Positions 1-64,000 of a stretch of 64,000 nucleotides of DNA are shown here, in pieces. The stretch covers positions 1 to 64,000 of the forward strand of contig JAAFIR010000012.1 in NCBI GenBank assembly GCA_013297885.1, given 5' to 3'. A program made the position numbers and the translations under genes. Origin of the DNA: Leptospirales bacterium. GTDB lineage: Bacteria; Spirochaetota; Leptospiria; Leptospirales; Leptospiraceae. Below the pieces are notes generated by a model, which saw only the letters and a program-made list of their open reading frames with translations, did not search any database and had not been told where the DNA came from. Positions within the stretch are counted from its first letter, which is position 1. Every line of letters begins with the position of its first letter.

Positions 1-124
1 ATGCGATAGAGATACAAAATGTCCTGAAAGGAGTCTCAAGCCCGAAGGGTGCTGAGACCTAGCATTTTGTAGCTCGGGTCATTTTTGAGGATGTCTTTTA
101 AAATCCTCTAAAATGACATCGCCC
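1..124 (-). repeat. GGGCGA double-hairpin element, copy A
   Basis: Read on the minus strand it opens with GGGCGATGTC at 124. Hairpin 1 has arms around GAGGAT and ATCCTC. The linker CCGAGCT follows, then hairpin 2 (ACAAAATG pairing with CATTTTGT), whose large loop folds again (GTCTCA with TGAGAC). The tail is ATCTCTATCGCAT. It lies just 3' of the giant membrane protein gene and may continue past the window edge. Confidence 0.75.
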
Positions 125-143
125 AACAATTGTTCTATAAAAT

Positions 144-3100
144 TTATTCCCAATTTTTCATTTTATTTCTTAAATCGTAAATCCATTTTAATATAATTTC
201 TTTTTTTAAATTGTAATAAATTAAACTAAAAATAATTAGTAGTCCAAAAACTGTTAGTAAAATAAAACCAAAAAGTTCATTTCGTAAACCTTCCTGCAAA
301 AGATTAACAATTAGATTTAATAAAAAGAAAAACGAACCTTTAAACACGTACGCTTTGATATGAAAAAACATTCCGAATAAAATTCCAACTAAACAAATCA
401 GTCCAAATAAAATTGTAAAATATGCGTCATCACCTCTACCAATTTCAAAACAAATTAAATAAGCTGAAGGCAAATACAAAAATAGTCCACCGACGATTCG
501 CAAAATAGAAATACTTTGTTTGTTTAAATTTTTTGAGTAGATATGACTTAAACTCAAAAGAAACATTCCGATTAAAGTAGAATAAATTTCAATTCCTGTG
601 ACACCTTTCATTTTGAAAAAATCGTTTAATCCAAATGCTACAAAAAAACTGGATAGCACAAAATGAATTTTATGGTTGGAGCTTTTTCCAAGTCCATAAA
701 AAATTGCACTAAATAAAAAATTATTAATTAGATCTTGATAAGTAGGTTGAAATCCAATTGAAAATTTATAAATCAAAATTGTAATTGAAAGAAATTTTGA
801 AGTAGCTTCTGTTATGATCGGAAGTTTTTTTTTCTCTGCAAAATGATTAATCCCAATAATTAAAAATCCGTACAATACAAATAAAATATTTTCTACTTGA
901 ATTGAAATGGAATTTGGAAGAATAGATTTAATTATAAAATACAAAGCAAGTACCGAAGCTTGGATTATGTAAACTGATTTTAAAGTCAGATTTTTAAAAC
1001 TTTCTATAAAACTAATTATCAAAATGATTAGGATTGCAACAAATTGAAATAGATTTGAAAATGGTAAAATTTGAATATTTAGATAAATGGAAATCAACGT
1101 AAAAAATCCTGTCATCACAAAACAAATTTCTTTTGTGAATAAATAAGACTGAATTAATTTTTCATCTCTTGATTCAAAACTAAAAAAATAAAATGCAGCA
1201 GAAAATAATGCAAAGTTCAAAGTATAATATGGAATAAAACCTGAAAAATAAATTTGGTAAATATCTAAATTTAATAAAAATAATTTTGTGAAACTTGGAA
1301 TAAAAAGAAAAGACCCAGTTAAAATTAGAATTAAAGCAGTTGTAAAATATTTTTGATCTTTATATTTTTTAGTAAAATGAAATATAATAAAATAATAAAT
1401 CGAAAATAAAATAAGTGAAATGGAAACAGTAAAATGATTTAACCAAAAACCTGAAATTCCAATCAAAAAAGCTTGGAAGATCGAAAAAATCAAATTAAAC
1501 GGATTGATTTCTAATCTAGTTGTAAATGAAAAAATAACTCCAAGACTTAAATAAACTAAAATTGGATATTTTCCGTATTCTAAATAGTATTCCAATTCAT
1601 AATTTTTGGTTTTGGAAATTTTATAAACCAGGAATAATTGAATTAGCCCAAGTAAACTAAAACTGAAACCAGACCAAATTGGAAAAATTTCAAATCTTGA
1701 AATCAATTGAATTAAAATTGGTATTACAGATAAAATAAAAAGTAATACAGTATTAAATCTAATTTTTAAATTCAGTAAAATTACTGAAATCGAAAAAATA
1801 GTAATATAAACTAAATCCAATTTTTGTATTAAAAAATTTAAATAGAGTATGAAAAAACAAATCAGTACAATTGTGAAAAAAGAACTAGATACAAATTGAA
1901 TTTGAAAATTTTTAAATAAAGCAAATTCAAAAATTTCTTTGCTTAGTTTAAATCTAGTCAATGAAAATAAAATAGAATAAATTAGAAATATCGCCGTAAT
2001 TCCAATTAAAAAACGATTTAAAATATAAAAACTATCATAATAATCTTGTTCAAAATAATAATTGGAATCTAAAAAATTACTTGTATCTATTTTTCCTTCA
2101 ACAAGTTTTGGATACCAAAAATTTGTATCTTGAAATCTAGTGAGTTCAACTCCGAATAGATTAAATTGAATGAATGTAAACAAAATAAAAAATGCAAAAA
2201 ATAAATTTGAAATTAAAAAACCAATATCTTGTTTTAAAACTTTGAAATAAAAATAAATTCCAACTGAAATAGCTAAAAACAAAACTGGTGGAACTAAATA
2301 AAAAAATCTGATAAATCCTTTAAAATCTAATAGTTTAAAAAATAATACAAAACTTAAAATTAAAATAATTTGTAGTGGAACATGAAAATAGTATTTTTCG
2401 TTTCCTTCATTTTTGAGATAAGTTGAAATTTTAAGTCCATATTTTTGGAATGCAAGAACTAAAAGATAAAGTCCAATAATTGCAAAAGAATAATTTAGTC
2501 CAACATTTCTTGGTTCAAGTGGTCTTCCAAGGCGATTCGTGATTAAACCAAGTCCCAAAAATAAAAACACTAAAATCAAAGTGAACACAGATCCGCGAAG
2601 TTTTGTTAAAGTTGGAAGTCGCTTAACAAACAAAATCAAAAACAAAACTGAAATACTAAGCCAAGAAAAAATAATGTAAATTCTATCAGGATGATTTGGA
2701 ATGATTGCCCAAGAAAAATAATTGTATATTGCAAAAAATAAAAATAGAAATCCATTTAACACAATTGATTTGTTAAATAAATTAAAACCTTCATCATAAA
2801 AAGGAAATTGAAATATTCCAAAAAAATACCTAGACTCTGAGTCTGATTTTGTAATTGGTAAAATTAAAGAAAGCAATATTAGAAACACTGAGCTAATTGA
2901 ATAGAATATAATTTTGAAGCTAATGGGATGAAAACTAGAATAAAGAAAAAAAATTTTTTCAATTCCAAAAAATAAAACCAATACTGCAAAAAATCCTGTG
3001 AGAACAGTTTTATCTTCAAAACTTCTGATGAAGAAAAATAAAATCGAAATTGTTGTGAGTAAAATGCTTAGTGGATTGTTTAAATCAAAACTTGAAAATG

Positions 3101-4874
3101 AAATAAATAATGAAAAAATGGAAAATAATAATGATACTTCCACAAATGGTTCCAATTTTTCATTTGATTTAAATCTTTCTAATGAGCCGATTGCATAATA
3201 AAATACAGAAGTTAGAATAAAAGTTATTTGAGGAAAAAAATTGGATATTACTGAATCTTCAAGCTCAGAAGTGAATGCTAATTTTAATAAAAAAAATAAA
3301 AGAAATGTATAACAAATAAATGAATTAAAAAAATGTACTAAGGATTTTTTATCAAAATACAAATGAAAAATGACTAATGTTGAAAATGAAGTCAAAATTA
3401 TTGGGACAAGAATTTCCTCAGTAAATTTAAAATACAAATACAGGTTTACAAAATAACAAATTGCTATAGAATAAATTTTTAAAACTTTACTGAAATTTGG
3501 AAATTTATCTAGCTTCATTATGATGAATAAATAGGGAATACAAATTAAGAAAAATTCAATTCTTAAAGGTTTTAAATTTAAGTTTTGTAAAAGCAAAAAA
3601 GATGTAATAGTAACTAAAACCAAAAATGGATGAATGGTTTCTTTATAAATAGAGATTTTTCTAAAAAACAAATAACTTGTAATGAGTGGAATTGAAAAAT
3701 AGATTAGTCTAGAAAAATTTAGAGCTTGGAAATCAAAATACAAATATTTTAAAGAAAGAACTGAAAGAACAAAACAAATTACTAAAAAAATCAATTCAAG
3801 ATAAAATTTATTTTTTTCTTTTTCAAAATAAAAAATTAAACTTGTAAAAAATAAAACTACACTTAAATAAATTACTGCTAATTCATAACTACCTAGAATT
3901 AAATTTTCTGCTCTAGAACTAAATTTTAAATAAAATAAAATTACTAGAATTGCAAAAAAATAAATTCTATAAAATAAGTTAAAATTTTTAAATTCAAATT
4001 TTATAAGACCAGTGAAATGAAAAACAAAAACTCCTGAAATTAAAATTATTGGTGAATAAAAACTATCCAAAGCAAAAATGATTGTTTGAAGAATTAAAAT
4101 TGGAATTAGAATTAAAAATAATGAAATTGCAGAAGCATTAAAAACACTCTCAATTTTAGTGAACAAGAAAAAATAAATCGGTAAAACTAAACTAAATACG
4201 ATAAAAAAACTAAATGGATTTAATAAATACAAATTTCCTAGTAAAGAAAATGAAATCGGAAACAGTAAAATCGAAATATAAATTAAAGCTTTTGCAAGTA
4301 GTGGAGATTTTTTATTTAAAAATAATCCAAGAGTAGAAAATAAAAATTGGTATATGATAAATGCAAATGCCACTAAAATAATTTGATTGGACTGATTCAA
4401 CACACGAAAAGCTTCTCTCACTCCAAAAATTGATCCTGCTAAAAGTAAACTAATTCCAAGTAACCAAAAAATATATTCGTTAAATAATGGTTTTATACTT
4501 TCTAAAAATAAATTTTTGGAATCACTGTTTGATTTAAAACTTCTAGCAAGCTCTTCAAAAATACTTGAACTTTTAAAATCAATTTCTTCTGGTTCTTCAG
4601 TTTTAAAAATTTCTTTTTTGAAATCAATATCTTGTTTTTTTGTAAATGGAGAAAATAACTCTTTTGAAAATTCACTGAGTGCAAATATTCCTGAATTTAA
4701 AAAAATTAATAAATCATCTAAGAATTCAGACTTAAATGGTTTTGGTTCAATTATATAATCTTGTTTTTCTTTTTCAATTAAAGAATCAATTTCTTTGAAG
4801 CTTTTTTCTGAAATTTTATTTTCAGTTTTCCATTTATCCAAAATTTTTTTAAATTGATAAAGTTTAGTAAGCAT
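144..4874 (-). CDS. Giant polytopic membrane protein of unknown function (1576 aa)
   Basis: This encodes 1576 residues. The first 130 or so are soluble and charged (Lys/Glu-rich), and nearly all the rest is a continuous series of hydrophobic, Phe/Ile/Leu-rich segments, clearly dozens of membrane helices. Such architecture recalls large uncharacterised bacterial membrane proteins of the DUF2339/DUF2157 type, but I see no diagnostic motif and do not assign a family. No catalytic motif or transporter signature is visible. It is transcribed divergently from the M23 peptidase gene with under 90 bp between them, so the two may share a control region. The 3' end abuts repeat copy A. The reading frame is intact over 4.7 kb of very AT-rich DNA, which argues that it is under selection. 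Function is unknown. Confidence 0.85.
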   Translation of the reverse strand: MLTKLYQFKKILDKWKTENKISEKSFKEIDSLIEKEKQDYIIEPKPFKSEFLDDLLIFLNSGIFALSEFSKELFSPFTKKQDIDFKKEIFKTEEPEEIDFKSSSIFEELARSFKSNSDSKNLFLESIKPLFNEYIFWLLGISLLLAGSIFGVREAFRVLNQSNQIILVAFAFIIYQFLFSTLGLFLNKKSPLLAKALIYISILLFPISFSLLGNLYLLNPFSFFIVFSLVLPIYFFLFTKIESVFNASAISLFLILIPILILQTIIFALDSFYSPIILISGVFVFHFTGLIKFEFKNFNLFYRIYFFAILVILFYLKFSSRAENLILGSYELAVIYLSVVLFFTSLIFYFEKEKNKFYLELIFLVICFVLSVLSLKYLYFDFQALNFSRLIYFSIPLITSYLFFRKISIYKETIHPFLVLVTITSFLLLQNLNLKPLRIEFFLICIPYLFIIMKLDKFPNFSKVLKIYSIAICYFVNLYLYFKFTEEILVPIILTSFSTLVIFHLYFDKKSLVHFFNSFICYTFLLFFLLKLAFTSELEDSVISNFFPQITFILTSVFYYAIGSLERFKSNEKLEPFVEVSLLFSIFSLFISFSSFDLNNPLSILLTTISILFFFIRSFEDKTVLTGFFAVLVLFFGIEKIFFLYSSFHPISFKIIFYSISSVFLILLSLILPITKSDSESRYFFGIFQFPFYDEGFNLFNKSIVLNGFLFLFFAIYNYFSWAIIPNHPDRIYIIFSWLSISVLFLILFVKRLPTLTKLRGSVFTLILVFLFLGLGLITNRLGRPLEPRNVGLNYSFAIIGLYLLVLAFQKYGLKISTYLKNEGNEKYYFHVPLQIILILSFVLFFKLLDFKGFIRFFYLVPPVLFLAISVGIYFYFKVLKQDIGFLISNLFFAFFILFTFIQFNLFGVELTRFQDTNFWYPKLVEGKIDTSNFLDSNYYFEQDYYDSFYILNRFLIGITAIFLIYSILFSLTRFKLSKEIFEFALFKNFQIQFVSSSFFTIVLICFFILYLNFLIQKLDLVYITIFSISVILLNLKIRFNTVLLFILSVIPILIQLISRFEIFPIWSGFSFSLLGLIQLFLVYKISKTKNYELEYYLEYGKYPILVYLSLGVIFSFTTRLEINPFNLIFSIFQAFLIGISGFWLNHFTVSISLILFSIYYFIIFHFTKKYKDQKYFTTALILILTGSFLFIPSFTKLFLLNLDIYQIYFSGFIPYYTLNFALFSAAFYFFSFESRDEKLIQSYLFTKEICFVMTGFFTLISIYLNIQILPFSNLFQFVAILIILIISFIESFKNLTLKSVYIIQASVLALYFIIKSILPNSISIQVENILFVLYGFLIIGINHFAEKKKLPIITEATSKFLSITILIYKFSIGFQPTYQDLINNFLFSAIFYGLGKSSNHKIHFVLSSFFVAFGLNDFFKMKGVTGIEIYSTLIGMFLLSLSHIYSKNLNKQSISILRIVGGLFLYLPSAYLICFEIGRGDDAYFTILFGLICLVGILFGMFFHIKAYVFKGSFFFLLNLIVNLLQEGLRNELFGFILLTVFGLLIIFSLIYYNLKKEIILKWIYDLRNKMKNWE

Positions 4875-4961
4875 GTCTAATAGTTTAGTTTTGAATTTGA
4901 AAAATCAAGCCTAATTTTGTTTTCACTTGAATGGGCAAGTTTTTTGAAAAATCTGGAATTA

Positions 4962-6710
4962 ATGATTCGATTTTTAATTTTATTTTTATTATTTAATATT
5001 CACCCAAATGAAAACCTCGATAAAAATTATCACTGGCCTGTGGATGCAGAAAAAATTGTTACAGGAAGTTTTGGGGAATTTAGATATTTTCATTTTCACA
5101 TGGGTCAAGATTTTGCAACTGATTCCAAAAACGGTTTACCTATTTTTGCACTGACAGATTCCAAAGTTGTAAAAATCCAAAATTATCGTTATTCAATTGG
5201 AAATGCAATTGTATTAGAACATAAAGATGGTTTTTTTTCTAGATATGGACATTTGACTGATTTTCATGAAAAAGTTTGGGCTAGTATCAAAGACAAAAAT
5301 ATTTTAGAAAAACGAAAAAAAAGATTAGATTTTGAATACAGTCTCACCAAAGAAGAACAAGTTTATTTCGGGAAAGGGGAAATCATTGCTTATTCTGGTG
5401 AAACAGGAATTGGACCTTCGCATTTACATTTAGAAATTTTTAAAGATAATATTTATTACAATCCTAGCGATTTTGGTTTGAACTTAAATAAAACAGGTGA
5501 TATAAAAATTTATTCTGTGGATTTAGTTCCTGAGGATAATCGAAGTTATGTGAACGGAAAAAATCAAACATATACTTTAAGATTTCAAAAAGATAATGAA
5601 AACAAATGGACTGCAATTCCAAAACAAAAACCAAAATTAAAAGGTAATATTTCAGTTAGCATTTCTGGAGCTGAGACTTCTGGACAGGGAAATAGAATTG
5701 GATTTCAAAAAATGAATTTGTTTTTGAATGAAAAAGAACTCCAAGAAATGAGTTTTTCTAAAATTTCAAATCTTCATACTCATCGTTCCAATTTTGTGAT
5801 GGACAATTATAAAAGCAGAATGAATGGAAAACCGTTTAAATATTTCTTACATGCTAAAGAAGGAAATACTTTGCTTGGAACAAAATACAAAGATGCAGGT
5901 TTTGGAGTGATTAAAACTTCTGAGCTTTCAAATTTGCAAAACCAAATTCAAATCAAAATTACAGGTTTAAAAAATATTCATGAAATTGAAATTGATTTTG
6001 AAAAAGATGAAAAAGATTATCCAAATGCAGAAGAAAAAAAATTTAATATTTCTCCAGATAATTATTCTACAATTTCTAGTTTAGACAAAGAGTTTGAGTG
6101 TTTTTTTCCAGCTTATTCTGTTTTTACAAAAGAGAATTTTAAAATCTCTGAAGAAACAAATTTTCATTTTCCACAAGATATAAAATTAGAATCAGGGGTT
6201 TTTACTTTGTCACCAGATTACCGAGAATTTAATTTGGGTTATGATTTGTATCTCAAAACTAAAAAAGAAATTGATCCTGTGAAGTTTGGGCTATATCAAA
6301 TTTTTAATAAAGGAAAAACGTTTCGTCATATTACTGGAACTTATATCAACTTAACAGAAAAATTTTTTAGAATCAGAACACGTTCAACTGGAACATATGC
6401 AATTCTCTCTGATTATTCAAAACCAAGTTTAAAAATTTATAGATACAATTCCAATCATAAATTTAAAAACTCTGATTTTAAATTGTACTTAATTGCATCA
6501 GATATTGGTTCTGGAATTTTTGAACCTAGTTTAAAAATTGAAGTAGATGGTGAAGAAGTTTATAATGACTTAAATCCTGAAACAGGTCTGAGAGAATTAT
6601 TCTATCCCGAGAAATTAAAACAAATTGGAAAACATATTTTAAAAGCATCAGTGAGAGACAAATCAGGAAATGAATCAAGTCCTTTAGTGTTTGAATATGA
6701 AGTCTTTTAG
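4962..6710 (+). CDS. M23 family (LytM-like) metallopeptidase, secreted
   Basis: This is a probable peptidoglycan endopeptidase or LytM-like activator acting in the envelope. The zinc-site motifs HMGQD (H-x3-D, about residues 46-50) and HLHLE (near residue 155) are both present, as expected for an active M23 domain. After the peptidase domain come about 400 residues of beta-rich sequence without a recognised motif, ending in what looks like an Ig-like segment. I chose the ATG at 4962 over the upstream TTG at 4917 because it has GGA at a good distance and starts directly on a hydrophobic signal segment (MIRFLILFLLF). No lipobox is seen. The gene is divergent from the giant membrane protein gene. 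Family assignment is firm; the substrate is inferred. Confidence 0.88.
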   Translation: MIRFLILFLLFNIHPNENLDKNYHWPVDAEKIVTGSFGEFRYFHFHMGQDFATDSKNGLPIFALTDSKVVKIQNYRYSIGNAIVLEHKDGFFSRYGHLTDFHEKVWASIKDKNILEKRKKRLDFEYSLTKEEQVYFGKGEIIAYSGETGIGPSHLHLEIFKDNIYYNPSDFGLNLNKTGDIKIYSVDLVPEDNRSYVNGKNQTYTLRFQKDNENKWTAIPKQKPKLKGNISVSISGAETSGQGNRIGFQKMNLFLNEKELQEMSFSKISNLHTHRSNFVMDNYKSRMNGKPFKYFLHAKEGNTLLGTKYKDAGFGVIKTSELSNLQNQIQIKITGLKNIHEIEIDFEKDEKDYPNAEEKKFNISPDNYSTISSLDKEFECFFPAYSVFTKENFKISEETNFHFPQDIKLESGVFTLSPDYREFNLGYDLYLKTKKEIDPVKFGLYQIFNKGKTFRHITGTYINLTEKFFRIRTRSTGTYAILSDYSKPSLKIYRYNSNHKFKNSDFKLYLIASDIGSGIFEPSLKIEVDGEEVYNDLNPETGLRELFYPEKLKQIGKHILKASVRDKSGNESSPLVFEYEVF

Positions 6711-6722
6711 CAAAAATGACAA

Positions 6723-7025
6723 CTAAATAATTCCTGCAAAAAATTTATCGTGTTTCCATACAAAATTTAATTTGATTCCAAAATATTGATGAATTAATTT
6801 AACCCTCATTCCAGCAATTTCTTTTCAAGGGATATCCATCTCTTTTTCTTTTATTTCACTAGAAAGTTGTTTTGACGCTTCACCAATTATTTCTAATTCA
6901 CGAATAACTGCTTGAATTGTTTTTTTATCATTTTGAAACTTATAATAATCAAAATCTTCAGTAAAACTTTCAATATCATTTATTGCTTCCAATATATCTT
7001 TTAAATAAACTAGATTATCTCTCAT
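6723..7025 (-). pseudogene. HepT-like (DUF86) toxin, interrupted by an in-frame TGA
   Basis: The ORF from 7025 gives 66 residues typical of the HepT N-terminus, then meets TGA at 6825-6827. Translation beyond it in the same frame continues as KEIAGMRVKLIHQYFGI and ends at TAG (6723-6725). The HepT catalytic motif R-x4-H-x-Y (RVKLIHQY) is therefore complete but lies after the stop. The TGA sits where HepT proteins have a conserved Trp (PW before the R-x4-H motif), so one G-to-A change (TGG to TGA) explains the lesion. The start overlaps the stop of the upstream MNT remnant (ATGA), the usual layout of MNT/HepT toxin-antitoxin pairs. The antitoxin partner is also broken, so the module is probably dead. 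Confidence 0.8.
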
Positions 7026-7294
7026 ACAATTGGGATTAAATTAGAAAGTATAGAAATTTTCAAATTTTCTTTGATTGAATCTTTTTTCACTAAATCTATT
7101 TTTAAGTTTAATAATTCAGAAATTTCATTTTCAAGACGAACAAATTCAAAAATTCCAATTTCAGATTCATCAGAAAATTCAACTAACTAGTCTAAATCTG
7201 AATTTTCGTTTTGTAGATTTTTTGCATAAAATAAAATTAAAAGTGAACTAAATTATTTCAAGTAAAAAATGAATCTAATTTTGTAAGTTTGCAC
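7022..7294 (-). pseudogene. MNT-type nucleotidyltransferase antitoxin remnant (MntA-like)
   Basis: Reading the minus strand from a possible GTG at 7294 gives 90 codons ending in TGA, which overlaps the hepT ATG. The second half is a recognisable MNT domain: NSDLD, stop, LVEF, then a Leu/Glu-rich tail. The stop is TAG where Leu is expected after the second Asp of the D-x-D pair. A TAA also interrupts codon 14. The region that should read LFGSYA reads LFYAKN, so the Gly-Ser of the catalytic motif is missing, consistent with a 6-nt deletion. Three lesions make this a clear pseudogene. It is paired with the broken hepT downstream. Confidence 0.7.
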
Positions 7295-7324
7295 TTCACC
7301 AGCCCAAAAAAAATTTTCTGTAAT

Positions 7325-7803
7325 TTATTTCTCTCCTGAAAGCTTTAATACTTTTTCAACTAATGAATCACTTATTCTAATCTTATTTTTTAATAATTCA
7401 TTTATTTTAGGTTCAATTTTACTATCAAGTTTAATTTTTGTAATTTTAGTAAAACTCCAAGTGTTCCAATTGTTTGAATTCCAAATGATTCTGAAACTTG
7501 TCTCCCTTTTAAATCATCAATTAAAATAAAATTTATATTATTTTCTATTGCTAAAACTATTGCTTCTGATTCTCCAATTCCAATTTGCTTTCTTAAAAAT
7601 TGTACAGAAACTGTGTTTTTAACTTCAAGAACTTTGTTTTCCAAAAATTCACTTAGTTCATTTGAAAATGGTTTTTCTTTTTTGGAAACTTCATCATAAA
7701 CTGCTTTTGGCACAGTCAAATTTTCAAAAACAATTTTTAAAGAATCCAATAATTCTAGAATAGCTAGTGAAATTAGAGGAGATGAGTCTGCTACAAGAAT
7801 CAT
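7325..7803 (-). pseudogene. DUF3368 (PIN-like) toxin, frameshifted near the C-terminus
   Basis: The open frame 7402-7803 codes 133 residues of a DUF3368 protein, a PIN-domain relative. The acidic residues expected of a PIN-like nuclease are present (ADSSPLI, GESEAIVLA, LIDD). The frame then ends early (KLNLIVKLNLK). In the next frame the usual C-terminus continues: SKIEPKINELL, then ISDSLVEKVLKLSGEK, stopping at 7325-7327. A single-base deletion near 7422-7427 explains this. The homologue at 28555-29037 is 160 residues and runs through the same point, supporting the frameshift. The toxin core is intact, so a shortened active protein cannot be excluded. The UPF0175 antitoxin gene precedes it by 3 bp. 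Confidence 0.75.
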
Positions 7804-7806
7804 TGA

Positions 7807-8082
7807 TTAAATCAGAGCAATTAATTCTTTCTCTAAGTCTTCAGCAGGATAATTAATTAAAGGAATATTTCTTTCAAAAAGTTCTTTTTTAAACAGTTCA
7901 GAATCAATACCTGAAAGCTCTATTGCTTTTTCAAAAGATAATTTACCAATTCTAAAAAACTCTAAAGCAATAAAAAGTTTAACATTTGCTTTAAATTCAT
8001 TTTGGTTTTGATTCAAAATAAAAAGTAAACTTTCAGGGATTTCAAAATCAATCATAGTTTGATTTTTGTTTGATGTACTCAT
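7807..8082 (-). CDS. UPF0175 family antitoxin
   Basis: This 91-residue protein is the putative antitoxin partner of the DUF3368 toxin directly downstream. The C-terminal NYPAEDLEKELIAL matches the family's usual ending (Y-x-x-E/D-x-L-E-x-E), and the middle (FEKAIELSGID) is a helix-turn-helix-like stretch. The gene is intact although its toxin is frameshifted. A second start at Met10 (8055) is possible; neither has a strong ribosome binding site. A diverged paralogue is at 28304-28558. The protein would bind DNA and neutralise the toxin, by analogy with this type II arrangement. Confidence 0.75.
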   Translation of the reverse strand: MSTSNKNQTMIDFEIPESLLFILNQNQNEFKANVKLFIALEFFRIGKLSFEKAIELSGIDSELFKKELFERNIPLINYPAEDLEKELIALI

Positions 8083-8143
8083 ATTTAAAAATTAATCATC
8101 CTAAATAATTTTCTGTCAATAAAAAAATCTTCACCCCAACCCT

Positions 8144-8175
8144 AAAAAAAAACTTCCTAAGAAACTTAGGAAGTT
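8144..8175 (-). terminator. Rho-independent terminator of the lipoprotein operon
   Basis: An 11-bp perfect stem (AACTTCCTAAG / CTTAGGAAGTT, 3-nt loop) is followed on the minus strand by a run of nine T. It lies 70 bp past the stop of the alanine-rich lipoprotein gene. A second palindrome at about 8194-8220 (TTAAAAACTA...TAGTTTTTAA) lies between. Confidence 0.8.
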
Positions 8176-8245
8176 TTAAAATTGAATTCAGCATCTTAAA
8201 AACTAGAACTTAGTTTTTAAGAAAATTGAAAATAGGTATTAAATC

Positions 8246-10156
8246 TTAATCTCTACCGTTTGGAAAACCAGCAGCACCAAATCCAGATAAACCATACTCA
8301 CCAAATGTAGAAGCAGCTGGTTGAGCAGCAGCAGGACATTCAGATATGTTGAAGAGTGTAGTAGCAAAAATACCAGCTACAACAGCTCTTGTACCAGTTG
8401 CTCCAGCAGTTCCACCATATACACAAGCAGTTAATAATGAAGTAGTATCACCATCACCTCTTGGAGTGTTTAATACAGGAAGTTTAGTTCCTACACCTAA
8501 TTGAGCAGGAATTGCAGTTTTTGATCTTAAAGAAGTGTTGCAAGCAACAGAATCGTTCATACCTTGAAAACTTCCAGCATTAACTGTAATTAATCCGTCA
8601 GTAGTAGAGGAAGTATAAGTTACACCTCTATTGAGGGAATATTCAGAAGCAGCAGTTCCATTAGAAGAAAAAGAATAAACAATTTCATTAACAGGAGTTA
8701 ATAATCTTCTTCTTGATAATGCAAGTGTTCCATTTTGAACAGCAGTTAAAGTTGTTGTAGCAGCTTGTTCAGTTGGTCTTAAAGGAGTTGGACCTATTCC
8801 AGTTAAACCGATTGATTCACAAGATTCAACAGTAGTGAAATTGATGTTTGAACCACCATACCAAGGAATATCAGAAGTTGGACCAGTAGCAGCAGTTGAA
8901 GCAGTAGTAGCTTGACCAGTGATGCTACTAGGTGAACCTGTTGTTACGCCGTAAGGAGTAGTACCAGTATTCATAGGGAATGCAGTTACAAATGAAGATG
9001 AAAGATTTTGTAATGCAGCAATTTTTGGATATTGTCTGTCTGCTAAAATTTTGTTAGTTGCAGCAGAAGTAGTTGATCCTTCAGAACCACCAACATCAGC
9101 TACGTTCAAAAATGAATTTCTAGCATTCAAATTTGTAACTGTAATTTCTCTTGGTAAACCAACAGTAATTTGATTTAAAATTGATTGTAAAGTTCCTTGA
9201 GAAGGTTTAGCACATTCAGGAGTTCCTTGAATTGTGTTGTAAGTAGTAGAAACTGAAGTTATATCAGCAGCTCTAGTTGCAGTTGCTAATGCTGGTAAAC
9301 TACAATTTGAACGTGGAATTCTAGAACAAGCTAAAATTGCAATACCTGATCTCCAAGATGTTCTTGCAGCATATGCACTAATAATGTTTGTAATACCACC
9401 AGCATTTGTAGCAACACCATTTACAACAGAATTTAAACTCGCTGCAGTTGGGATCATGTTAGCAAAACTTGCACAACTTGCACCACTTCCATTAGCTAAA
9501 CCAACATTTGGAATAGCTGAAGTAACATAACTTTCCCAAGTAGTCACAAGTCCACCAGTCGCTGTGTTAAATGAAGCATTTATTGCAGCGTTGATACCAG
9601 CTTGTTCAGTTGCAGAAAAAGTAGCAAAAGCTCCATTAGCTACAGCTTGTAAAGTACCTGAAGTAACTGCCCCAGGAGCAGCTAATGCTAAATTTGTTGC
9701 TAAATTAGCAGCACAAAAAGCAGCTACAGCACCAGTTAAAGCACCTAAATCAGTTGAAACTTTTGAAGAAGCTAAAGCAGTGTTTCTTAAAGCTGCAGTC
9801 CAAACTCCAGTAGTATTCATAAAAGCATCATATTTTTTGTTGTAAGGAACTACTGCATATGATTGGTAGCCTTGAGCTGTTAAAGTGCTTCCAGAAGCTG
9901 AAACATATGAAGCTTCAGTAAAATTGGTAGTTGAATTTACAGCACCACTAACAATTGCTCCTGCATAAAGAGTTCCCAAATTTAAACTAATTGCACAGTT
10001 ACCTGTCACTGCAGAACGAACTAAACCGTTCACAAAATTTGAAACGACTAATCCGTTCAAATCTGATCCACCAGAGCCTTTTCCGCCACCACAATTAGCG
10101 AAGCTAAGTGTTGCAGTTAAAACTAGGGTTGAAATAATTTTTGAATATAATTTCAT
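8246..10156 (-). CDS. Alanine/threonine-rich surface lipoprotein, unknown function
   Basis: The 636-residue product starts with a signal peptide and a spirochaete-like lipobox (SFANC followed by GGG), so it is probably lipidated. The mature part is rich in Ala, Thr, Ser, Gly and Asn with little Lys, unlike most neighbours, and contains scattered Cys (about ten). Codon choice is uniform (GCA, GTA, ACA), which suggests high expression. A ribosome binding site, AAGGAG, lies at a good distance from the ATG and overlaps the stop of the upstream barrel gene, so the two are translated from one message. A strong terminator follows. The pairing suggests an abundant outer-membrane complex, but I recognise no named family. 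Confidence 0.82.
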   Translation of the reverse strand: MKLYSKIISTLVLTATLSFANCGGGKGSGGSDLNGLVVSNFVNGLVRSAVTGNCAISLNLGTLYAGAIVSGAVNSTTNFTEASYVSASGSTLTAQGYQSYAVVPYNKKYDAFMNTTGVWTAALRNTALASSKVSTDLGALTGAVAAFCAANLATNLALAAPGAVTSGTLQAVANGAFATFSATEQAGINAAINASFNTATGGLVTTWESYVTSAIPNVGLANGSGASCASFANMIPTAASLNSVVNGVATNAGGITNIISAYAARTSWRSGIAILACSRIPRSNCSLPALATATRAADITSVSTTYNTIQGTPECAKPSQGTLQSILNQITVGLPREITVTNLNARNSFLNVADVGGSEGSTTSAATNKILADRQYPKIAALQNLSSSFVTAFPMNTGTTPYGVTTGSPSSITGQATTASTAATGPTSDIPWYGGSNINFTTVESCESIGLTGIGPTPLRPTEQAATTTLTAVQNGTLALSRRRLLTPVNEIVYSFSSNGTAASEYSLNRGVTYTSSTTDGLITVNAGSFQGMNDSVACNTSLRSKTAIPAQLGVGTKLPVLNTPRGDGDTTSLLTACVYGGTAGATGTRAVVAGIFATTLFNISECPAAAQPAASTFGEYGLSGFGAAGFPNGRD

Positions 10157-10170
10157 GTTTTAATTTCTCC

Positions 10171-11073
10171 TTAAAACTCGTGTTTGTAGCCGAATCTATA
10201 AACGTTACCTGCGGCTAACACAGGGTATGCAGGTCTTTGGCTGAGGGCAGCGATACCACCAGTAGATTTTGTTTGACCACTTGCCATTGCACCAGAAAAG
10301 AAAGTCTCAACTTCAAAAAATAAATAACCTTTTGCAGTTACTTTTGTTTGAGCTCCCCATAACCAGTTTAAACCAACGCCATGTGCAGCAAATTTAGTAT
10401 CTTCTAATAAAACACCTGGTCTTGCAGCATCACCAAGAACTGGAAGGTTTTTAGCAGCTCCTGCAGTCATTGCATCTAATCCTGTTCCATCATTTTTACC
10501 TTTTAATTGCCATTGTGCATCATAATAATGAACACCTGGACCAACATAAAAAGCTGATTTTGAACCAAAATTAATTTTGATACCAAAATAAACTGGAACT
10601 ACGATTGATTGATAAAACCATCTAACATCATACCAGTTGTAACCAAGGAAATTTGATGTAGTGTGTCCACCCATTACTTTTGTAGAAAAATTGATACCTG
10701 CTCTGAAAAAGAAATTTTCTTTCACATCTCTTTCATAACCAAGAGTCAAATTTCCAAGAGTCATTGGACCAGAAGATTTGTAATTGATTAATCCACCAGT
10801 TAAAGTCTCAGCTGCTTGGAGTTTGTTGTCTGGAATGATAGCTTGTTGCTGACCGGCATAGTTACCATTCGCGTCTGTTTTTGCTTGATTTGAGTTCAAA
10901 CCATCTTTTAGGATTGTTCCGCCGAGTCCGTTTGGATCGAATTGGACACCTAAACCAAATATGAGTCTTTGCTTTCCCTTGTTTACGAAGTCTTCATCCC
11001 CAGCAAAAGCAGATGAAAGTGCAAGTGAGCAAAGAGTTAAAGAAATGAGTGATTTACTGATCATTTTGATCAT
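10171..11073 (-). CDS. Outer-membrane beta-barrel protein
   Basis: The 300-residue protein has a classical signal peptide (SLALSSAFA before GD). The mature sequence alternates polar and aromatic residues as in a beta-barrel (LIFGLGVQF, LTLGYERDV, FFFRAGINF, AFYVGPGVHYY, GYLFFEVETFF) and ends in a terminal Phe (RFGYKHEF), the signal used by the BAM assembly machine. The start ATG has AAGGGG 8 bp upstream. It is the first gene of a two-gene operon with the Ala-rich lipoprotein, spaced by 14 bp. The role is probably a porin-like or structural barrel; the specific function is unknown. Confidence 0.82.
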   Translation of the reverse strand: MIKMISKSLISLTLCSLALSSAFAGDEDFVNKGKQRLIFGLGVQFDPNGLGGTILKDGLNSNQAKTDANGNYAGQQQAIIPDNKLQAAETLTGGLINYKSSGPMTLGNLTLGYERDVKENFFFRAGINFSTKVMGGHTTSNFLGYNWYDVRWFYQSIVVPVYFGIKINFGSKSAFYVGPGVHYYDAQWQLKGKNDGTGLDAMTAGAAKNLPVLGDAARPGVLLEDTKFAAHGVGLNWLWGAQTKVTAKGYLFFEVETFFSGAMASGQTKSTGGIAALSQRPAYPVLAAGNVYRFGYKHEF

Positions 11074-11160
11074 TCTTTTTCCCCTTAAAATTAATTAAAC
11101 CACAAGGTTAGCTTATTGATCTGGAAAATCTTGAGGCTTGGACTTGGGCTTGAATGGATA

Positions 11161-11189
11161 CGATTACAGGGACAAGCTTAATCTGTCAA
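11161..11189 (-). promoter_or_regulatory. Sigma-70-type promoter for the barrel/lipoprotein operon
   Basis: On the minus strand TTGACA (11184-11189) is followed after 17 bp by TAATCG (11161-11166). The -35 is a perfect consensus and the -10 is partial. It would give a leader of about 80 nt before the ATG at 11073. Confidence 0.5.
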
Positions 11190-11343
11190 ATAATTTTATT
11201 TTATTTGTAATTTTTTTTTTAATTGTACGAACTTTTTTTTCTGGAAGCAGCAAAAAAAATAAAATTCTTTAGATATGATTTTATTAAATGTACAATTCTA
11301 CCCCGAGAAATCACTAAAAATGAAGTATTTTGATAAAAAGTTT

Positions 11344-11440
11344 GGGCGATTCGAGCTTTGCTCGACCAGGCTTTTCGCTACTTCTGAATCGGTGGACTAA
11401 AGTCCACCGCTATTCAGAAACGCTTCAATCCTTATCGCAT
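11344..11440 (+). repeat. GGGCGA double-hairpin element, copy B
   Basis: GGGCGA is followed by hairpin 1 (TCGAGC/GCTCGA), linker CCAGGCTTTTCGCTA, and hairpin 2 with outer arms CTGAAT/ATTCAG and inner arms GGTGGACT/AGTCCACC, then CGCTTCAATCCTTATCGC. Its end overlaps the last codons and stop of the helicase gene, which ends at 11425 on the other strand. The remaining 11074-11343 holds the operon promoter and AT-rich sequence in which I see nothing else. Confidence 0.85.
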
Positions 11441-12732
11441 GTTTTGGAAAATAATTTCAACATTTGTTCTGGATCAATTTTAAAAACTGAAAAACGAAAA
11501 TAAGAAAAAAACAAATCTTCAAGTCTATCTTTTTTTTTCTTTTTATTTCCTAAAATGAATAAATTATTTTTTGCTCTACTTAAACCCACATATAAAATTC
11601 TTCTTTCTTCTTCTAAAATATCATTTTCTTCTTTTGTAGAAACATTCCAGCCACTACATAAATCCAAAAACACTGTATCAAATTCTAAACCTTTTGAAGA
11701 ATGAATTGTTAATAAATTGGAATTTGGAATTCCCAATTTTTCATAAAATCTAAGTCGATGATTGGAGCGTGCTAAAATTTTATATTCATTCGGAAATTGA
11801 ATCAATTGATTTTTAAACTCTTCTAAATTTTTTTCTTCAAGTAAAATTTTTTTGGTAATGGATTTTCCTTCTCGAAAAGATTTTACTTTTTTTGGAATGT
11901 TTTTTTTATTTTTTGAAATGGGAATTGCGGAAACTGAAATAATTTTTTTTAATGAACGATAATTTGTGCTGAGGAAAAATTTTTCTGTTGGTGAAAAAAA
12001 ATTTGAAAAATTTAAAAATGGTTCTGTTGTTGCTCCTCTAAATCCATAAATTGCCTGCCAATCATCTCCCACAACAGTAAGCTTTTCAGGTTCTAAAAGT
12101 TTTAACCATTTTAATTGTCTAAAATCTGTATCTTGAAATTCATCAACAATTACTCTTTTGATTTCTTGTTTTGCAAGAATAGTCCAATCCAAATTTTTTT
12201 CCAGAGCATCTAGATAAATTTCAATTAAATCATCAAAATCTAATTTATTTTTTTTCTTTTTATAATTTTGATAAAATTCTTTTATTTCTTTTTCTAATTC
12301 AGGAAAATGTTTTTGTAAAAATTTTGGAGTTGATAAAAGCAAATCATATGGAATTCCACCAACTAAAAATTTTCGTTCCATAAAAAATTCTTTGAACAAT
12401 TTTCTTTTTTCTTCTTCTTCAATAATTTCTGCTTTTTGTAAATTAAATTCAGGGTTAAATCTTTGTAAAACTGAAAGAGAATAAGCATGAAAAGTATGGA
12501 TTTTGATTTTTGTTACGCCAACTTTTTTTTCTAATCTCTCTTTTATTTCTTCAGTTGCTTTTCTGGTAAATGTAATAACTAGAATTTCTTCTTCATTTTC
12601 TTTTTTTTCAGAAATAATTTTGGAAAGTAGTGCAATCATTGTGCTTGTTTTTCCTGAACCAGCAGCTGCGATTACTTGAATAAAATTAAAATTTGATTCT
12701 AAAATTTTTTTTTGTTCTAAACTATAATTCAT
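11425..12732 (-). CDS. Short UvrD/PcrA-like superfamily 1 DNA helicase
   Basis: At 435 residues this is much shorter than UvrD/PcrA/Rep (about 650-750). Motif Ia/I region: AAAGSGKTST (Walker A, residues 22-30); then LVITFTRKATEEI; DEFQDTD (Walker B); GDDWQAIYGFRGA (motif III); STNYRS (IV); TIHSSKGLEFDTVFLD (V); RRILYVGLSRAK (VI). All ATPase and helicase core motifs are present, so the shortness comes from reduced 1B/2B subdomains. It probably unwinds DNA in repair or recombination. The last residues (CDKD) and stop lie inside repeat copy B, suggesting the native C-terminus was altered by the element. The start ATG at 12732 is preceded by AT-rich DNA with no clear ribosome binding site. Confidence 0.85.
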   Translation of the reverse strand: MNYSLEQKKILESNFNFIQVIAAAGSGKTSTMIALLSKIISEKKENEEEILVITFTRKATEEIKERLEKKVGVTKIKIHTFHAYSLSVLQRFNPEFNLQKAEIIEEEEKRKLFKEFFMERKFLVGGIPYDLLLSTPKFLQKHFPELEKEIKEFYQNYKKKKNKLDFDDLIEIYLDALEKNLDWTILAKQEIKRVIVDEFQDTDFRQLKWLKLLEPEKLTVVGDDWQAIYGFRGATTEPFLNFSNFFSPTEKFFLSTNYRSLKKIISVSAIPISKNKKNIPKKVKSFREGKSITKKILLEEKNLEEFKNQLIQFPNEYKILARSNHRLRFYEKLGIPNSNLLTIHSSKGLEFDTVFLDLCSGWNVSTKEENDILEEERRILYVGLSRAKNNLFILGNKKKKKDRLEDLFFSYFRFSVFKIDPEQMLKLFSKTCDKD

Positions 12733-12777
12733 ATTTTATAGATTCTTTCTGAAACTAAAAAAATAAATTTTGTTTAA

Positions 12778-12822
12778 ATAAGTATGAGAATATGTACAAT
12801 TTTTACAAAAACTCATACTTAT
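12778..12822. promoter_or_regulatory. 11-bp inverted repeat between divergent genes (possible operator)
   Basis: ATAAGTATGAG (12778-12788) and CTCATACTTAT (12812-12822) are perfect reverse complements with a 23-bp spacer. The pair sits between the divergent helicase and protease genes, a natural place for a regulator site. A stem-loop role is also possible. No regulator is identified. Confidence 0.4.
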
Positions 12823-12883
12823 TTGCAAGTAGAGTTGTTTAAAAAAGATTTGACTTTTTTTATTTAATTTCTATTTTTTAGGA

Positions 12884-13252
12884 ATGGGAACTTTTTTTAT
12901 TAATGGTAAAATTGAAAACCATTCAAATAGAGAGAAAAATTTAATGATTCAAAAAATCTTAGTTGATACTGGAAGTGAATACACTTGGATTTCTGAAATC
13001 ACATTAAATTCAATTGGAGTGGAAGTTAAAAAAAAAGATGTGCTCTTCAAAATGGCAAATGGACAAATTATTAAAAGAGATATTGGTTTTATAATTTTTC
13101 GGTACGATAAATATTTCACAATTGATGAAGTTGTTTTTGCAAAAAAATCTGATATGCAATTACTCGGTGCAAGAACTCTTGAAGGTTTAAATTTGTTAGT
13201 GGATGCTCAGAATAAAAAACTAGTTGCTGCTGGTCCAAGTTTAGCAGCTTAA
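12884..13252 (+). CDS. Retropepsin-like (clan AA) aspartic protease
   Basis: The 122-residue protein carries LVDTGSEYTWI, the DTGS active-site motif of a single-domain aspartic protease, and later MQLLGARTLEGL, the hydrophobic-hydrophobic-Gly element that follows in this fold. It would have to act as a homodimer. No signal peptide or membrane segment is seen, so it is probably cytoplasmic. The spacing between AGG and ATG is short. A stand-alone gene facing the helicase divergently and mrp convergently. Substrate unknown. Similar small bacterial proteases are widespread but poorly characterised. Confidence 0.8.
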   Translation: MGTFFINGKIENHSNREKNLMIQKILVDTGSEYTWISEITLNSIGVEVKKKDVLFKMANGQIIKRDIGFIIFRYDKYFTIDEVVFAKKSDMQLLGARTLEGLNLLVDAQNKKLVAAGPSLAA

Positions 13253-13273
13253 ACAAACAAAATTTTTAAACTC

Positions 13274-13373
13274 TAGCGAAAACGATTGTAGCGTTTCTGA
13301 ATTGCCTCTGCTTTAGTCAGTGGCTATTCAGAAGTAGCGGAAAGCGTGGTCGAGACGAAGTCTCGATTCGCCA
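13274..13373 (-). repeat. GGGCGA double-hairpin element, copy C
   Basis: On the minus strand: TTGGCGA, hairpin 1 (TCGAGAC/GTCTCGA), linker CCACGCTTTCCGCTA, hairpin 2 with arms CTGAAT/ATTCAG, then CGCTACAATCGTTTTCGC. It fills the gap between two convergent genes. Linker and hairpin 2 outer arms are close to copy B. Confidence 0.82.
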
Positions 13374-13380
13374 AAAACTT

Positions 13381-14421
13381 TTACTCCCAAGTTAAAATTT
13401 CTTTTTCCATTACGTCAATGATATCTGCATAAGATTTTGTAATTGCAGAATTTTTATCTAGATGAACAATTGGAGTTCCGCTTTCACCTGCTTTCATCAC
13501 TTCCATTAACATTGGAACTTTGCCGAGTAATTTTGTTTTTGCTGATGCAGCTAAACTTTCTCCACCACCTTCTCCAAAAATTGGATATTTTTTGTCAGGC
13601 ATATCTGGTGGAATAAAATAACTCATATTTTCAATGATGCCAAGGATTGGAATTTTTACAGTTTGAAACATTGCACAAGCTTTTTTTGCATCCAGAGTTG
13701 CAACAGATTGTGGAGTTGTGACTACAATGGAACCTGTAACTTCAACCAATTGACCAAGTGAAAGTTGAACATCACCAGTTCCCGGTGGTAAATCAATTAG
13801 TAAATAATCTAGCTCACCCCAATACACGTCATATAAAAATTGTTCAATTGCTTTTCCAAGCATTGGTCCACGCCAAACTATTGGTTGGTTTTCATCGACC
13901 ATAAATGCCATGGAAATAATTTTGACTCCATATTTTTCAACAGGAAAAATTCTATCTTCATCTGTTTTGAGTGCAACTCTTCCATCAATTCCAAAAAGTT
14001 TTCCAATTGATGGTCCATAAATATCTGCGTCCAATACACCAACTTTTAATCCACGTGAAGCAAGACCCATTGCTAAATTGGAAGTGACAGTTGATTTTCC
14101 AACTCCTCCTTTTCCAGAACCAATTGCTACAATTCTTTTTACACCAGGGATTTTATTTCCATCATCCAAAGCTAAATTTGGATCAACTTCAAATTTGATT
14201 TTGACTTTCCCGATGTCTGGGATTTTGGATAAAAATTGTCTAACTTGTGCTTCAATTCCAATTTGAAGTTTTCGATCATTTGTTGGAGTTTTTAATTTGA
14301 TTTGAAAACCATCATCTGTTTTAATAGCTTCACCAAACATTCCAAGTGAAATTAAATCTTTTTTGAATTCAGGGTGTTTTACTTTTGTGATTTCTCGTTT
14401 GATCTCTTCGATTTTATCCAT
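13381..14421 (-). CDS. mrp: Mrp/ApbC family iron-sulfur cluster carrier ATPase
   Basis: The 346-residue protein has an N-terminal DUF59-like domain (about 1-90) and a P-loop ATPase of the MinD/Mrp class with the deviant Walker [12 protein letters not shown] (near residue 101). Other family marks are the switch [10 protein letters not shown], the [12 protein letters not shown] block, [11 protein letters not shown] (Walker B region) and [10 protein letters not shown]. It is expected to bind and transfer Fe-S clusters to apoproteins in the cytoplasm. The CxxC that many Mrp proteins carry after the ENMS block is not visible here (the segment reads [13 protein letters not shown]), a point worth noting. 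It is a single gene, divergent from mgsA. Confidence 0.9.
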
Positions 14422-14556
14422 TATTAGCCTTCAGATTCCATTTTTTTGATAATTAGTTGAATTTCAAAAATTTTATTTCTTGATTTTAAAATCTCAGAAT
14501 TAATATTTAGACAGATCCTAAATAAAGAAATTAAAAATAGAGACAATATTAAATTA

Positions 14557-14964
14557 ATGAATAAAACAAAACGAATTGTATTAATCGCTCATGATAATAA
14601 AAAACCTGATTTATTGGAGTGGGTAAAATTTAACAAAGGAACTTTATCTTCTCATTTTTTATTTGCTACAGGGACAACGGGAAAATTAATTAACGAAGAA
14701 ACTGCCTTACCTGTTCATCGTTTTATTTCAGGTCCTCTTGGAGGAGATCAACAAATTGGTTCAAAAATAGTTGAAGGTGAATTAGATATGATGATTTTTT
14801 TTTGGGATCCACTTTCTGCTCAACCTCATGATCCAGATGTGAAAGCATTATTACGAATTGCAGTTTTGTATAATATTCCTATGGCATGTAACAGAGCAAC
14901 AGCTGATTTTTTAATTTCTTCTGGACTGTTAAACGAAGAATATGAAAATCCAAAATTGTTTTGA
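14557..14964 (+). CDS. mgsA: Methylglyoxal synthase
   Basis: Converts dihydroxyacetone phosphate to methylglyoxal and phosphate, a bypass of lower glycolysis. At 135 residues it has the normal length. Recognisable motifs are IALIAHD-like start ([10 protein letters not shown]), FATGTTG (phosphate binding), [11 protein letters not shown] with the catalytic Asp, [15 protein letters not shown], and [11 protein letters not shown]. All expected active-site residues appear present. It is monocistronic, followed by repeat copy D. The start ATG follows an AT-rich leader without a strong ribosome binding site. Confidence 0.95.
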
Positions 14965-14987
14965 TTCATCTTTTTGATTTTTTATTA

Positions 14988-15138
14988 GGGCGAATTTTTA
15001 TGTAGGAGATTGGCTTAGCAATCTCCTACATAAAAACCATGCTTTTACGGGCTTCGTTTCACTCCGGTCTATCATTGTGTCAGACCTGGGGTCGAGACCC
15101 ACGATAGACAGCTATCGCTCCCTTCAAATCATTTTCGC
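14988..15138 (+). repeat. GGGCGA double-hairpin element, copy D
   Basis: GGGCGAATTTTT leads into hairpin 1, with long arms (ATGTAGGAGATTG / CAATCTCCTACAT). The linker is CCATGCTTTTACGGGCTTCG. Hairpin 2 has GTCTATC/GATAGAC arms enclosing a GC-rich loop (CAGACCTGGGGTCGAGACCC) that recurs in copy G. It ends CTTCAAATCATTTTCGC. It lies between mgsA and the Uma2 gene. Confidence 0.8.
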
Positions 15139-15239
15139 AGAGACATGTTAGTATTTAAAAACTTTATCTTAAAAAAACATTATGTTTTTAAAATTGCTTT
15201 TTACTTTACAAAAAATTTCATTTATGATAAAATGAATTT

Positions 15240-15773
15240 ATGGAAACAACTCTTCTAAAACTAACAGTAACTGAAATGGAAAAAAATCCCGAGAAATGGG
15301 AACGATTTGAGTTATATAATGGAGAACCTTTAGAAATGACTTATACTAAACCTATACATGCAAGAATATTAAGTAGAATTACTCACAGAATTCAAAACTG
15401 GATAGAGTCAGCTGGTGGATATGGAGATGTTTATGCTGGAGAAGGTGGAATTAAATTTTCAGAAGAGATTCGATATTGTTATGATCTAGCTTGGTCAGAT
15501 GTAAGAATTACTGAAGATGAAATTCCAACAAAAGCTTTTCCACTAATGATTGAAATTGTTTCTGATGGAAATGAAATTAATAAACTATTATCAAAAGTAG
15601 ATGATTATTTAAAATTTGGAGCTAAAGAAGTTTGGTTAGTATATCCAACAAGAAAATCAATTCAAGTTTATTATCCCGACAACACTGCTAGAACTTTTCA
15701 TATGGAAGATACAATCACAACAGGTGAGTATATGAAAGGATTTTCACTTTCACTAAAAGAAATTTTTAATTAA
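15240..15773 (+). CDS. Uma2 family (DUF820) putative PD-(D/E)XK endonuclease
   Basis: This 177-residue protein shows the Uma2 pattern: N-terminal E-x-x-x-G-E-P-L region (FELYNGEPLEMTYTKP), H-x-x-I-x-x-x-I helix (HARILSRITHRIQNW), a DLAWSDVRI segment where the family has PD-x-x-V, then LMIEIVSD with the E-x-V and KVDDYLKFGAKEVWLV, corresponding to the K-x-x-x-Y motif. The family is restriction-endonuclease-like and of unknown biological role. A second member is at 52534-53130. A stand-alone gene between repeat D and a DUF3052 remnant; probably accessory. Confidence 0.82.
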   Translation: METTLLKLTVTEMEKNPEKWERFELYNGEPLEMTYTKPIHARILSRITHRIQNWIESAGGYGDVYAGEGGIKFSEEIRYCYDLAWSDVRITEDEIPTKAFPLMIEIVSDGNEINKLLSKVDDYLKFGAKEVWLVYPTRKSIQVYYPDNTARTFHMEDTITTGEYMKGFSLSLKEIFN

Positions 15774-15955
15774 GTTCTATTTTTAACTGGGATTATTAGT
15801 TTTAATCCACTCCAAATTTCATCTACTGCACAAACTTTAATATCTACAAGTCCATTATGAATTGCAAATTCTCGAATAATTGTTTTTTGTAAATTTGTGT
15901 AGATTTTGAAGGAGAAATGATAAGACTTCAAAATGTTTTTTAAAAATAGAATCAA
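15770..15955 (-). pseudogene. DUF3052 C-terminal remnant
   Basis: The last 40 residues (NLQKTIIREFAI, HNGLVDIKVCAVDEIWSGLK, then LIIPVKNR) match the strongly conserved C-terminal block of DUF3052 proteins, which are about 130 residues in full. Only about 20 poorly matching residues precede it, and the N-terminal half is missing. Upstream sequence is AT-rich and holds the terminator of the next gene. It overlaps the Uma2 stop by 4 bp. I regard it as a truncated remnant and not a gene. Confidence 0.6.
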
Positions 15956-15992
15956 AGAGAATGAATTTTTTTTATAAATTGATCATAAAAAC

Positions 15993-16017
15993 AAAAAACC
16001 CGCTGTATAAAAGCGGG
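15993..16017 (-). terminator. Rho-independent terminator of the Lys/Ala-rich peptide gene
   Basis: On the minus strand a GC stem (AGCCCGC...GCGGGT, core CCCGCT/AGCGGG with 7-nt loop) is followed by a T run. It lies 40 bp past the stop at 16058. Confidence 0.8.
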
Positions 16018-16057
16018 CTTAGGTTAAAACACTTATATTTTTTTTAAAGAAGTTAAA

Positions 16058-16132
16058 TTACTTCTTTTTTGCAGCAGGTTTTTTCTTTGCAGCAGGTTTT
16101 TTCTTAGCAGCAGCTTTCTTTTTTGCAACCAT
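16058..16132 (-). CDS. 24-residue Lys/Ala/Pro-repeat basic peptide
   Basis: A short gene: ATG at 16130-16132, stop TAA at 16058-16060. The peptide starts MVAKKKAAAKKK and then repeats PAAKKK twice. It is strongly basic and resembles the tails of histone H1-like and HU-like bacterial proteins, so nucleic-acid binding is a fair inference. Support for it as a real gene is a strong ribosome binding site (TTGGAGG) about 8 bp before the ATG, and a textbook terminator 40 bp after the stop. A long AT-rich region lies upstream. It could be a nucleoid-associated or ribosome-associated peptide; the sequence alone does not decide. Confidence 0.75.
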   Translation of the reverse strand: MVAKKKAAAKKKPAAKKKPAAKKK

Positions 16133-16920
16133 TGATAGGTCCTCCAAATTAAATTTTGGTCTGTTTCTTTTTGTATCTTCCAAATCCGACCAATAGAATT
16201 AGAGACATAATAAAAACACCCTAGGGCTTTTGTAAACAAAAAAAATAATTTTTTAAAAAAAAATATTTTTTTTTTATTCCTGATTAAAGTATCGGCATGA
16301 GGTATAAAAAAAATATAAAAGATTTTTTTTATTTTTTATTATATTTTTTTATAATAAAAGTATATTAGAATTTCCTAATATACTTTTATTATAATTCATT
16401 TATTTTCTTATCTTAAGAATTTATTTTATAAAATTTAAAAATTTAATTCATTTTTTCTAAAAAAAATAAATTTATATATCAAATTCTATTTTAAAATTCA
16501 AAAAGTCTTTAAAGTAAATAGTTTGAAAAAAACATTTCAATTTTTTCTTTTAATCCAAAATTAAATAATTATTTTTTTATTCAAAATGAATTATAAAATC
16601 TCAAACTATCCTAAACTAATAAAATTTTTTTGAATTTAAAAATTCATTTTTCTAGGTCAGTGAATTTGAATAACTTGTTTTAAAAAAAATAAGTCATTTG
16701 TATTAATGAATTTAATGATTTTTCAATTAAAAGAACTAACTAAAATTTAAATAGGAAATTTTATCCATTTGGAATAATAAAATATGTTACGCAAATTTTT
16801 TAATATTTAATTTTTCGATAAAGTAAAGTCAAAAAAAAGGAATATTATTTAACAAATCCTTAAGCTCGCAAACTTTGCGGCTGCAAACCCCCTGTTATAA
16901 TTACTTAAAAGAATTCAGCT
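16133..16920. other. Long AT-rich intergenic region
   Basis: About 790 bp with extreme A+T content and no supportable gene. It should hold the promoter of the Lys/Ala peptide gene. It contains the perfect palindrome at 16351-16392, and at 16861-16895 a GC-richer patch (CTCGCAAACTTTGCGGC...CAAACCCCCTG) with a small hairpin (GCAAACTTTGC). Otherwise I see nothing. Confidence 0.5.
16351..16392. repeat. Perfect 18-bp inverted repeat
   Basis: The arms are ATAATAAAAGTATATTAG (16351-16368) and its exact reverse complement (16375-16392), with a 6-nt loop AATTTC. In random AT-rich DNA an 18-bp perfect match at this spacing is unlikely. It could be a bidirectional terminator, a cruciform or a regulator site. 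Confidence 0.6.
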
Positions 16921-17052
16921 ATGGACGAAGAAAGTAAGTGAGTTAATAATAATATATTAAAACAATTGAACAAAGAGAATTGAAAAATTGGATTAGAATT
17001 AGCGAAACAATATATGAATAAAGGTAATATTGCAAAATATAATGCTATTTAA
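16921..17052 (+). pseudogene. Short ORF remnant with two in-frame TGA codons
   Basis: From ATG 16921 one frame runs 43 codons to TAA (17050-17052), broken by TGA at 16939-16941 and 16981-16983. The pieces read MDEESK, VNNNILKQLNKEN and KIGLELAKQYMNKGNIAKYN. The last is a convincing amphipathic segment. Both TGA codons could be former TGG. I do not recognise the protein. It may also be chance. Confidence 0.3.
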
Positions 17053-17110
17053 GTTTAAAAAAAGTAATATTTTTAATTTAAATTGAGTTTTAAATTTTGA
17101 GGATAATTAT

Positions 17111-18805
17111 ATGAAACTAAGCAACTTGTTCATTATATTTTTACTAATATTCAATATTAGTAACTGTGAGAAAAAAAAGAAAAATTTAATTCCAATACAA
17201 AATCAAGTCGGGATTGATAAAAATGGAAATGTTGTTATTGGAACTCAAAACTCTTCAACAACTCCCAATACTACACCTTCTGCAAATACTGCCCCGGTTG
17301 GTACATTAAGTAATACAGCACCAACTGTAACAGGTGTTTATGAAAATGAAGTTTTTAGTTACCAAACTATGAGAGTAGTTACAATTGATGCAAGTGTTGT
17401 TGATGGCTCTGATCAACCAATCGTTGGTGCTGTTGTAGAAATTAGAGATACAACAAATGTAAATACAATTTACCAACAAGTTTCCAATTCATCTGGAAGG
17501 GTTCAAGGTTCATTAAATTTAAATACAACTGAAACTACAATTTATGTTTATGTAATTTATAGAGGTGTAACTACACCAGCAAAAGCTGTTGTTGTCAGAA
17601 CTGGTGATAATAAAGTTTTAGTTAGAATTACTCAAATCAAAATTGATTTACCAACTTCTACTATCACTTCGACTGGTTCTAGTTCTACAGGAACAAGTTT
17701 AACTGATTCAGATGGTGATGGAGTTTTAGATTCAATTGACGATTATCCAAATGATCCAAACAAAGCAACTAGATTAAAGTTTCCTACCAATGGAGTAAAT
17801 ACAATTGCTTTTGAAGATTTATTTCCGAATGCTGGTGATGCTGATTTGAATGATTCAGTTGTTGTTTATTATATTGAAGAAGATTTAAATGCTGCTGGTC
17901 AGATCGTTGAAATCAGAGGAAATTACCAATACATGGCTCATGGTTCTGGATTTCAACATTCCCTTTATTTGAGATTACCAAGTACAGTTAATGTAAATTA
18001 TTCTTCTGAAGTAAGAAATGGAAATGGTGTTCTTTTAGGAAATGCTGCAATGACAAAATCCAAAACAGAAACAACAGGAATTAATGCGTTCACTCCTTCT
18101 GTAACTGATTTACAAGATGGATTAAGAATACTAGGCAACACAAACACAACTATGCCCGCTTGGAATTCAAGAACTACAGACACAACTTATGTAAATGGTC
18201 ATTTTGCTAAAGTCAAAGTTGTTTTTAATACACCAGTAGCACGTTCAGTAATTGGACTTGCACCATATGATACTTTTATGAGAAATGAATCTAAAAATGT
18301 GGATGGAACTTATCCTACTGATGCTCCTCGAGCTGTTACTTCAGCAGGAAGTTTCCAAGTTTATGAAGTTCATAGACCCGGTTTTTATAAATTTACTTCA
18401 CAAGCAACAGTGGATGGGGATCTGAGAGAAATTGGTGAAGATATTTATATCGATAAAAACAATTTCCCATTTGGTATAGTTGTTCCAGGACTTTGGAAAT
18501 GGCCTAGAGAATCAAGAGATTTGAGAATTCTAGCTCAAACTGGTTATCCAAAATTTGCAAATTGGACTTCTACACAAGGTGTTCAAGATGCGAATTGGTA
18601 TTCAGATTCAGCTGCAGCATCTTCCACAAATAATTATTATGCAAGTGTAATAACAAATAAAGCAGCATTAGACACTCCAAACTCTCAGTTACTTGCCTTT
18701 TTAGGTTCAGTAAATTCATTTGCTGAGTTTCAAATTTTACTAGGTTTATTAGTTGTTGGAGTAATTGGATACTTTATAATCAAAAAGAAATTCCAAAAAG
18801 CTTAA
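17111..18805 (+). CDS. LruC-domain lipoprotein with C-terminal membrane anchor
   Basis: The 564-residue protein has a lipoprotein signal (ending ISNC). A Thr/Ser-rich linker follows, then a carboxypeptidase-regulatory-like fold (about 90-180: QPIVGAVVEIRD, SSGRVQGSLNL), a calcium-binding type segment (DSDGDGVLDSIDDYPNDP), and an LruC domain (AFEDLFPNAGDADLNDSVV onward). LruC is named from a Leptospira lipoprotein linked with recurrent uveitis. Unusually, residues 540-560 form a hydrophobic helix followed by KKKFQKA, a membrane anchor with a basic tail. The ribosome binding site is GAGG. A terminator follows the gene. Probably a surface lipoprotein; its function is unknown. Confidence 0.85.
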   Translation: MKLSNLFIIFLLIFNISNCEKKKKNLIPIQNQVGIDKNGNVVIGTQNSSTTPNTTPSANTAPVGTLSNTAPTVTGVYENEVFSYQTMRVVTIDASVVDGSDQPIVGAVVEIRDTTNVNTIYQQVSNSSGRVQGSLNLNTTETTIYVYVIYRGVTTPAKAVVVRTGDNKVLVRITQIKIDLPTSTITSTGSSSTGTSLTDSDGDGVLDSIDDYPNDPNKATRLKFPTNGVNTIAFEDLFPNAGDADLNDSVVVYYIEEDLNAAGQIVEIRGNYQYMAHGSGFQHSLYLRLPSTVNVNYSSEVRNGNGVLLGNAAMTKSKTETTGINAFTPSVTDLQDGLRILGNTNTTMPAWNSRTTDTTYVNGHFAKVKVVFNTPVARSVIGLAPYDTFMRNESKNVDGTYPTDAPRAVTSAGSFQVYEVHRPGFYKFTSQATVDGDLREIGEDIYIDKNNFPFGIVVPGLWKWPRESRDLRILAQTGYPKFANWTSTQGVQDANWYSDSAAASSTNNYYASVITNKAALDTPNSQLLAFLGSVNSFAEFQILLGLLVVGVIGYFIIKKKFQKA

Positions 18806-18822
18806 TCGACTTATAAAAAAAA

Positions 18823-18852
18823 GCTCTCAAAATTATTTGAGGGCTTTTTTTT
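18823..18852 (+). terminator. Rho-independent terminator after the LruC lipoprotein
   Basis: A 9-bp stem (GCTCTCAAA / TTTGAGGGC, one G-T pair, 4-nt loop) is followed by eight T. Confidence 0.85.
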
Positions 18853-18910
18853 AACCCACATCAATTCTAATTTTTACTATTCAAAAAACTTTTTTCCGAT
18901 ATTAAAAGTA

Positions 18911-19414
18911 GTGAACCTAAATCATTTTATATTATTAATTATTGGGATTTGTGTGGGAGTTTTATCTCATGATTTTAAAGTTCCAAATATGAATGAATAC
19001 CTTTATCTCGTTATGGGAATATTGGGGGGGTATTTTTTATTTAATTTTGTTCCATTTTATTTTAAAGCTGATTCAGAAACTACACTAAATATTGGTGAAG
19101 TAAAAAAAGATGAAAGCCCTGCAACAGAAATTTATGTTAAAAAAATTTTTAAAGCTTCTATTTTTGGAGATCCAATTACACCTGATGAAGTTATTTTTGA
19201 TAAAAAAGGTGTTACTTTTAATGTAAAAGAAGTTTTTGGAAATACTGAAAGTTTTGTATTGTACTCAGATATTTCAGGAGTTGAAATTGTTGAAGGAATG
19301 GTTTTGTCTACAATTAAGATCAAACCAAAAACTAGAAACACTGATATAAAAATTGATAATTTTTCAAAAGGTGATGCAAAAATCATTAAAAAATTGATAT
19401 TAGAGAAATTATAA
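18911..19414 (+). CDS. Membrane protein with two N-terminal helices and a PH-like cytoplasmic part
   Basis: The 167-residue product begins at GTG. Two hydrophobic segments (about 6-22 and 31-51) form a hairpin. The remaining 110 residues are beta-rich with a pattern seen in bacterial PH-like domains (ITPDEVIFDKKGVTF, FVLYSDISGVEIVEGMV, LSTIKIKPK) ending in a helix. The likeness to bacterial PH domains is by pattern only. No operon partner. Function unknown. Confidence 0.6.
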   Translation: MNLNHFILLIIGICVGVLSHDFKVPNMNEYLYLVMGILGGYFLFNFVPFYFKADSETTLNIGEVKKDESPATEIYVKKIFKASIFGDPITPDEVIFDKKGVTFNVKEVFGNTESFVLYSDISGVEIVEGMVLSTIKIKPKTRNTDIKIDNFSKGDAKIIKKLILEKL

Positions 19415-19576
19415 ATTAAAAATATTTAAATCATTCTTAACCAATCTATATTCTAATTTCATTATCCAGTAAACACATTGTAGCTTTTTTTATGGTTAAA
19501 GCTAATTTTATATTTTCATGCAAACATATTATAGATTAGTGCTTGATTTTTTAAGAAAATATTAAAACAATATTAT

Positions 19577-20854
19577 ATGGACTTTAAAAAAAAATATTTA
19601 ATTTTTATAGTATTATTTTTATTTAATTGTTCAAATGGTCCTGAGTCAAAATTGATTAGTTTTTTCAGCCTTTCAACAAATCGAATTCCTATTGATCAAA
19701 CAACACCAACAAACACACCAATTCAAAATACTCCCATTAACACACCTTCTCAAACTCAAGTTATAAATAGTTTCTCGATTCAAATTAATATTTCTGGATT
19801 TATGACTAATGGCGCTGATCAATTATCAATTAATTTAAACCAAATAGAAACTTTGAGTATAAATTCTAATTCTAGTTTTAATTTTCAAACTAAGATTTCT
19901 GAAAATTCAAATTATACAATTTCTATTAGTTCTACTTATCATTCCTGTACAGGCAATAATTTAACTGGAACAATAACCCAAAATTTAAGTATAAACATAT
20001 CTTGTATTTACCAAGGATATATATTAGAAATTCCTAATATAGCAGCTGCTTATAGTTTGAGAAAATTAAATAAAAATTATACTGGTCCAGCAATTAATGT
20101 CCAAAATTCTTCTGGTGCAAATTTAGATATTGGTTTTGATTCAAGTGGTGATTTAGATAGAACAGCTTTATTAAATCACACAGGTAACACAGGAGCTTCC
20201 ACTGGAAGAGTCAGAATTTGGTATGACCAAAGTGGAAAAGGAATGGATATTTCTGCAAGTGTAATAATTCAAATGCCTATGATAGTAATTTCAGGAATTT
20301 TACAACAAGACAGCAATGGAAAAGTAAGAATTCGATTTGTACCAAATGATCAATTTTTAAGAAATATCACAACAGTTGTTCCTAAAGGCTCTGCAAAATC
20401 AATTTTTTATGTAGCGAATTTTACAAATGCAACTGGTTCAACAGTTGGACAATTATCAGATAGTGTTGGTGGTGTAAGTATTTTTGGATTCGGCTCTATA
20501 AATATTACTGGACAAAATTATATTTATTCAGATGGGGTTAATGGTGCAAACAATACTACTATTCCAAGTTTAGCTGGAATTACTTCAATTCATCAGCAAG
20601 GTTTTTTTACCAGAGGAACAGGAACAGCTATAGAAATGTTTATTAATCGAGTTTCACAAACTGTAAATTCACCTTCAGGAGTTATTGGTACAGAATCTTC
20701 AACTTTAAATGGGTTTATCTTGGGAAGAAGAACTGATGCAACACAATATTTTGATGGAAACATTTCTGAAGTGGTTTTATTCTCTGATTATTATGACGGA
20801 ACAACAAGAGATTTGGCTTTTCAAGATATAAAAAATTATTATAAATTACCATGA
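19577..20854 (+). CDS. Lipoprotein with a lectin-like (LamG/arabinofuranosidase-type) domain
   Basis: The 425-residue protein has a lipoprotein signal (LFLFNC followed by SNG), a Thr/Pro/Asn linker and a beta-rich domain. From about residue 155 it shows AAYSLRKLNKNYTGPAI, DIGFDSSGDLD, RIWYDQSGKG and a C-terminal FDGNISEVVLFSDYY. These are hallmark strings of a concanavalin-like jelly roll found in LamG and arabinofuranosidase-type secreted proteins. I see no basis for claiming glycosidase activity, so carbohydrate binding is the safer reading. It follows the PH-like gene by 160 bp, with no terminator seen. Confidence 0.75.
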   Translation: MDFKKKYLIFIVLFLFNCSNGPESKLISFFSLSTNRIPIDQTTPTNTPIQNTPINTPSQTQVINSFSIQINISGFMTNGADQLSINLNQIETLSINSNSSFNFQTKISENSNYTISISSTYHSCTGNNLTGTITQNLSINISCIYQGYILEIPNIAAAYSLRKLNKNYTGPAINVQNSSGANLDIGFDSSGDLDRTALLNHTGNTGASTGRVRIWYDQSGKGMDISASVIIQMPMIVISGILQQDSNGKVRIRFVPNDQFLRNITTVVPKGSAKSIFYVANFTNATGSTVGQLSDSVGGVSIFGFGSINITGQNYIYSDGVNGANNTTIPSLAGITSIHQQGFFTRGTGTAIEMFINRVSQTVNSPSGVIGTESSTLNGFILGRRTDATQYFDGNISEVVLFSDYYDGTTRDLAFQDIKNYYKLP

Positions 20855-21097
20855 TTAAAATATCAATAACTTAGATTTGATTTAAGTAATAGTCCTTTAG
20901 TAATACCAGATTCATTAATTTCCTGAATACTAATTAAAAAAAAATCATCAATAAAAACTGAACAGTAAATATTTAGTGACTAATTAAAAAATCCAAATAT
21001 TTGAAAAATAAATTCTTTTTTTATTCATCAAAAAATATTCATTTGTTTGAATTTTTTTCCAATTGACTTTTCAAATTCTAAAGCAAAATTTGAATTT

Positions 21098-22639
21098 GTG
21101 AAAAAACTTCCAATTGGAATTCAAACATTTAGCAAAATGATTTTAGAGAATTGTTACTATGTTGATAAAACAAAATTAATTTATGATCTAGATAAATCTG
21201 GTTCTTATTATTTTTTATCACGTCCAAGAAGATTTGGAAAAAGTTTATTTCTAGATACACTTAGAGAAGCTTTTCTTGGTAACAAAGAATTATTTCAAGG
21301 ACTATTTTTAGAAAACAATTGGGACTGGTCAAAAAAACATCCTGTCATCAGAATTGATTTTGGAACAGGTCAATTAAAAACACCAGAAGAATTAAAACAA
21401 AGAATTACAGAAATTTTAAATGAAAATGCAGAATCAGATTCAATAAGTTTTAAATCAGAAACGATTTCAGGAAAATTTAGAGAATTAATCATCGAGTTAG
21501 AAAAAAAATATTCCAAAAAAGTTGTAATCCTTGTGGACGAATACGACAAACCTATTTTGGACAATATTGCCAAAACAGAACTTGCAAAAGAAATGAGAGA
21601 TGGACTGAAAGATATTTATTCAGTTATTAAAGGAGCAGATGCTTTTTTAAAATTTGTATTTATCACTGGTGTTTCCAAATTTTCCAAAATCAATTTATTC
21701 AGTGGATTAAATAATATTGAAGACATTACTTTAAATAAAAATTATGCAACTATTTGTGGCTACACAGAAATAGAACTTAGTGAATTTGATAATGAGCTAA
21801 AAGATGTAAACCGAGATAAATTAAAAAAATGGTACAATGGATACAATTTTAGAGGAGATGCAGTTTATAATCCTTACGATATTTTATTATTTTTAAGAGA
21901 AAAAGAATACAAATCCTTTTGGTTTGAAAGTGGAAAACCAAAATTATTAATAGACCTCATTGAAAAAAATAATTACAACACAATTAACATTAACAACACA
22001 AAACTGACTCATATTTCTTTGTCTAGTTTTGATGTGGATTCAATTGAATTAGAAAATTTATTATTTCAAACTGGATATTTGACAATTAAGCACACAAAAG
22101 AGATGAACGGAAATTGGATTTATTATTTAAAATATCCAAACTTTGAAGTTAAATTTAGTCTCAATGATTTGATTTTAAATTTTTTAACTAAAGACATCCA
22201 ACCAAAAGAGAACAATAAAATTTCTCTTTATGAAATTTTACAAGAAAACAATTTAGATAAACTAAAAAATTTATTTTATTCTTTTTTTGCTTCCATTCCA
22301 AATGATTGGTATAGAAAAAACAAGTTGGCAAATTATGAAGGATATTATGCTTCCATATTTTATTGCTATTTCACTGCTCTGGGTCTTGATGTAATTGCTG
22401 AAGATGTAACAAACCAAGGTCAAGTTGATATGACAGTTTTTTTTGAAGAAAAAGTTTATGTGTTTGAATTTAAAGTAATTGAAATGACAGACAAAGGAAC
22501 TGCCTTATCTCAAATCAAAGAAAAAAAATACTATGAAAAACATCTTTCACCTAACAACAATTTACCTATCTACCTTATTGGAGTAGAATTTTCTAGTGAA
22601 AATAAAAATATCACAAATTTTGAGTGGGAAAAAATTTGA
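21098..22639 (+). CDS. AAA-ATPase-like protein with C-terminal PD-(D/E)XK nuclease domain
   Basis: This belongs to the large family with an N-terminal AAA-like domain and a C-terminal PD-(D/E)XK fold (often called DUF1703). Visible marks are KKLPIGIQTF at the start, YYVDKTKLIYDL, SRPRRFGKSLFLDTL (Walker A-like), VILVDEYDKPI (Walker B-like), and near the C-terminus GQVDMTVFFEEKVYVFEFK, the D-x(n)-E-x-K nuclease site. I placed the start at GTG 21098, where the family begins (VKKLPIG). The frame is open further upstream to a TTG at 21047. Members are numerous in some genomes, often thought to be mobile or defensive, but their role is not established. An isolated gene here. Confidence 0.85.
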   Translation: MKKLPIGIQTFSKMILENCYYVDKTKLIYDLDKSGSYYFLSRPRRFGKSLFLDTLREAFLGNKELFQGLFLENNWDWSKKHPVIRIDFGTGQLKTPEELKQRITEILNENAESDSISFKSETISGKFRELIIELEKKYSKKVVILVDEYDKPILDNIAKTELAKEMRDGLKDIYSVIKGADAFLKFVFITGVSKFSKINLFSGLNNIEDITLNKNYATICGYTEIELSEFDNELKDVNRDKLKKWYNGYNFRGDAVYNPYDILLFLREKEYKSFWFESGKPKLLIDLIEKNNYNTININNTKLTHISLSSFDVDSIELENLLFQTGYLTIKHTKEMNGNWIYYLKYPNFEVKFSLNDLILNFLTKDIQPKENNKISLYEILQENNLDKLKNLFYSFFASIPNDWYRKNKLANYEGYYASIFYCYFTALGLDVIAEDVTNQGQVDMTVFFEEKVYVFEFKVIEMTDKGTALSQIKEKKYYEKHLSPNNNLPIYLIGVEFSSENKNITNFEWEKI

Positions 22640-22735
22640 TATTTCGTTTTGATTTTGAAATAGATGATAAAGGTACTGAAGAAATAATTTCATTAAAGAC
22701 TATATATTTTTTACAAAAAATTAAATTTACTGAAT

Positions 22736-22816
22736 GCAATAACCTTGCACTAGTGATTAGTGGAGCATTTTTTTTAATTGCTATCGTTTAGCGATAGTAA
22801 TTAAAAAAAACGTCCC
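22736..22816 (-). repeat. Variant two-hairpin element (GGGACG type), copy E
   Basis: On the minus strand GGGACG is followed by hairpin 1 (AATTACTATCG/CGATAGCAATT, in T and A runs), ATGCTCC and a small palindromic segment (CACTAATCACTAGTG). Order and size recall the GGGCGA family, but start and linker differ, so I list it as a possible relative. It could also act as a terminator for either convergent neighbour. Confidence 0.45.
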
Positions 22817-22845
22817 AAATTTTATAAAAAATTTCTCACAAAATT

Positions 22846-23817
22846 CTACTTGCTACGATTTTTGTAACTTTGGAAATAAACTACTTTTCTTGCACGCATC
22901 ACATCTCCAAGAGGTTTGTGTTCCATTAAACTAGCCCAAGGATCAAATACATTTGCTTCAATAGATTTTTGAAATGTTTCAGATTCTACTTCGTCTTTTA
23001 ATAAAGTTAATTTTCCAACTTTTATAAATGGAGATTTTTTTTCTGACCATTCTACATTTGCTTTTTCGATTGGAGTAGAAACATCATCCACAAAAAATTG
23101 TAATTCAAAATCAAATTCAATATTATGATCTAAAATTTTATCTTTTATATCTTTTGAAAAATCATTTTTTGCTGAGGGATTTTTTTTCTCAGTTGGTGAA
23201 GGGACAACTCTAGCTTTACAAGCATATTCGCCACAAGAAATCGGAAGTACAGTAGAAAATTTTTCAGTTGCAAAACCAGAAAATGGTCGCCCAAAAGTAT
23301 TTTTCATTTTCAAAATTTGTCCAAACAATCCAAAAACTCCATGAGTCTTTACTAAATACTTTAACAGTGATTTGCCGCCACCAGCAGCAGCACCAACAAA
23401 ATTTACAAAACCTTCAGAATCTGCTGTGGAAAAAGTTTCTTGGTTGATCATCAAAAAACATTGTGCAGTTGTTTTGTCCCCTAAAGCCCCATCACCTTCC
23501 ACATTTAATCGAATCGAAAATCCACGAATATCTGGTTTTGAATCAGAAGCAACCTCAAGTCCACCATTTGACAAACGCACAACTCCATCAAAAGTTTTTG
23601 CAGTTTTAAAAATTCCAGCTTTTGCATGTTCTGGAATATTTTCAAAAATTTCTAATTTTGTTTTTAGTCCAAGAATTTGTTTTCTATGTAAAGCTCTTCC
23701 ATTTCCAAATTCTTTTGATTTTGTTTTTTGGAGGATAGAAAAAATTTTTGCATATTTAGCATATCTTTCTTCTTCACCTTGAGCGATGATTTCTTTCCAA
23801 TCTTTACTTGCAGTCAT
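22846..23817 (-). CDS. Catalase-related haem protein (short catalase-like)
   Basis: At 323 residues this is a minimal catalase-fold protein. ALHRK supplies the distal His region, followed by VVRLSNGG, KPDIRGFSIRLNV (catalase core), MINQETFSTADSEGFVNF and, at the C-terminus, DPWASLMEHKPLGDVMRARKVVYFQS, where the R-x3-Y pattern gives the expected proximal Tyr ligand. The family includes peroxidase-like and catalase-like members of uncertain activity. No signal peptide is seen, so it is probably cytoplasmic. It is a single gene with repeat copy F in its upstream region, where it may influence transcription. Confidence 0.82.
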   Translation of the reverse strand: MTASKDWKEIIAQGEEERYAKYAKIFSILQKTKSKEFGNGRALHRKQILGLKTKLEIFENIPEHAKAGIFKTAKTFDGVVRLSNGGLEVASDSKPDIRGFSIRLNVEGDGALGDKTTAQCFLMINQETFSTADSEGFVNFVGAAAGGGKSLLKYLVKTHGVFGLFGQILKMKNTFGRPFSGFATEKFSTVLPISCGEYACKARVVPSPTEKKNPSAKNDFSKDIKDKILDHNIEFDFELQFFVDDVSTPIEKANVEWSEKKSPFIKVGKLTLLKDEVESETFQKSIEANVFDPWASLMEHKPLGDVMRARKVVYFQSYKNRSK

Positions 23818-23840
23818 AAAAATTCCTCTATGTATATTTG

Positions 23841-24002
23841 GGGCGATGTCAATATTAGAAGATAGTATATAGATGTTAGAGGATAGAAGATTGAGAGTGC
23901 AAATAAATTTACTTCACTCGAATCTTAATCTAAGCTCTATCTTCTAATATTGACCCGTGCTTTCAGCTACTTCGCTTCGCGAAACGCTTCAATCACTATC
24001 GC
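23841..24002 (+). repeat. GGGCGA double-hairpin element, copy F
   Basis: GGGCGA is followed by a long hairpin 1 (GTCAATATTAGAAGATAG with CTATCTTCTAATATTGAC, 18 bp, about 70-nt loop), linker CCGTGCTTTCAGCTAC, hairpin 2 (TTCGC/GCGAA) and CGCTTCAATCACTATCGC. It lies between two minus-strand genes, only 24 bp before the catalase-like start. Confidence 0.88.
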
Positions 24003-24107
24003 TTCTTGTATTGAAAAACTTCATTTAATTAGAATTAAACGATTCCCTAAATTAAAATTACTAATTTTTTTGAAAAGAAGAATTTTTATAAATATTTAAA
24101 ACTTTTT

Positions 24108-25412
24108 TTATTCATTCCAAGGAATTAAATTTTTTTTATTTTCAGAAATTAAATATAGTTTTTCATTTTGAATCATAAATTTTATTTGAATACTTTTTTC
24201 ATTTTTATCATTTTCTGCAAGAATGAAATTTTTATCAAATTTAGCTAAGTATATTTGATCTGATTCTCTATCCTCATATCTTTCTGTGCTAAAATTTCTA
24301 GTTAAAATTTTTCCAGAATTAGAAAATTTGATTAATACTTGGTAACTACTTCCAAACCTTGCAATAAAATCAGAAAGAATCAATTCGGGAATTTTATCTC
24401 CATCTATATCTTGAATTAGAATTTTTCCTTCGTGTGGTGTTTGGTTGTATTCAATTTCATTTTTTTTTGTGATTAAAACTAATTTATCCTTTTTGTAATA
24501 TTCACAAAATCGAAATTTACAATCATTTTCATATTCAATTTCTATTAGTTTTCTATCTTTGGTTAAATAAGTTTCTTTTTTGTTTAAACTTCTAAAATCT
24601 AAAAATCTTTCTTTATGTTCAAGGCTAATCGAGTCCAAAAAAACTTTTTTTAATATTGAATCATTTTTCCATTTTGAATTTTCAAATGAATATTTTTTAA
24701 ATTCAAAATAAGAAAATTTTTTAAAATTTTCATCTTCAATATAACCAGAAGTTTTGTTATCATAAATTTCAAAAAACTTTTTTTCTTTAACTGTAATCTC
24801 AGAATTGAAACGATACAAACCTTTTTTCAAGTTTTTAAATTTTCTTAATCCATTTTTTTCTTTTTCAAATAAACTTATATCTCTTTCGATTAAAACTAAA
24901 TAATCTTTAAAATGTATTTCTTTTAATTTTAAACTTGTTTTGGCTACTTCTTCATTATCAAATGTTTCGACAAGTTCTCTCAAAACAAAATAATCTTTTT
25001 CATTTAGTTTTAATTTTATCCAAGTATCGTCATACCTATCATACTGAAAAATTTTCCACTCATCTAAAAAGTTTTCTGTTTTGGAATCCAAAAAAGGTTT
25101 TTCATAAATGCTAATTTTTTTTGGTGAATAAAAATACTTTTTATAAGCAAAATGAAAATTTGTAATTTTTTTCCAAGATTCATTTTTAAATTCTTCTTTT
25201 AAAACATAAAAATCTTCATTTTTAAATTTGATAAAAATTAAATTTTGATTTTTTTTATTATCTTCAAAAAATTCAAAACTTTCTTTATAACCAATAAAAA
25301 ATTCTTTTTTTAATTCTATATCTTTAAAAACTTTAATTCCATTTGGCTCAGTTACAAATTGAAGATTATTTGAATAAACAAAACTAGTTATCAAAAATAA
25401 AATTAATTTCAT
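24108..25412 (-). CDS. Secreted protein with SH3-like repeats and a C-terminal D-x-D-G-D segment
   Basis: The 434-residue protein has a signal peptide (LFLITSFVYS). The body contains two or more short beta-rich units (about 25-75, 90-150, 165-220) that resemble bacterial SH3-type repeats. Near residue 330 it has LIQDIDGDKIPELILSDF, a FG-GAP/EF-hand-like calcium site common in surface proteins. It is Lys/Phe-rich, like the rest of this genome. I do not recognise a named family; envelope location is inferred. It sits between repeat copies F and G. Confidence 0.7.
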   Translation of the reverse strand: MKLILFLITSFVYSNNLQFVTEPNGIKVFKDIELKKEFFIGYKESFEFFEDNKKNQNLIFIKFKNEDFYVLKEEFKNESWKKITNFHFAYKKYFYSPKKISIYEKPFLDSKTENFLDEWKIFQYDRYDDTWIKLKLNEKDYFVLRELVETFDNEEVAKTSLKLKEIHFKDYLVLIERDISLFEKEKNGLRKFKNLKKGLYRFNSEITVKEKKFFEIYDNKTSGYIEDENFKKFSYFEFKKYSFENSKWKNDSILKKVFLDSISLEHKERFLDFRSLNKKETYLTKDRKLIEIEYENDCKFRFCEYYKKDKLVLITKKNEIEYNQTPHEGKILIQDIDGDKIPELILSDFIARFGSSYQVLIKFSNSGKILTRNFSTERYEDRESDQIYLAKFDKNFILAENDKNEKSIQIKFMIQNEKLYLISENKKNLIPWNE

Positions 25413-25464
25413 AATTCAAATTATGCACATTGATTTATTACTACAAGTAAATTTTAACTATTCG

Positions 25465-25602
25465 AGCGAAAGTGATTGAAGCGAAAATCCTTTTTGCTTG
25501 CAAAAAGATTGTAGCGAAAAGCACGATTTTTTTTGACAGTGGCATTGGGCCAGACCGGGGGTCGAGACCCACTGTCTTTCCACTGTCAAAAAAAATTCGC
25601 AC
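25465..25602 (-). repeat. GGGCGA double-hairpin element, copy G
   Basis: On the minus strand: GTGCGAATTTTTTTT, hairpin 1 (TTGACAGTGG / CCACTGTCAA with a GC-rich loop that also occurs in copy D), linker ATCGTGCTTTTCGCTAC, hairpin 2 (AATCTTTTTGC/GCAAAAAGGATT), then CGCTTCAATCACTTTCGC. It lies between two minus-strand genes. Confidence 0.85.
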
Positions 25603-25624
25603 GGGAATCTTTAAAAAAAATATT

Positions 25625-26044
25625 TTAAGTTTCTAAAATTTTTACAAGACGAGCTAAATTTTCATTCATTTCTTTTTTAAAAATTCCTGAAAGCAAACCT
25701 TCACTAAAACTAAGAAGTCCTTTTAAACTCATTTCATCAGTGATACTTAAATAAGTTTTTCCTTCTCTTTCTGAAAATTCATATAAATCTTGAAACTCCA
25801 AACTAGATGTTACACATTTAGCTAAAATATTTTTATTATCTATGATTTCGATGATTTTGTATTCAGATTGGATATTGATAACTGAAAGGTTGAGACTGAT
25901 TTTACAAACTTGTTTTGAATCATCAATCCAATTCGATTCTTTAACAGAAGAATTGTATTTTGGCATAGTTTCAAAATTTCTAACATAAGAAAAAACTTTT
26001 TCGATGTCTGAATTAATTAAGGCTTCTACTTTTGTGGTAAACAT
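25625..26044 (-). CDS. START-like/SRPBCC (polyketide-cyclase type) domain protein
   Basis: The internal ATG at 26044 gives 139 residues that match a stand-alone SRPBCC domain from the first residues (EALINSDIEKVFSYVRNFETMPKYNSSV). Then come alternating strands and the closing helix (SGIFKKEMNENLARLVKIL). The frame is open further up to 26143, but those 33 residues look random and overlap the divergent nfeD region. Such proteins bind small hydrophobic ligands in a cavity; the ligand is unknown. It has no operon partner. Confidence 0.8.
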   Translation of the reverse strand: MFTTKVEALINSDIEKVFSYVRNFETMPKYNSSVKESNWIDDSKQVCKISLNLSVINIQSEYKIIEIIDNKNILAKCVTSSLEFQDLYEFSEREGKTYLSITDEMSLKGLLSFSEGLLSGIFKKEMNENLARLVKILET

Positions 26045-26102
26045 ATTTATTAGACTTAGAAATCTATTTGACAACAAGTTCTTTAAGTTGAAATTATACT
26101 GG

Positions 26103-26610
26103 ATGAAAAGTTTTTTTTTTAAAAGTTTACTTTGCGATTGCAATACCAGTAACTTTGATTTTTTTATTTCAAACGGTTCTTACTTTTTTTGGAATTGATT
26201 CTGAAGATGGAATTGATTTGTTTACTTTAAAAAATTTAACTCATTTTTTAGTTGGGTTTTCATGGACTGCAATTTCACTTTATAGTAATTTAGAAAATTT
26301 ATTTTTATTATATTTTATTTCATTTTTAGTTGGTTCAGTTTTTGTTTTTACTTTTTTATTTTTAATGAAACAATTTGGAAAACTTAGTGAAGATAATAGT
26401 TTTCAAATCTCATCTTGTATTGGAAAAATTGCTGAAGTTTATTTGACAATTCCTGAAAATAAAACTGGATTTGGAAAAGTAATGCTTTCAGTAAATGGTT
26501 CTTTTAAAGAACTAGATGCAATGACTGAATTTGAAAAAATTTTAACAGGTCAGAAAGTGAAAATTATACGTATTGAAAATAATACAATTTTATTTGTGGA
26601 GAAAATTTGA
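26103..26610 (+). pseudogene. NfeD-like membrane protein with a frame break in a T10 run
   Basis: The open frame 26155-26610 codes two or three membrane helices followed by an OB-fold-like domain, as in short NfeD proteins that partner flotillins. It lacks a proper start. In its frame, upstream codons give KVYFAIAIPVTLIFLFQTVLTF, the usual NfeD N-terminus, but a TGA lies before them. An ATG at 26103 is in another frame; exactly ten T follow at 26111-26120. With nine T the ATG would run straight into the NfeD frame (MKSFFLKVYF). So the gene has a +1 shift in a homopolymer: a pseudogene, a phase-variable switch, or a sequencing error. It overlaps flotillin (ATGA). Confidence 0.7.
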
Positions 26611-28136
26611 TGTTTCCTTTTTTAATTTTAGTTTTTTTTGTTATTCTTTTTTTTGCAACCGTTTCAACATTGATCAAAAGATACAAACGTTGCCCTTCAG
26701 ATAAAATTTTAGTCATTTATGGTAAAACTGGTGGAAGTTCAGCAAAATGTATTCATGGTGGTGGAGCATTTATTTGGCCAATTATACAAGATTTTTCTTT
26801 CTTAGATTTAAAACCACTTTCCATAGAAGCCAATTTAACAAATGCTTTAAGCTGACAAAATATTCGTGTTGATGTTCCTTGTAGATTCACAATTGCAATT
26901 TCAACTGAAGCTGACAGCATGAATACTGCTGCTGAAAGATTATTAGGTTTGGAGTACGAACAAATTCAAGAACTTGCAAAAGATATTTTATTCGGTCAAC
27001 TAAGACTTGTAATTGCAACTATGACCATTGAAGAAATCAATTCTGATCGAGATAAATTTTTAGGAAATATTTCTATTAATGTAGATTCAGAATTAAAAAA
27101 AATTGGACTAAAGCTAATCAATGTAAACGTCACTGACATTAAAGACGAGTCTGGTTATATCCAAGCTCTTGGAAAAGAAGCTGCAGCCAAAGCAATTAAC
27201 GAAGCAAAAATTTCTGTTGCTGAACAAGAAAAAATTGGTGAGACTGGTAAAGCACTAGCTGATAGAGAAAAAGATGTTCAAATTGCTGAAACTCACCGAG
27301 ATAGAGATGTTAGAATTGCAAACACAAATAAAGATAAAGAGATAAGTATTGCAACAGCGATCAAAGAAGAAACAATTGGAAAAGCTGAAGCAGACAGAGA
27401 TACTAGAATTAAAATTTCTGAAGCAAACTCAATCGCAATTAAAGGTGAAAACGAAGCTAAAATTTCGATTGCACAATCAGAGGCGTTGAGAAGAGAAAAA
27501 GAAGCTGAAGCTTTAAAAATTGCATTAGCCTCGGAAAAAGTTCAACAAGCAAAAGCATTAGAAGAAGCTTATGTAGCAGAACAAAAAGCGGAAGCAGCAA
27601 GAGCAGCAAAAGAAAGATCAACTCAAAATGCAAATATTGTAATTCCAGCTGAAATCCAAAAACAAAAATCAATTATTGAAGCACAAGCAGAAGCTGAAAG
27701 AATGCGTGAACAAGCAAAAGGTGAAGCAGATGCAATTTATTCAAAAATGGAAGCTGAAGCAAAAGGTCTTTAAGAAATTTTGATGAAACAAGCACAAGGT
27801 TATAAAGAAGTTGTAAACGCTGCTGGTGGAGATCCTTCAAAAGCATTTCAATTATTATTAATTGAAAAACTTCCTGAGTTAGTTAGAATTCAAGTGGAAG
27901 CAATTAAAAATATCAAAATTGATAAAATCACTGTTTGGAATTCTGGTGCTGGAAAAGAAGATTCTTCAACAGCAAATTTTATTTCCAATTTAATGAAATC
28001 AGTTCCACCGCTAAATGATTTGTTTAATATGGCTGGATTAAATCTTCCATCCTATTTATCTGGTGATGAAAAAAAAGTTGAAGAATTAAAAACAGAACTA
28101 GAAAAAATTAAAAACGCTAAAGAGAAAAATGATTAA
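26610..28136 (+). pseudogene. Flotillin-like (FloT/YqiK) protein with two in-frame stops
   Basis: Three pieces lie in one frame: 26610-26855, 26856-27773 and 27774-28136. TGA (26853-26855) interrupts between NALS and QNIRVDVP, in the conserved SPFH domain. TAA (27771-27773) interrupts AKGL-stop-EILMKQAQGY, where homologues usually have Tyr. Otherwise the sequence is well preserved: N-terminal membrane helix, SPFH domain (AAERLLGLEYEQIQELAKDI, FGQLRLVIATMTIEEINSDR), a long Ala/Glu/Lys coiled coil, and the C-terminal LPELVRIQVEAIKNIKIDK and PPLNDLFNMAGL blocks. Total length (about 508 codons) fits the family. Good conservation with just two point stops indicates recent loss. The ATG overlaps the nfeD stop. 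Confidence 0.85.
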
Positions 28137-28303
28137 AAATATTCTCTTCGGATAAATAAATTTATGTTAACAGAATCACTTGATAGGAATGAATCAAATA
28201 TGAACAAGTGCTTTAGAGAAAAAGTAAATTTTAAAATATTTTTCAGATTGACAAATCATATTTAAAAATAAAAATATTTATAGCTTTTTATTTGGAGTGG
28301 ATT

Positions 28304-28558
28304 ATGCAACTTTCTATAGACTTACCAAATAGTTTTGAGTTATACAACCGAGAGACTTTGTTGGAAGATATTCAATTAGGTGTTGCTCTTTTATTTTTTA
28401 GTCAAAAAAAAGTATCAATTGAAAAAGCAGCACAAATTGCAAAACTCTCAATTTTTGAATTTCAAAAAGAATGCAAAAAAATTGGAATCTTTGTAGTAAA
28501 TTATTCACCTGCAGATTTAGAGAATGAAGTGCTCGCTTTAAGGAAAGATTTGAATTGA
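28304..28558 (+). CDS. UPF0175 family antitoxin, second copy
   Basis: This is a diverged paralogue of the protein at 7807-8082. The closing motif NYSPADLENEVLALRKDL and the central ISIEKAAQIAKL-type helix match the family. I chose ATG 28304 because GGAG stands 6 bp upstream; the TTG at 28292 would place the ribosome binding site inside the gene. It is 84 residues. Its stop overlaps the TTG start of the DUF3368 gene (TTGA), the usual translational coupling. A complete toxin-antitoxin pair, in contrast to the damaged one near 7.5 kb. Confidence 0.82.
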   Translation: MQLSIDLPNSFELYNRETLLEDIQLGVALLFFSQKKVSIEKAAQIAKLSIFEFQKECKKIGIFVVNYSPADLENEVLALRKDLN

Positions 28559-29037
28559 TTTTAGTTGCAGATAGCTCTGCTCTAATTACATTATCTATTT
28601 GTAATTGTCTTGAAATCCTTAATACAATTTTTAATGAAATTAAAGTTCCATTTGAAGTTTATAATGAAGTAACTAAGTTTTCAAAACCAGAGTCAGAAAA
28701 GTTAAAACTTTTTTTAAAAGATAAAATTGAAAAAATTAATTCTGAAGACTATTTTATTTCTGAAGGTTCATTAGGTGCTGGTGAAGCTAAAGCAATTGCC
28801 TTATATAGAAAATTAAAAGCAAACTGGCTTTTAGTTGATGATGAAAAAGCAAGAAAAATTGCTAACTTAAATCAAATTAAAATCATCGGAAGTCTCGGTG
28901 TTTTAGTTATTGCAAAAGATAGAGGATTGATTAAAAGCATTCTTCCGCTAATTGAGAAAATTCGAAATTCGAATTCTTTTTTTTCTGAAAGTTTATTGAA
29001 TAAGGCTATTGAACTAGCAGGAGAAAATTCACTCTAA
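28555..29037 (+). CDS. DUF3368 (PIN-like) toxin, intact copy
   Basis: The 160-residue protein starts at TTG, overlapping the antitoxin stop. PIN-like acidic residues are in VADSSALITL, GAGEAKAIAL and LLVDDEKAR; the C-terminal block runs GLIKSILPLIEKIRNSNSFF, then SESLLNKAIELAGE. This end is what the copy at 7325-7803 has lost from frame. By family, an RNase toxin blocked by the UPF0175 partner. Function is inferred from family and pairing only. Confidence 0.85.
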   Translation: MILVADSSALITLSICNCLEILNTIFNEIKVPFEVYNEVTKFSKPESEKLKLFLKDKIEKINSEDYFISEGSLGAGEAKAIALYRKLKANWLLVDDEKARKIANLNQIKIIGSLGVLVIAKDRGLIKSILPLIEKIRNSNSFFSESLLNKAIELAGENSL

Positions 29038-29153
29038 AGAATTTAAGCTATCCTTTTTAAACTCAGAAATTTATTGACAATACTCAACTAGGTATGAGAA
29101 TAAAATAATGTTTTTTGAAATCAAATTTATCCAACCAAAAGAGATGAGTTCAT

Positions 29154-31865
29154 ATGTTAAAAATTTTTAGTTTAGTTTTTATTTTATTTTTAAACTCCTG
29201 TGTAACACCTCCTGAAGCAAGAATTGAAGGAAATTCTGAAATTGATAAACTAGACATTCGTGGATTTAAACAATTTCCAGTTTATACTTCCAGAAATTTA
29301 CTTGGTTATATTGAAGCATCTGGACAAGAAAAAACATTTGATAAAATGATCTGGAAAGGAAAATCCAAAGAAGATGCAATTAAACAAAGTCTTGTTTTAA
29401 ATTATTCAATTGAAGATGCAAAAACTTTAAATGCAGGATTTAAAGAAATTTTTTCTGGGGAAGTTGGTTTTGAAAATATAAAATCCATGAGTTTGATATT
29501 GGAAAATCCAGTTCAATATATTTTGGAAGATTTGAGAATTAATTCTGAGTTCAAAGATAAAAAAGATTTTTTTGAAAAAAAATACATTGGTGCAGTTTTA
29601 AAAGTAGATAAAATTAGAATTGAATTTCAAAACAAACAAGGACTCAATTTAAAAACTGAAGCTGACTTAAAAATAAATTCCGTAAAACTTGGTGCAAGTA
29701 TCAAAACCAAACAAGATGAAAATTCTATTTTTTTTGCTGAAAATGCTTTTGTAGGTTATAAACTATTTGATGCCCCAGAAAATTTAGATTCTTATTTTGA
29801 AAAAGAAGATAAAAAATTAAAGATAGTAATTTTTCCTTTTGATATTGAAGGAGCAAAACCTAGAGAAGATAGATTAAAAATTGCACTTCAAGAAGCAGCA
29901 TCGCGTGCGTTAAACCGAGTAGATAATTTTTTTGTATTAGATAGAAATTCTTATCAAAAACTTTTAGAAGATGATAAACAAAATGATTTTTTAAAAATTG
30001 GAAAATCTATGTCTGCAAATAGAATTGTTCTTGGAAAATTTACTCGTGAAGGTTTAGATGCTAGAATCATATCCAAGTTAATTGATGTAGAAACAAATTC
30101 AGTTGTTCCAGATTCTGAAATTAAAATTGATTTAAACCTAAGAGGAAAAACCACACCAAGTATTGCAGATGAACTTGAAGATAAAATTTTGGAACATTAT
30201 GGAATTACTTATACCAAAACAAAAATTTCTGTACTTGGAACAAACCAAGCAGAGGCATTTGATTTTTTTAGAAGAGGAAAAGAAAAATTTATTTTATTGG
30301 ATGAAGAAAGTTTAGAAGAAGCTCTTCCTGATTTTAAAAAAGCAACCGAATTAGATCCAAATTATTCAGATGCATTTAGTTATTTATCAGAAACATATCT
30401 TAGGCTTTATGAGTTCAAATTATTCAGAGGAGATAAAATTGGTTCTGAAAAAATGAAAATCTATGGTTTGGAAAATTCTTTAAAAGCTATCGAAATTTCA
30501 CCTAACTCGTCTTTAGCAAATAGAGTTATTTCGTTTTATTATTATTATTTAGATCCAGATTATGAAAAAAGTAAAATTTATGCTAAACGAGCAACTGAAT
30601 TAGACCCAAAAGATGCTGAAGCAAAAATGAGATATTTTATCGTTCTAGCAAAAGAAAATAGTAAACTTTTAAGTTCAGAGAATAAAGAGTTAAAAGAAAT
30701 TTTTGAAATGAATCCAAATTTAATTTCAACAAATTTTTATTTAAGCAAATGTTTTAGAAAAGAAAAAAATTATTCTAAAGCACATGAAAGGTTAGAAAAA
30801 ATTTTAGAAATATCTCCAAAAAATATTTCGATTTATTCAGAAATTTCAGATATTTATTTTGAAGAAGGAAAATTTAAAGAATCGCTAGAAGAGCTAAACA
30901 AAATAGATGAAATTTATCCAAATCATTTTCAAGTTCAAATATACTATGCAAATTACTTTTTAAAAAAATCAGATTATAAAAAATCTTTAGAATATATTAA
31001 CATAGCAAAAAAACTTCAACCAAAAAGTACAATACCACTTGAACTTCATGCAAATATTTTAGTTAAAGAAAAAAATTATGACAGTGCAATTCAAAACTAT
31101 TTAAAATGTATTGAACTAGATTCTAAAAAAGGAAAATTTTATAATTCCCTTGGAATTTTATTAAAACTAAAAAATGAATTTAATTCTTCAGTTCAATATT
31201 TTAAAAAAGGTCAACTTGTGGATACAAAACATATTCCTCTTTATGAAAATCTTGGACAAATTTATTTTGACGGTGAAAAATTTGATGAAGCAAATATTCA
31301 ATACCAAAAATTAGTTGAGTTAGAGCCTAGTTCGTTTAACTACCGCTTACTTGCAGATTCAGATATAGCTTTAAAAAAATTCGACAAAGGAATCTTTCAT
31401 TATGGGAAAGCTCTAGAACTAGATACAGAAGAATTTATGATTTATAATGAAATTGGATTTGCTTACATTGGAAAAAAAGATTATACAAAAGCTTCTGAAA
31501 ATTTTGTTAAAGCAAAAGAAAAAGGAAATAATGAAGTTAAATCCTACTCATTTAAAGGTTATGGTGATATTTCAAAAAAAGAAAAAAATATAGATAAAGC
31601 AATTGAGTCGTATAAAAAATCAATTGAACTTTTTGAAAATAATTTTGATTCCAAAATGGAACTAGCTAACTTACTTCACAAAAAAAATAATTCCAATGAA
31701 GCTATTTTAATTTTAAAAAATATTCTCGAAAAACAAAGTTTGCCAAAAGCTAATTACTTTTTAGGAAAAATTTTAAAAGATTTAGGAAGAATTGATGAAT
31801 CAAAATCAAGTTTTAAAAAAGCTTGTGAATTGAACTATCTTAAAGCTTGTAATGCGGTGAAGTGA
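29154..31865 (+). CDS. Lipoprotein with CsgG/TolB-like domain and C-terminal TPR array
   Basis: The 903-residue protein has a lipobox (FLNSC followed by VTPP). Residues 220-350 resemble the CsgG-type or TolB-N-like nucleotide-free fold (LKIVIFPFDIEGAK, ALQEAASRALNRVDNFFVLDR, MSANRIVLGKFT). From about residue 360 to the end run roughly 14 TPR-like units (EALPDFKKATELDPNYSDAF, IKAIEISPNS, YKKSLEYINIAKKLQP, FHYGKALELDTEE). The final unit (SSFKKACELNYLKACNAV) is Sel1-like. It is probably an envelope scaffold. A single gene, convergent with the SCO1 gene. Family pattern firm, role unknown. Confidence 0.82.
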   Translation: MLKIFSLVFILFLNSCVTPPEARIEGNSEIDKLDIRGFKQFPVYTSRNLLGYIEASGQEKTFDKMIWKGKSKEDAIKQSLVLNYSIEDAKTLNAGFKEIFSGEVGFENIKSMSLILENPVQYILEDLRINSEFKDKKDFFEKKYIGAVLKVDKIRIEFQNKQGLNLKTEADLKINSVKLGASIKTKQDENSIFFAENAFVGYKLFDAPENLDSYFEKEDKKLKIVIFPFDIEGAKPREDRLKIALQEAASRALNRVDNFFVLDRNSYQKLLEDDKQNDFLKIGKSMSANRIVLGKFTREGLDARIISKLIDVETNSVVPDSEIKIDLNLRGKTTPSIADELEDKILEHYGITYTKTKISVLGTNQAEAFDFFRRGKEKFILLDEESLEEALPDFKKATELDPNYSDAFSYLSETYLRLYEFKLFRGDKIGSEKMKIYGLENSLKAIEISPNSSLANRVISFYYYYLDPDYEKSKIYAKRATELDPKDAEAKMRYFIVLAKENSKLLSSENKELKEIFEMNPNLISTNFYLSKCFRKEKNYSKAHERLEKILEISPKNISIYSEISDIYFEEGKFKESLEELNKIDEIYPNHFQVQIYYANYFLKKSDYKKSLEYINIAKKLQPKSTIPLELHANILVKEKNYDSAIQNYLKCIELDSKKGKFYNSLGILLKLKNEFNSSVQYFKKGQLVDTKHIPLYENLGQIYFDGEKFDEANIQYQKLVELEPSSFNYRLLADSDIALKKFDKGIFHYGKALELDTEEFMIYNEIGFAYIGKKDYTKASENFVKAKEKGNNEVKSYSFKGYGDISKKEKNIDKAIESYKKSIELFENNFDSKMELANLLHKKNNSNEAILILKNILEKQSLPKANYFLGKILKDLGRIDESKSSFKKACELNYLKACNAVK

Positions 31866-31890
31866 TTTTTAAATTTTTTCTGATTAAACT

Positions 31891-32565
31891 TTAATTTTCT
31901 TGTAAAGTTTTGAATTCAACTAAAAATCTTTCCAAGTCTCCATTACCTTTAGCTCTATAAATCCCTCTTAGATAAAAATCTTTATCCAATAAAAAAATAT
32001 TTTCTGTATGAACAAAATCTGTCAGATTTTCCACACCTTGGATAATTTTTACATCAGCTGAAAATTGATCTCTTGCAATTTGGTAAATAGTCTTTTTGTC
32101 ACCTGTGAGATGATACCAATTCTTGTTTTCTATTTTATAACTTTCTCGAAATTTTTTTAATACTTCAACAGTATCAACTTCAGGATTTATGGAGATAGAA
32201 ATTACATTCAAATCTTTTTGGTTATCTATTTTAGGTAATAAATTTTTTACATTGGAAGTAATCATTGGACATATTCCATTACATCTTGCATAAAAAAAAC
32301 TTAAAATTGTATATTTGCCTTTTAGTTTTTGCAAATTAATTTTTTCATTTTCTTGAGAGACAAATTCAAATTCAGGAAGTTTTCTTAAATCGTTTGGTAA
32401 TGTTTTTTTATCTTTTGACCAAAATGGATCTAAAATTTCTCCCCGAAAGTAAGGGAGTATTCCATCAATTGGTTTAGAAATTTTTTTAATACTTTCATCT
32501 ATATCTGGTTTAGTTTCTTTGCAAAAATTAAAACTGAACAATAAAATTATAAATAAAATCTTCAT
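31891..32565 (-). CDS. SCO1/SenC family lipoprotein
   Basis: The 224-residue protein has a lipoprotein signal (LLFSFNFC followed by KET). The thioredoxin-like fold carries the CxxxC copper motif (YARCNGICPM) and, near residue 190, the distal His (FVHTENIFLLD), so the three classical copper ligands are in place. SCO proteins deliver copper to the CuA site of cytochrome oxidase or act in thiol redox. No oxidase genes are in the window. The start overlaps the stop of the upstream MORN lipoprotein gene (ATGA), so the two are coupled. Confidence 0.9.
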   Translation of the reverse strand: MKILFIILLFSFNFCKETKPDIDESIKKISKPIDGILPYFRGEILDPFWSKDKKTLPNDLRKLPEFEFVSQENEKINLQKLKGKYTILSFFYARCNGICPMITSNVKNLLPKIDNQKDLNVISISINPEVDTVEVLKKFRESYKIENKNWYHLTGDKKTIYQIARDQFSADVKIIQGVENLTDFVHTENIFLLDKDFYLRGIYRAKGNGDLERFLVEFKTLQEN

Positions 32566-33137
32566 TTAGTGATTAGCTCCTTTTCTTTTGTTTTTTTAAT
32601 TGGATCACATAATTTTGAACCGGGTAATCCATATGAACTTCCATCATCTTTAAAAGAAACATTCATATAAATTTTTCCATTCTTGTACCATTTTTTTACA
32701 ACTTGAATTTTTGAGGTTTCAGAATATTTTTCATAACTAGCTACTTGTCCATTATCAAAATAATCAATTCTATCATTGATATATTCACCTTCTTTAAATT
32801 CACCAAATGCACGTAACTTTCCATTATGATACCAAGCTTTGCTAAAACCTTCTTTTTTTCCATTTCTATAATTCATTTTTTGAAGGAGGTTCCCGTCTCT
32901 TGTGATGACTTTGTACTCACCATGTTGAATTCCATTCCTAAAACTTGCTAGCTCTGTTTCTTGTAACGCTGGAATATAAGACCTTATTATGCCTGTTAAA
33001 AATTGGTTTTTATATAAATATACTCCTGCAGTCATAGAAATATTTGGATCAGTGTTATCGTAAATTTTTTCTGAACAATTTACTATTGCTATAATTATAA
33101 AAAAACAAATTAGATTTGATAAAACTAATTTTATCAT
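32562..33137 (-). CDS. Lipoprotein with MORN-type repeats (YwqK-like)
   Basis: The 191-residue protein has a lipobox (IAIVNC followed by SEK). Four to five repeats of the kind G-x-x-H/N-G-x-x-x-x-x (NGIQHGEYKVITRDGNL, YRNGKKEGFSKAWYHNGKL, YFDNGQVASYEKY, WYKNGKIYMNVSF) match the MORN_2/YwqK type of beta-hairpin repeat. Two Cys frame the mature protein, with one near the end (KLCDPIKK). It is coupled by a 4-bp overlap with the SCO1 gene, so a shared envelope role is likely. Otherwise unknown. Confidence 0.82.
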   Translation of the reverse strand: MIKLVLSNLICFFIIIAIVNCSEKIYDNTDPNISMTAGVYLYKNQFLTGIIRSYIPALQETELASFRNGIQHGEYKVITRDGNLLQKMNYRNGKKEGFSKAWYHNGKLRAFGEFKEGEYINDRIDYFDNGQVASYEKYSETSKIQVVKKWYKNGKIYMNVSFKDDGSSYGLPGSKLCDPIKKTKEKELITK

Positions 33138-33248
33138 AAAAGAAATACCTCTACTGAAGATAATTTGATAATACGAAAAATAAATTTTGCTCGTAAATCA
33201 TAATTTTTAAATTTAATTTAAAATCCAAAAATCTTTTTTTATTTTTTT

Positions 33249-33370
33249 GGGCGAATTTTTTAAAAGTAAGGACTTAATTAATTAAGTCCTTACTTTTAAA
33301 AAAACGAGCTTTCAACTATTATCAAAAAATTGCATTCGCAATTTTTTGATATCGTCTCAATCTCTTTCAC
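33249..33370 (+). repeat. GGGCGA double-hairpin element, copy H
   Basis: GGGCGAATTTTTT, hairpin 1 (AAAAGTAAGGACTTAATT paired with AATTAAGTCCTTACTTTT), linker ACGAGCTTTCAACTATTA, hairpin 2 (TCAAAAAATTGC/GCAATTTTTTGA) and CGTCTCAATCTCTTTC. Hairpin 2 is identical to that of copy I, which also follows a YHYH gene, so element and gene were probably duplicated together. Confidence 0.9.
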
Positions 33371-33417
33371 TTTAGAATTGAAAGAACTTGATTCATTTGA
33401 ATAATTTCTATTTATCG

Positions 33418-34371
33418 CTAATTTGCTGAAATGGAACCAACAGTCCCTCTAAAAAATGAACTGATTAAAGTAAAAATTGTTGCTGTAGTGTTTAATGCGT
33501 AACGGTAATTATAAGTTCCAGATGGAAATTCAGTTGTTACTGAAGTTGTTCCTTGAAAAGAATCCAAAGTTGGACTATTTCCATTTGCATCTCTAGAACT
33601 ATAAATTGGGTAACCGTCAAGTGCAATTCCAATCAATTTGTTATTATTATTGCACACTGTTGCATTTGTATATGTTCCTTTTGCAGAATTATGACAAACT
33701 TTTGGAACCCCTGCATGGTAATGGTATACTCCAGAATTTTGCGGATGACCAAAGTAATTATCAAAAGATTGTGCTTCAGTTGCTAGAGTATCTGGTGGTG
33801 CAGCTGCATTGTTAAAAATAGCAAGACCGTTTGTAGTGATTCCGACTGCAGCATATCCTCCTTGAGTACTTACAGTTCCAGTTCCATTTGTTGGTGTAAT
33901 AGGAACTTTATAGGTAAAAGTTTGACTTGTAATTGTACTCGGATTTAAACCAGTAGAAAATTCATAGAGTGCAGAAGAGGAGCCAAAGTAACCTGAATTA
34001 TGATTCGGAATATTTTTTGATTTGAATACATAATTAGTTCCTTCAATATAGGCAACTACACATTTAAAATTATCTTTAATCCATGAAGGCATAGCTGAAT
34101 CAATACAAGTAGTTACTCCATTTACACAATCAGTTCCAAGAGTTGCTGTTGAATTGGTGATTGTGGAACCAGTTGAAGTACTAGAAGTACAACTAGTTGT
34201 TGTTCCCGTGCCTGTACTTATTCCAGTTCCAGTGGAAGTTCTACTATTATTCAAAACTGCTATTGCAGCAAGAGAAAGAGTGTTATCATTTTCCTCTTTT
34301 TCTAAACCAAGTTGTTTACATGCAACTAAAACCATCGAAAGAATTAAACCTGTTAGTAAAATTTTTTTCAT
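33418..34371 (-). CDS. YHYH-domain lipoprotein, copy 1
   Basis: The 317-residue protein has a lipobox (LVACKQLGLEKEE), a Ser/Thr-rich linker and a YHYH-type domain. Visible motifs: ITTNGLAIFNNAAAPPD, FDNYFGHPQNSGVYHYHAG, and IGIALDGYPIYSSRDANG. The domain's His clusters could bind metal, but this is unproven for the family. The paralogue at 37804-38766 is very similar, and the two share a conserved sequence about 105 bp before their starts. A membrane-linked AraC-type regulator gene lies directly upstream on the same strand. SCO1 and MORN lipoprotein genes follow downstream. Confidence 0.85.
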   Translation of the reverse strand: MKKILLTGLILSMVLVACKQLGLEKEENDNTLSLAAIAVLNNSRTSTGTGISTGTGTTTSCTSSTSTGSTITNSTATLGTDCVNGVTTCIDSAMPSWIKDNFKCVVAYIEGTNYVFKSKNIPNHNSGYFGSSSALYEFSTGLNPSTITSQTFTYKVPITPTNGTGTVSTQGGYAAVGITTNGLAIFNNAAAPPDTLATEAQSFDNYFGHPQNSGVYHYHAGVPKVCHNSAKGTYTNATVCNNNNKLIGIALDGYPIYSSRDANGNSPTLDSFQGTTSVTTEFPSGTYNYRYALNTTATIFTLISSFFRGTVGSISAN

Positions 34372-34476
34372 ATTGTCTCCTTTTTTTGAAGTTTCTTAAA
34401 TTAATCTTTTTTAATAGCATTTAATCACTATTAACTGGTAAGAATTATAGATGATAAAAAAAATAAATCGTCCATA

Positions 34477-34497
34477 CTTGTAGGTTAGCACTCTTTT
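34477..34497 (-). promoter_or_regulatory. Shared upstream motif of the YHYH genes, site 1
   Basis: On the minus strand AAAAGAGTGCTAA, two variable bases, TACAAG. The same 21 bp stands 104-105 bp from the ATG in both YHYH genes while the rest of the upstream DNA has diverged. About 27 bp downstream is TATAAT with no good -35, so this may be an activator site of an AraC-dependent promoter. Confidence 0.5.
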
Positions 34498-34536
34498 ATT
34501 TAAAAATGTTCAAAATAATTCATCGAATGATTAAAA

Positions 34537-35637
34537 TCATTTTTTTCTATAACTACTTGGATTTTCTCCTGTAATTTGTTTAAATATTTTATTAAATGCA
34601 GATTTAGAATTAAAACCAGAATCTAATGCAATTCTTAAGATTGAATGATTTTTAAATTTATCTGACTTAAATTTATTAATTACTGAATTTACTCTATACT
34701 CATTTATAAATTGATAAAAATTTTTCCCAGAATTTTCATTTAATGCTTGGCTAACTATATTTACAGAAGTGTTTAATTTTTTTGAAATATCAGAGATTCT
34801 TAATTCTTCGTTAAGGAATAATTCTTCAGATTCAATTAAAATCTTTATTTCATCAAATAAATTTTTACTATGATCTGGGCTAATTCCTGATTTTAAATAC
34901 TTTTCGACTTGTAAAATTTCTTCTTTTTTTCTTATATCAAAATACTCTTCCATCTTTATAAAATAAATAATTAGAGCAATGAATAGAGTTATATAAAAAA
35001 GTTGAAAATAGGAAACTAAATAAACTAGATTGTTTAATTGATTTGAATTTTTAAATATAAAAATAGAAATTACCATTATAAAACTTGCTATGAAGAAGTA
35101 ATAAAGCAAGAATTCTATCCATTTTTGATTTTCAAAAATAGTAATATGAACTTTTTGAAATTCATTTTGTTTTACAAGTTTTATTGTCCATAGAGAATAA
35201 AAAAAATAGATAATTGAAAACAGTAAAAAAAATAAAGTAGAATAACCAGATACTTTAAAGCTAGTGGGATTTAAAAAAATTGTATGGTAAACAACATCTT
35301 CTTTATTTGGAAAATAACTGAGATTTATTAAATTTAAAATTATAAAAGGTGAAAAATGCAAGTAGTCAAAAAAAATTAATTTCAAATTGATTTTTAATTT
35401 TATGTATAAATATAAAACCGCAGGAACTAAAATATTATGGCTAGAAATTTTAAAATAAAGTGGGAAATCCGAAATTTCATTGATGAATCTTCTTCTGAAA
35501 ATAAAATTCATCATAATACAAATTAAACTAAATATTAATAATGAATTTAATCCCATCTTTTTTTTTGAAATCCTATCTATGATAAAATAACAAAATAAAC
35601 AAAATGAAATTAAACAACAAACTGTTTCATAAATCAT
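34537..35637 (-). CDS. AraC-family regulator with membrane-spanning N-terminal half
   Basis: The 366-residue protein has about seven hydrophobic segments over residues 1-230. A C-terminal AraC DNA-binding domain follows (about 265-366: LRISDISKKLNTSVNIVSQA for the first helix-turn-helix; ILRIALDSGFNSKSAFNKIF for the second; ITGENPSSYRKK at the end). Such membrane-anchored AraC regulators are common in Leptospira and Bacteroidetes. It would sense something in the envelope and act from the membrane. Its place between two YHYH genes and the FG-GAP gene, all on one strand, makes these its likely targets. Confidence 0.88.
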   Translation of the reverse strand: MIYETVCCLISFCLFCYFIIDRISKKKMGLNSLLIFSLICIMMNFIFRRRFINEISDFPLYFKISSHNILVPAVLYLYIKLKINLKLIFFDYLHFSPFIILNLINLSYFPNKEDVVYHTIFLNPTSFKVSGYSTLFFLLFSIIYFFYSLWTIKLVKQNEFQKVHITIFENQKWIEFLLYYFFIASFIMVISIFIFKNSNQLNNLVYLVSYFQLFYITLFIALIIYFIKMEEYFDIRKKEEILQVEKYLKSGISPDHSKNLFDEIKILIESEELFLNEELRISDISKKLNTSVNIVSQALNENSGKNFYQFINEYRVNSVINKFKSDKFKNHSILRIALDSGFNSKSAFNKIFKQITGENPSSYRKK

Positions 35638-35720
35638 TATTTTAAATCCTTAAAATCCATCATTCAAAGTAAACTATAAAAAATGTTTTGTCGTCTTAAC
35701 TTATAAGGATGAACTAAAAA

Positions 35721-37535
35721 TCATCGATTTACAAAACCACCAAAGCTACTTGAAGCTAAATTCCCTGTAATCCGAAGATTTGCACCAGTTGCATTTGTAG
35801 TTGAAATTACTCCTTTGTTTGAGTTGAAAATATAAGTTGCTCCTAAATTATCCCCTGCGGGATTTAATTGTCCAGCACCCACAATTAAATCTGAATATCC
35901 ATCACCATTAAAATCACCAAAACCAGAAGCTTGTCCAAACTGCCCTGTTCCACCAGTTATTATCAAACTTGCATTTGAAGTACTTGTTACTGAAATTCCA
36001 GTTGATCCTGCTGATAAAAATAAATATGCAAAACCAGTTCCCCCGCCATCATCACCAATTAAAATATCTTTAAAGCCATCTGAATTTACATCTCCATAAC
36101 TAATTGATCTTCCAAAAAAATTTGCATTCGGATCAGAAATTACAACATTCGCTTGTGAATATGATGTTGCAGAAATGCTATTTAAAGATGAATAAAAAAT
36201 ATAAGCCTGCTTAGGGCTTCCATTGTCTGTAACTATTAAATCAGAATATCCATCTCCGTTTATATCAGCTCCAATAGAAGTTCTTCCAAAACTTATACTA
36301 CTTGCACCTGTAATTGCAGAACTTGCTGAATCAGCTGAATTAATTTGAATCCCATTTATTCCAGATGATAAAAACAAATATATTTTTCCGTTATTAGATG
36401 AAAAATTTTCTGCTGAAACAATTAGATCAGAATACCCGTCAGCATTCAAATCAGCTACTGAAATATCACTTCCAAATTTTCCTGATGAAGAATTTTGCCC
36501 TGTGATTATTCTTGTAGCGTTTGTTGCACTTGTAGAAGAAATTCCTGTTGAACTGGAACGAAAAATATAAACTGAACCTTGATTGCTACTCCCTTCATCT
36601 GCCCCAATAACTAAATCTGTAAATCCATCTAAATTTATATCCCCAACTGCTAAGTGCCGCCCAAATTTATCGCCACTAGCTTGACCAGAAATACTTATAC
36701 TTGCTGAAGAATATGTTCCAGACGTAATTCCGTTTGTTCCGCTAGAATAAAAAATAAATACGACTCCTTGATCTACTCCAATACCTGCGTTTCGACTTGG
36801 TGCACCAGCAATTATATCTGAATAGCCATCATTATTTATATCTCCAAGTAAAACTCCTTCACCAAAGTTCTCAGAATTTGTTGTGCCTGTAATTTTTGTA
36901 TTGGCAGAATCAGCTGTTGTGGAGGTAATTCCTGTTACCCCATTTGACAAAAATAAATAAATTTCTCCTTCACTTGTATTTCTTTCTGAAGCTGAAATTA
37001 ATAAATCAGAATATCCGTCACCGTTTACGTCTTTATTGGGACCTTTGAAAAAATTTAAATTTGTTATATCAGAGTAAACTCCGTTATTGCTTGCTCTAAC
37101 ATTTAGTTGGTGTTTACCATGATATTTCAATTTTACGGAAGAATTTTTCAAAGCAAATTTCCAAGAAGCTGTTCCTTCAGCTTTTATATATGTTTCATTA
37201 TCAACACTAACTTCTATTTGAGTCAAAGTTCCAGTTGCAGTTCCAATAATAAATCCTGTTTCTAGAATAGAGTTATTTATTAGATTGGAAACAATTGGTT
37301 TTTCTGGTTTGGTGAAAGTAGATGAAGCAGAAGTAGTAGATATTGGTAATGATGGTGAAGATTCGGTAGTATTAGAAAATAATTTTAAGGAACAAAATCC
37401 ATCAGGATTTTTTGTAATTAAATTCAATGCTAATAAACTTTTAAATGTATCCGATTTAAAATTACATGGTGAAGGAATTTCTAATTTATTACAATTTTGT
37501 AGAGATAGGATAAGAAGTAAAAAACATAGTCTCAT
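35721..37535 (-). CDS. FG-GAP (integrin-alpha-like) repeat lipoprotein
   Basis: The 604-residue protein starts with a lipoprotein signal (LLILSLQNC). After a short linker and an Ig-like segment (about 75-160), six to seven FG-GAP repeats follow, each with a calcium-binding loop (VNGDGYSDLLIS, INNDGYSDIIAGA, INLDGFTDLVIGA, LNADGYSDLIVSA, INGDGYSDLIVTD, VNSDGFKDILIGD, FNGDGYSDLIVGA). The layout fits one beta-propeller. These proteins are abundant Leptospira-type surface lipoproteins. It lies between the AraC regulator and the second YHYH gene. Ligand unknown. Confidence 0.88.
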   Translation of the reverse strand: MRLCFLLLILSLQNCNKLEIPSPCNFKSDTFKSLLALNLITKNPDGFCSLKLFSNTTESSPSLPISTTSASSTFTKPEKPIVSNLINNSILETGFIIGTATGTLTQIEVSVDNETYIKAEGTASWKFALKNSSVKLKYHGKHQLNVRASNNGVYSDITNLNFFKGPNKDVNGDGYSDLLISASERNTSEGEIYLFLSNGVTGITSTTADSANTKITGTTNSENFGEGVLLGDINNDGYSDIIAGAPSRNAGIGVDQGVVFIFYSSGTNGITSGTYSSASISISGQASGDKFGRHLAVGDINLDGFTDLVIGADEGSSNQGSVYIFRSSSTGISSTSATNATRIITGQNSSSGKFGSDISVADLNADGYSDLIVSAENFSSNNGKIYLFLSSGINGIQINSADSASSAITGASSISFGRTSIGADINGDGYSDLIVTDNGSPKQAYIFYSSLNSISATSYSQANVVISDPNANFFGRSISYGDVNSDGFKDILIGDDGGGTGFAYLFLSAGSTGISVTSTSNASLIITGGTGQFGQASGFGDFNGDGYSDLIVGAGQLNPAGDNLGATYIFNSNKGVISTTNATGANLRITGNLASSSFGGFVNR

Positions 37536-37638
37536 AGAATAAGAGATCTTACTTTATTTTACTTTGAAAATCGACCAAGCTTATAAGAATAGACCATCTT
37601 TTTCGTTTAATTATTATTATGCGATATTGTTATTTTTT

Positions 37639-37758
37639 GGCGAATTTTTTCAAAGTAAGGATTAATTAATTAAGTCCTTACTTTGAAAAAACCGAGCTTT
37701 CAACTACTATCAAAAAATTGCATTCGCAATTTTTTGATATCGTCTCAATCTCTTTCGC
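37639..37758 (+). repeat. GGGCGA double-hairpin element, copy I
   Basis: GGCGAATTTTTT, hairpin 1 (CAAAGTAAGGA.TTAATT with AATTAAGTCCTTACTTTG), linker CCGAGCTTTCAACTACTA, hairpin 2 (TCAAAAAATTGC/GCAATTTTTTGA), and CGTCTCAATCTCTTTCGC. It is nearly the same as copy H and in the same place, 3' of a YHYH gene. Confidence 0.9.
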
Positions 37759-37803
37759 TTTAGAATTGAAAGAATTTATTCAAATGAGAAATTTGTCTCA
37801 TAA

Positions 37804-38766
37804 CTAATTATTGGTAATAGTTCCACTTGTTCCTCTAAAAAAAGAACCAATTAAAGTGTAAATTGTTGCTGTTGCATTAAGAGCATAACGATAATTGTAA
37901 GTTCCATTTGGAAACTCGGTTGTAACACTTGTTGTTCCTTGAAAAGAATCTAATGTTGGTAAATTTCCATTTGCATCTCTTTGACTATAAACTGGAAATC
38001 CATCTAGTGCAATTCCAATTAGTTTATTTCTATTATTACAAGCAACTGTGTTATTTGTGCTAGTGGTATTATCACAAACTTTTGGAACACCAGCATGATG
38101 ATGATAGTTTCCTTGTTGTTGAGGGTGACCCATATAATTATCAAAAGTGCTTACTTCTGAAGCGAGAACATCTCCTGGAGCAGCAGCATTATTAAATATT
38201 GCTAAACCATTTGTTGTTATTCCAGCTGCACCCATTGGTGTGGAAACTGTCCCTGAACCTGCAGTTGGGCTTGCTGGAATTGTAAAAGTCATATTTTGAC
38301 TAACAATTACATTTGTTCCAGCTCTGGTATTTCCAGCAGGTAATGCTTCATAAAGTGGTGAGGTTGTAGAAGCTGTCATTCCATTATAAGTTGTGTAATA
38401 ATAACTTTTATGATTTGGTAAATTTTTAGTTTTAAAAATATAGTTAGTTCCACTTTGGTAAGCTACTACACATTTAAAATTATCTTTAATCCAACTTGGC
38501 ATCGCAGAATCAATACAAGTTGTTACACCATTTACACAGTCATCTGAACCTAATGTTGCACTTGAATTTGTAATTGTCGAACCGGTTGAAGTGCTAGCGT
38601 TGCAGCTCGAACTAGTACCTGGGCTCGAAGAAGTTCTACTATTATTCAAAATTGCTAAAGTAGCGATTTGAAGTGTGTTATCTTTTTCTTCTTTTTCTAA
38701 ACCTAGTTGTTTACAAGCAACTATACCGAAATAAAGAACTAAGGATGTGAGCAAAATTTTTTTCAT
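37804..38766 (-). CDS. YHYH-domain lipoprotein, copy 2
   Basis: The 320-residue protein is a close paralogue of 33418-34371: lipobox IVACKQLGLEKEE, then DSAMPSWIKDNFKCVVAY, FDNYMGHPQQQGNYHHHAG, IGIALDGFPVYSQRDANG. The key motif reads YHHH where copy 1 has YHYH. The linker is shorter and the domain carries a local insert (SYYYTTYNGM). Such differences suggest that both copies are functional and have begun to diverge. The upstream motif at 38871-38891 matches that of copy 1. Confidence 0.85.
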   Translation of the reverse strand: MKKILLTSLVLYFGIVACKQLGLEKEEKDNTLQIATLAILNNSRTSSSPGTSSSCNASTSTGSTITNSSATLGSDDCVNGVTTCIDSAMPSWIKDNFKCVVAYQSGTNYIFKTKNLPNHKSYYYTTYNGMTASTTSPLYEALPAGNTRAGTNVIVSQNMTFTIPASPTAGSGTVSTPMGAAGITTNGLAIFNNAAAPGDVLASEVSTFDNYMGHPQQQGNYHHHAGVPKVCDNTTSTNNTVACNNRNKLIGIALDGFPVYSQRDANGNLPTLDSFQGTTSVTTEFPNGTYNYRYALNATATIYTLIGSFFRGTSGTITNN

Positions 38767-38870
38767 AATGTCCCCTAAACTAAGAATTTTCTAAATTTAA
38801 AATTTATTATTAGCATTAAATTACAATTACATTTATTACTATTTTTTATCACATAATTAAATTTTCCAGT

Positions 38871-38891
38871 CTTGTAATTTAGCACTCTTTT
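38871..38891 (-). promoter_or_regulatory. Shared upstream motif of the YHYH genes, site 2
   Basis: On the minus strand AAAAGAGTGCTAA, two variable bases, TACAAG, 104 bp before the ATG at 38766. It matches site 1 except for the two middle positions. Confidence 0.5.
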
Positions 38892-38992
38892 TTTATTTTT
38901 AATTACTCTTTTTTGAAACCCATTAATCTAGTAATTAAATAACCCAAGTAAATTTCTTGATCAATAAGAATAATTCTAAATAAAGGAATTAT

Positions 38993-40288
38993 ATGCAACT
39001 AAGCTTAAAAAAAAAAATTACATTTAGTTTGATTGGAAATTTAATTTTAATTGTTTTATTATTTCTACTATTTTCTTCTTTTCAGTATTACACTGCTGAA
39101 AATGTAATTGAAAAAAATATAATTAAAAAATTTTTCTTAGAAGTATTTTTAATTAGTTCAATTTGTGGTATTTTTTCAGTAATTTTTGTTTATTATATTT
39201 TAAATAAATCATTTAAAAGTTTAGATAATGTTTTATACATTTTAGAATGTATGTCAAAAAATGATTACCAAATTGATATTCCAGATGAAAAAGAAATTAA
39301 AAAAGATGAGTTTGGTAGAATCACTTCAGCAGTAAATAAAGTTGTAATGTCTGTTGGAGGAGTATTAACTTCAATAAAATTTACAGGTGATCAAGTCGGT
39401 GAAATAGGAAGAGAACTAGACCAAGAAGCGAATATAGTGCTTGATAAAGTTCAATCCCACAATCTTTCACTAGAATCAATATCTTTAGGAATTTTAGATA
39501 TGAGTAATTCCATTTCTACTATTAATAAATTATTTTCTGATACAAATAAAAATTTTGGAAACATAGATAATAATTTGGATGAACTCACAACAACAGGTTT
39601 TCAAATTAGCACAGGAATGGTAAATTTATCCGAACTTGCAAAAAAATCATTTTCAGAATGTAAAATCGGAGAAGAGTCAATTGAAAATGCAAAAAATGCA
39701 ATGGATTTAATTAAATTAAAAACTGATGAGATCACAAAATTTACAACAATCATTTCAGAAATTTCAGATCAAACAAATTTACTTTCTTTAAATGCATCTA
39801 TCGAAGCTGCAAGAGCAGGTGAACATGGAAGAGGATTTGCTGTTGTAGCAATGGAAGTAACTAAACTAGCAGAAAAAACTTTGATCTCAGTTAATGAAGT
39901 AAAAATTTTAATACGTGATACAATCAAAGCTGTAAGCCAAGGGAATTCGTCTGTAGAAGCTTCTTTTTCAAGTTTAAAAAAACTTTTTGAAAATATGGAA
40001 AAAATTTTAAATTCAACTGAAAAAATAAATTCTAAAATTGTAAACCAAAGCACAAATACAGCAATCATTTCCGAAAATTCAAAAAATATTCATGAGTCTT
40101 TAGATTCATTGTTAAAAAATATTTCTCATGAAAAAGATGTCATAATTAAAATTGAAAATTCAATCCAAGAAATAAATATTTCATCTGGAATTTTAGCGGA
40201 AAATTCTGAAAAGTTAAAAGAGAAGTCTTTATTGTTAAACGAATCTTCACATGGAATTATTTCTATTGTAAGTGATTTTAAATTATAA
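38993..40288 (+). CDS. Methyl-accepting chemotaxis protein with minimal sensor region
   Basis: The 431-residue receptor has two membrane helices (about 12-30 and 46-70) with just 15 residues between them, so there is no real periplasmic ligand domain. A HAMP-like segment follows, then the signalling coiled coil with the conserved hairpin tip ([20 protein letters not shown], then [20 protein letters not shown]). It should pair with CheA/CheW and feed the flagellar motor. Signals must be sensed inside the membrane or cytoplasm, or via a partner. It overlaps the convergent outer-membrane gene by 6 bp. Confidence 0.92.
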
Positions 40289-41185
40289 ATATAATCCAAG
40301 ACCAAAAGAAATTACATTTTCTCTAATTGGAGAATATTTTCTTTCAGTATCAAATAAAATTAAATAATTTAGCTCAGTTTCTAAATAAAGATAAAAATCT
40401 TCATTTAGAAAAAATTTTGCTCCTAACTTTGGAGAAAATTTGAATGCCTTACATTCGACTAAACATCCTCCAATTCCTCCACCTAAAGCTATATAAAAAT
40501 CAAATTTATCATTTGGAATAAAATGTTTTGAAGCAAAAAAATCAAAAGTAGTAATATTTGTAAAAATAGGGATTTTGCTATAGTTATAACTAAGTAATGT
40601 AAATTGGTTTATTAATGGTGAATTATTTGGAAAAAAAAATAAGGGTAGAAATGATAGACGGTCTCTTGATGAATCAGTTTGAATAGAATAAAATCCAGAT
40701 GATAAACCAAAACTATAACCTGTTTCTTCAGATTTAGTTTTATTATGAACATAAAAGCGATTATAAACTGAGTCGGATTTTGCAGTATAAATTTCTTTTT
40801 TTAATTCTTCATTTAAGATTAAAAAGCTAGCAAAACTTACAGGGTTTACGTTACCAGCTAAATTGTTAGCAGTATTTGGTGAGATTAAAGAAACAGCATA
40901 AACAGAGTTAAAAACAAATTCTGAAGGTGCATAAGTTGGATCTCTTTGACTTAATTGCAAACCTAAATCTGCAATTCCAAATCCAAAACTTGCAGTGATA
41001 GAAATTTTTTTTTCTTCTTTATCCTCTTTTTTTTTTGAGTCAGGTATTTGTTTTTTCTGATCTTTTAAATCTGAAGTATTTACTTCTTCTGGAGTATTTG
41101 TTTGATTTTCCTTTTGTTGTTCAATATTCTTTTCTTGAGCAAAAAGGGATAATGATAAAATAAAAAAAATGAATTTTAAATACAT
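40283..41185 (-). CDS. Putative outer-membrane barrel protein with charged N-terminal linker
   Basis: The 300-residue protein has a signal peptide (FILSLSLFA before QEK). A Lys/Glu/Gln-rich linker (about 20-60) precedes alternating strands ([69 protein letters not shown]) and a closing [10 protein letters not shown]. This suggests an outer-membrane beta-barrel of 8-12 strands. A CxxxC pair ([10 protein letters not shown]) lies near residue 245. Its first bases overlap the end of the SNF2 gene by 10 bp, so the two are cotranscribed. Function unknown. Confidence 0.75.
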
Positions 41186-44001
41186 AAATATACTTGAAAA
41201 ATTTCTGTCTTAGTTTGTATATCATAACCATTTCTAATTTTACGAATTTCTCTTTCGTTTTCTTCTTTGAGTTTTGTTATTTCATTTTTAGTTCTATTTA
41301 TCGCAGATTTTTTTTCTGGTTTGGGATCCCACTTTAGATTAGCTTCTTGTCTTTCTAATTTTTCGTTGAATAATCTTAAATTTTTCTTAAATGAAACTTC
41401 AATTTTATACTCTTCTTTTTTAAAAATACTTAGTGTATTTTTTAAAAGTTCAGATTTTCTAGTTTCATTTAAATCAAATAATAAATTGTATGATATAACA
41501 AACCCTTCTTCAATTTTTCTCAAATCTTCTTCATCTTCAATATGAATACAATTCTCTAAAACTGATTCAGGAATCATTTTTACTTCAACTGCAGTTTTTG
41601 TTTTAGAATCATATTCAATATAAAAAATTTCTGTTCTTTTTAACGAAAATTGAAATTCTGTTAAAAATAAAAAATAAGATTTTTTTTCTTTGGATTGAAA
41701 ATAAGTTTTACCAAAACCTTTTTTTGAGTCTAAAAAAAACTGAATTGATTTTTCCACAATAGGATGACCAAATGCTAAAAACTCTAAACTGTCATTAGAT
41801 AAAGCTTCTTCAGAATAAAAAGTTGCTTTTTTAACTTCGTCATTTTGATCTAAAAATAAAATTTTATCATTTCCAAAATCTTTTTTAATTATAAAACCTG
41901 ATTCTTTTGGATAAAACTTAGAGAAAAGATTCACAAATTCTTCCAAATGAGTGTTCGTATATTGTCTTTCTTCTAAAGTATGGTCATAATAATCTTGTAA
42001 ATTAAAATCAATTAGTTTTGGTGTCATTAAAGAATTTAATTTTGTAAATCCAATTTCAGCAATTTTGATTCTGTTATCAAATTCAGTATCTATTTCTTCT
42101 TTAGTTTTTGAACCTGTTATAAATTTCATAAAGGAAGAATTAAAATCTAATTCATCTTCAATTGTTCCAAGTAAAGCATCTGAAGCACCAATTGAATCTT
42201 CAAATAATTTTATTTTGTGAGTTAATACTTCCAAAATTCTTTCTGCAACTGTATCTTTAGAAGCAAAATTAAAAATGAATACATCTTTTTTTTGACCAAA
42301 ACGATGAATTCTACCAATTCGTTGTTCAATTTTTAATGGGCTCCATGGCAAATCATAATTAATTAAAACATTTCCAAATTGTAAATTTCTACCTTCACCA
42401 CCAGCTTCGGTACATATTAGAATTTCAGAATGATTTTTAAATTCTAAAATAGCTTCTTCTTTTTGATCAGCAGTTAATGAACCATGAAATAAAACTACTT
42501 TAAAATCAGATAATTTTTCATTTAAATAATCTTGTGTACTTCTAAATTGAGTAAAAATAATAAATTTTGAAGTTCCTTCTTTTTTTAACTTAGTAATTGT
42601 TTCGATTAATTTTTCGGACTTTTTATCTTCTTTGATTTTTTTACCAAGATGTATTAATCTATTTATAGAAAGTAATTCTCGTTTTACATTCATTAGCTCT
42701 TCATAAGAAGCTTCTTCTAATTCAGAGATAAAATCTTCTACTTCTTCTGTTTCATCTAAATCCCATTCACTAAGAATTGGATCTTTTTTTTGAAAGCTAT
42801 GAAGTTTTGATTCAACTAAAAATTTTCTTTTATTTAATGCTGAAAGTAATGCATAATGAGATGAATCCAAAAGTTTTTGAAATACAATCATCACAAAACC
42901 AACAGCTCTATTTTTTTGGTTCATTGCCATGTTATATTCTCTTTTTACATATTCAGTTGTTTCATCATAAAACATTCTTTCGTCTTCAGATAAATCAATT
43001 TTAACAGTTTTAGCAAATCGTTTAGTAAATCCACCTACTTCCACTTTTCTTCTTCTTAATAATACTTTGGAAATTTTTTCTTTAAGATCTGATTTAGAAC
43101 CAACAACATAATCATTTACAAATGAATGATAAGACCCTAATAAATTTGGATCAACTAGGTGAATTAAAAAAAATAATTCTTCTAATTTTCCTCTAAATGG
43201 AGTAGCTGTTAGAAGAAGAAGACAATCTGTTTTTTTTGAAATTTTTTCTGCAAAAATATAACCTCTTGTGATTTTTGAATAATCTCTTCTCAAACGATGG
43301 GCTTCATCAAAAATAACAATATCCCATTTCTTTTTTAAAATCTCTTCAGAATATTTTGGATTTTTAATAAAATCAATTGAAGTGATTATTTGGTTAAAAT
43401 TTTGCCAGTTGGTTTCATTTTCAGCTAAAAAGTTTTTTCTTTTCATGATATGAAATACTTCATTAAATTTATTTTTTAATTCTTGTTGCCATTGAACTAA
43501 AAGAGGAGATGGTGCAATGATTAGAACTTTCTTATAGCCATTTCTAAAAATTAACTCTTTCATGATTAATGAAGCTTCAATAGTTTTACCAAGTCCAACT
43601 TCATCAGCTAAAATAAATCTTGGCTTTAAAGAGTTTACAACTATATGAGTCGATTCAATTTGATGAGGAAGAAGTCTTGTTCTGGAATTTGATAAAGATG
43701 ATAATTTATCAAATGCATGGGTTAGTTTTAGCTCAATTGCTTTTAATGCTAAAATCATTTCAAAAGGTTTTAAAACTTTTGAATATAATAAATCTTTTTT
43801 TATATGAATGTATTCAATCTCTGATGAGTTTAATGCAACTTCAAAAATTTGTTTTGTAGTTTCAAACCAAAGAGTAATATTTTTTTCAGAAAGGCTTTTT
43901 ATAATTCCAATTCCAAGTTCAGGTTTAGATTTTAAAAATAAAAATTCACCGTTGAATTCTTCTTTTTTATTTGATTCAAAATCTAAAGTGAATTGTGTCA
44001 T
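41176..44001 (-). CDS. SNF2/RapA-like helicase-family ATPase
   Basis: At 941 residues this is an SF2 Snf2-type ATPase. Motifs: [16 protein letters not shown] (Walker A), [25 protein letters not shown] (DEAH box), [11 protein letters not shown], and in the second lobe [24 protein letters not shown] and [11 protein letters not shown]. The layout is like RapA and related SNF2 proteins that remodel RNA polymerase or protein-DNA complexes. The last 270 residues are specific and end in a coiled coil. I chose the start at 44001, where ATG overlaps the queE stop (ATGA); an ATG at 44022 would overlap more. Confidence 0.88.
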
Positions 44002-44699
44002 ACTCCTTTTTTTTCTCCCCAAAGTTGTTTATGAAGTTGTAAAGACAATTTTGCACCTTCAATATTTTTTTCTTTAATCCAGTTTGCTAAAACTTCTGGA
44101 GGTAATTCTTTATACACTGGAGAAAAAATTAAATTTTGGTTTAATGAAAATTCTTCTATCACTTCTGATGCTCTGAGAAAATCTACTTCATCTCTCACAA
44201 CAAATTTTACTTCATCAAGAGGATTTTTTCTTTTAGAAATAAAATGAAAATTTTCTTTATACATAAACTTTTCCATCCCGGAACCTGGAAGTTTATAATC
44301 GAGTGAAAAAACCATATTGTCTAGGTTCAAAATACTTTCCTTTCCATTGGTTTCAATTCTTGTATAAGCATAATTTAAATTATGTCTCTTTTGAAAAATC
44401 ATTTTTGAGAGTTCATAACAAAAAACTCTTTTTTGATTTTCTAAAGGCTCACCACCAGTCAGCAAAATTTGAGTCGGAGAATTGGAAATTTTTTCTATTT
44501 TTTCAAAAACTTCTTCTAAAGAAAATTCATCACCGCTAGAATTTGAAAGTGCATAGCCAGTATCACACCAAAGTTTTTTGGAATCGGTTTGTCCACATCG
44601 AAGTGAACAACCAGCAAAACGAATAAAAATTGTAGGGACTCCTTGTGAAATTCCTTCACCAGATAAGGAATAAAAAATTTCATTGATTCTAGCTTTCAT
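43998..44699 (-). CDS. queE: 7-carboxy-7-deazaguanine synthase (QueE-like radical SAM)
   Basis: The 233-residue protein makes the 7-deazaguanine ring on the path to queuosine. Family marks: [44 protein letters not shown] and IETNG, then [12 protein letters not shown]. The cluster cysteines are spaced C-x3-C-x9-C, wider than the CxxxCxxC of most radical SAM enzymes; QueE is known to vary here, so activity is plausible. No other queuosine gene is in the window. It is the first gene of an operon with the SNF2 ATPase and the outer-membrane gene, an unusual association. Confidence 0.85.
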
Positions 44700-44775
44700 A
44701 AAAACAAAATTTCAAAAAAATCAAATTTTGATAGAATAATTTTTACTTCATCAAAAAGGTTTTTATAATTATTTT

Positions 44776-44896
44776 GGGGAATTTTTTTAATAGGACTTAA
44801 TGAATTAAGTCCTATTAAAAAAACCGTGCTTTTCGCTACTTCCTTCAACCACACCCTTAAGGGTGTGGTTGAAGGAAACGCTTCAATCTCTTTCCC
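44776..44896 (+). repeat. GGGCGA double-hairpin element, copy J
   Basis: GGGGAATTTTTTT, hairpin 1 (AATAGGACTTAAT/ATTAAGTCCTATT), linker CCGTGCTTTTCGCTAC, hairpin 2 (TTCCTTCAACCACACCC paired with GGGTGTGGTTGAAGGAA, 17 bp perfect), CGCTTCAATCTCTTTCCC. It lies with copy K in the 595-bp gap 44700-45294 between divergent genes; I see no gene in the rest of that gap. Confidence 0.88.
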
Positions 44897-45002
44897 TTAG
44901 ATTCAGGCTACGCTATTTTTTTGATAAAAAATTTTATTTCAAATTACCTTATTTGGTGTTTTTAAAATGAACTTGGATAAGTTCTACAAATTTGGGTGAA
45001 GC

Positions 45003-45163
45003 TGCGAAAAGGATCAACTCGGGGTCAACTTTTTGCAAATTAAAAAATTTAGAACACTTAAAATAAACAAAAAGTTGACCAGAGAGGCGAGCCTGTTTTT
45101 TCACCACTTGAATTCAGTTTAATTTTTCATATAATCAAAGTTAGGTGGTGGAAAATTCGCCCA
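45003..45163 (-). repeat. GGGCGA double-hairpin element, copy K
   Basis: On the minus strand: GGGCGAATTTTCCACCAC, with GTGGTGAAAAAA closing hairpin 1, linker CAGGCTCGCCTC, hairpin 2 (GGTCAACTTTTTG/CAAAAAGTTGACC), and TTGATCCTTTTCGCAGC. It is a diverged copy in opposite orientation to J, so the two face outward to inward in one gap. Confidence 0.7.
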
Positions 45164-45294
45164 AACCTCAGATAAAAATTTTTTTTAAACAAAATTAATT
45201 ATATAAAAAAGAAACAATTTTATTAAAATTATATGACAAAAATTCTAAAATTGACTTAAAAAAATTAAGCTTTTATTCTCCAAAAATCAATCTA

Positions 45295-47409
45295 ATGAAT
45301 AGTGTCATGAGTAAAATCCAATTCCAACTTTCCACTGAAAAATTAAAAACTTTAACAAGCTATTTTTTTAAAAATAAAAAAATTCATGAAGATTCAATTT
45401 ATTTAATTTCTATGATCGAACAAATCAAAAGATTAAATCCACAAATTACAAGTTTTGAAATGATTCATAATCTTTCAGAAAAATTTGAATTGGAAGTTGA
45501 ATCAGACACAATACCCAAAAAAGATATTTTAAATAAAAACAATTTTGATAAATTTATTTTTTTTGATTTTGTTTTTGACGCTTACCAAATTAAAAGAAAA
45601 ATTTTTAAATTTTATAAAGTCAAAAACATTATTACTAATGAAAGTTTTTGGTTAAGTGAAAAAAAAATTATAGAAAGATTTAATCTTTCAGATTCTACTT
45701 TTGTATTGTTCCAAGATATTCAAAATTTCTTAACTGAAGAAGATTCATTAAGCCATCAATTTACAATTTGGGATACTTTAAAAAACCTAATTGAACTAGA
45801 AAAAAAAGATATTTGGAATATGACAATTTATTCAATTGCAATTGGATTTTTATATTTAGTAATTCCAGTTGGGATTCAATCTTTAATTAGCATTTTAAAT
45901 TTTGGAACAGTATTTCAACCTGTGATTGTTTTAACTTTTTTAGTAATTTTAGCACTTGGATTTGCATCTATTTTAAATTTAATGCAATTTTATTTAGCAG
46001 AATTAATCCAACAAAGAATTTATGTCAGAGTTTCAATTGCTGTTGCAAGACGTATTTCTAAATTTAAACATTCCTATTTTGAAAAAAAACACCCACCCGA
46101 ACTAGCTAATTATTTTTTAGATATTGCAAATATCCAAAAAAGTTTTACATTACTTTTAACTGATGGACTTGCAATTGGTTTACAAACGATAATTGGTTTG
46201 TTAATTATAATTGTGTATCATCCATTTTTTATCATTTTAGATATTTTAGTTTTTGGAGTTTTGTACTACACAATTACAAATTTAGGAAAAAATGGAATTG
46301 AAACAAGCATCAAAGAATCTAAAGCAAAATTCTCAACAGAATCTTGGTTAGAAGAAATGTCACTTTATAAAAATGCTTTTCGTTCAACAGAATCAATTCA
46401 ATATGCTGATTTGAGATTAGAAGAAAATGCAAAAAATTATGTTCAATACAGAACAAAACATTATAAAATATTATTTAAACAAATTATTAGTTTTTTATCT
46501 GTCCAAGTTTTGGGCTCTGGATTATTACTATGTTTAGGTGGTTATTTAGTTATAAAAGGTGAAATTTCACTTGGACAATTTATTGCTGCAGAAATAATCA
46601 TCGCAAAAATCCTAGACAAGTTTCCAAAGTTTGGAAAATATTTAGAGAGTTATTATGACTTATGCGCATCTATTGATAAAATAAATCATTTATTGGAAGT
46701 AGAAACTGAATCTAGAAAAAATGAAATTAGAGAAAATCATTTTGGAAACTCATTTGATTTAAAATTTATTTCAATGGGTTATTTAAGAAATCAGAATATT
46801 GTTTTAGAAAATATCGATTTTCAATTTAAAGAGAATTCAATTTTGGGAATTTATGGTGAAGTTCATTCTGGCAAAAGTAGTATCACAGATTTACTCTATG
46901 GAATCAATTCTCCAACTTCAGGTTATATTTCAGTGAATGGGTTTAGGCTTTCTGAAATAGATATTTTTAAATATAGAAATCATGTTTCTTATTTTTCAGA
47001 GCTAGAAATTTTTAGTGGAACAATTTTAGACAATATTCGAGTAGGAAAATTCTTTCTACTTAATTCTGAAGTGAGAGAAGCTATTAATAGAATTGGACTT
47101 GGTGATAAAGTTTCAAAGTTGGAACAAGGATTAGATACAGAAATTTTAAGAAATCATTATCCATTTATCAAAGAAGAATTATATAAATTAATGTTTGCCA
47201 GAATTTTTGCAGGTTCTCCAAAGTTAATATTACTTGATGATGTTTTAAAATATTTAGATAAAACTTCCAAAGAACAAATCATTGCAGAACTAGAAAAAGA
47301 AAAAAAGAAATCAAAAATTATCATCACTTCTTCTTCTAAAGAAGAACTTAAGTTTTGTGATGAAATTTTAGAATTAAAAAATGGTAAAATAAAACAATTG
47401 AAGGTTTGA
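45295..47409 (+). CDS. ABC exporter-type protein with degenerate ATPase domain
   Basis: This 704-residue protein has about 170 N-terminal soluble residues, six membrane helices (about 175-450) of exporter type and a C-terminal ABC domain. Walker A is intact (GEVHSGKS, 521-528). Other catalytic motifs are lost: signature LSGGQ aligns with FIKEE (624-628), the Walker B Glu is Asp (LILLDDV, D649), the switch His is Ser (IIITSSS, S679), and the Q-loop Gln is replaced (YFSELEIF). So it can probably bind ATP, but hydrolysis is doubtful. It is followed by HlyD-like and TolC-like genes in one operon. It forms a type I secretion-like system without a partner ATPase in the window. Confidence 0.85.
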   Translation: MNSVMSKIQFQLSTEKLKTLTSYFFKNKKIHEDSIYLISMIEQIKRLNPQITSFEMIHNLSEKFELEVESDTIPKKDILNKNNFDKFIFFDFVFDAYQIKRKIFKFYKVKNIITNESFWLSEKKIIERFNLSDSTFVLFQDIQNFLTEEDSLSHQFTIWDTLKNLIELEKKDIWNMTIYSIAIGFLYLVIPVGIQSLISILNFGTVFQPVIVLTFLVILALGFASILNLMQFYLAELIQQRIYVRVSIAVARRISKFKHSYFEKKHPPELANYFLDIANIQKSFTLLLTDGLAIGLQTIIGLLIIIVYHPFFIILDILVFGVLYYTITNLGKNGIETSIKESKAKFSTESWLEEMSLYKNAFRSTESIQYADLRLEENAKNYVQYRTKHYKILFKQIISFLSVQVLGSGLLLCLGGYLVIKGEISLGQFIAAEIIIAKILDKFPKFGKYLESYYDLCASIDKINHLLEVETESRKNEIRENHFGNSFDLKFISMGYLRNQNIVLENIDFQFKENSILGIYGEVHSGKSSITDLLYGINSPTSGYISVNGFRLSEIDIFKYRNHVSYFSELEIFSGTILDNIRVGKFFLLNSEVREAINRIGLGDKVSKLEQGLDTEILRNHYPFIKEELYKLMFARIFAGSPKLILLDDVLKYLDKTSKEQIIAELEKEKKKSKIIITSSSKEELKFCDEILELKNGKIKQLKV

Positions 47410-47410
47410 T

Positions 47411-48757
47411 ATGAGTTCAAGAATAAAAGAACCAAACAAAATTATTATTAAAGATGAAAATTTATTAAACTCTTTAAAATCAGATTCTTATTATCATATA
47501 TTTTCTAGAATATTACTTTATGGATTTTTAATTTTAATTATTTCTATGTTAATTCTTCCATGGCAACAAACTGTATATGGTTCTGGAAGAGTTGTAGCAT
47601 ATGCACCACTTGATAGGCAACAATTTATTGAAGCTCCAATTGAGGGAAGAATTGTTAAATGGCATGTTATGGAAGGGTCTGAAGTCAAAAAAGGTGATTT
47701 AATTGTAGAAATTTCAGATAATGATCCACAATTTTTATCTAGACTTCAAGAAGAAAAAACTGCAGTTGAATCAAGAATAGCTGCGGTTTCAGCAAGGGCA
47801 GAATCTTTTAAAGCTAGAATTCGTTCACTTGAAGCTTCCATGAATAATGGAGTTTCAGCTGCTAAATCTAGAACCAGAATGTCTGTTGATAGAGTTGATG
47901 CTGCAACTCATGCTGTGGAAGCAGGTGAAGCAGTTCATAAAACTGCAATGCAAAATTTAAAACGTCAAAGAACTTTAGCGTCTTCAGGATTAGCTTCAAC
48001 TAGAGCAGTTGAAATGGCTGAAATGGAAGAAGCTAGGGCGGTGACTGATTTGAACAGAGCAAAAGCTGCACTTAGTGCTGCAAAGTCAGAAAATATTGCT
48101 TTAGCTTCAGATCAAAATCGAGTAGGTACAGATGCTTCAGCTTCAGTATCAGATGCAAGAGCATCTCATGCAGCAGCACTTGCTGAGTTAGCAAATGCAC
48201 AAGCTGAGTTACCAAGAATTTCTGCACGACTTGCAAGACAACATTCACAAGTTGTTACAGCACCAAGAGATGGAGCAATAATGAGACTAATTGTTTCGCA
48301 AGACGGGGAGATGGTTAAGTCTGGTGAAGCACTTGCAATTTTAATTCCTGATTCAGAAGATAGAGCAGTTGAAATTTGGATTGAAGGAAATGATATACCG
48401 CTTGTAACAGTAGGAAATGAAACTAGAATTCAAATACAAGGTTTGCCTGCTTTACAGTTCAGTGGATTCCCTGGCCTTTCTTTTGGAACTTTTGCTGCTA
48501 AAGTAGTATTTGTTGATTCTACAGATAATTCTTCGGGTAAATTTAGAATTATTGCTAAACCAATTAATCAAAAAGAAGACTGGCCTCCACTTCAATTTTT
48601 GAGACAAGGGATTCGAGCAAATGGTTGGGTATTTTTAAATGTGGTTCCTCTTGGTTACGAACTTTGGAGAAGGTTTAATAATTTCCCACCAGATTTTCAT
48701 TATGATACAACTCCAATAAACGAAAAAGAAAAAGGTCAGAACAAATCTAAAAAATGA
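47411..48757 (+). CDS. HlyD-family membrane fusion (periplasmic adaptor) protein
   Basis: The 448-residue adaptor has one N-terminal membrane helix (about 37-53), a lipoyl-like half (GRIVKWHVMEGSEVKKGDLI), a long Ala-rich coiled coil (about 110-275), the second lipoyl half (VVTAPRDGAIMRLIVSQDGEM) and a beta-barrel region ending in RQGIRANGWVFL. It bridges the inner-membrane exporter to the TolC-like channel. It starts 1 bp after the ABC gene stop and overlaps the TolC-like gene by 4 bp (ATGA). Codon use is richer in GCA/GCT, reflecting the Ala content. Confidence 0.9.
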   Translation: MSSRIKEPNKIIIKDENLLNSLKSDSYYHIFSRILLYGFLILIISMLILPWQQTVYGSGRVVAYAPLDRQQFIEAPIEGRIVKWHVMEGSEVKKGDLIVEISDNDPQFLSRLQEEKTAVESRIAAVSARAESFKARIRSLEASMNNGVSAAKSRTRMSVDRVDAATHAVEAGEAVHKTAMQNLKRQRTLASSGLASTRAVEMAEMEEARAVTDLNRAKAALSAAKSENIALASDQNRVGTDASASVSDARASHAAALAELANAQAELPRISARLARQHSQVVTAPRDGAIMRLIVSQDGEMVKSGEALAILIPDSEDRAVEIWIEGNDIPLVTVGNETRIQIQGLPALQFSGFPGLSFGTFAAKVVFVDSTDNSSGKFRIIAKPINQKEDWPPLQFLRQGIRANGWVFLNVVPLGYELWRRFNNFPPDFHYDTTPINEKEKGQNKSKK

Positions 48758-50247
48758 TATACAAATTATTTTTATTTTTAATACTAACTAGTTTTTTATA
48801 TGGTGAAAAAATTTCAGTAAAACAAAAAAAAATTAGATCTGATATTTTAGCAATTAATACTATTCAAAGAGCTGTTCCTATTATTGAAACAAATAATCCA
48901 ATTTATCTAAAAGATGTCTTAGAGCATGTTGAAAAACATTTTCCGCTAATCCTTGCCTTATACCAAGATTTAAGAATTGCAGAAGCTGAATTACTGAGTG
49001 CAAGAGGAGCATTTGATCCTGCAATAAAATCAGGTATTACTTCTGCTCCACTTGGGTATTACCAAAATAACCGATTTGATATTTTAGCTGAACAAGCAAC
49101 TCCTTATAACGGTATATCAGTGTTTGGTGGATATAGAATGGGAAGAGGAAATTTTGCTCCATATGATGGAAAACAAGTAACAAACTCACTTGGAGAAATT
49201 CGAGGTGGAGCTAGAATTCCACTTTGGAGAGATAGAGCAATTGATCGCAACAGAGCTTTAATCAAACAAGCAGAGCTTGGAATGATACTGGCAGATTTTT
49301 CAGTTGCACAACAACGAATTGAAATTTATAGAAATGCAAGTCTTAGGTATTGGGATTTTATTGCTGCAGGACAAAGATATGATATTGCAAAAACACTTTA
49401 TGAAATTGCAATAGAAAGAAAAAAACAAATTTCTAAAAGAGTTAAAGCTGGTGATTTACCTGCAATAGATGAAGTAGAAAACGAAAGGGTCATTTTACAA
49501 AGAGAATCATTACTTGCTTCATCTATCCAAGCTTTAGAAATCACTGCAAATGAATTATCAATTTATACGCCAAACCCAAATGGAATTTTAATTGTCCCAA
49601 AAATAGAACAAATTCCCAAAGCAGCTTTTGAAAAATTTGAACCAATTGATATTACAAATCAACAAGAAGCAATAGAAAAAGCAATTATTGTTCGACCTGA
49701 TTTAAAAAGAATCGATATTCAAAAACAACAAAACCAAATAGATGGGGAACTCTCAAAAAACCAAATGAGTCCTGGAGTTGATGTAGTTGTTATTGGTTCA
49801 CAAGATTTGGGAACTGGTTCAGTTACACGTTCCAAGTTTGAGTTGGAAGCAGGACTTATTTTAAATATTCCACTTAGAACCAGAAAAGAACAAGGAAAAT
49901 TTGATAGTTCTGTTGCAAAAAATTTAAAATTAGTTGAACAAGAAAAATTTCTTAAAGAAAGAATTGTTGCGGATATAAAAAATGCTTATACCACAGTTGA
50001 GAATACAAAAAAAAGAGCCATACTTGCAAGTAGAGAATTTGAACTTGCAAAAAAATTAGAAGAAGCTGAAAGAAATCGTTATGTTGTAGGGGAAGGGACT
50101 TTACTCATTGTAAATATCAGGGAGCAAACCACAGGAGAAGCTGCGATAAGAGAAGTTGATGCTCTTGCTGATCATCATCGTGCAATTGCAAACTACAAAG
50201 CTTCCATTGCAGAAGTTTTAGTAAAAGATTTATCTAAAAGAAATTAA
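48754..50247 (+). CDS. TolC-family outer-membrane efflux protein
   Basis: The 497-residue protein has a signal peptide (LILTSFLYG before EK) and two TolC-like helical repeats. Visible are LKDVLEHVEKHFPLILAL, LLSARGAFDPAIKSG (the first beta/helix junction), RYWDFIAAGQRYDIAKTLYE, VKAGDLPAIDEV, LRKRIDIQKQQNQI-type second repeat and LEEAERNRYVVGEGTLL. It should form the trimeric exit duct for the system. The start overlaps the HlyD gene by 4 bp. No dedicated substrate gene is next to the operon. Confidence 0.9.
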   Translation: MIYKLFLFLILTSFLYGEKISVKQKKIRSDILAINTIQRAVPIIETNNPIYLKDVLEHVEKHFPLILALYQDLRIAEAELLSARGAFDPAIKSGITSAPLGYYQNNRFDILAEQATPYNGISVFGGYRMGRGNFAPYDGKQVTNSLGEIRGGARIPLWRDRAIDRNRALIKQAELGMILADFSVAQQRIEIYRNASLRYWDFIAAGQRYDIAKTLYEIAIERKKQISKRVKAGDLPAIDEVENERVILQRESLLASSIQALEITANELSIYTPNPNGILIVPKIEQIPKAAFEKFEPIDITNQQEAIEKAIIVRPDLKRIDIQKQQNQIDGELSKNQMSPGVDVVVIGSQDLGTGSVTRSKFELEAGLILNIPLRTRKEQGKFDSSVAKNLKLVEQEKFLKERIVADIKNAYTTVENTKKRAILASREFELAKKLEEAERNRYVVGEGTLLIVNIREQTTGEAAIREVDALADHHRAIANYKASIAEVLVKDLSKRN

Positions 50248-50290
50248 TTTTAACTAATTGAATTTTTTATAAAAAATATTTCGCTACACT

Positions 50291-50394
50291 GCGAAAGGGA
50301 TTAAAACGGCGTAAAAAAATTTTGTATGAAATTTTTTTACGGTAGTTGAAAGCCCGGTTTTTGCAGCATACTTTTAGGCTGCAAAAATTCGCCC
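50291..50394 (-). repeat. GGGCGA double-hairpin element, copy L
   Basis: On the minus strand: GGGCGAATTTTTGCAGC with GCTGCAAAAACC closing hairpin 1, linker GGGCTTTCAACTACC, hairpin 2 (GTAAAAAAATTT/AAATTTTTTTAC) and CGTTTTAATCCCTTTCGC. It lies between the 3' ends of convergent genes. Confidence 0.88.
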
Positions 50395-50498
50395 ACTTCA
50401 CCCCAACTTATTAGAAGTTGTTAAAATTTACACTTATGCCCCTCTTCAAAAAAAAATCTTAGAGAGGGGAAAAACTTTTAATTCAATTTTAATATTGC

Positions 50499-51800
50499 TT
50501 AAATCAAACCAAGTCGTTTGTATATAAAATCAATATTTGCAAGATAAGGTTTGATGTCACAAATTTCATCAAGCATTTTTTCAGTGAGAGAATTTTTTAG
50601 CTCTGGGTCAGAAAGTAATTTTTCTTTGAGACTTGTTTTTGGATCAGCCCAAACTTCCATCGCATTGCTCTGAATTTTTTCATAAGCTTTTTCACGAGAG
50701 ATTCCAACTTTTTCAATTAGAGCAAGCATAAGCTTTTGAGAAAAAATTAAACCTCTTGTAGTGTCTAGCACACGAATGGAAGCATCTCTATAAATATGCA
50801 TATTCTTAATTACATAATTCATTTTATCTAAAATATATTCTAGTGCAATTGTGGAATCAGGTAGCACAATTCTTTCAGCAGATGAATGAGAAATATCTCG
50901 CTCATGCCAAAGCTGCATATCTTGAAAACCAACATTTACATTGGAGCGAATTACTCTTGCAATTCCTGAAATTCTTTCACAGATTACAGGATTTCTTTTG
51001 TGCGGCATTGCAGATGAGCCTTTTTGACCTTTTGCAAATGGCTCTTCTACTTCACGACCTTCTGTTTTTTGTAGCAACCGAATTTCAGTTGCAAAACGAT
51101 CAAGACTTGATGCAGTGAGTCCAAGCACTGATAAATAAAAAGCATGTCTATCTCTTGTGATGACTTGAGTTGTTATTGGGTCAACTTGGAGACCAAGCTT
51201 TTCACAAATAAATTCTTCGATGACAGGATCAATGTTTGAATAAGTTCCAACTGCACCAGAAAATTTTCCAACAGAAATTTCTTTTTTTGCAAGGTGAAGT
51301 TTTTCTAAATTTCGTTTCATCTCAGAATAGAACAAAGCAAATTTTAAACCAAGCGTCATTGGCTCAGCATGAATTCCATGTGAACGACCAATACAAGGTG
51401 TGTCTTTTTCTTGAACTGCTTTTTCTTTAATTGTTTCAAGAAGCAATTCAACTTTTTTGATGATTAAGTCAATTGCTTGTTTCATTTGAATACACAAAGC
51501 AGTGTCGCCAATATCAGAAGATGTGAGACCATAGTGAACATGTCTGGATGCTGGTCCAATCGACTCACCAAGGTTTGTTAAAAAAGCAATCACATCATGT
51601 TGAAGAGTTTTTTCTAATTCTAAAATTTCTGCTACGTTAAATTTTGCTTTGGTTTTGATTTCTAAAAAATCTTCTTTTGGAATTTCTCCGCGATTCATTC
51701 TAGCTTCACAAGCAAGAATTTCTATATCTTTCCATATCTCAAATTTATTTTCTAAACTCCAGATATTTGAAATTTCTGGATTGGAATATCTATCTATCAT
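50499..51800 (-). CDS. purB: Adenylosuccinate lyase
   Basis: The 433-residue enzyme cleaves SAICAR and adenylosuccinate, releasing fumarate in purine synthesis. Family marks: MIDRYSNPEISNIWS at the start, RHVHYGLTSSDIGDTAL, IGRSHGIHAEP with the catalytic His, and the flexible-loop signature GSSAMPHKRNP with the catalytic Ser. Length is normal. The ATG overlaps the stop of the upstream cupin gene by 4 bp (ATGA), so they are coupled. No other purine gene is nearby. Confidence 0.95.
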   Translation of the reverse strand: MIDRYSNPEISNIWSLENKFEIWKDIEILACEARMNRGEIPKEDFLEIKTKAKFNVAEILELEKTLQHDVIAFLTNLGESIGPASRHVHYGLTSSDIGDTALCIQMKQAIDLIIKKVELLLETIKEKAVQEKDTPCIGRSHGIHAEPMTLGLKFALFYSEMKRNLEKLHLAKKEISVGKFSGAVGTYSNIDPVIEEFICEKLGLQVDPITTQVITRDRHAFYLSVLGLTASSLDRFATEIRLLQKTEGREVEEPFAKGQKGSSAMPHKRNPVICERISGIARVIRSNVNVGFQDMQLWHERDISHSSAERIVLPDSTIALEYILDKMNYVIKNMHIYRDASIRVLDTTRGLIFSQKLMLALIEKVGISREKAYEKIQSNAMEVWADPKTSLKEKLLSDPELKNSLTEKMLDEICDIKPYLANIDFIYKRLGLI

Positions 51801-52273
51801 TTTAATAGTCCTTCTAATTTTTTTATGTATTCAAATCTTTTTTCGTCTGCCTCAGTTGGTGCGAAGTCTGCAAAAATTTTATCTTCACTTGGATGATATG
51901 GTCCAGACTTTCCTTCAAAACAAATACAAGTCTCAGAAAGACAAACAATACTATGCCACACATCTGGAGGAATATCAATTCCAAAATTTGGTCCGTGTTC
52001 TGATAATAAATATTTTTCTTTGATACTTCCATCATCATTAAAAATAAAAAAACCAAGTTCGCCTTTAATCACTAAAAAAGTTTCGGGCTTTGGTGGGCTT
52101 TTGTGTTTATGAGGTTGTACATAAGTATTTTTTGTTAGCACATTTAAAAATCTTTGATACACTTCTTCGAATTCATGAAAATTATGATTGGCTCTAAGCC
52201 TTGTGCTACTCTTTGCTTTTTCAACAACTGTTGCAAAAAGATCATTTGAAATAAGTTCCACTTTATTTGGCAT
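51797..52273 (-). CDS. WbuC-like cupin-fold protein
   Basis: I start this at ATG 52273, giving 158 residues (MPNKVELISNDLF onwards). The frame continues upstream to 52378 but that part is repeat element M read through. The cupin core has QPHKHKSPPKPETFLVIKGE, with the metal-binding H-x-H and later E, and WHSIVCLSE with the closing His; C-terminal YHPSEDKIFADFAPTE is typical of WbuC, a protein near O-antigen clusters with unknown chemistry. It overlaps purB by 4 bp. Confidence 0.8.
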   Translation of the reverse strand: MPNKVELISNDLFATVVEKAKSSTRLRANHNFHEFEEVYQRFLNVLTKNTYVQPHKHKSPPKPETFLVIKGELGFFIFNDDGSIKEKYLLSEHGPNFGIDIPPDVWHSIVCLSETCICFEGKSGPYHPSEDKIFADFAPTEADEKRFEYIKKLEGLLK

Positions 52274-52307
52274 GAAACTAATTTTTTTTGGAAATTTCTT
52301 TTTACAA

Positions 52308-52433
52308 GGGCAAATTTTTTTTAGATGTAACGACCTTGCAAGCAAAGTCTTTACATCTAAAAAAAAACGGGCTTTCAACTCCTATCAAAAAATTTCATTT
52401 GAAATTTTTTGATAACGTCTCAATCCCTTTTGC
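52308..52433 (+). repeat. GGGCGA double-hairpin element, copy M
   Basis: GGGCAAATTTTTTT, hairpin 1 (TTTTTAGATGTAA with TTACATCTAAAAA), linker ACGGGCTTTCAACTCC, hairpin 2 (TATCAAAAAATTTC/GAAATTTTTTGATA) and CGTCTCAATCCCTTTTGC. Right half is close to copies H and I. It lies between divergent genes, 35 bp before the cupin start. Confidence 0.9.
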
Positions 52434-52533
52434 ATAGCTGCATTATGTTGAAAAATTTTTTCAGTTTATCAAAATTTAACCCAATCCTTCTTTTGGAATA
52501 TAAGTTGACAAATACTCTTTTAGTTTCTAAGAT

Positions 52534-53130
52534 ATGTTTATGAATAATTTAGCTAGAAAATTTTTTACTACTGAAGAATATTTAGAAATAGAAAGAGCTG
52601 CAGAATTTAAAAGTGAATTTTACGCTGGTGAAATGTTTATGATGGCAGGTGCAAAAGCCAATCATGTTAGAATAGTTGTGAATCTGTCGGGCGAGCTTAG
52701 AATGGTTTTTAAAAAAAAACCTTGTCAGGTATTTTCAACTGATATGAGAGTTCTCACAACTAAATCTGGACTATACACTTATCCTGATTTGGTTGTAGTT
52801 TGTGAAACTGCAAAATTTTTAGATGAAAAAAATGACACATTACTCAATCCAAATTTAATTATTGAAGTTTTATCCGATTCAACAGAAAGTTATGATAGAG
52901 GAAAAAAATTTCAAATGTACCGTGAAATTGAAACTTTAGAAGAATATGTTTTAGTTTCTACAAATGAAAAAAAAATTGAAGTATTTAAAAAAGTAAATCA
53001 AAAACAATGGCTGCTTTCAGAATACAAAATGGATGAATCTGTTTTATTTGAATCAATCGAGTCTAGTTTTTCTATGGAAGAAATTTATGAAAAAGTTGAA
53101 TTTGAAGAAAATTCTCTCAGGCTCAGATAA
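52534..53130 (+). CDS. Uma2 family (DUF820) putative endonuclease, second copy
   Basis: The 198-residue protein has the Uma2 features in clearer form than the copy at 15240: FTTEEYLEIERAAEFKSEFYAGE at the N-terminus, ANHVRIVVNLSGELRMVF, TYPDLVVVC (P-D of the nuclease site), NPNLIIEVLSDST (the E-x-V-S motif), YDRGKKFQMYREIETLEEYVLV (K-x-x-x-Y). The start ATG at 52534 might be replaced by Met3 (52540). A stand-alone gene; role of the family unknown. Confidence 0.85.
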   Translation: MFMNNLARKFFTTEEYLEIERAAEFKSEFYAGEMFMMAGAKANHVRIVVNLSGELRMVFKKKPCQVFSTDMRVLTTKSGLYTYPDLVVVCETAKFLDEKNDTLLNPNLIIEVLSDSTESYDRGKKFQMYREIETLEEYVLVSTNEKKIEVFKKVNQKQWLLSEYKMDESVLFESIESSFSMEEIYEKVEFEENSLRLR

Positions 53131-53229
53131 TCTTTTCAACTTGTTCTTAAAATCAATAAAACTAATTTCTGCTTTTCTAAAATAAATATAAAAGACAATA
53201 TTCCTACAAATTATTTTACTGAAATCTTA

Positions 53230-53307
53230 ATGAATAATATTTTATTCATAATATTTTTATTACTAATAAATTCAATTGCTTATGGAAAAAAAGAAAATGA
53301 AAAATAA
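53230..53307 (+). CDS. 25-residue signal-peptide-like ORF
   Basis: ATG 53230 to TAA 53305-53307 gives MNNILFIIFLLLINSIAYG followed by KKENEK: a complete signal peptide with no mature protein. It may be the decapitated start of a lost secreted protein. It has no strong ribosome binding site. Low certainty. Confidence 0.25.
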   Translation: MNNILFIIFLLLINSIAYGKKENEK

Positions 53308-53358
53308 ATTTATCAAGTTGGAAAATTTCTCAAAAGGTTTTAATGTGAATTTTTCAAA

Positions 53359-54390
53359 ATGAATTTGAATTTAATAAAATTTATTTTCGTATTAATTTTT
53401 TTGTTTTGTCAAGAAAGCCAAGATACTTTTTTTGATAAGGGATTAACTCCCATTGAAACAGGTTTTGAAACTGAAAAATCAAAACTTAGTGCAAGTTATT
53501 GCAAATCTTGTCATGCAAAATCTCATTCCACTTGGGAGGATTCGATTCATAGAAAATCTTGGAAAAATTCTTTATTTCAACATAGTTTTGAATTGGAACC
53601 AATGGACTGGTGTATTCATTGCCATGCCCCTTTGATTTCTCAAAAAAAAGAAATCTATTTAAAAAAATCTGGTAAAAATTCTCTTAGCGATGAAGGAATT
53701 AATTGTGCATCTTGTCATTTACGAAAAGGAAAAATTTATGGTAATAAAAAAAATCAGAATTCTTTTCATGAAGTTATTGTAGAAAAAAATTTTGGAAGTC
53801 CAGAATATTGTGCTTCTTGTCATGAATTTAATTTTCCAACTTTAAAATCGGGTAGTTTTAAATTTTCACATGAACCAATGCAAAGCACTTATTCAGAATA
53901 CAGAAAATATGGCTCTGAAAAAAAATGTAATTCTTGTCATATGGAAAATCATTTTGTTAAAGGTCCTCATTCAAAAAATTTTCTTAGATCAATATTCGCT
54001 ACTGCAGAATTTGAATTTGAAGAAAATGTTTTATTTATCGCAATTGAAATTATAAAAAAAAGAGCACACCATTTACCTTCTGGTGATTTGTTTCGTTCAC
54101 TTTCAATTGAATTAAGTTATGATAATTTTAAAACAAAGTTTTTTACAAAAAAATTTGCACGTTTTTACAAAATGGGGCAAAAAGATTCTGGAACAATTTG
54201 GAATCGTGAATTGGAATATGACTCTTCCATTAAACCTACTGATTCTTTAATCAGAGTGGCTGTTGATATAGTTAAGAAAAAGAAAATTGATTATAGATTG
54301 CTATACTATTTTCACGATCCAGAACTTGGTGGAGAATCGAAAGCTGAAAATAGTTTTCTAATTCTTCAAGAAAAAAAGTTAAACCCTTGA
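53359..54390 (+). CDS. Five-haem c-type cytochrome lipoprotein (cytochrome c554-like)
   Basis: The 343-residue protein has a lipoprotein-like signal (LIFLFC followed by QES). Five CxxCH haem sites are visible: CKSCH, CIHCH, CASCH, CASCH and CNSCH, in the first 200 residues. Spacing and interspersed His recall the cytochrome c554 domain. The last 140 residues are beta-rich ([32 protein letters not shown]). It probably passes electrons in the envelope, on its own or with redox partners elsewhere. Its 3' end overlaps the carbonic-anhydrase-like gene by 12 bp on the other strand. Confidence 0.88.
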
Positions 54391-54906
54391 AAACATTTCT
54401 GGATTTTTATAATTTTCTTTATACTTTTGGTAATTTCTTGCAGTACGTTCAATAATTTCTTTTTCTTTTTCATTAATTTCGCGAATTATTTTTGCAGGAC
54501 TTCCCATTACTAACATACCAGATGGAATTTTTTTTCCAGGAGTTACAAGTGAACCAGCACCCACAAAAGCGTATTCACCAAGTTCCACATCATCCATTAA
54601 AGTAGCACCCATGCCTACAAAAGAAAAATCTTTTAGTTTTGCACCATGGATAGTTACTCTATGACCTAGCGAAACATTATTTCCAATTTCAACGGGAAAT
54701 AAATCTCTTGCAACATGAATCAAACACATATCTTGTATATTACAGTTATCACCAATTCGAATATAGTTTACATCACCACGAATTAAAGTTTGAAACCAAA
54801 TCGAAGTATTTTCACCAATTACAACATCACCAATTATTTCAGCTGAAGGAGCAATCATTGCACTCTCAGCTATTTTGGGAATTATGTTATTAAATTTATA
54901 AATCAT
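54379..54906 (-). CDS. Gamma-carbonic anhydrase-like hexapeptide protein (YrdA type)
   Basis: The 175-residue protein is a left-handed beta-helix with about seven hexapeptide turns ([36 protein letters not shown]). The three zinc-ligand His are in [18 protein letters not shown], and match gamma-carbonic anhydrases and YrdA/PaaY-type proteins. Activity in this subgroup is often not demonstrated. It is coupled to flhF by a 4-bp overlap (ATGA), where many bacteria have flhG. Confidence 0.9.
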
Positions 54907-56171
54907 TGATTTTGTTTTAACTCTTTTAAAATATCTATATCCATAAATAACTTCGAAATTAAAGTTTTAGTTGAAGGTACTAAATCAAATGGAACTTCTT
55001 GTCCTGTACTTAAATAACAAAAAGTCTTATTGTATTTATCCATAAGTTCAACTATATATGCAAACTCGTCAACCTCATCCAATTTAGAAATCAAGACACG
55101 ATTGTATTTAATAGAATCAAATGCTTCCAATATTGATTTTATTGATGATTTTGATAAATTAGCTGGTAATACAAGAATTGTTTCAACAATATCTTTCTCA
55201 GAAAAAATTTCTTTATACAAACTTAGTTTTGAGAAAAAATCGTTTGCTTTATGACTAATTCCAGCGGTATCTATTAAAATTAATTCAGCACCATCCCTAT
55301 ACAATTGCTCTTGAAATTTTTTCTTATCCCTCACTGGATGAAAGTTAATATCCATTGTTTCAGAATACCTTTTCAATTGTTCGGTTCCAGCAATCTTTTG
55401 GTTATCTGTAGAATAAATTGAAACCATTCTCCCTTGGTGTAAAAAATACTTTGCTGCCAACTTTGCAATCGCAGTAGTTTTACCTGAACCAGTTGGTCCA
55501 TGAAAAAAAATGATTTTTCTTTTTCCTCTACCAGTTCCTGAAAAAAGATCTGAATCAACAGAAATTTTTTCTTCCAACATTTCTTCAAATTTATCATTTA
55601 CTTTATTCGATTTTTCTTTATCAACTGTTGATAGATGTTTATCAGATTTATTTAAAACTTGTTTTAAAAAATCTTCACTCACAGATTCCTTTAAAAATCT
55701 ATCAAATAATTTTTGTAAATGTAAAGAATATTCAAAAGTTTTCACTTGTTCTAAATCTTTTTTAACAAAATTATCTTTAATGGAAAGTATTGGTAAACTG
55801 GGCTTATCTTCTTCAATTATTTCTTCAAATTCATCTTCTTTTTCAATAACCGCCACTGAGCTGATTTTTTTTTCTTCAGTTAAAGAATTGAACTCATTTA
55901 ATTTTTTCTTTTTATGATTATCTTCCGAAGATTTTTGTTTTAATAATTCTTTTAAGTCTTTTAATTTTTTTTCAACTCTATCTTTAGATGCTTGTTGTTC
56001 TGGTATTCCAATTTCAATCTCATACATTTTTTTTGCCATGAGTTTAGTTCCCATCAAACCACCTTCAATGACTACTCTTTGGTTATAAACATGTGCATCA
56101 GATCCATATTTCATTTTCATCTGCATAAAACAGTCGTGAATATCTTTACCTTTAATTTTTACAAAATCCAT
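54903..56171 (-). CDS. flhF: Flagellar biosynthesis GTPase FlhF
   Basis: The 422-residue SRP-type GTPase controls the place and number of flagella. The N-terminal basic/helical part (about 1-200) has [22 protein letters not shown] at the start. The NG domain has [20 protein letters not shown] (G1, near residue 225), [30 protein letters not shown] (G3) and [10 protein letters not shown] (G4). The G1 Gly-Ser-Gly-Lys-Thr is intact. It stands 10 bp after flhA. The usual partner flhG does not follow; a carbonic-anhydrase-like gene does. Confidence 0.94.
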
Positions 56172-56181
56172 TTAATACCTC

Positions 56182-58287
56182 TTAACTCCTAACTCTTACT
56201 GATTCAGTTGACTGAATATTTATAACTCCATCCATTACGGTTTTTGTTGCCGCACCTATCTCTTCTATTGCTAGCACTGCAAAATTTCTTGGAGGAAATT
56301 CTTTTGCTAATAAATAAGAAAATGCTAGTCGAATTGGTCTGCCTACAACATAAATAGGAAATTTTCCTTCTTGCATAAAACGGTTGTATTCTTTTGCAAT
56401 TGCTTCAATTAATTTATTATAATATTCTGGTGGAATTGAAATTAAACTTCCTTCAATTGGATCTACAACCAAACCTTTATTTAATCTATCCGAAACTCTT
56501 GGATCAAGAGTAACAACATGAAGTTTTCCATCACCAGAAATATATTCGTTTACAATCTGTTTGGAAATAGTTTGTCTTACATTTTCTGACAAGAAAAATG
56601 GATCTCTAGAACGAGATTCATTATTTGCAATTGATTCGAGTATCGCAGAAAGATTTCTTATGCCAAGACCTTCTCTCAATAAATTTTGTAAAACTTGTTG
56701 AACTAAACCAATTCCAATTTTTTTCTCTTCTAATTCATGCACTAAAGTTGGATGTGTTGTCTTTTGGTGCTCAATTAAATTTTTTACTTCTTCACGACCA
56801 AGAACTGTTGCAGCTTGATTTGCTATAATTTCTTTTAGATGAGTAACAATTACTGTGGATGAATCAACTACCGTATAACCACGATTTTCCGCATCTATCT
56901 TATCATTTGAATCAATCCAAATAGCTTTATATCCAAAAGTAGGTTCGATAAATTCATCACCTTTAATTGGATCCCCATTTCTTTTTCCATTATCAAGTGC
57001 CATTAATTTGTCAGTTTTAATTTTGCTTTGACCCATTATAACACCATGAATCTTAATTGCATAAGTATCTTGTTCCAATTCCAAATTATCTAAAATTCTA
57101 ACTGCAGGAATCACAAGCCCAGTATCAATTGCAAATCTTCTTCTCAAATTAGAAATCTGATCAAGCAATATTCCACCTTGGTTTGTATCAACAAGTGGAA
57201 CTAAATTTAACCCAAGTTCAACTTCAATTGGATCTGTTCTGAGTTCTTTATAATAATCTGGTTTTTTATCTGTTTTACCAGCTGTTTCTTTTCTTTCAAT
57301 ATCAGCTAAAGATTCTTTAGCATTACGATCAATTGAATATGCTAAATAAATTAAACCAGAAGAAAAAATTATCAAAGGAAAAAATGGTAGTCCTGGTATT
57401 AATGCGGCTAATGCTAAACTTCCTCCAACAAGGTATAAAGTTTTTGGATTCGAAAATAATTGGTTTTTAAATTCATCAGCAAGTTCTAATTCTGAACCAG
57501 CTCTAGTAACTATCATACCAGTAGCAGTTGTTGCAAGTAGCCCTGGTATTTGAGAAACCAAACCATCCCCAATTGTAAATTTAGAATAAGTTTCAACTGC
57601 CTGTACAAATGATTCACCTCTAATCGTTGAACCAATTATGATTCCACCAATTAAATTAATTGCTGTGATAATTAAACCAGCTCGAACATCACCTTGCACA
57701 AATTTACTTGCACCATCCATTGCCCCATAAAAGTCAACTTCACGTTGGATTTTTTTTCTTCTTTTTCTTGCTTCTTCTTCATTGATATTTCCACTTGATA
57801 ATTCGGTATCAATTGCCATTTGTTTACCTGGCAATGCGTCCAACGTAAATCTCGCAGCCACTTCTGAAATTCTAGTGGCACCTTTTGTTATTACAATGAT
57901 TTGCACAATTGTTAAAATTAAAAAGATAATAAAACCAACTACATATTTTCCAAGTCCAGTTCCACCACCTACAACAAATGTTCCAAACGCTTCAATGATA
58001 TGTGAGTTAAACGAAGCACCTTGAGATAATATTTGTCTTGTAGTTGAAACGTTTAAGGCTAATCTAAAAATAGTTGAGATTAATAGCAACGAAGGAAAAA
58101 TTGAAAACTCTGAAGGTTCTTTTACTGATAGAGATGTGAGTAATATAATTAATCCTAAAGCTAAACTTACAATCAATAATAAATCTAAAATAATTCCTGG
58201 TAATGGAATAATGAGCATAGATACAATTGCAATTACACCAACTCCTAAAATCATATCTGATTGGTTGTACCATTTTTTTTCTTTCAT
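56182..58287 (-). CDS. flhA: Flagellar export gate protein FlhA
   Basis: The 701-residue protein forms the nonameric export gate. About eight membrane helices lie in residues 15-330, with the FHIPEP-type region between ([46 protein letters not shown]). The C-terminal cytoplasmic domain (350-701) includes [20 protein letters not shown], the docking surface for chaperones. Its ATG overlaps the flhB stop by one base (TAATG). Length and motifs are normal. Confidence 0.96.
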
Positions 58288-59648
58288 TAGGCAACTCTCC
58301 GGTATTTATCTAATTTTGAGATGATAATTGAGATTGCTCTAAAAAATTTTGCTGGAATCTCTTCATCAACTTCAACTTCATCGTACAATAATCTCGCTTG
58401 AATTCTATCTTCTATAATTGGAACATTATTTTTTTTTGCAATTTGTCTAATCACTAATGCTAGTTCATCCATTCCTTTTGCAGTAACAATTGGTGCTTGG
58501 TGAATTTGTGGGTTATATGAAAGTGCAATTGAAAAATGAGTTGGGTTTACAATTATAACATCAGCTTTTGGAACACGTTGTAACATTCCTTTACGAATAA
58601 ATTCACGAACCATTTGTCTTCTTCGATTAAGTAAAGTTTTATCACCTTCAGTTTCTTTTTGGTCTTGTTTTGCTTCTGAAGGTGTCATTTTAATTGAATC
58701 TTCAAATTGTTCTTTTTGATAAAAATAATCATATAAACTTAAAGCTAATAAAATAAATCCAACAATTAAAAAAATTTTTACAGATGAAACAGCTAATAAT
58801 TGTAATGCAGATTTTAAACCCATTTCACCTGATAAAATCACAGCATAAAAATCCACAGATATAATTATAAAACTTACCCAACCTATTACGATTACTTTAC
58901 CTAGTGATTTAATTAAATTATAAATTGTATTTTTTGTTGGTAAAACTTTTCCAAATTTGGGAGCAATTTTTGAAAAGTTTATTGACACTGCTGCTGGTGC
59001 AAACATAAAACCAACTTGTACAACATTTCCAATTACTGCTGCTAAAAAACAAATTCCTAAAATCGGAAATAATAAAATAGCTATATCGTTAATTGCAGAT
59101 CTCAGAACTACTTGAAATTCAGCATCAGTAAAATTTTGAAAAGTTGAAATAGATTCAAAGTATTTTTTAAATAATAAAAAAGATTTGGTGAAGAAAAAAT
59201 TTCCTAATAAATAAATTGCAATAACTGATGAAATTAAAATTAATGCTTGAGGTAGCTCTACTGATTTTGGAACGTTTCCTTTATCACGCTCTTCTTTTCT
59301 TCTTCTCTCAGAACCTTCTTCAGTTCTACCTTCATCTTCTGCTGCAAACAACTGTAAGTCAAATTTAAATGAATCAAATTTAATTTTATTGTCTAAATAG
59401 TTTATTAGTATATTATTATATTCTAAATAACTAATATTATTAATATTTTCAGGGTGAATTTTTTTGTTTCGATTAGTTGCAAGCAACGCCTGTACAACAA
59501 AAAAAACGGGCTTTTCGCTACTTCGCTTCGCGAAACGTCCTAACTTTTGGATTGCTCCGCATCCAATAGCCCATTCTTCGCTATCTCTCGAATATAATCC
59601 CATTTCGCGTAGTATTGATAAAAACCATTTTGGTGAACTAAAATTCAT
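58287..59648 (-). CDS. flhB: Flagellar export protein FlhB, with an unusual N-terminal extension
   Basis: FlhB switches export substrate specificity. The conserved protein begins at about residue 95 ([15 protein letters not shown], then [15 protein letters not shown]), has four membrane helices, and the NPTH autocleavage motif ([12 protein letters not shown]) is intact. The frame, however, starts 95 codons earlier at an ATG that overlaps the fliR stop (ATGA). Residues about 17-66 are encoded by repeat copy N read in antisense. FlhB proteins are usually 350-380 residues; this one is 453. Either the extension is made, or translation starts inside, though no good ATG is seen between 59400 and the conserved part. 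Confidence 0.9.
59452..59570 (+). repeat. GGGCGA double-hairpin element, copy N, inside flhB
   Basis: GGGTGAATTTTTTTGTTTCG, hairpin 1 closing at TGTACAACAAAAAAA, linker ACGGGCTTTTCGCTAC, hairpin 2 (TTCGC/GCGAA), then ACGTCCTAAC and a further small hairpin (TTGGAT/ATCCAA to 59583). Linker and hairpin 2 are nearly identical to copies F and J. The element is open in the flhB frame throughout. Confidence 0.8.
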
Positions 59649-60427
59649 TTTGTGGAAAGCTCCGTCATCATTTTGTTTAGTTTATCAAAACTTAATTCAA
59701 AACTTAGTTCCATTTGTTTTTCAATAAATGGAATAATTAAAATTAATACAAATAGTCCAATTATGATTTTAATAGGAAAGCTAAGCTGCATAATATTTAA
59801 TTGAGGTGCAACTTTTCCCATTATGGATTCAGCAATTGTAACAAGAAGTAAAATCCCCATTACAGGCAATGCAATTTTAAATGCCACCAAAAACATTGCA
59901 CCAATTGCAAGTTCAAAATTATGTAAAATTCCTTGATTAATTTTTGCAGTAAAACTTAAAATTTGTATTTTTTCAAAAGAGAATGCCACACTTTCAATTA
60001 CGACACGGTAAGCACCAGTAGACAAAAAAACCATAACACCCATTAAATTTTTTAAATTACTTATTACTGGAACTGATGTTTGGCTTACAGGATCTAAAAC
60101 TTCAGTATAACCAAAACCCATTTGAACTGAAAAATATTCTCCAGCCATTTGAAATCCAGAAAAAATAATTGTTAAAATAAACCCCATCAAAATTCCAATT
60201 AATGCTTCTGAAAAAACAATCAGTGCATATTCACCCATTCCACTTGGAACTTCATGCATAAATTTTCCAGCAACTGGAAATAAGATCATTGTTATTAAAA
60301 AAGTAATTATAACTCTCAATTGAAAATTTACTGACTCTGAAGAATAAACAGGAGCAATACTTAATAGTCCAAATATTCTAGCAAACATCATCATAAAAGA
60401 TTGAAAATTATAAATAAAGTATTCCAA
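59645..60427 (-). CDS. fliR: Flagellar export gate protein FliR
   Basis: The 260-residue protein has six hydrophobic segments and the FliR marks: FMMMFARIFGLLSIAPVYSS at the start, FAGFQMAGEYFSVQMGFGY-type central region (SGFQMAGEYFSVQMGFGYTE), DPVSQTSVPVI, and a C-terminal helix. With FliP and FliQ it builds the export gate pore. It starts 1 bp after fliQ and overlaps the flhB ORF start (ATGA). Confidence 0.95.
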   Translation of the reverse strand: MEYFIYNFQSFMMMFARIFGLLSIAPVYSSESVNFQLRVIITFLITMILFPVAGKFMHEVPSGMGEYALIVFSEALIGILMGFILTIIFSGFQMAGEYFSVQMGFGYTEVLDPVSQTSVPVISNLKNLMGVMVFLSTGAYRVVIESVAFSFEKIQILSFTAKINQGILHNFELAIGAMFLVAFKIALPVMGILLLVTIAESIMGKVAPQLNIMQLSFPIKIIIGLFVLILIIPFIEKQMELSFELSFDKLNKMMTELSTK

Positions 60428-60428
60428 A

Positions 60429-60692
60429 TTATATCTTCTCTATCATGAAAAAAATATTTCTAGTATAGTCAGTCATCGTCTTTAACATCCATGACGCAAA
60501 TACTACTATCGCTACAAAAATTGCAACAAGTCTTGGAACAAATGCTATTGTTGGTTCTTGAATAGACGTTGTAGTTTGTAAAATCCCGATCACCAAGCCA
60601 ACTACAAGTGCAGTAATTAAAATTGGTGAAGCAATTTTTAAAGTAACAAATAATGATTCTCTGATAATTGAAATGATTTCTACTTCTGTCAT
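60429..60692 (-). CDS. fliQ: Flagellar export gate protein FliQ
   Basis: The 87-residue protein has two membrane helices and the family core ([20 protein letters not shown], then [15 protein letters not shown]). Normal length. The ATG overlaps the fliP stop by 4 bp and its stop is next to the fliR start, so all are translated in tandem. Confidence 0.96.
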
Positions 60693-61495
60693 TTATAACT
60701 CCTTACTAATTCAAATACTAATAGATTCCAACCATCGACTAAAACAAATAAGATTAATTTAAATGGAAGTGAAATCATCACGGGTGGAAGCATCATCAAA
60801 CCCATCGAAAGCAAAGTTGATGCTACAACAATATCGATTATAATAAATGGAATGAAAAGTAATATCCCAATCCAAAAAGCTTTTTTTAATTCAGACAACA
60901 TAAAAGCTGGAATCAAAACATATGAAGGAACATCATCATAATTTCTAACTTCTTTAATTTTACCTAGTTTCAAAAATAGTGCAACATCTTTTGTTCCAGA
61001 AGTTCCAAGTTGACGAATCATAAATTCGCGTAGAGGAACCATTGATTTTTCAAAAAAAGCAGTAGTTTCAATTTTTCCATCTAGATAAGGTGTTAGTGCT
61101 TTATCATTTATTTTTGTGAGAGTTGGTGCCATAATAAAAAAAGTCATAAATATTGCTAGACCCACCATTACTTGATTTGGCGGTAAGTTTTGGACAGCTA
61201 ATGCTCTTCTCACAAAATCCATAACTATTACTATTTTTGTAAAAGAAGTAACTGACATGATTATTGCTGGAGCAAGTGAAAGTATTGTCACTAAAAACAA
61301 AATCATCAAGGAAAGTGAAGTCTCTCTTGGAGTTTTAGCTTCATTTACATTAAAATTCAAGTTTGGAATTGGAATTCTTGGAGCACGATCCTGAGAAAAA
61401 ATTTCTGATTGGTTAAATAGAATCATTAGAACAATTATTACCATTGTAATGTTTCTTAGTATTTTACTATATTCTAATGTTCTAATATTCCACAT
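60689..61495 (-). CDS. fliP: Flagellar export gate protein FliP
   Basis: The 268-residue protein has the FliP core: [60 protein letters not shown], and [34 protein letters not shown] at the end. An N-terminal segment ([19 protein letters not shown]) is the expected signal peptide. The start could be ATG 61495 or the Met at 61444, which would begin on the signal; neither has a strong ribosome binding site. It lies 19 bp after fliO. Confidence 0.95.
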
Positions 61496-61514
61496 AATTA
61501 ACTATGTCTCATTC

Positions 61515-62189
61515 CTATTCAAAAAAATTTTCTTTGTTTTCATTTAAATTCTCTCTTTGTTTTTTTAGCTTATTCAATTTCTCTGCTTGATTAGATTTTA
61601 TTTCATTTAAAAATGCTTCATCATTTTCTTCAGATTTTTTTTGAAAGTTAAAAGCTGATTTAATATCTAAATTTTGTAATGTATTAGTTAAAAAATTTCC
61701 GAACTCTTCTTTTGGGGGTTCATAAGAATCTCTTTCTTGGAAAATTTTTTGTTTAATATCTGCTTGTTCAATTTCTTTAATTAATGAAATAGAAGAATCA
61801 GAAACTCCAATCAAAAATAACATTCCACTAACTTCTACAATTTGTAATTGTTTGTTTGGAGAAATTGGAGTGGAGGATAAAACACGAATGGCATTTTTAA
61901 TTGGAAATAAATTTTGTCTTGAAGAAGCTAAAAACTTCATCGCATAATACATCAGAGCTGTTAAAATTCCAAATACAAAAATTACTTTAAGTAATGTCCA
62001 AAGAATTGATGAAGATTCTTCTTTAGGTTTAAATCTTTCTTCAATTGGATTTACTTCATTTGTTTTTGGTGTTACTTTTTGGTTTTCAGTTTGTTTATTA
62101 ATTCCAAGTTCATTTTGCAAAGCTTTATCCATTTCTTCATCAGCAAAAATCGAAAATATTATTAATAAACTAAAAACCAAAAATTTCAT
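61515..62189 (-). CDS. fliO: Flagellar protein FliO (FliZ-like)
   Basis: The 224-residue protein has a signal-like start (LLIIFSIFA), one membrane helix (about 64-85: SSILWTLLKVIFVFGILTAL), and the FliO-type domain (FLASSRQNLFPIKNAIRVLS, PNKQLQIVEVSGMLFLIGVS). The C-terminus is a charged coil. FliO helps assemble the FliP ring. The ATG overlaps the fliN stop (ATGA). Confidence 0.9.
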   Translation of the reverse strand: MKFLVFSLLIIFSIFADEEMDKALQNELGINKQTENQKVTPKTNEVNPIEERFKPKEESSSILWTLLKVIFVFGILTALMYYAMKFLASSRQNLFPIKNAIRVLSSTPISPNKQLQIVEVSGMLFLIGVSDSSISLIKEIEQADIKQKIFQERDSYEPPKEEFGNFLTNTLQNLDIKSAFNFQKKSEENDEAFLNEIKSNQAEKLNKLKKQRENLNENKENFFE

Positions 62190-63283
62190 CAGGTTTTTTG
62201 CTCGTTCTTAATTCTATCTGTTGGGCTAACAATATCAGTTACGCGCACACCAAAATTTTCATCAATAACTACAACTTCACCTTTAGCAATCAATTTCCCA
62301 TTAACAAGTAAATCAACTGGTTCACCTGCAAGTTTATCTAATTCTATAATTGAACCCTCACCAAGTCCAAGAATATCTTTGATATACATTTTTGTTCTAC
62401 CAAGTTCAACTGTTAAAGACATTTGAACATCCATAAGTAGATTCAAATTTGTTTGTCCTGATGGAGGACCAGCTGTAGCTAAATTTGGAAAACTCACACC
62501 TTTAATTCCAATCTGCTGACCACCTGTGTGCATCGCGGATTGATTTGTTCCAAAGTTTTGGGGAATGTTCACATTCATACCTCCATTAGAATCTGAATGA
62601 CCATTTTTTTGTGCACCTCTTCTACTTAAATTGATGATATCATCAACCATAGATTTGGATAAAATGTAATGAAGTTTAAAACTCCCAACACCTTCAACAT
62701 TCATGTTAACAGATGTGCGGATTATAGTTTTGCCATCAGGCAATTGAAGGTCTTTTGCATTTTTAGAAAGATAACCTTCAAGTGGAGAACCAACTGTTTG
62801 TGTATGGATTTGATCACCAATTTGAATTGTGATTCTACCAAAAGCAGATGTAAAACAATCTTTTAAACTTTTGATTTGTGCTTCTTCATTAACACCACCA
62901 CTTAGTCCACCGTTGTAAGCACTTGCAATTTTTGCACCGTTCTCCATGGAGAAAACCATACATACTTTACCGTTTATTCCACCGGAAATAGTGCTAAACA
63001 AACAAACTGAACCAGCACCAATTTCAGAGCTTATATCAGCTGCTGATTTAGATTCAGGAATGGGATTTGTTAATTTTACATTTTTACTTAATATAGTTGT
63101 TAAAGTACCTTCAACACTTGTAAATGCATTTGCGAGAATATCGGTTAAAGTATCTCTATCAAGTGGTGTTAAATCGTCTGCTCCACCGCTTGAAGCTGAA
63201 GAACTACTAGCATAATTAGGGACATCATCGGCACCTAATAATAATTTATCTATCTCGTCTTGGGAAAGTGAACCATCACCCAT
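62189..63283 (-). CDS. fliN: Flagellar motor switch protein FliN/FliY
   Basis: The 364-residue protein combines an N-terminal motif like that of FliM/FliY (SLSQDEIDKLLLGADD), which may bind CheY-P, a CheC-like phosphatase-type domain (about 45-225), a Gly/Asn/Gln-rich linker and the C-terminal FliN domain (LLMDVQMSLTVELGRTKMYI, KDILGLGEGSIIELDKLAGE). The long form corresponds to FliY of spirochaetes and Bacillus and is also named FliN. It is part of the switch C-ring. GGAG lies 11 bp before the ATG. It begins the operon as seen here, 126 bp from the nitroreductase stop. Confidence 0.93.
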   Translation of the reverse strand: MGDGSLSQDEIDKLLLGADDVPNYASSSSASSGGADDLTPLDRDTLTDILANAFTSVEGTLTTILSKNVKLTNPIPESKSAADISSEIGAGSVCLFSTISGGINGKVCMVFSMENGAKIASAYNGGLSGGVNEEAQIKSLKDCFTSAFGRITIQIGDQIHTQTVGSPLEGYLSKNAKDLQLPDGKTIIRTSVNMNVEGVGSFKLHYILSKSMVDDIINLSRRGAQKNGHSDSNGGMNVNIPQNFGTNQSAMHTGGQQIGIKGVSFPNLATAGPPSGQTNLNLLMDVQMSLTVELGRTKMYIKDILGLGEGSIIELDKLAGEPVDLLVNGKLIAKGEVVVIDENFGVRVTDIVSPTDRIKNEQKT

Positions 63284-63409
63284 AATCTAGTATCTCCATT
63301 CAAAAATTCTATGCGACATAATAAGTACTTTTTTGTCACTCAAAAAATAAATTTTACTAAAAAAATTTAGTTTTTACTGTTTATATTAACGAAAGAAGTT
63401 TTAATAACC

Positions 63410-64000
63410 TTAATCAATTTTTTCTTTTCCGCCAAAGTAATTAAAGCTTACTAGGTCTTGAAAATTTCTTCTTTCATCTGAAACCCAGTCAATTGTGTTT
63501 CTGTCTTGGTTTTGGTCAATATAACCAAGTCTGTAAACTGCCATCAATTCATGTGAATCTGGAATTTTTAATAAATCTAAAATTTGATTCCAATTTTCTT
63601 CCACTTCCATAGGGGTTGAAACAAATTGAAGCCCCATTCCAAGCGAAGTTGCAGTGAGCCAAATATTTTGTAAAGCAGCTCCCATTGAAATTAAAGAATA
63701 AATTCCTGATTTTGTGCCTGGTTTGTATTCTTCTTTTTTAAGCATAAAAGCCAGTAAAACGGGTGAAGTGTTAATAATTTTTTTTTGGTCATTTGCTAAA
63801 ATTTTAGGGACACCTAAAAAATTGAGAATAGATATCCCTTTTTCTCCAAGGACAAATTGAATAAATGGTCGAAGAAAAAAAGGAATTTTATCTATATGAA
63901 TTCCAGATTTTTGGGATTTAATTTCTTCTTTCGAAAATCGAAAATATTTTAAATAACGTTTAAAAAATTCACCTTTCGAGATTAATTTTTCCATTGAATC
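63410..64000 (-). CDS. Nitroreductase-family protein, partial (5' end outside window)
   Basis: The frame is open to the window edge; the ATG at 63994 is probably internal because the N-terminal FMN-binding part is not seen. The visible part has SMGAALQNIWLTATSLGMGLQF, the classical nitroreductase helix, and VYRLGYID near the end. A FMN-dependent oxidoreductase with unknown substrate. It stands before the flagellar operon on the same strand. Confidence 0.8.
   Translation of the reverse strand, partial: DSMEKLISKGEFFKRYLKYFRFSKEEIKSQKSGIHIDKIPFFLRPFIQFVLGEKGISILNFLGVPKILANDQKKIINTSPVLLAFMLKKEEYKPGTKSGIYSLISMGAALQNIWLTATSLGMGLQFVSTPMEVEENWNQILDLLKIPDSHELMAVYRLGYIDQNQDRNTIDWVSDERRNFQDLVSFNYFGGKEKID

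Follow-up and report, generated by a model that had tools for sequence, protein, structure and literature searches.

A conserved 24-codon gene in Leptospiraceae genomes encodes a predicted free-standing lysine-, alanine- and proline-rich microprotein

A 24-codon open reading frame with its own signals

The stretch of DNA analyzed here (the window, 64,000 nucleotides of contig JAAFIR010000012.1 from a Leptospirales bacterium) carries a 24-codon open reading frame (ORF) on its minus strand, with the following features at and around it.

16058..16132, minus strand: 24-codon ORF MVAKKKAAAKKKPAAKKKPAAKKK followed by TAA (ATG at 16132-16130, TAA at 16060-16058)
16141..16145, minus strand: Shine-Dalgarno sequence GGAGG, 8 bases 5' of the ATG of this ORF
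16133..16203, minus strand: 5' leader, of about 71 nt on the assumption of a transcription start immediately 3' of the GTC that ends the promoter-like element
16193-16188 and 16161-16156, minus strand: possible long-loop leader stem, TTGGTC paired with GACCAA
16204..16236, minus strand: promoter-like element TTTACA-N19-ATTATGTC (-35 at 16236-16231, -10 TATTAT at 16212-16207, then GTC)
15996..16020, minus strand: intrinsic terminator AAGCCCGC...GCGGGTTT with a T run (9-pair stem, 7-base loop)
16240..17100, no strand assigned: AT-rich intergenic stretch upstream of the gene, part of its setting

The encoded peptide would contain 12 Lys, 8 Ala and 2 Pro, with no acidic residues. The first-pass annotation had described a gene of this position and length with a strong ribosome-binding site, a textbook terminator and a long AT-rich upstream region, and all of these were recovered. 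The hairpin at 16020-15996 was the sole terminator found in 15700-17200, where 0.2 were expected, and the GC content upstream was 8 to 18% in 200-base windows between 16300 and 16799, rising up to 26% beyond. No ORF of 60 or more residues was found in 16240-17110, an upstream stretch of about 870 bp. The arrangement points to a standalone microprotein gene with its own promoter-like element, leader, strong ribosome-binding site and terminator.

The gene is kept in all eight family genomes examined

A protein search of 41 genomes (the window's own, G000, and 40 relatives) gave a match in nine at E up to 1. The identical 24 residues were found in G001 to G004, and a version with 83% identity in G005; the orthologs of G007 (29 residues) and G006 (MVAPKKKKTVKKKAAKKKVAKKKAARKKK) were missed by this search and recovered with pattern searches. 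The peptide gene, in a 24- or 29-residue version, was thus present in all eight Leptospiraceae genomes examined, and its product was letter-identical in five, including G004, which belongs to another genus. A lack of conservation in relatives had been named beforehand as a finding that would count against the gene. Since it is kept in every family member examined, we conclude that, judged from its sequence record, the 24-codon ORF is almost certainly a real gene.

The orthologs in G005, G006 and G007 are altered in the spacers, and those in G006 and G007 also in length. Triplets of lysine (KKK) every 5 to 6 residues are kept, while the Ala/Pro/Val/Ser/Thr spacers drift; the orthologs next to CutA show this well, with the triplets retained despite spacer and length variation in G001 to G003, G005 (MVAKKKAAAKKKVASKKKTASKKK) and G007 (MVAKKKAAKKKAAKKKAAKKKAAKKKVPV). 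All nine copies in the eight genomes consist of Lys/Ala repeats without acidic residues. Proline lies within the repeats in six of the nine, occurs once outside the repeats in G006 and G007, and is absent from the G005 copy. The ninth copy is a second one in G003 (contig 46, L015, the same as L034), with 18 residues (MVAKKKPAAKKKPAAKKK), a weaker Shine-Dalgarno sequence (GAGG) and the element TATTATGTC, from which the TTTACA part is absent. This copy may be foreign: its contig is not the one that carries the first copy, and the assembly is listed as 7% contaminated.

GGAGG precedes the ATG in seven of the eight genomes and GGAGAGG in G006. An in-frame stop lies 5 to 22 codons 5' of the ATG in all nine copies, with the Shine-Dalgarno sequence placed at this ATG, and in none of the nine is the peptide fused to an N-terminal domain in the manner of AlgP-type tails. 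A longer ORF starting from TTG at 16183 (41 residues) was rejected because of the Shine-Dalgarno position and the in-frame stops found 5 codons before the ATG in G001 to G003, G005 and G006. A 68-residue TTG-started ORF in another frame was likewise rejected, as the synonymous-only substitution pattern described below matches the 24-codon frame.

In the window, a Uma2-family ORF (15240-15773) is the convergent neighbor and a gene for an LruC/DUF4842 protein (17111-18805) the divergent one. The convergent downstream neighbor is CutA in five of the eight genomes (G001, G002, G003, G005 and G007); in G004 the next gene lies in tandem and is Mg-chelatase-like, just under the Pfam cut-off, and in G006 a convergent ORF follows the peptide gene. 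With CutA in five genomes, Uma2 in G000 and the Mg-chelatase-like gene in G004, the gene is kept with its promoter while its neighbors change. The first-pass suggestion that relatives would carry it beside the same neighbors therefore applies to the five CutA-linked genomes and not to the window's own.

Substitutions between genera are synonymous

Between G000 and G004, the 24 codons differ by 12 base changes, none of which alters an amino acid. Random change would give 21 to 26% synonymous differences, depending on the assumed transition bias, and by hand calculation the probability of 12 out of 12 is about 1e-7 or less if the changes are independent. Beside this identical peptide, the ApbC proteins of the same two genomes share 59 to 60% identity. 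The comparison of G000 with G005 gave 10 synonymous and 4 non-synonymous codon changes.

Within the genus, G000 differs from G001 to G003 at 2 of 22 Lys/Ala/Pro codons, and G001 to G003 differ among themselves at 0 of 22. For comparison, at identical Lys/Ala/Pro residues the codon differs in 38 to 47% of cases in ApbC (G000, G002 and G003) and in 29 to 42% in CutA (G001 to G003, 12 to 14 codons each). This codon conservation may reflect a constraint on codons or mRNA, or recent exchange among species.

The first-pass annotation had called the use of GCT/GCA and AAA/AAG codons regular for such a genome, which is not simply so: AAG makes up 5 of 12 Lys codons in the window gene (43 of 112 over the nine copies), whereas window ORFs of at least 150 residues have it at 96 of 1463. 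Furthermore, in the family copies 1 of 38 KKK positions (counted with overlap) is written as nine A, versus 6 of 21 in the window ORFs, counts that are not independent since the copies are related, and for which the ORF list was mechanical. The codon pattern looks as if slippery runs of A were avoided in a message that is translated, and the other KKK sites of the window partly follow it.

A promoter-like element with fixed spacing, and a terminator, accompany the gene

The TTTACA/TATTAT pair of the window gene has an 18-base spacer (16236-16207) and agrees with the consensus at 10 of 12 positions. Near the gene, promoter-like sites in general are no commoner than in shuffles (11 found versus 10.9 expected), and the case for this element therefore lies in its conservation: TTTACA-N18-NNTTATGTC precedes the peptide gene with identical spacing in all eight family genomes. 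The exact form TTTACA-N14-24-ATTATGTC had 11 matches over these genomes, seven of them at the peptide gene and all seven with N19, and it occurs once in the entire genome to which the window belongs. Three of the remaining four lie elsewhere with other spacings (L045, L048 and L051), and the fourth (L052) is a G003 contig end that repeats the peptide gene's own promoter and leader. As the reversed control gave nine matches in the same genomes, the pattern itself is not rarer than chance, and the evidence for a promoter comes from its fixed place and fixed spacing. A GC-rich hairpin with a T run was also seen by eye 3' of the gene in all eight genomes, a tool score being available for that of the window alone. 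The common promoter-like element, together with the conservation and the synonymous-only change, strongly supports the first-pass claim of a tiny gene.

Parts of the leader are conserved within the genus, and between genera there is little in common besides the promoter-like element. The stem TTGGTC/GACCAA is kept in sequence in the four genomes of the genus, but for the window alone it was not significant (101 of 200 shuffles did as well). Among perfect leader stems, the best in G004 had 10 bp and was matched by 2 of 200 shuffles; those of G005 and G007 had 7 bp (13 and 19 shuffles), those of G001 to G003 (43 to 48) and G000 (101) had 6 bp, and that of G006 had 5 bp (183). The fold energy of the G000 leader was no better than that of shuffles (z +0.66). 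Most leaders allow a long-loop stem, but with weak statistics, and a conserved 5' hairpin is suggestive only.

Similar stretches beyond the family

When the protein search was run on a sample of 392 genomes of the phylum, 10 had matches at E up to 0.5; this search was not exhaustive, since G006 and G007 were missed. A pattern of Shine-Dalgarno sequence, ATG and two KKK triplets matched 22 of the 392, of which six belong to the family. Of the 16 non-family matches, 15 open longer proteins (at least 195 residues, several of them truncated where the locus ends), and only that in G011, from another family of the order, is a tiny free-standing peptide (MPAAKKKAAAKKKTTAKKKAAKKKKK). Longer K-repeat ORFs of 50 to 98 residues were found in G012, G022, G023, G025 and G029 of the order.

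A strict peptide pattern, run over about 85,000 species genomes, found eight stretches, a scan that would miss variants of the G006 and G007 type and from which genomes close to the window's may be absent. Five were in four Leptospiraceae metagenome-assembled genomes (MAGs). The other three, from Stenotrophobium, Ca. Falkowbacteria and a Nitrospira MAG, likewise start with MVAKKK(A/P)AAKKK after a strong Shine-Dalgarno sequence, but their ORFs (60, 64 and 96 residues) are 2.5 to 4 times longer, and the resemblance need not mean common descent with the family peptide. As a check for phage origin, the strict pattern was searched in viral contigs, with no matches.

The broader KKK-repeat pattern was about as frequent in reversed as in forward sequence in many genomes and served as a finder only. 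Three KKK candidates in G006 (three matches, three in the reversed control) included no free-standing peptide. Stretches in three f2 genomes (L012 to L014) lie inside open frames of 207 to 221 residues, by eye just downstream of the apparent end of FliN, and were taken as not orthologous. In L089 to L091 (G018, G021 and G013) and L096 (G025), the K-repeats carry on in frame from a conserved QISDQAYRK(K/N)W stretch, and such proteins could be a fused counterpart of the free-standing tail. Another protein, L054 in G006, opens with an H1-like stretch, after which comes a CYNCGTKFYDLN motif resembling a zinc ribbon.

Relation to known H1-like tails

The 24-residue peptide had no Pfam match at E up to 0.01 and the other peptide forms none up to 1; none of the four peptides compared with NCBIfam matched a family at E up to 1. 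Hc2 (PF07382) matched neither the 24-residue peptide nor the 29-, 29- and 26-residue ones. The 60-residue Stenotrophobium look-alike gave a weak, sub-threshold match to Hc2 (E 0.25, Pfam) and to the H1-like NCBIfam models compared, NF038052/NF038053 (0.24 and 0.65). A literature search with the peptide letters and related words returned no report of the gene among the matches listed; one peptide string occurs in a single paper on an unrelated topic.

The closest parallels are longer proteins. In AlgP of Pseudomonas, a 154-residue region of C-terminal KPAA repeats comes after a helical N-terminal domain, and PhaF carries a homologous repeat domain. In PMC9239181 such repeats are likened to the histone H1 tail, KPAA-repeat peptides are reported to bind DNA, and a tail of this kind is described as required in Pseudomonas to position granules. 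Both AlgP and the peptide are built of Lys/Ala/Pro tandem repeats, but here the tail is the whole 24-codon gene, and its repeats carry KKK triplets where AlgP has a single K. Chlamydial Hc2 and NF038052/NF038053 share lysine-rich repeats with the peptide; Hc2, however, is 165 to 237 residues long according to PMC2848022, compared to 24 to 29 here, and the family peptides match no such model. The first-pass idea of a free-standing H1-like tail was thus favored by composition and by the variation among orthologs, and not by the profile searches, in which only the longer look-alike scored, weakly and below threshold. Most likely, the peptide is a new, minimal version of the known bacterial H1-like tails and not a new type of system, a placement in which its function is read from sequence.

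HU and histone partners

HU was above cut-off in seven of the eight family genomes and was not found in G007, whose assembly is 75% complete and which has the peptide. The six HU copies that could be read to the end (one each from G000 and G002 to G006) finish VPTKK, VPSKK, VPPKK or IPPKK, and none of the six carries an H1-like tail; in G001, an assembly gap interrupts the HU copy. G004 has a second, divergent HU-like protein, also without such a tail. The histone model PF00808, which may not recognize FtF histones, was above cut-off in none of the eight genomes, with one match (E 0.57) inside a 1090-residue frame. In the five of the eight genomes read around smc, no ATG-started ORF of at least about 54 residues looked histone-like by eye.

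In PMC12701072, the FtF histone HLp of Leptospira is described as a folded, small DNA-binding protein, and HU is said to be missing from L. interrogans and L. perolatii. The peptide resembles HLp in being a small protein, with predicted DNA binding, from related spirochaetes. The two differ in that HLp is a folded histone; moreover, these two Leptospira species are stated to be without HU, whereas HU is present in seven of the eight genomes here.

Proposed function and alternatives

We infer expression, disorder, binding and a partner for the peptide, and DNA or RNA binding, which the first-pass annotation had also expected, is a reasonable inference. The explanation that we favor, with moderate confidence, is that the gene encodes an intrinsically disordered polycation of 24 to 29 residues that binds polyanions and acts as an H1-like tail in trans. 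Such a peptide would coat DNA, RNA or another negatively charged polymer without sequence specificity, nucleoid DNA being the first candidate and RNA or polyphosphate the alternatives, and it would act like the Lys/Ala/Pro tail of AlgP or Hc2, supplied in trans beside a tail-less HU. The lysine triplets at each 5 to 6 residues would be the constrained feature. Kept triplets with drifting spacers are what is expected of a disordered tail in which charge and spacing matter. The strict 24-residue identity across two genera goes beyond the loose need of a charge tail, so that a specific partner could exist. Against this explanation stand the lack of a profile family match, the lack of a histone-fold partner in the searches, the failure to find HU in the peptide-bearing G007 and the conserved synonymous codons within the genus, which may place part of the constraint on the mRNA. 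A stronger form, a two-part chromatin in which a tail-less HU core works with a 24-residue H1-tail microprotein provided in trans from a separate gene, we consider fairly unlikely; if it were true, the dedicated promoter would set tail dosage independently of the core.

The same strict identity in five of the eight genomes and two genera, the strong Shine-Dalgarno sequence and the within-genus codon conservation, as expected of a highly expressed gene, would also suit a tiny ribosome-associated basic protein that binds rRNA at a fixed place. Proteins such as bTHX and Sra are similar in size and charge. However, the spacer changes in G005 to G007 and the length changes in G006 and G007 are unusual for a fixed rRNA site, and the peptides match no family; we regard this reading as unlikely.

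Alternatively, the peptide could be a polyphosphate or RNA condensate factor, that is, a coacervate former instead of a nucleoid protein, with AlgP at polyphosphate granules as the parallel. The granule-positioning role of a like Lys/Ala/Pro repeat tail in Pseudomonas (PMC9239181) fits this, but charge alone cannot distinguish polyanions, and no polyphosphate gene was recognized among the profile-searched neighbors, which is a weak test. We consider it distinctly unlikely.

We give still less credence to the possibility that a small regulatory RNA or the mRNA is the functional product and the peptide incidental. Leader parts and synonymous codons are conserved within the genus and long-loop stems can be drawn, but all 12 changes between G000 and G004 are synonymous, the leaders of different genera are little alike apart from the promoter-like element, and Rfam gave no match above gathering at the locus, only three chance-level ones (E 0.55 to 0.8). 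A chance ORF or slippage product of low-complexity DNA, which the repeat-like sequence in an AT-rich genome and the near-equal forward and reversed counts of the bare KKK-repeat pattern might suggest, has a negligible probability, being already contradicted by the family-wide conservation and synonymous-only change, along with the fixed promoter spacing, the terminators and the avoidance of A runs.

On the favored reading of a polyanion-binding tail in trans, the peptide, as a conserved basic protein of very small size, would offer a natural way to test what an H1-like tail does alone. Natural variants exist with 24 and 29 residues, with 18 in the second copy, and with a triplet period of 5 or 6, so that, given a standalone gene, what the tail needs (charge, spacing or sequence) is directly testable. 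Strict conservation can thus extend to genes of fewer than 30 codons whose products are of low complexity, a class that filters easily discard.

Other features of the window

A short ORF at 12884-13252 on the plus strand gave sub-threshold matches to PF13975 and PF13650 and resembles an aspartyl protease of the retroviral type. Flavo-1 is an RNA of Bacteroidota; in this Leptospiraceae-group genome, the Rfam model matched at 25452-25532 on the plus strand, between ORFs 24108-25412 and 25625-26143, with 61.4 bits (gathering threshold 42).
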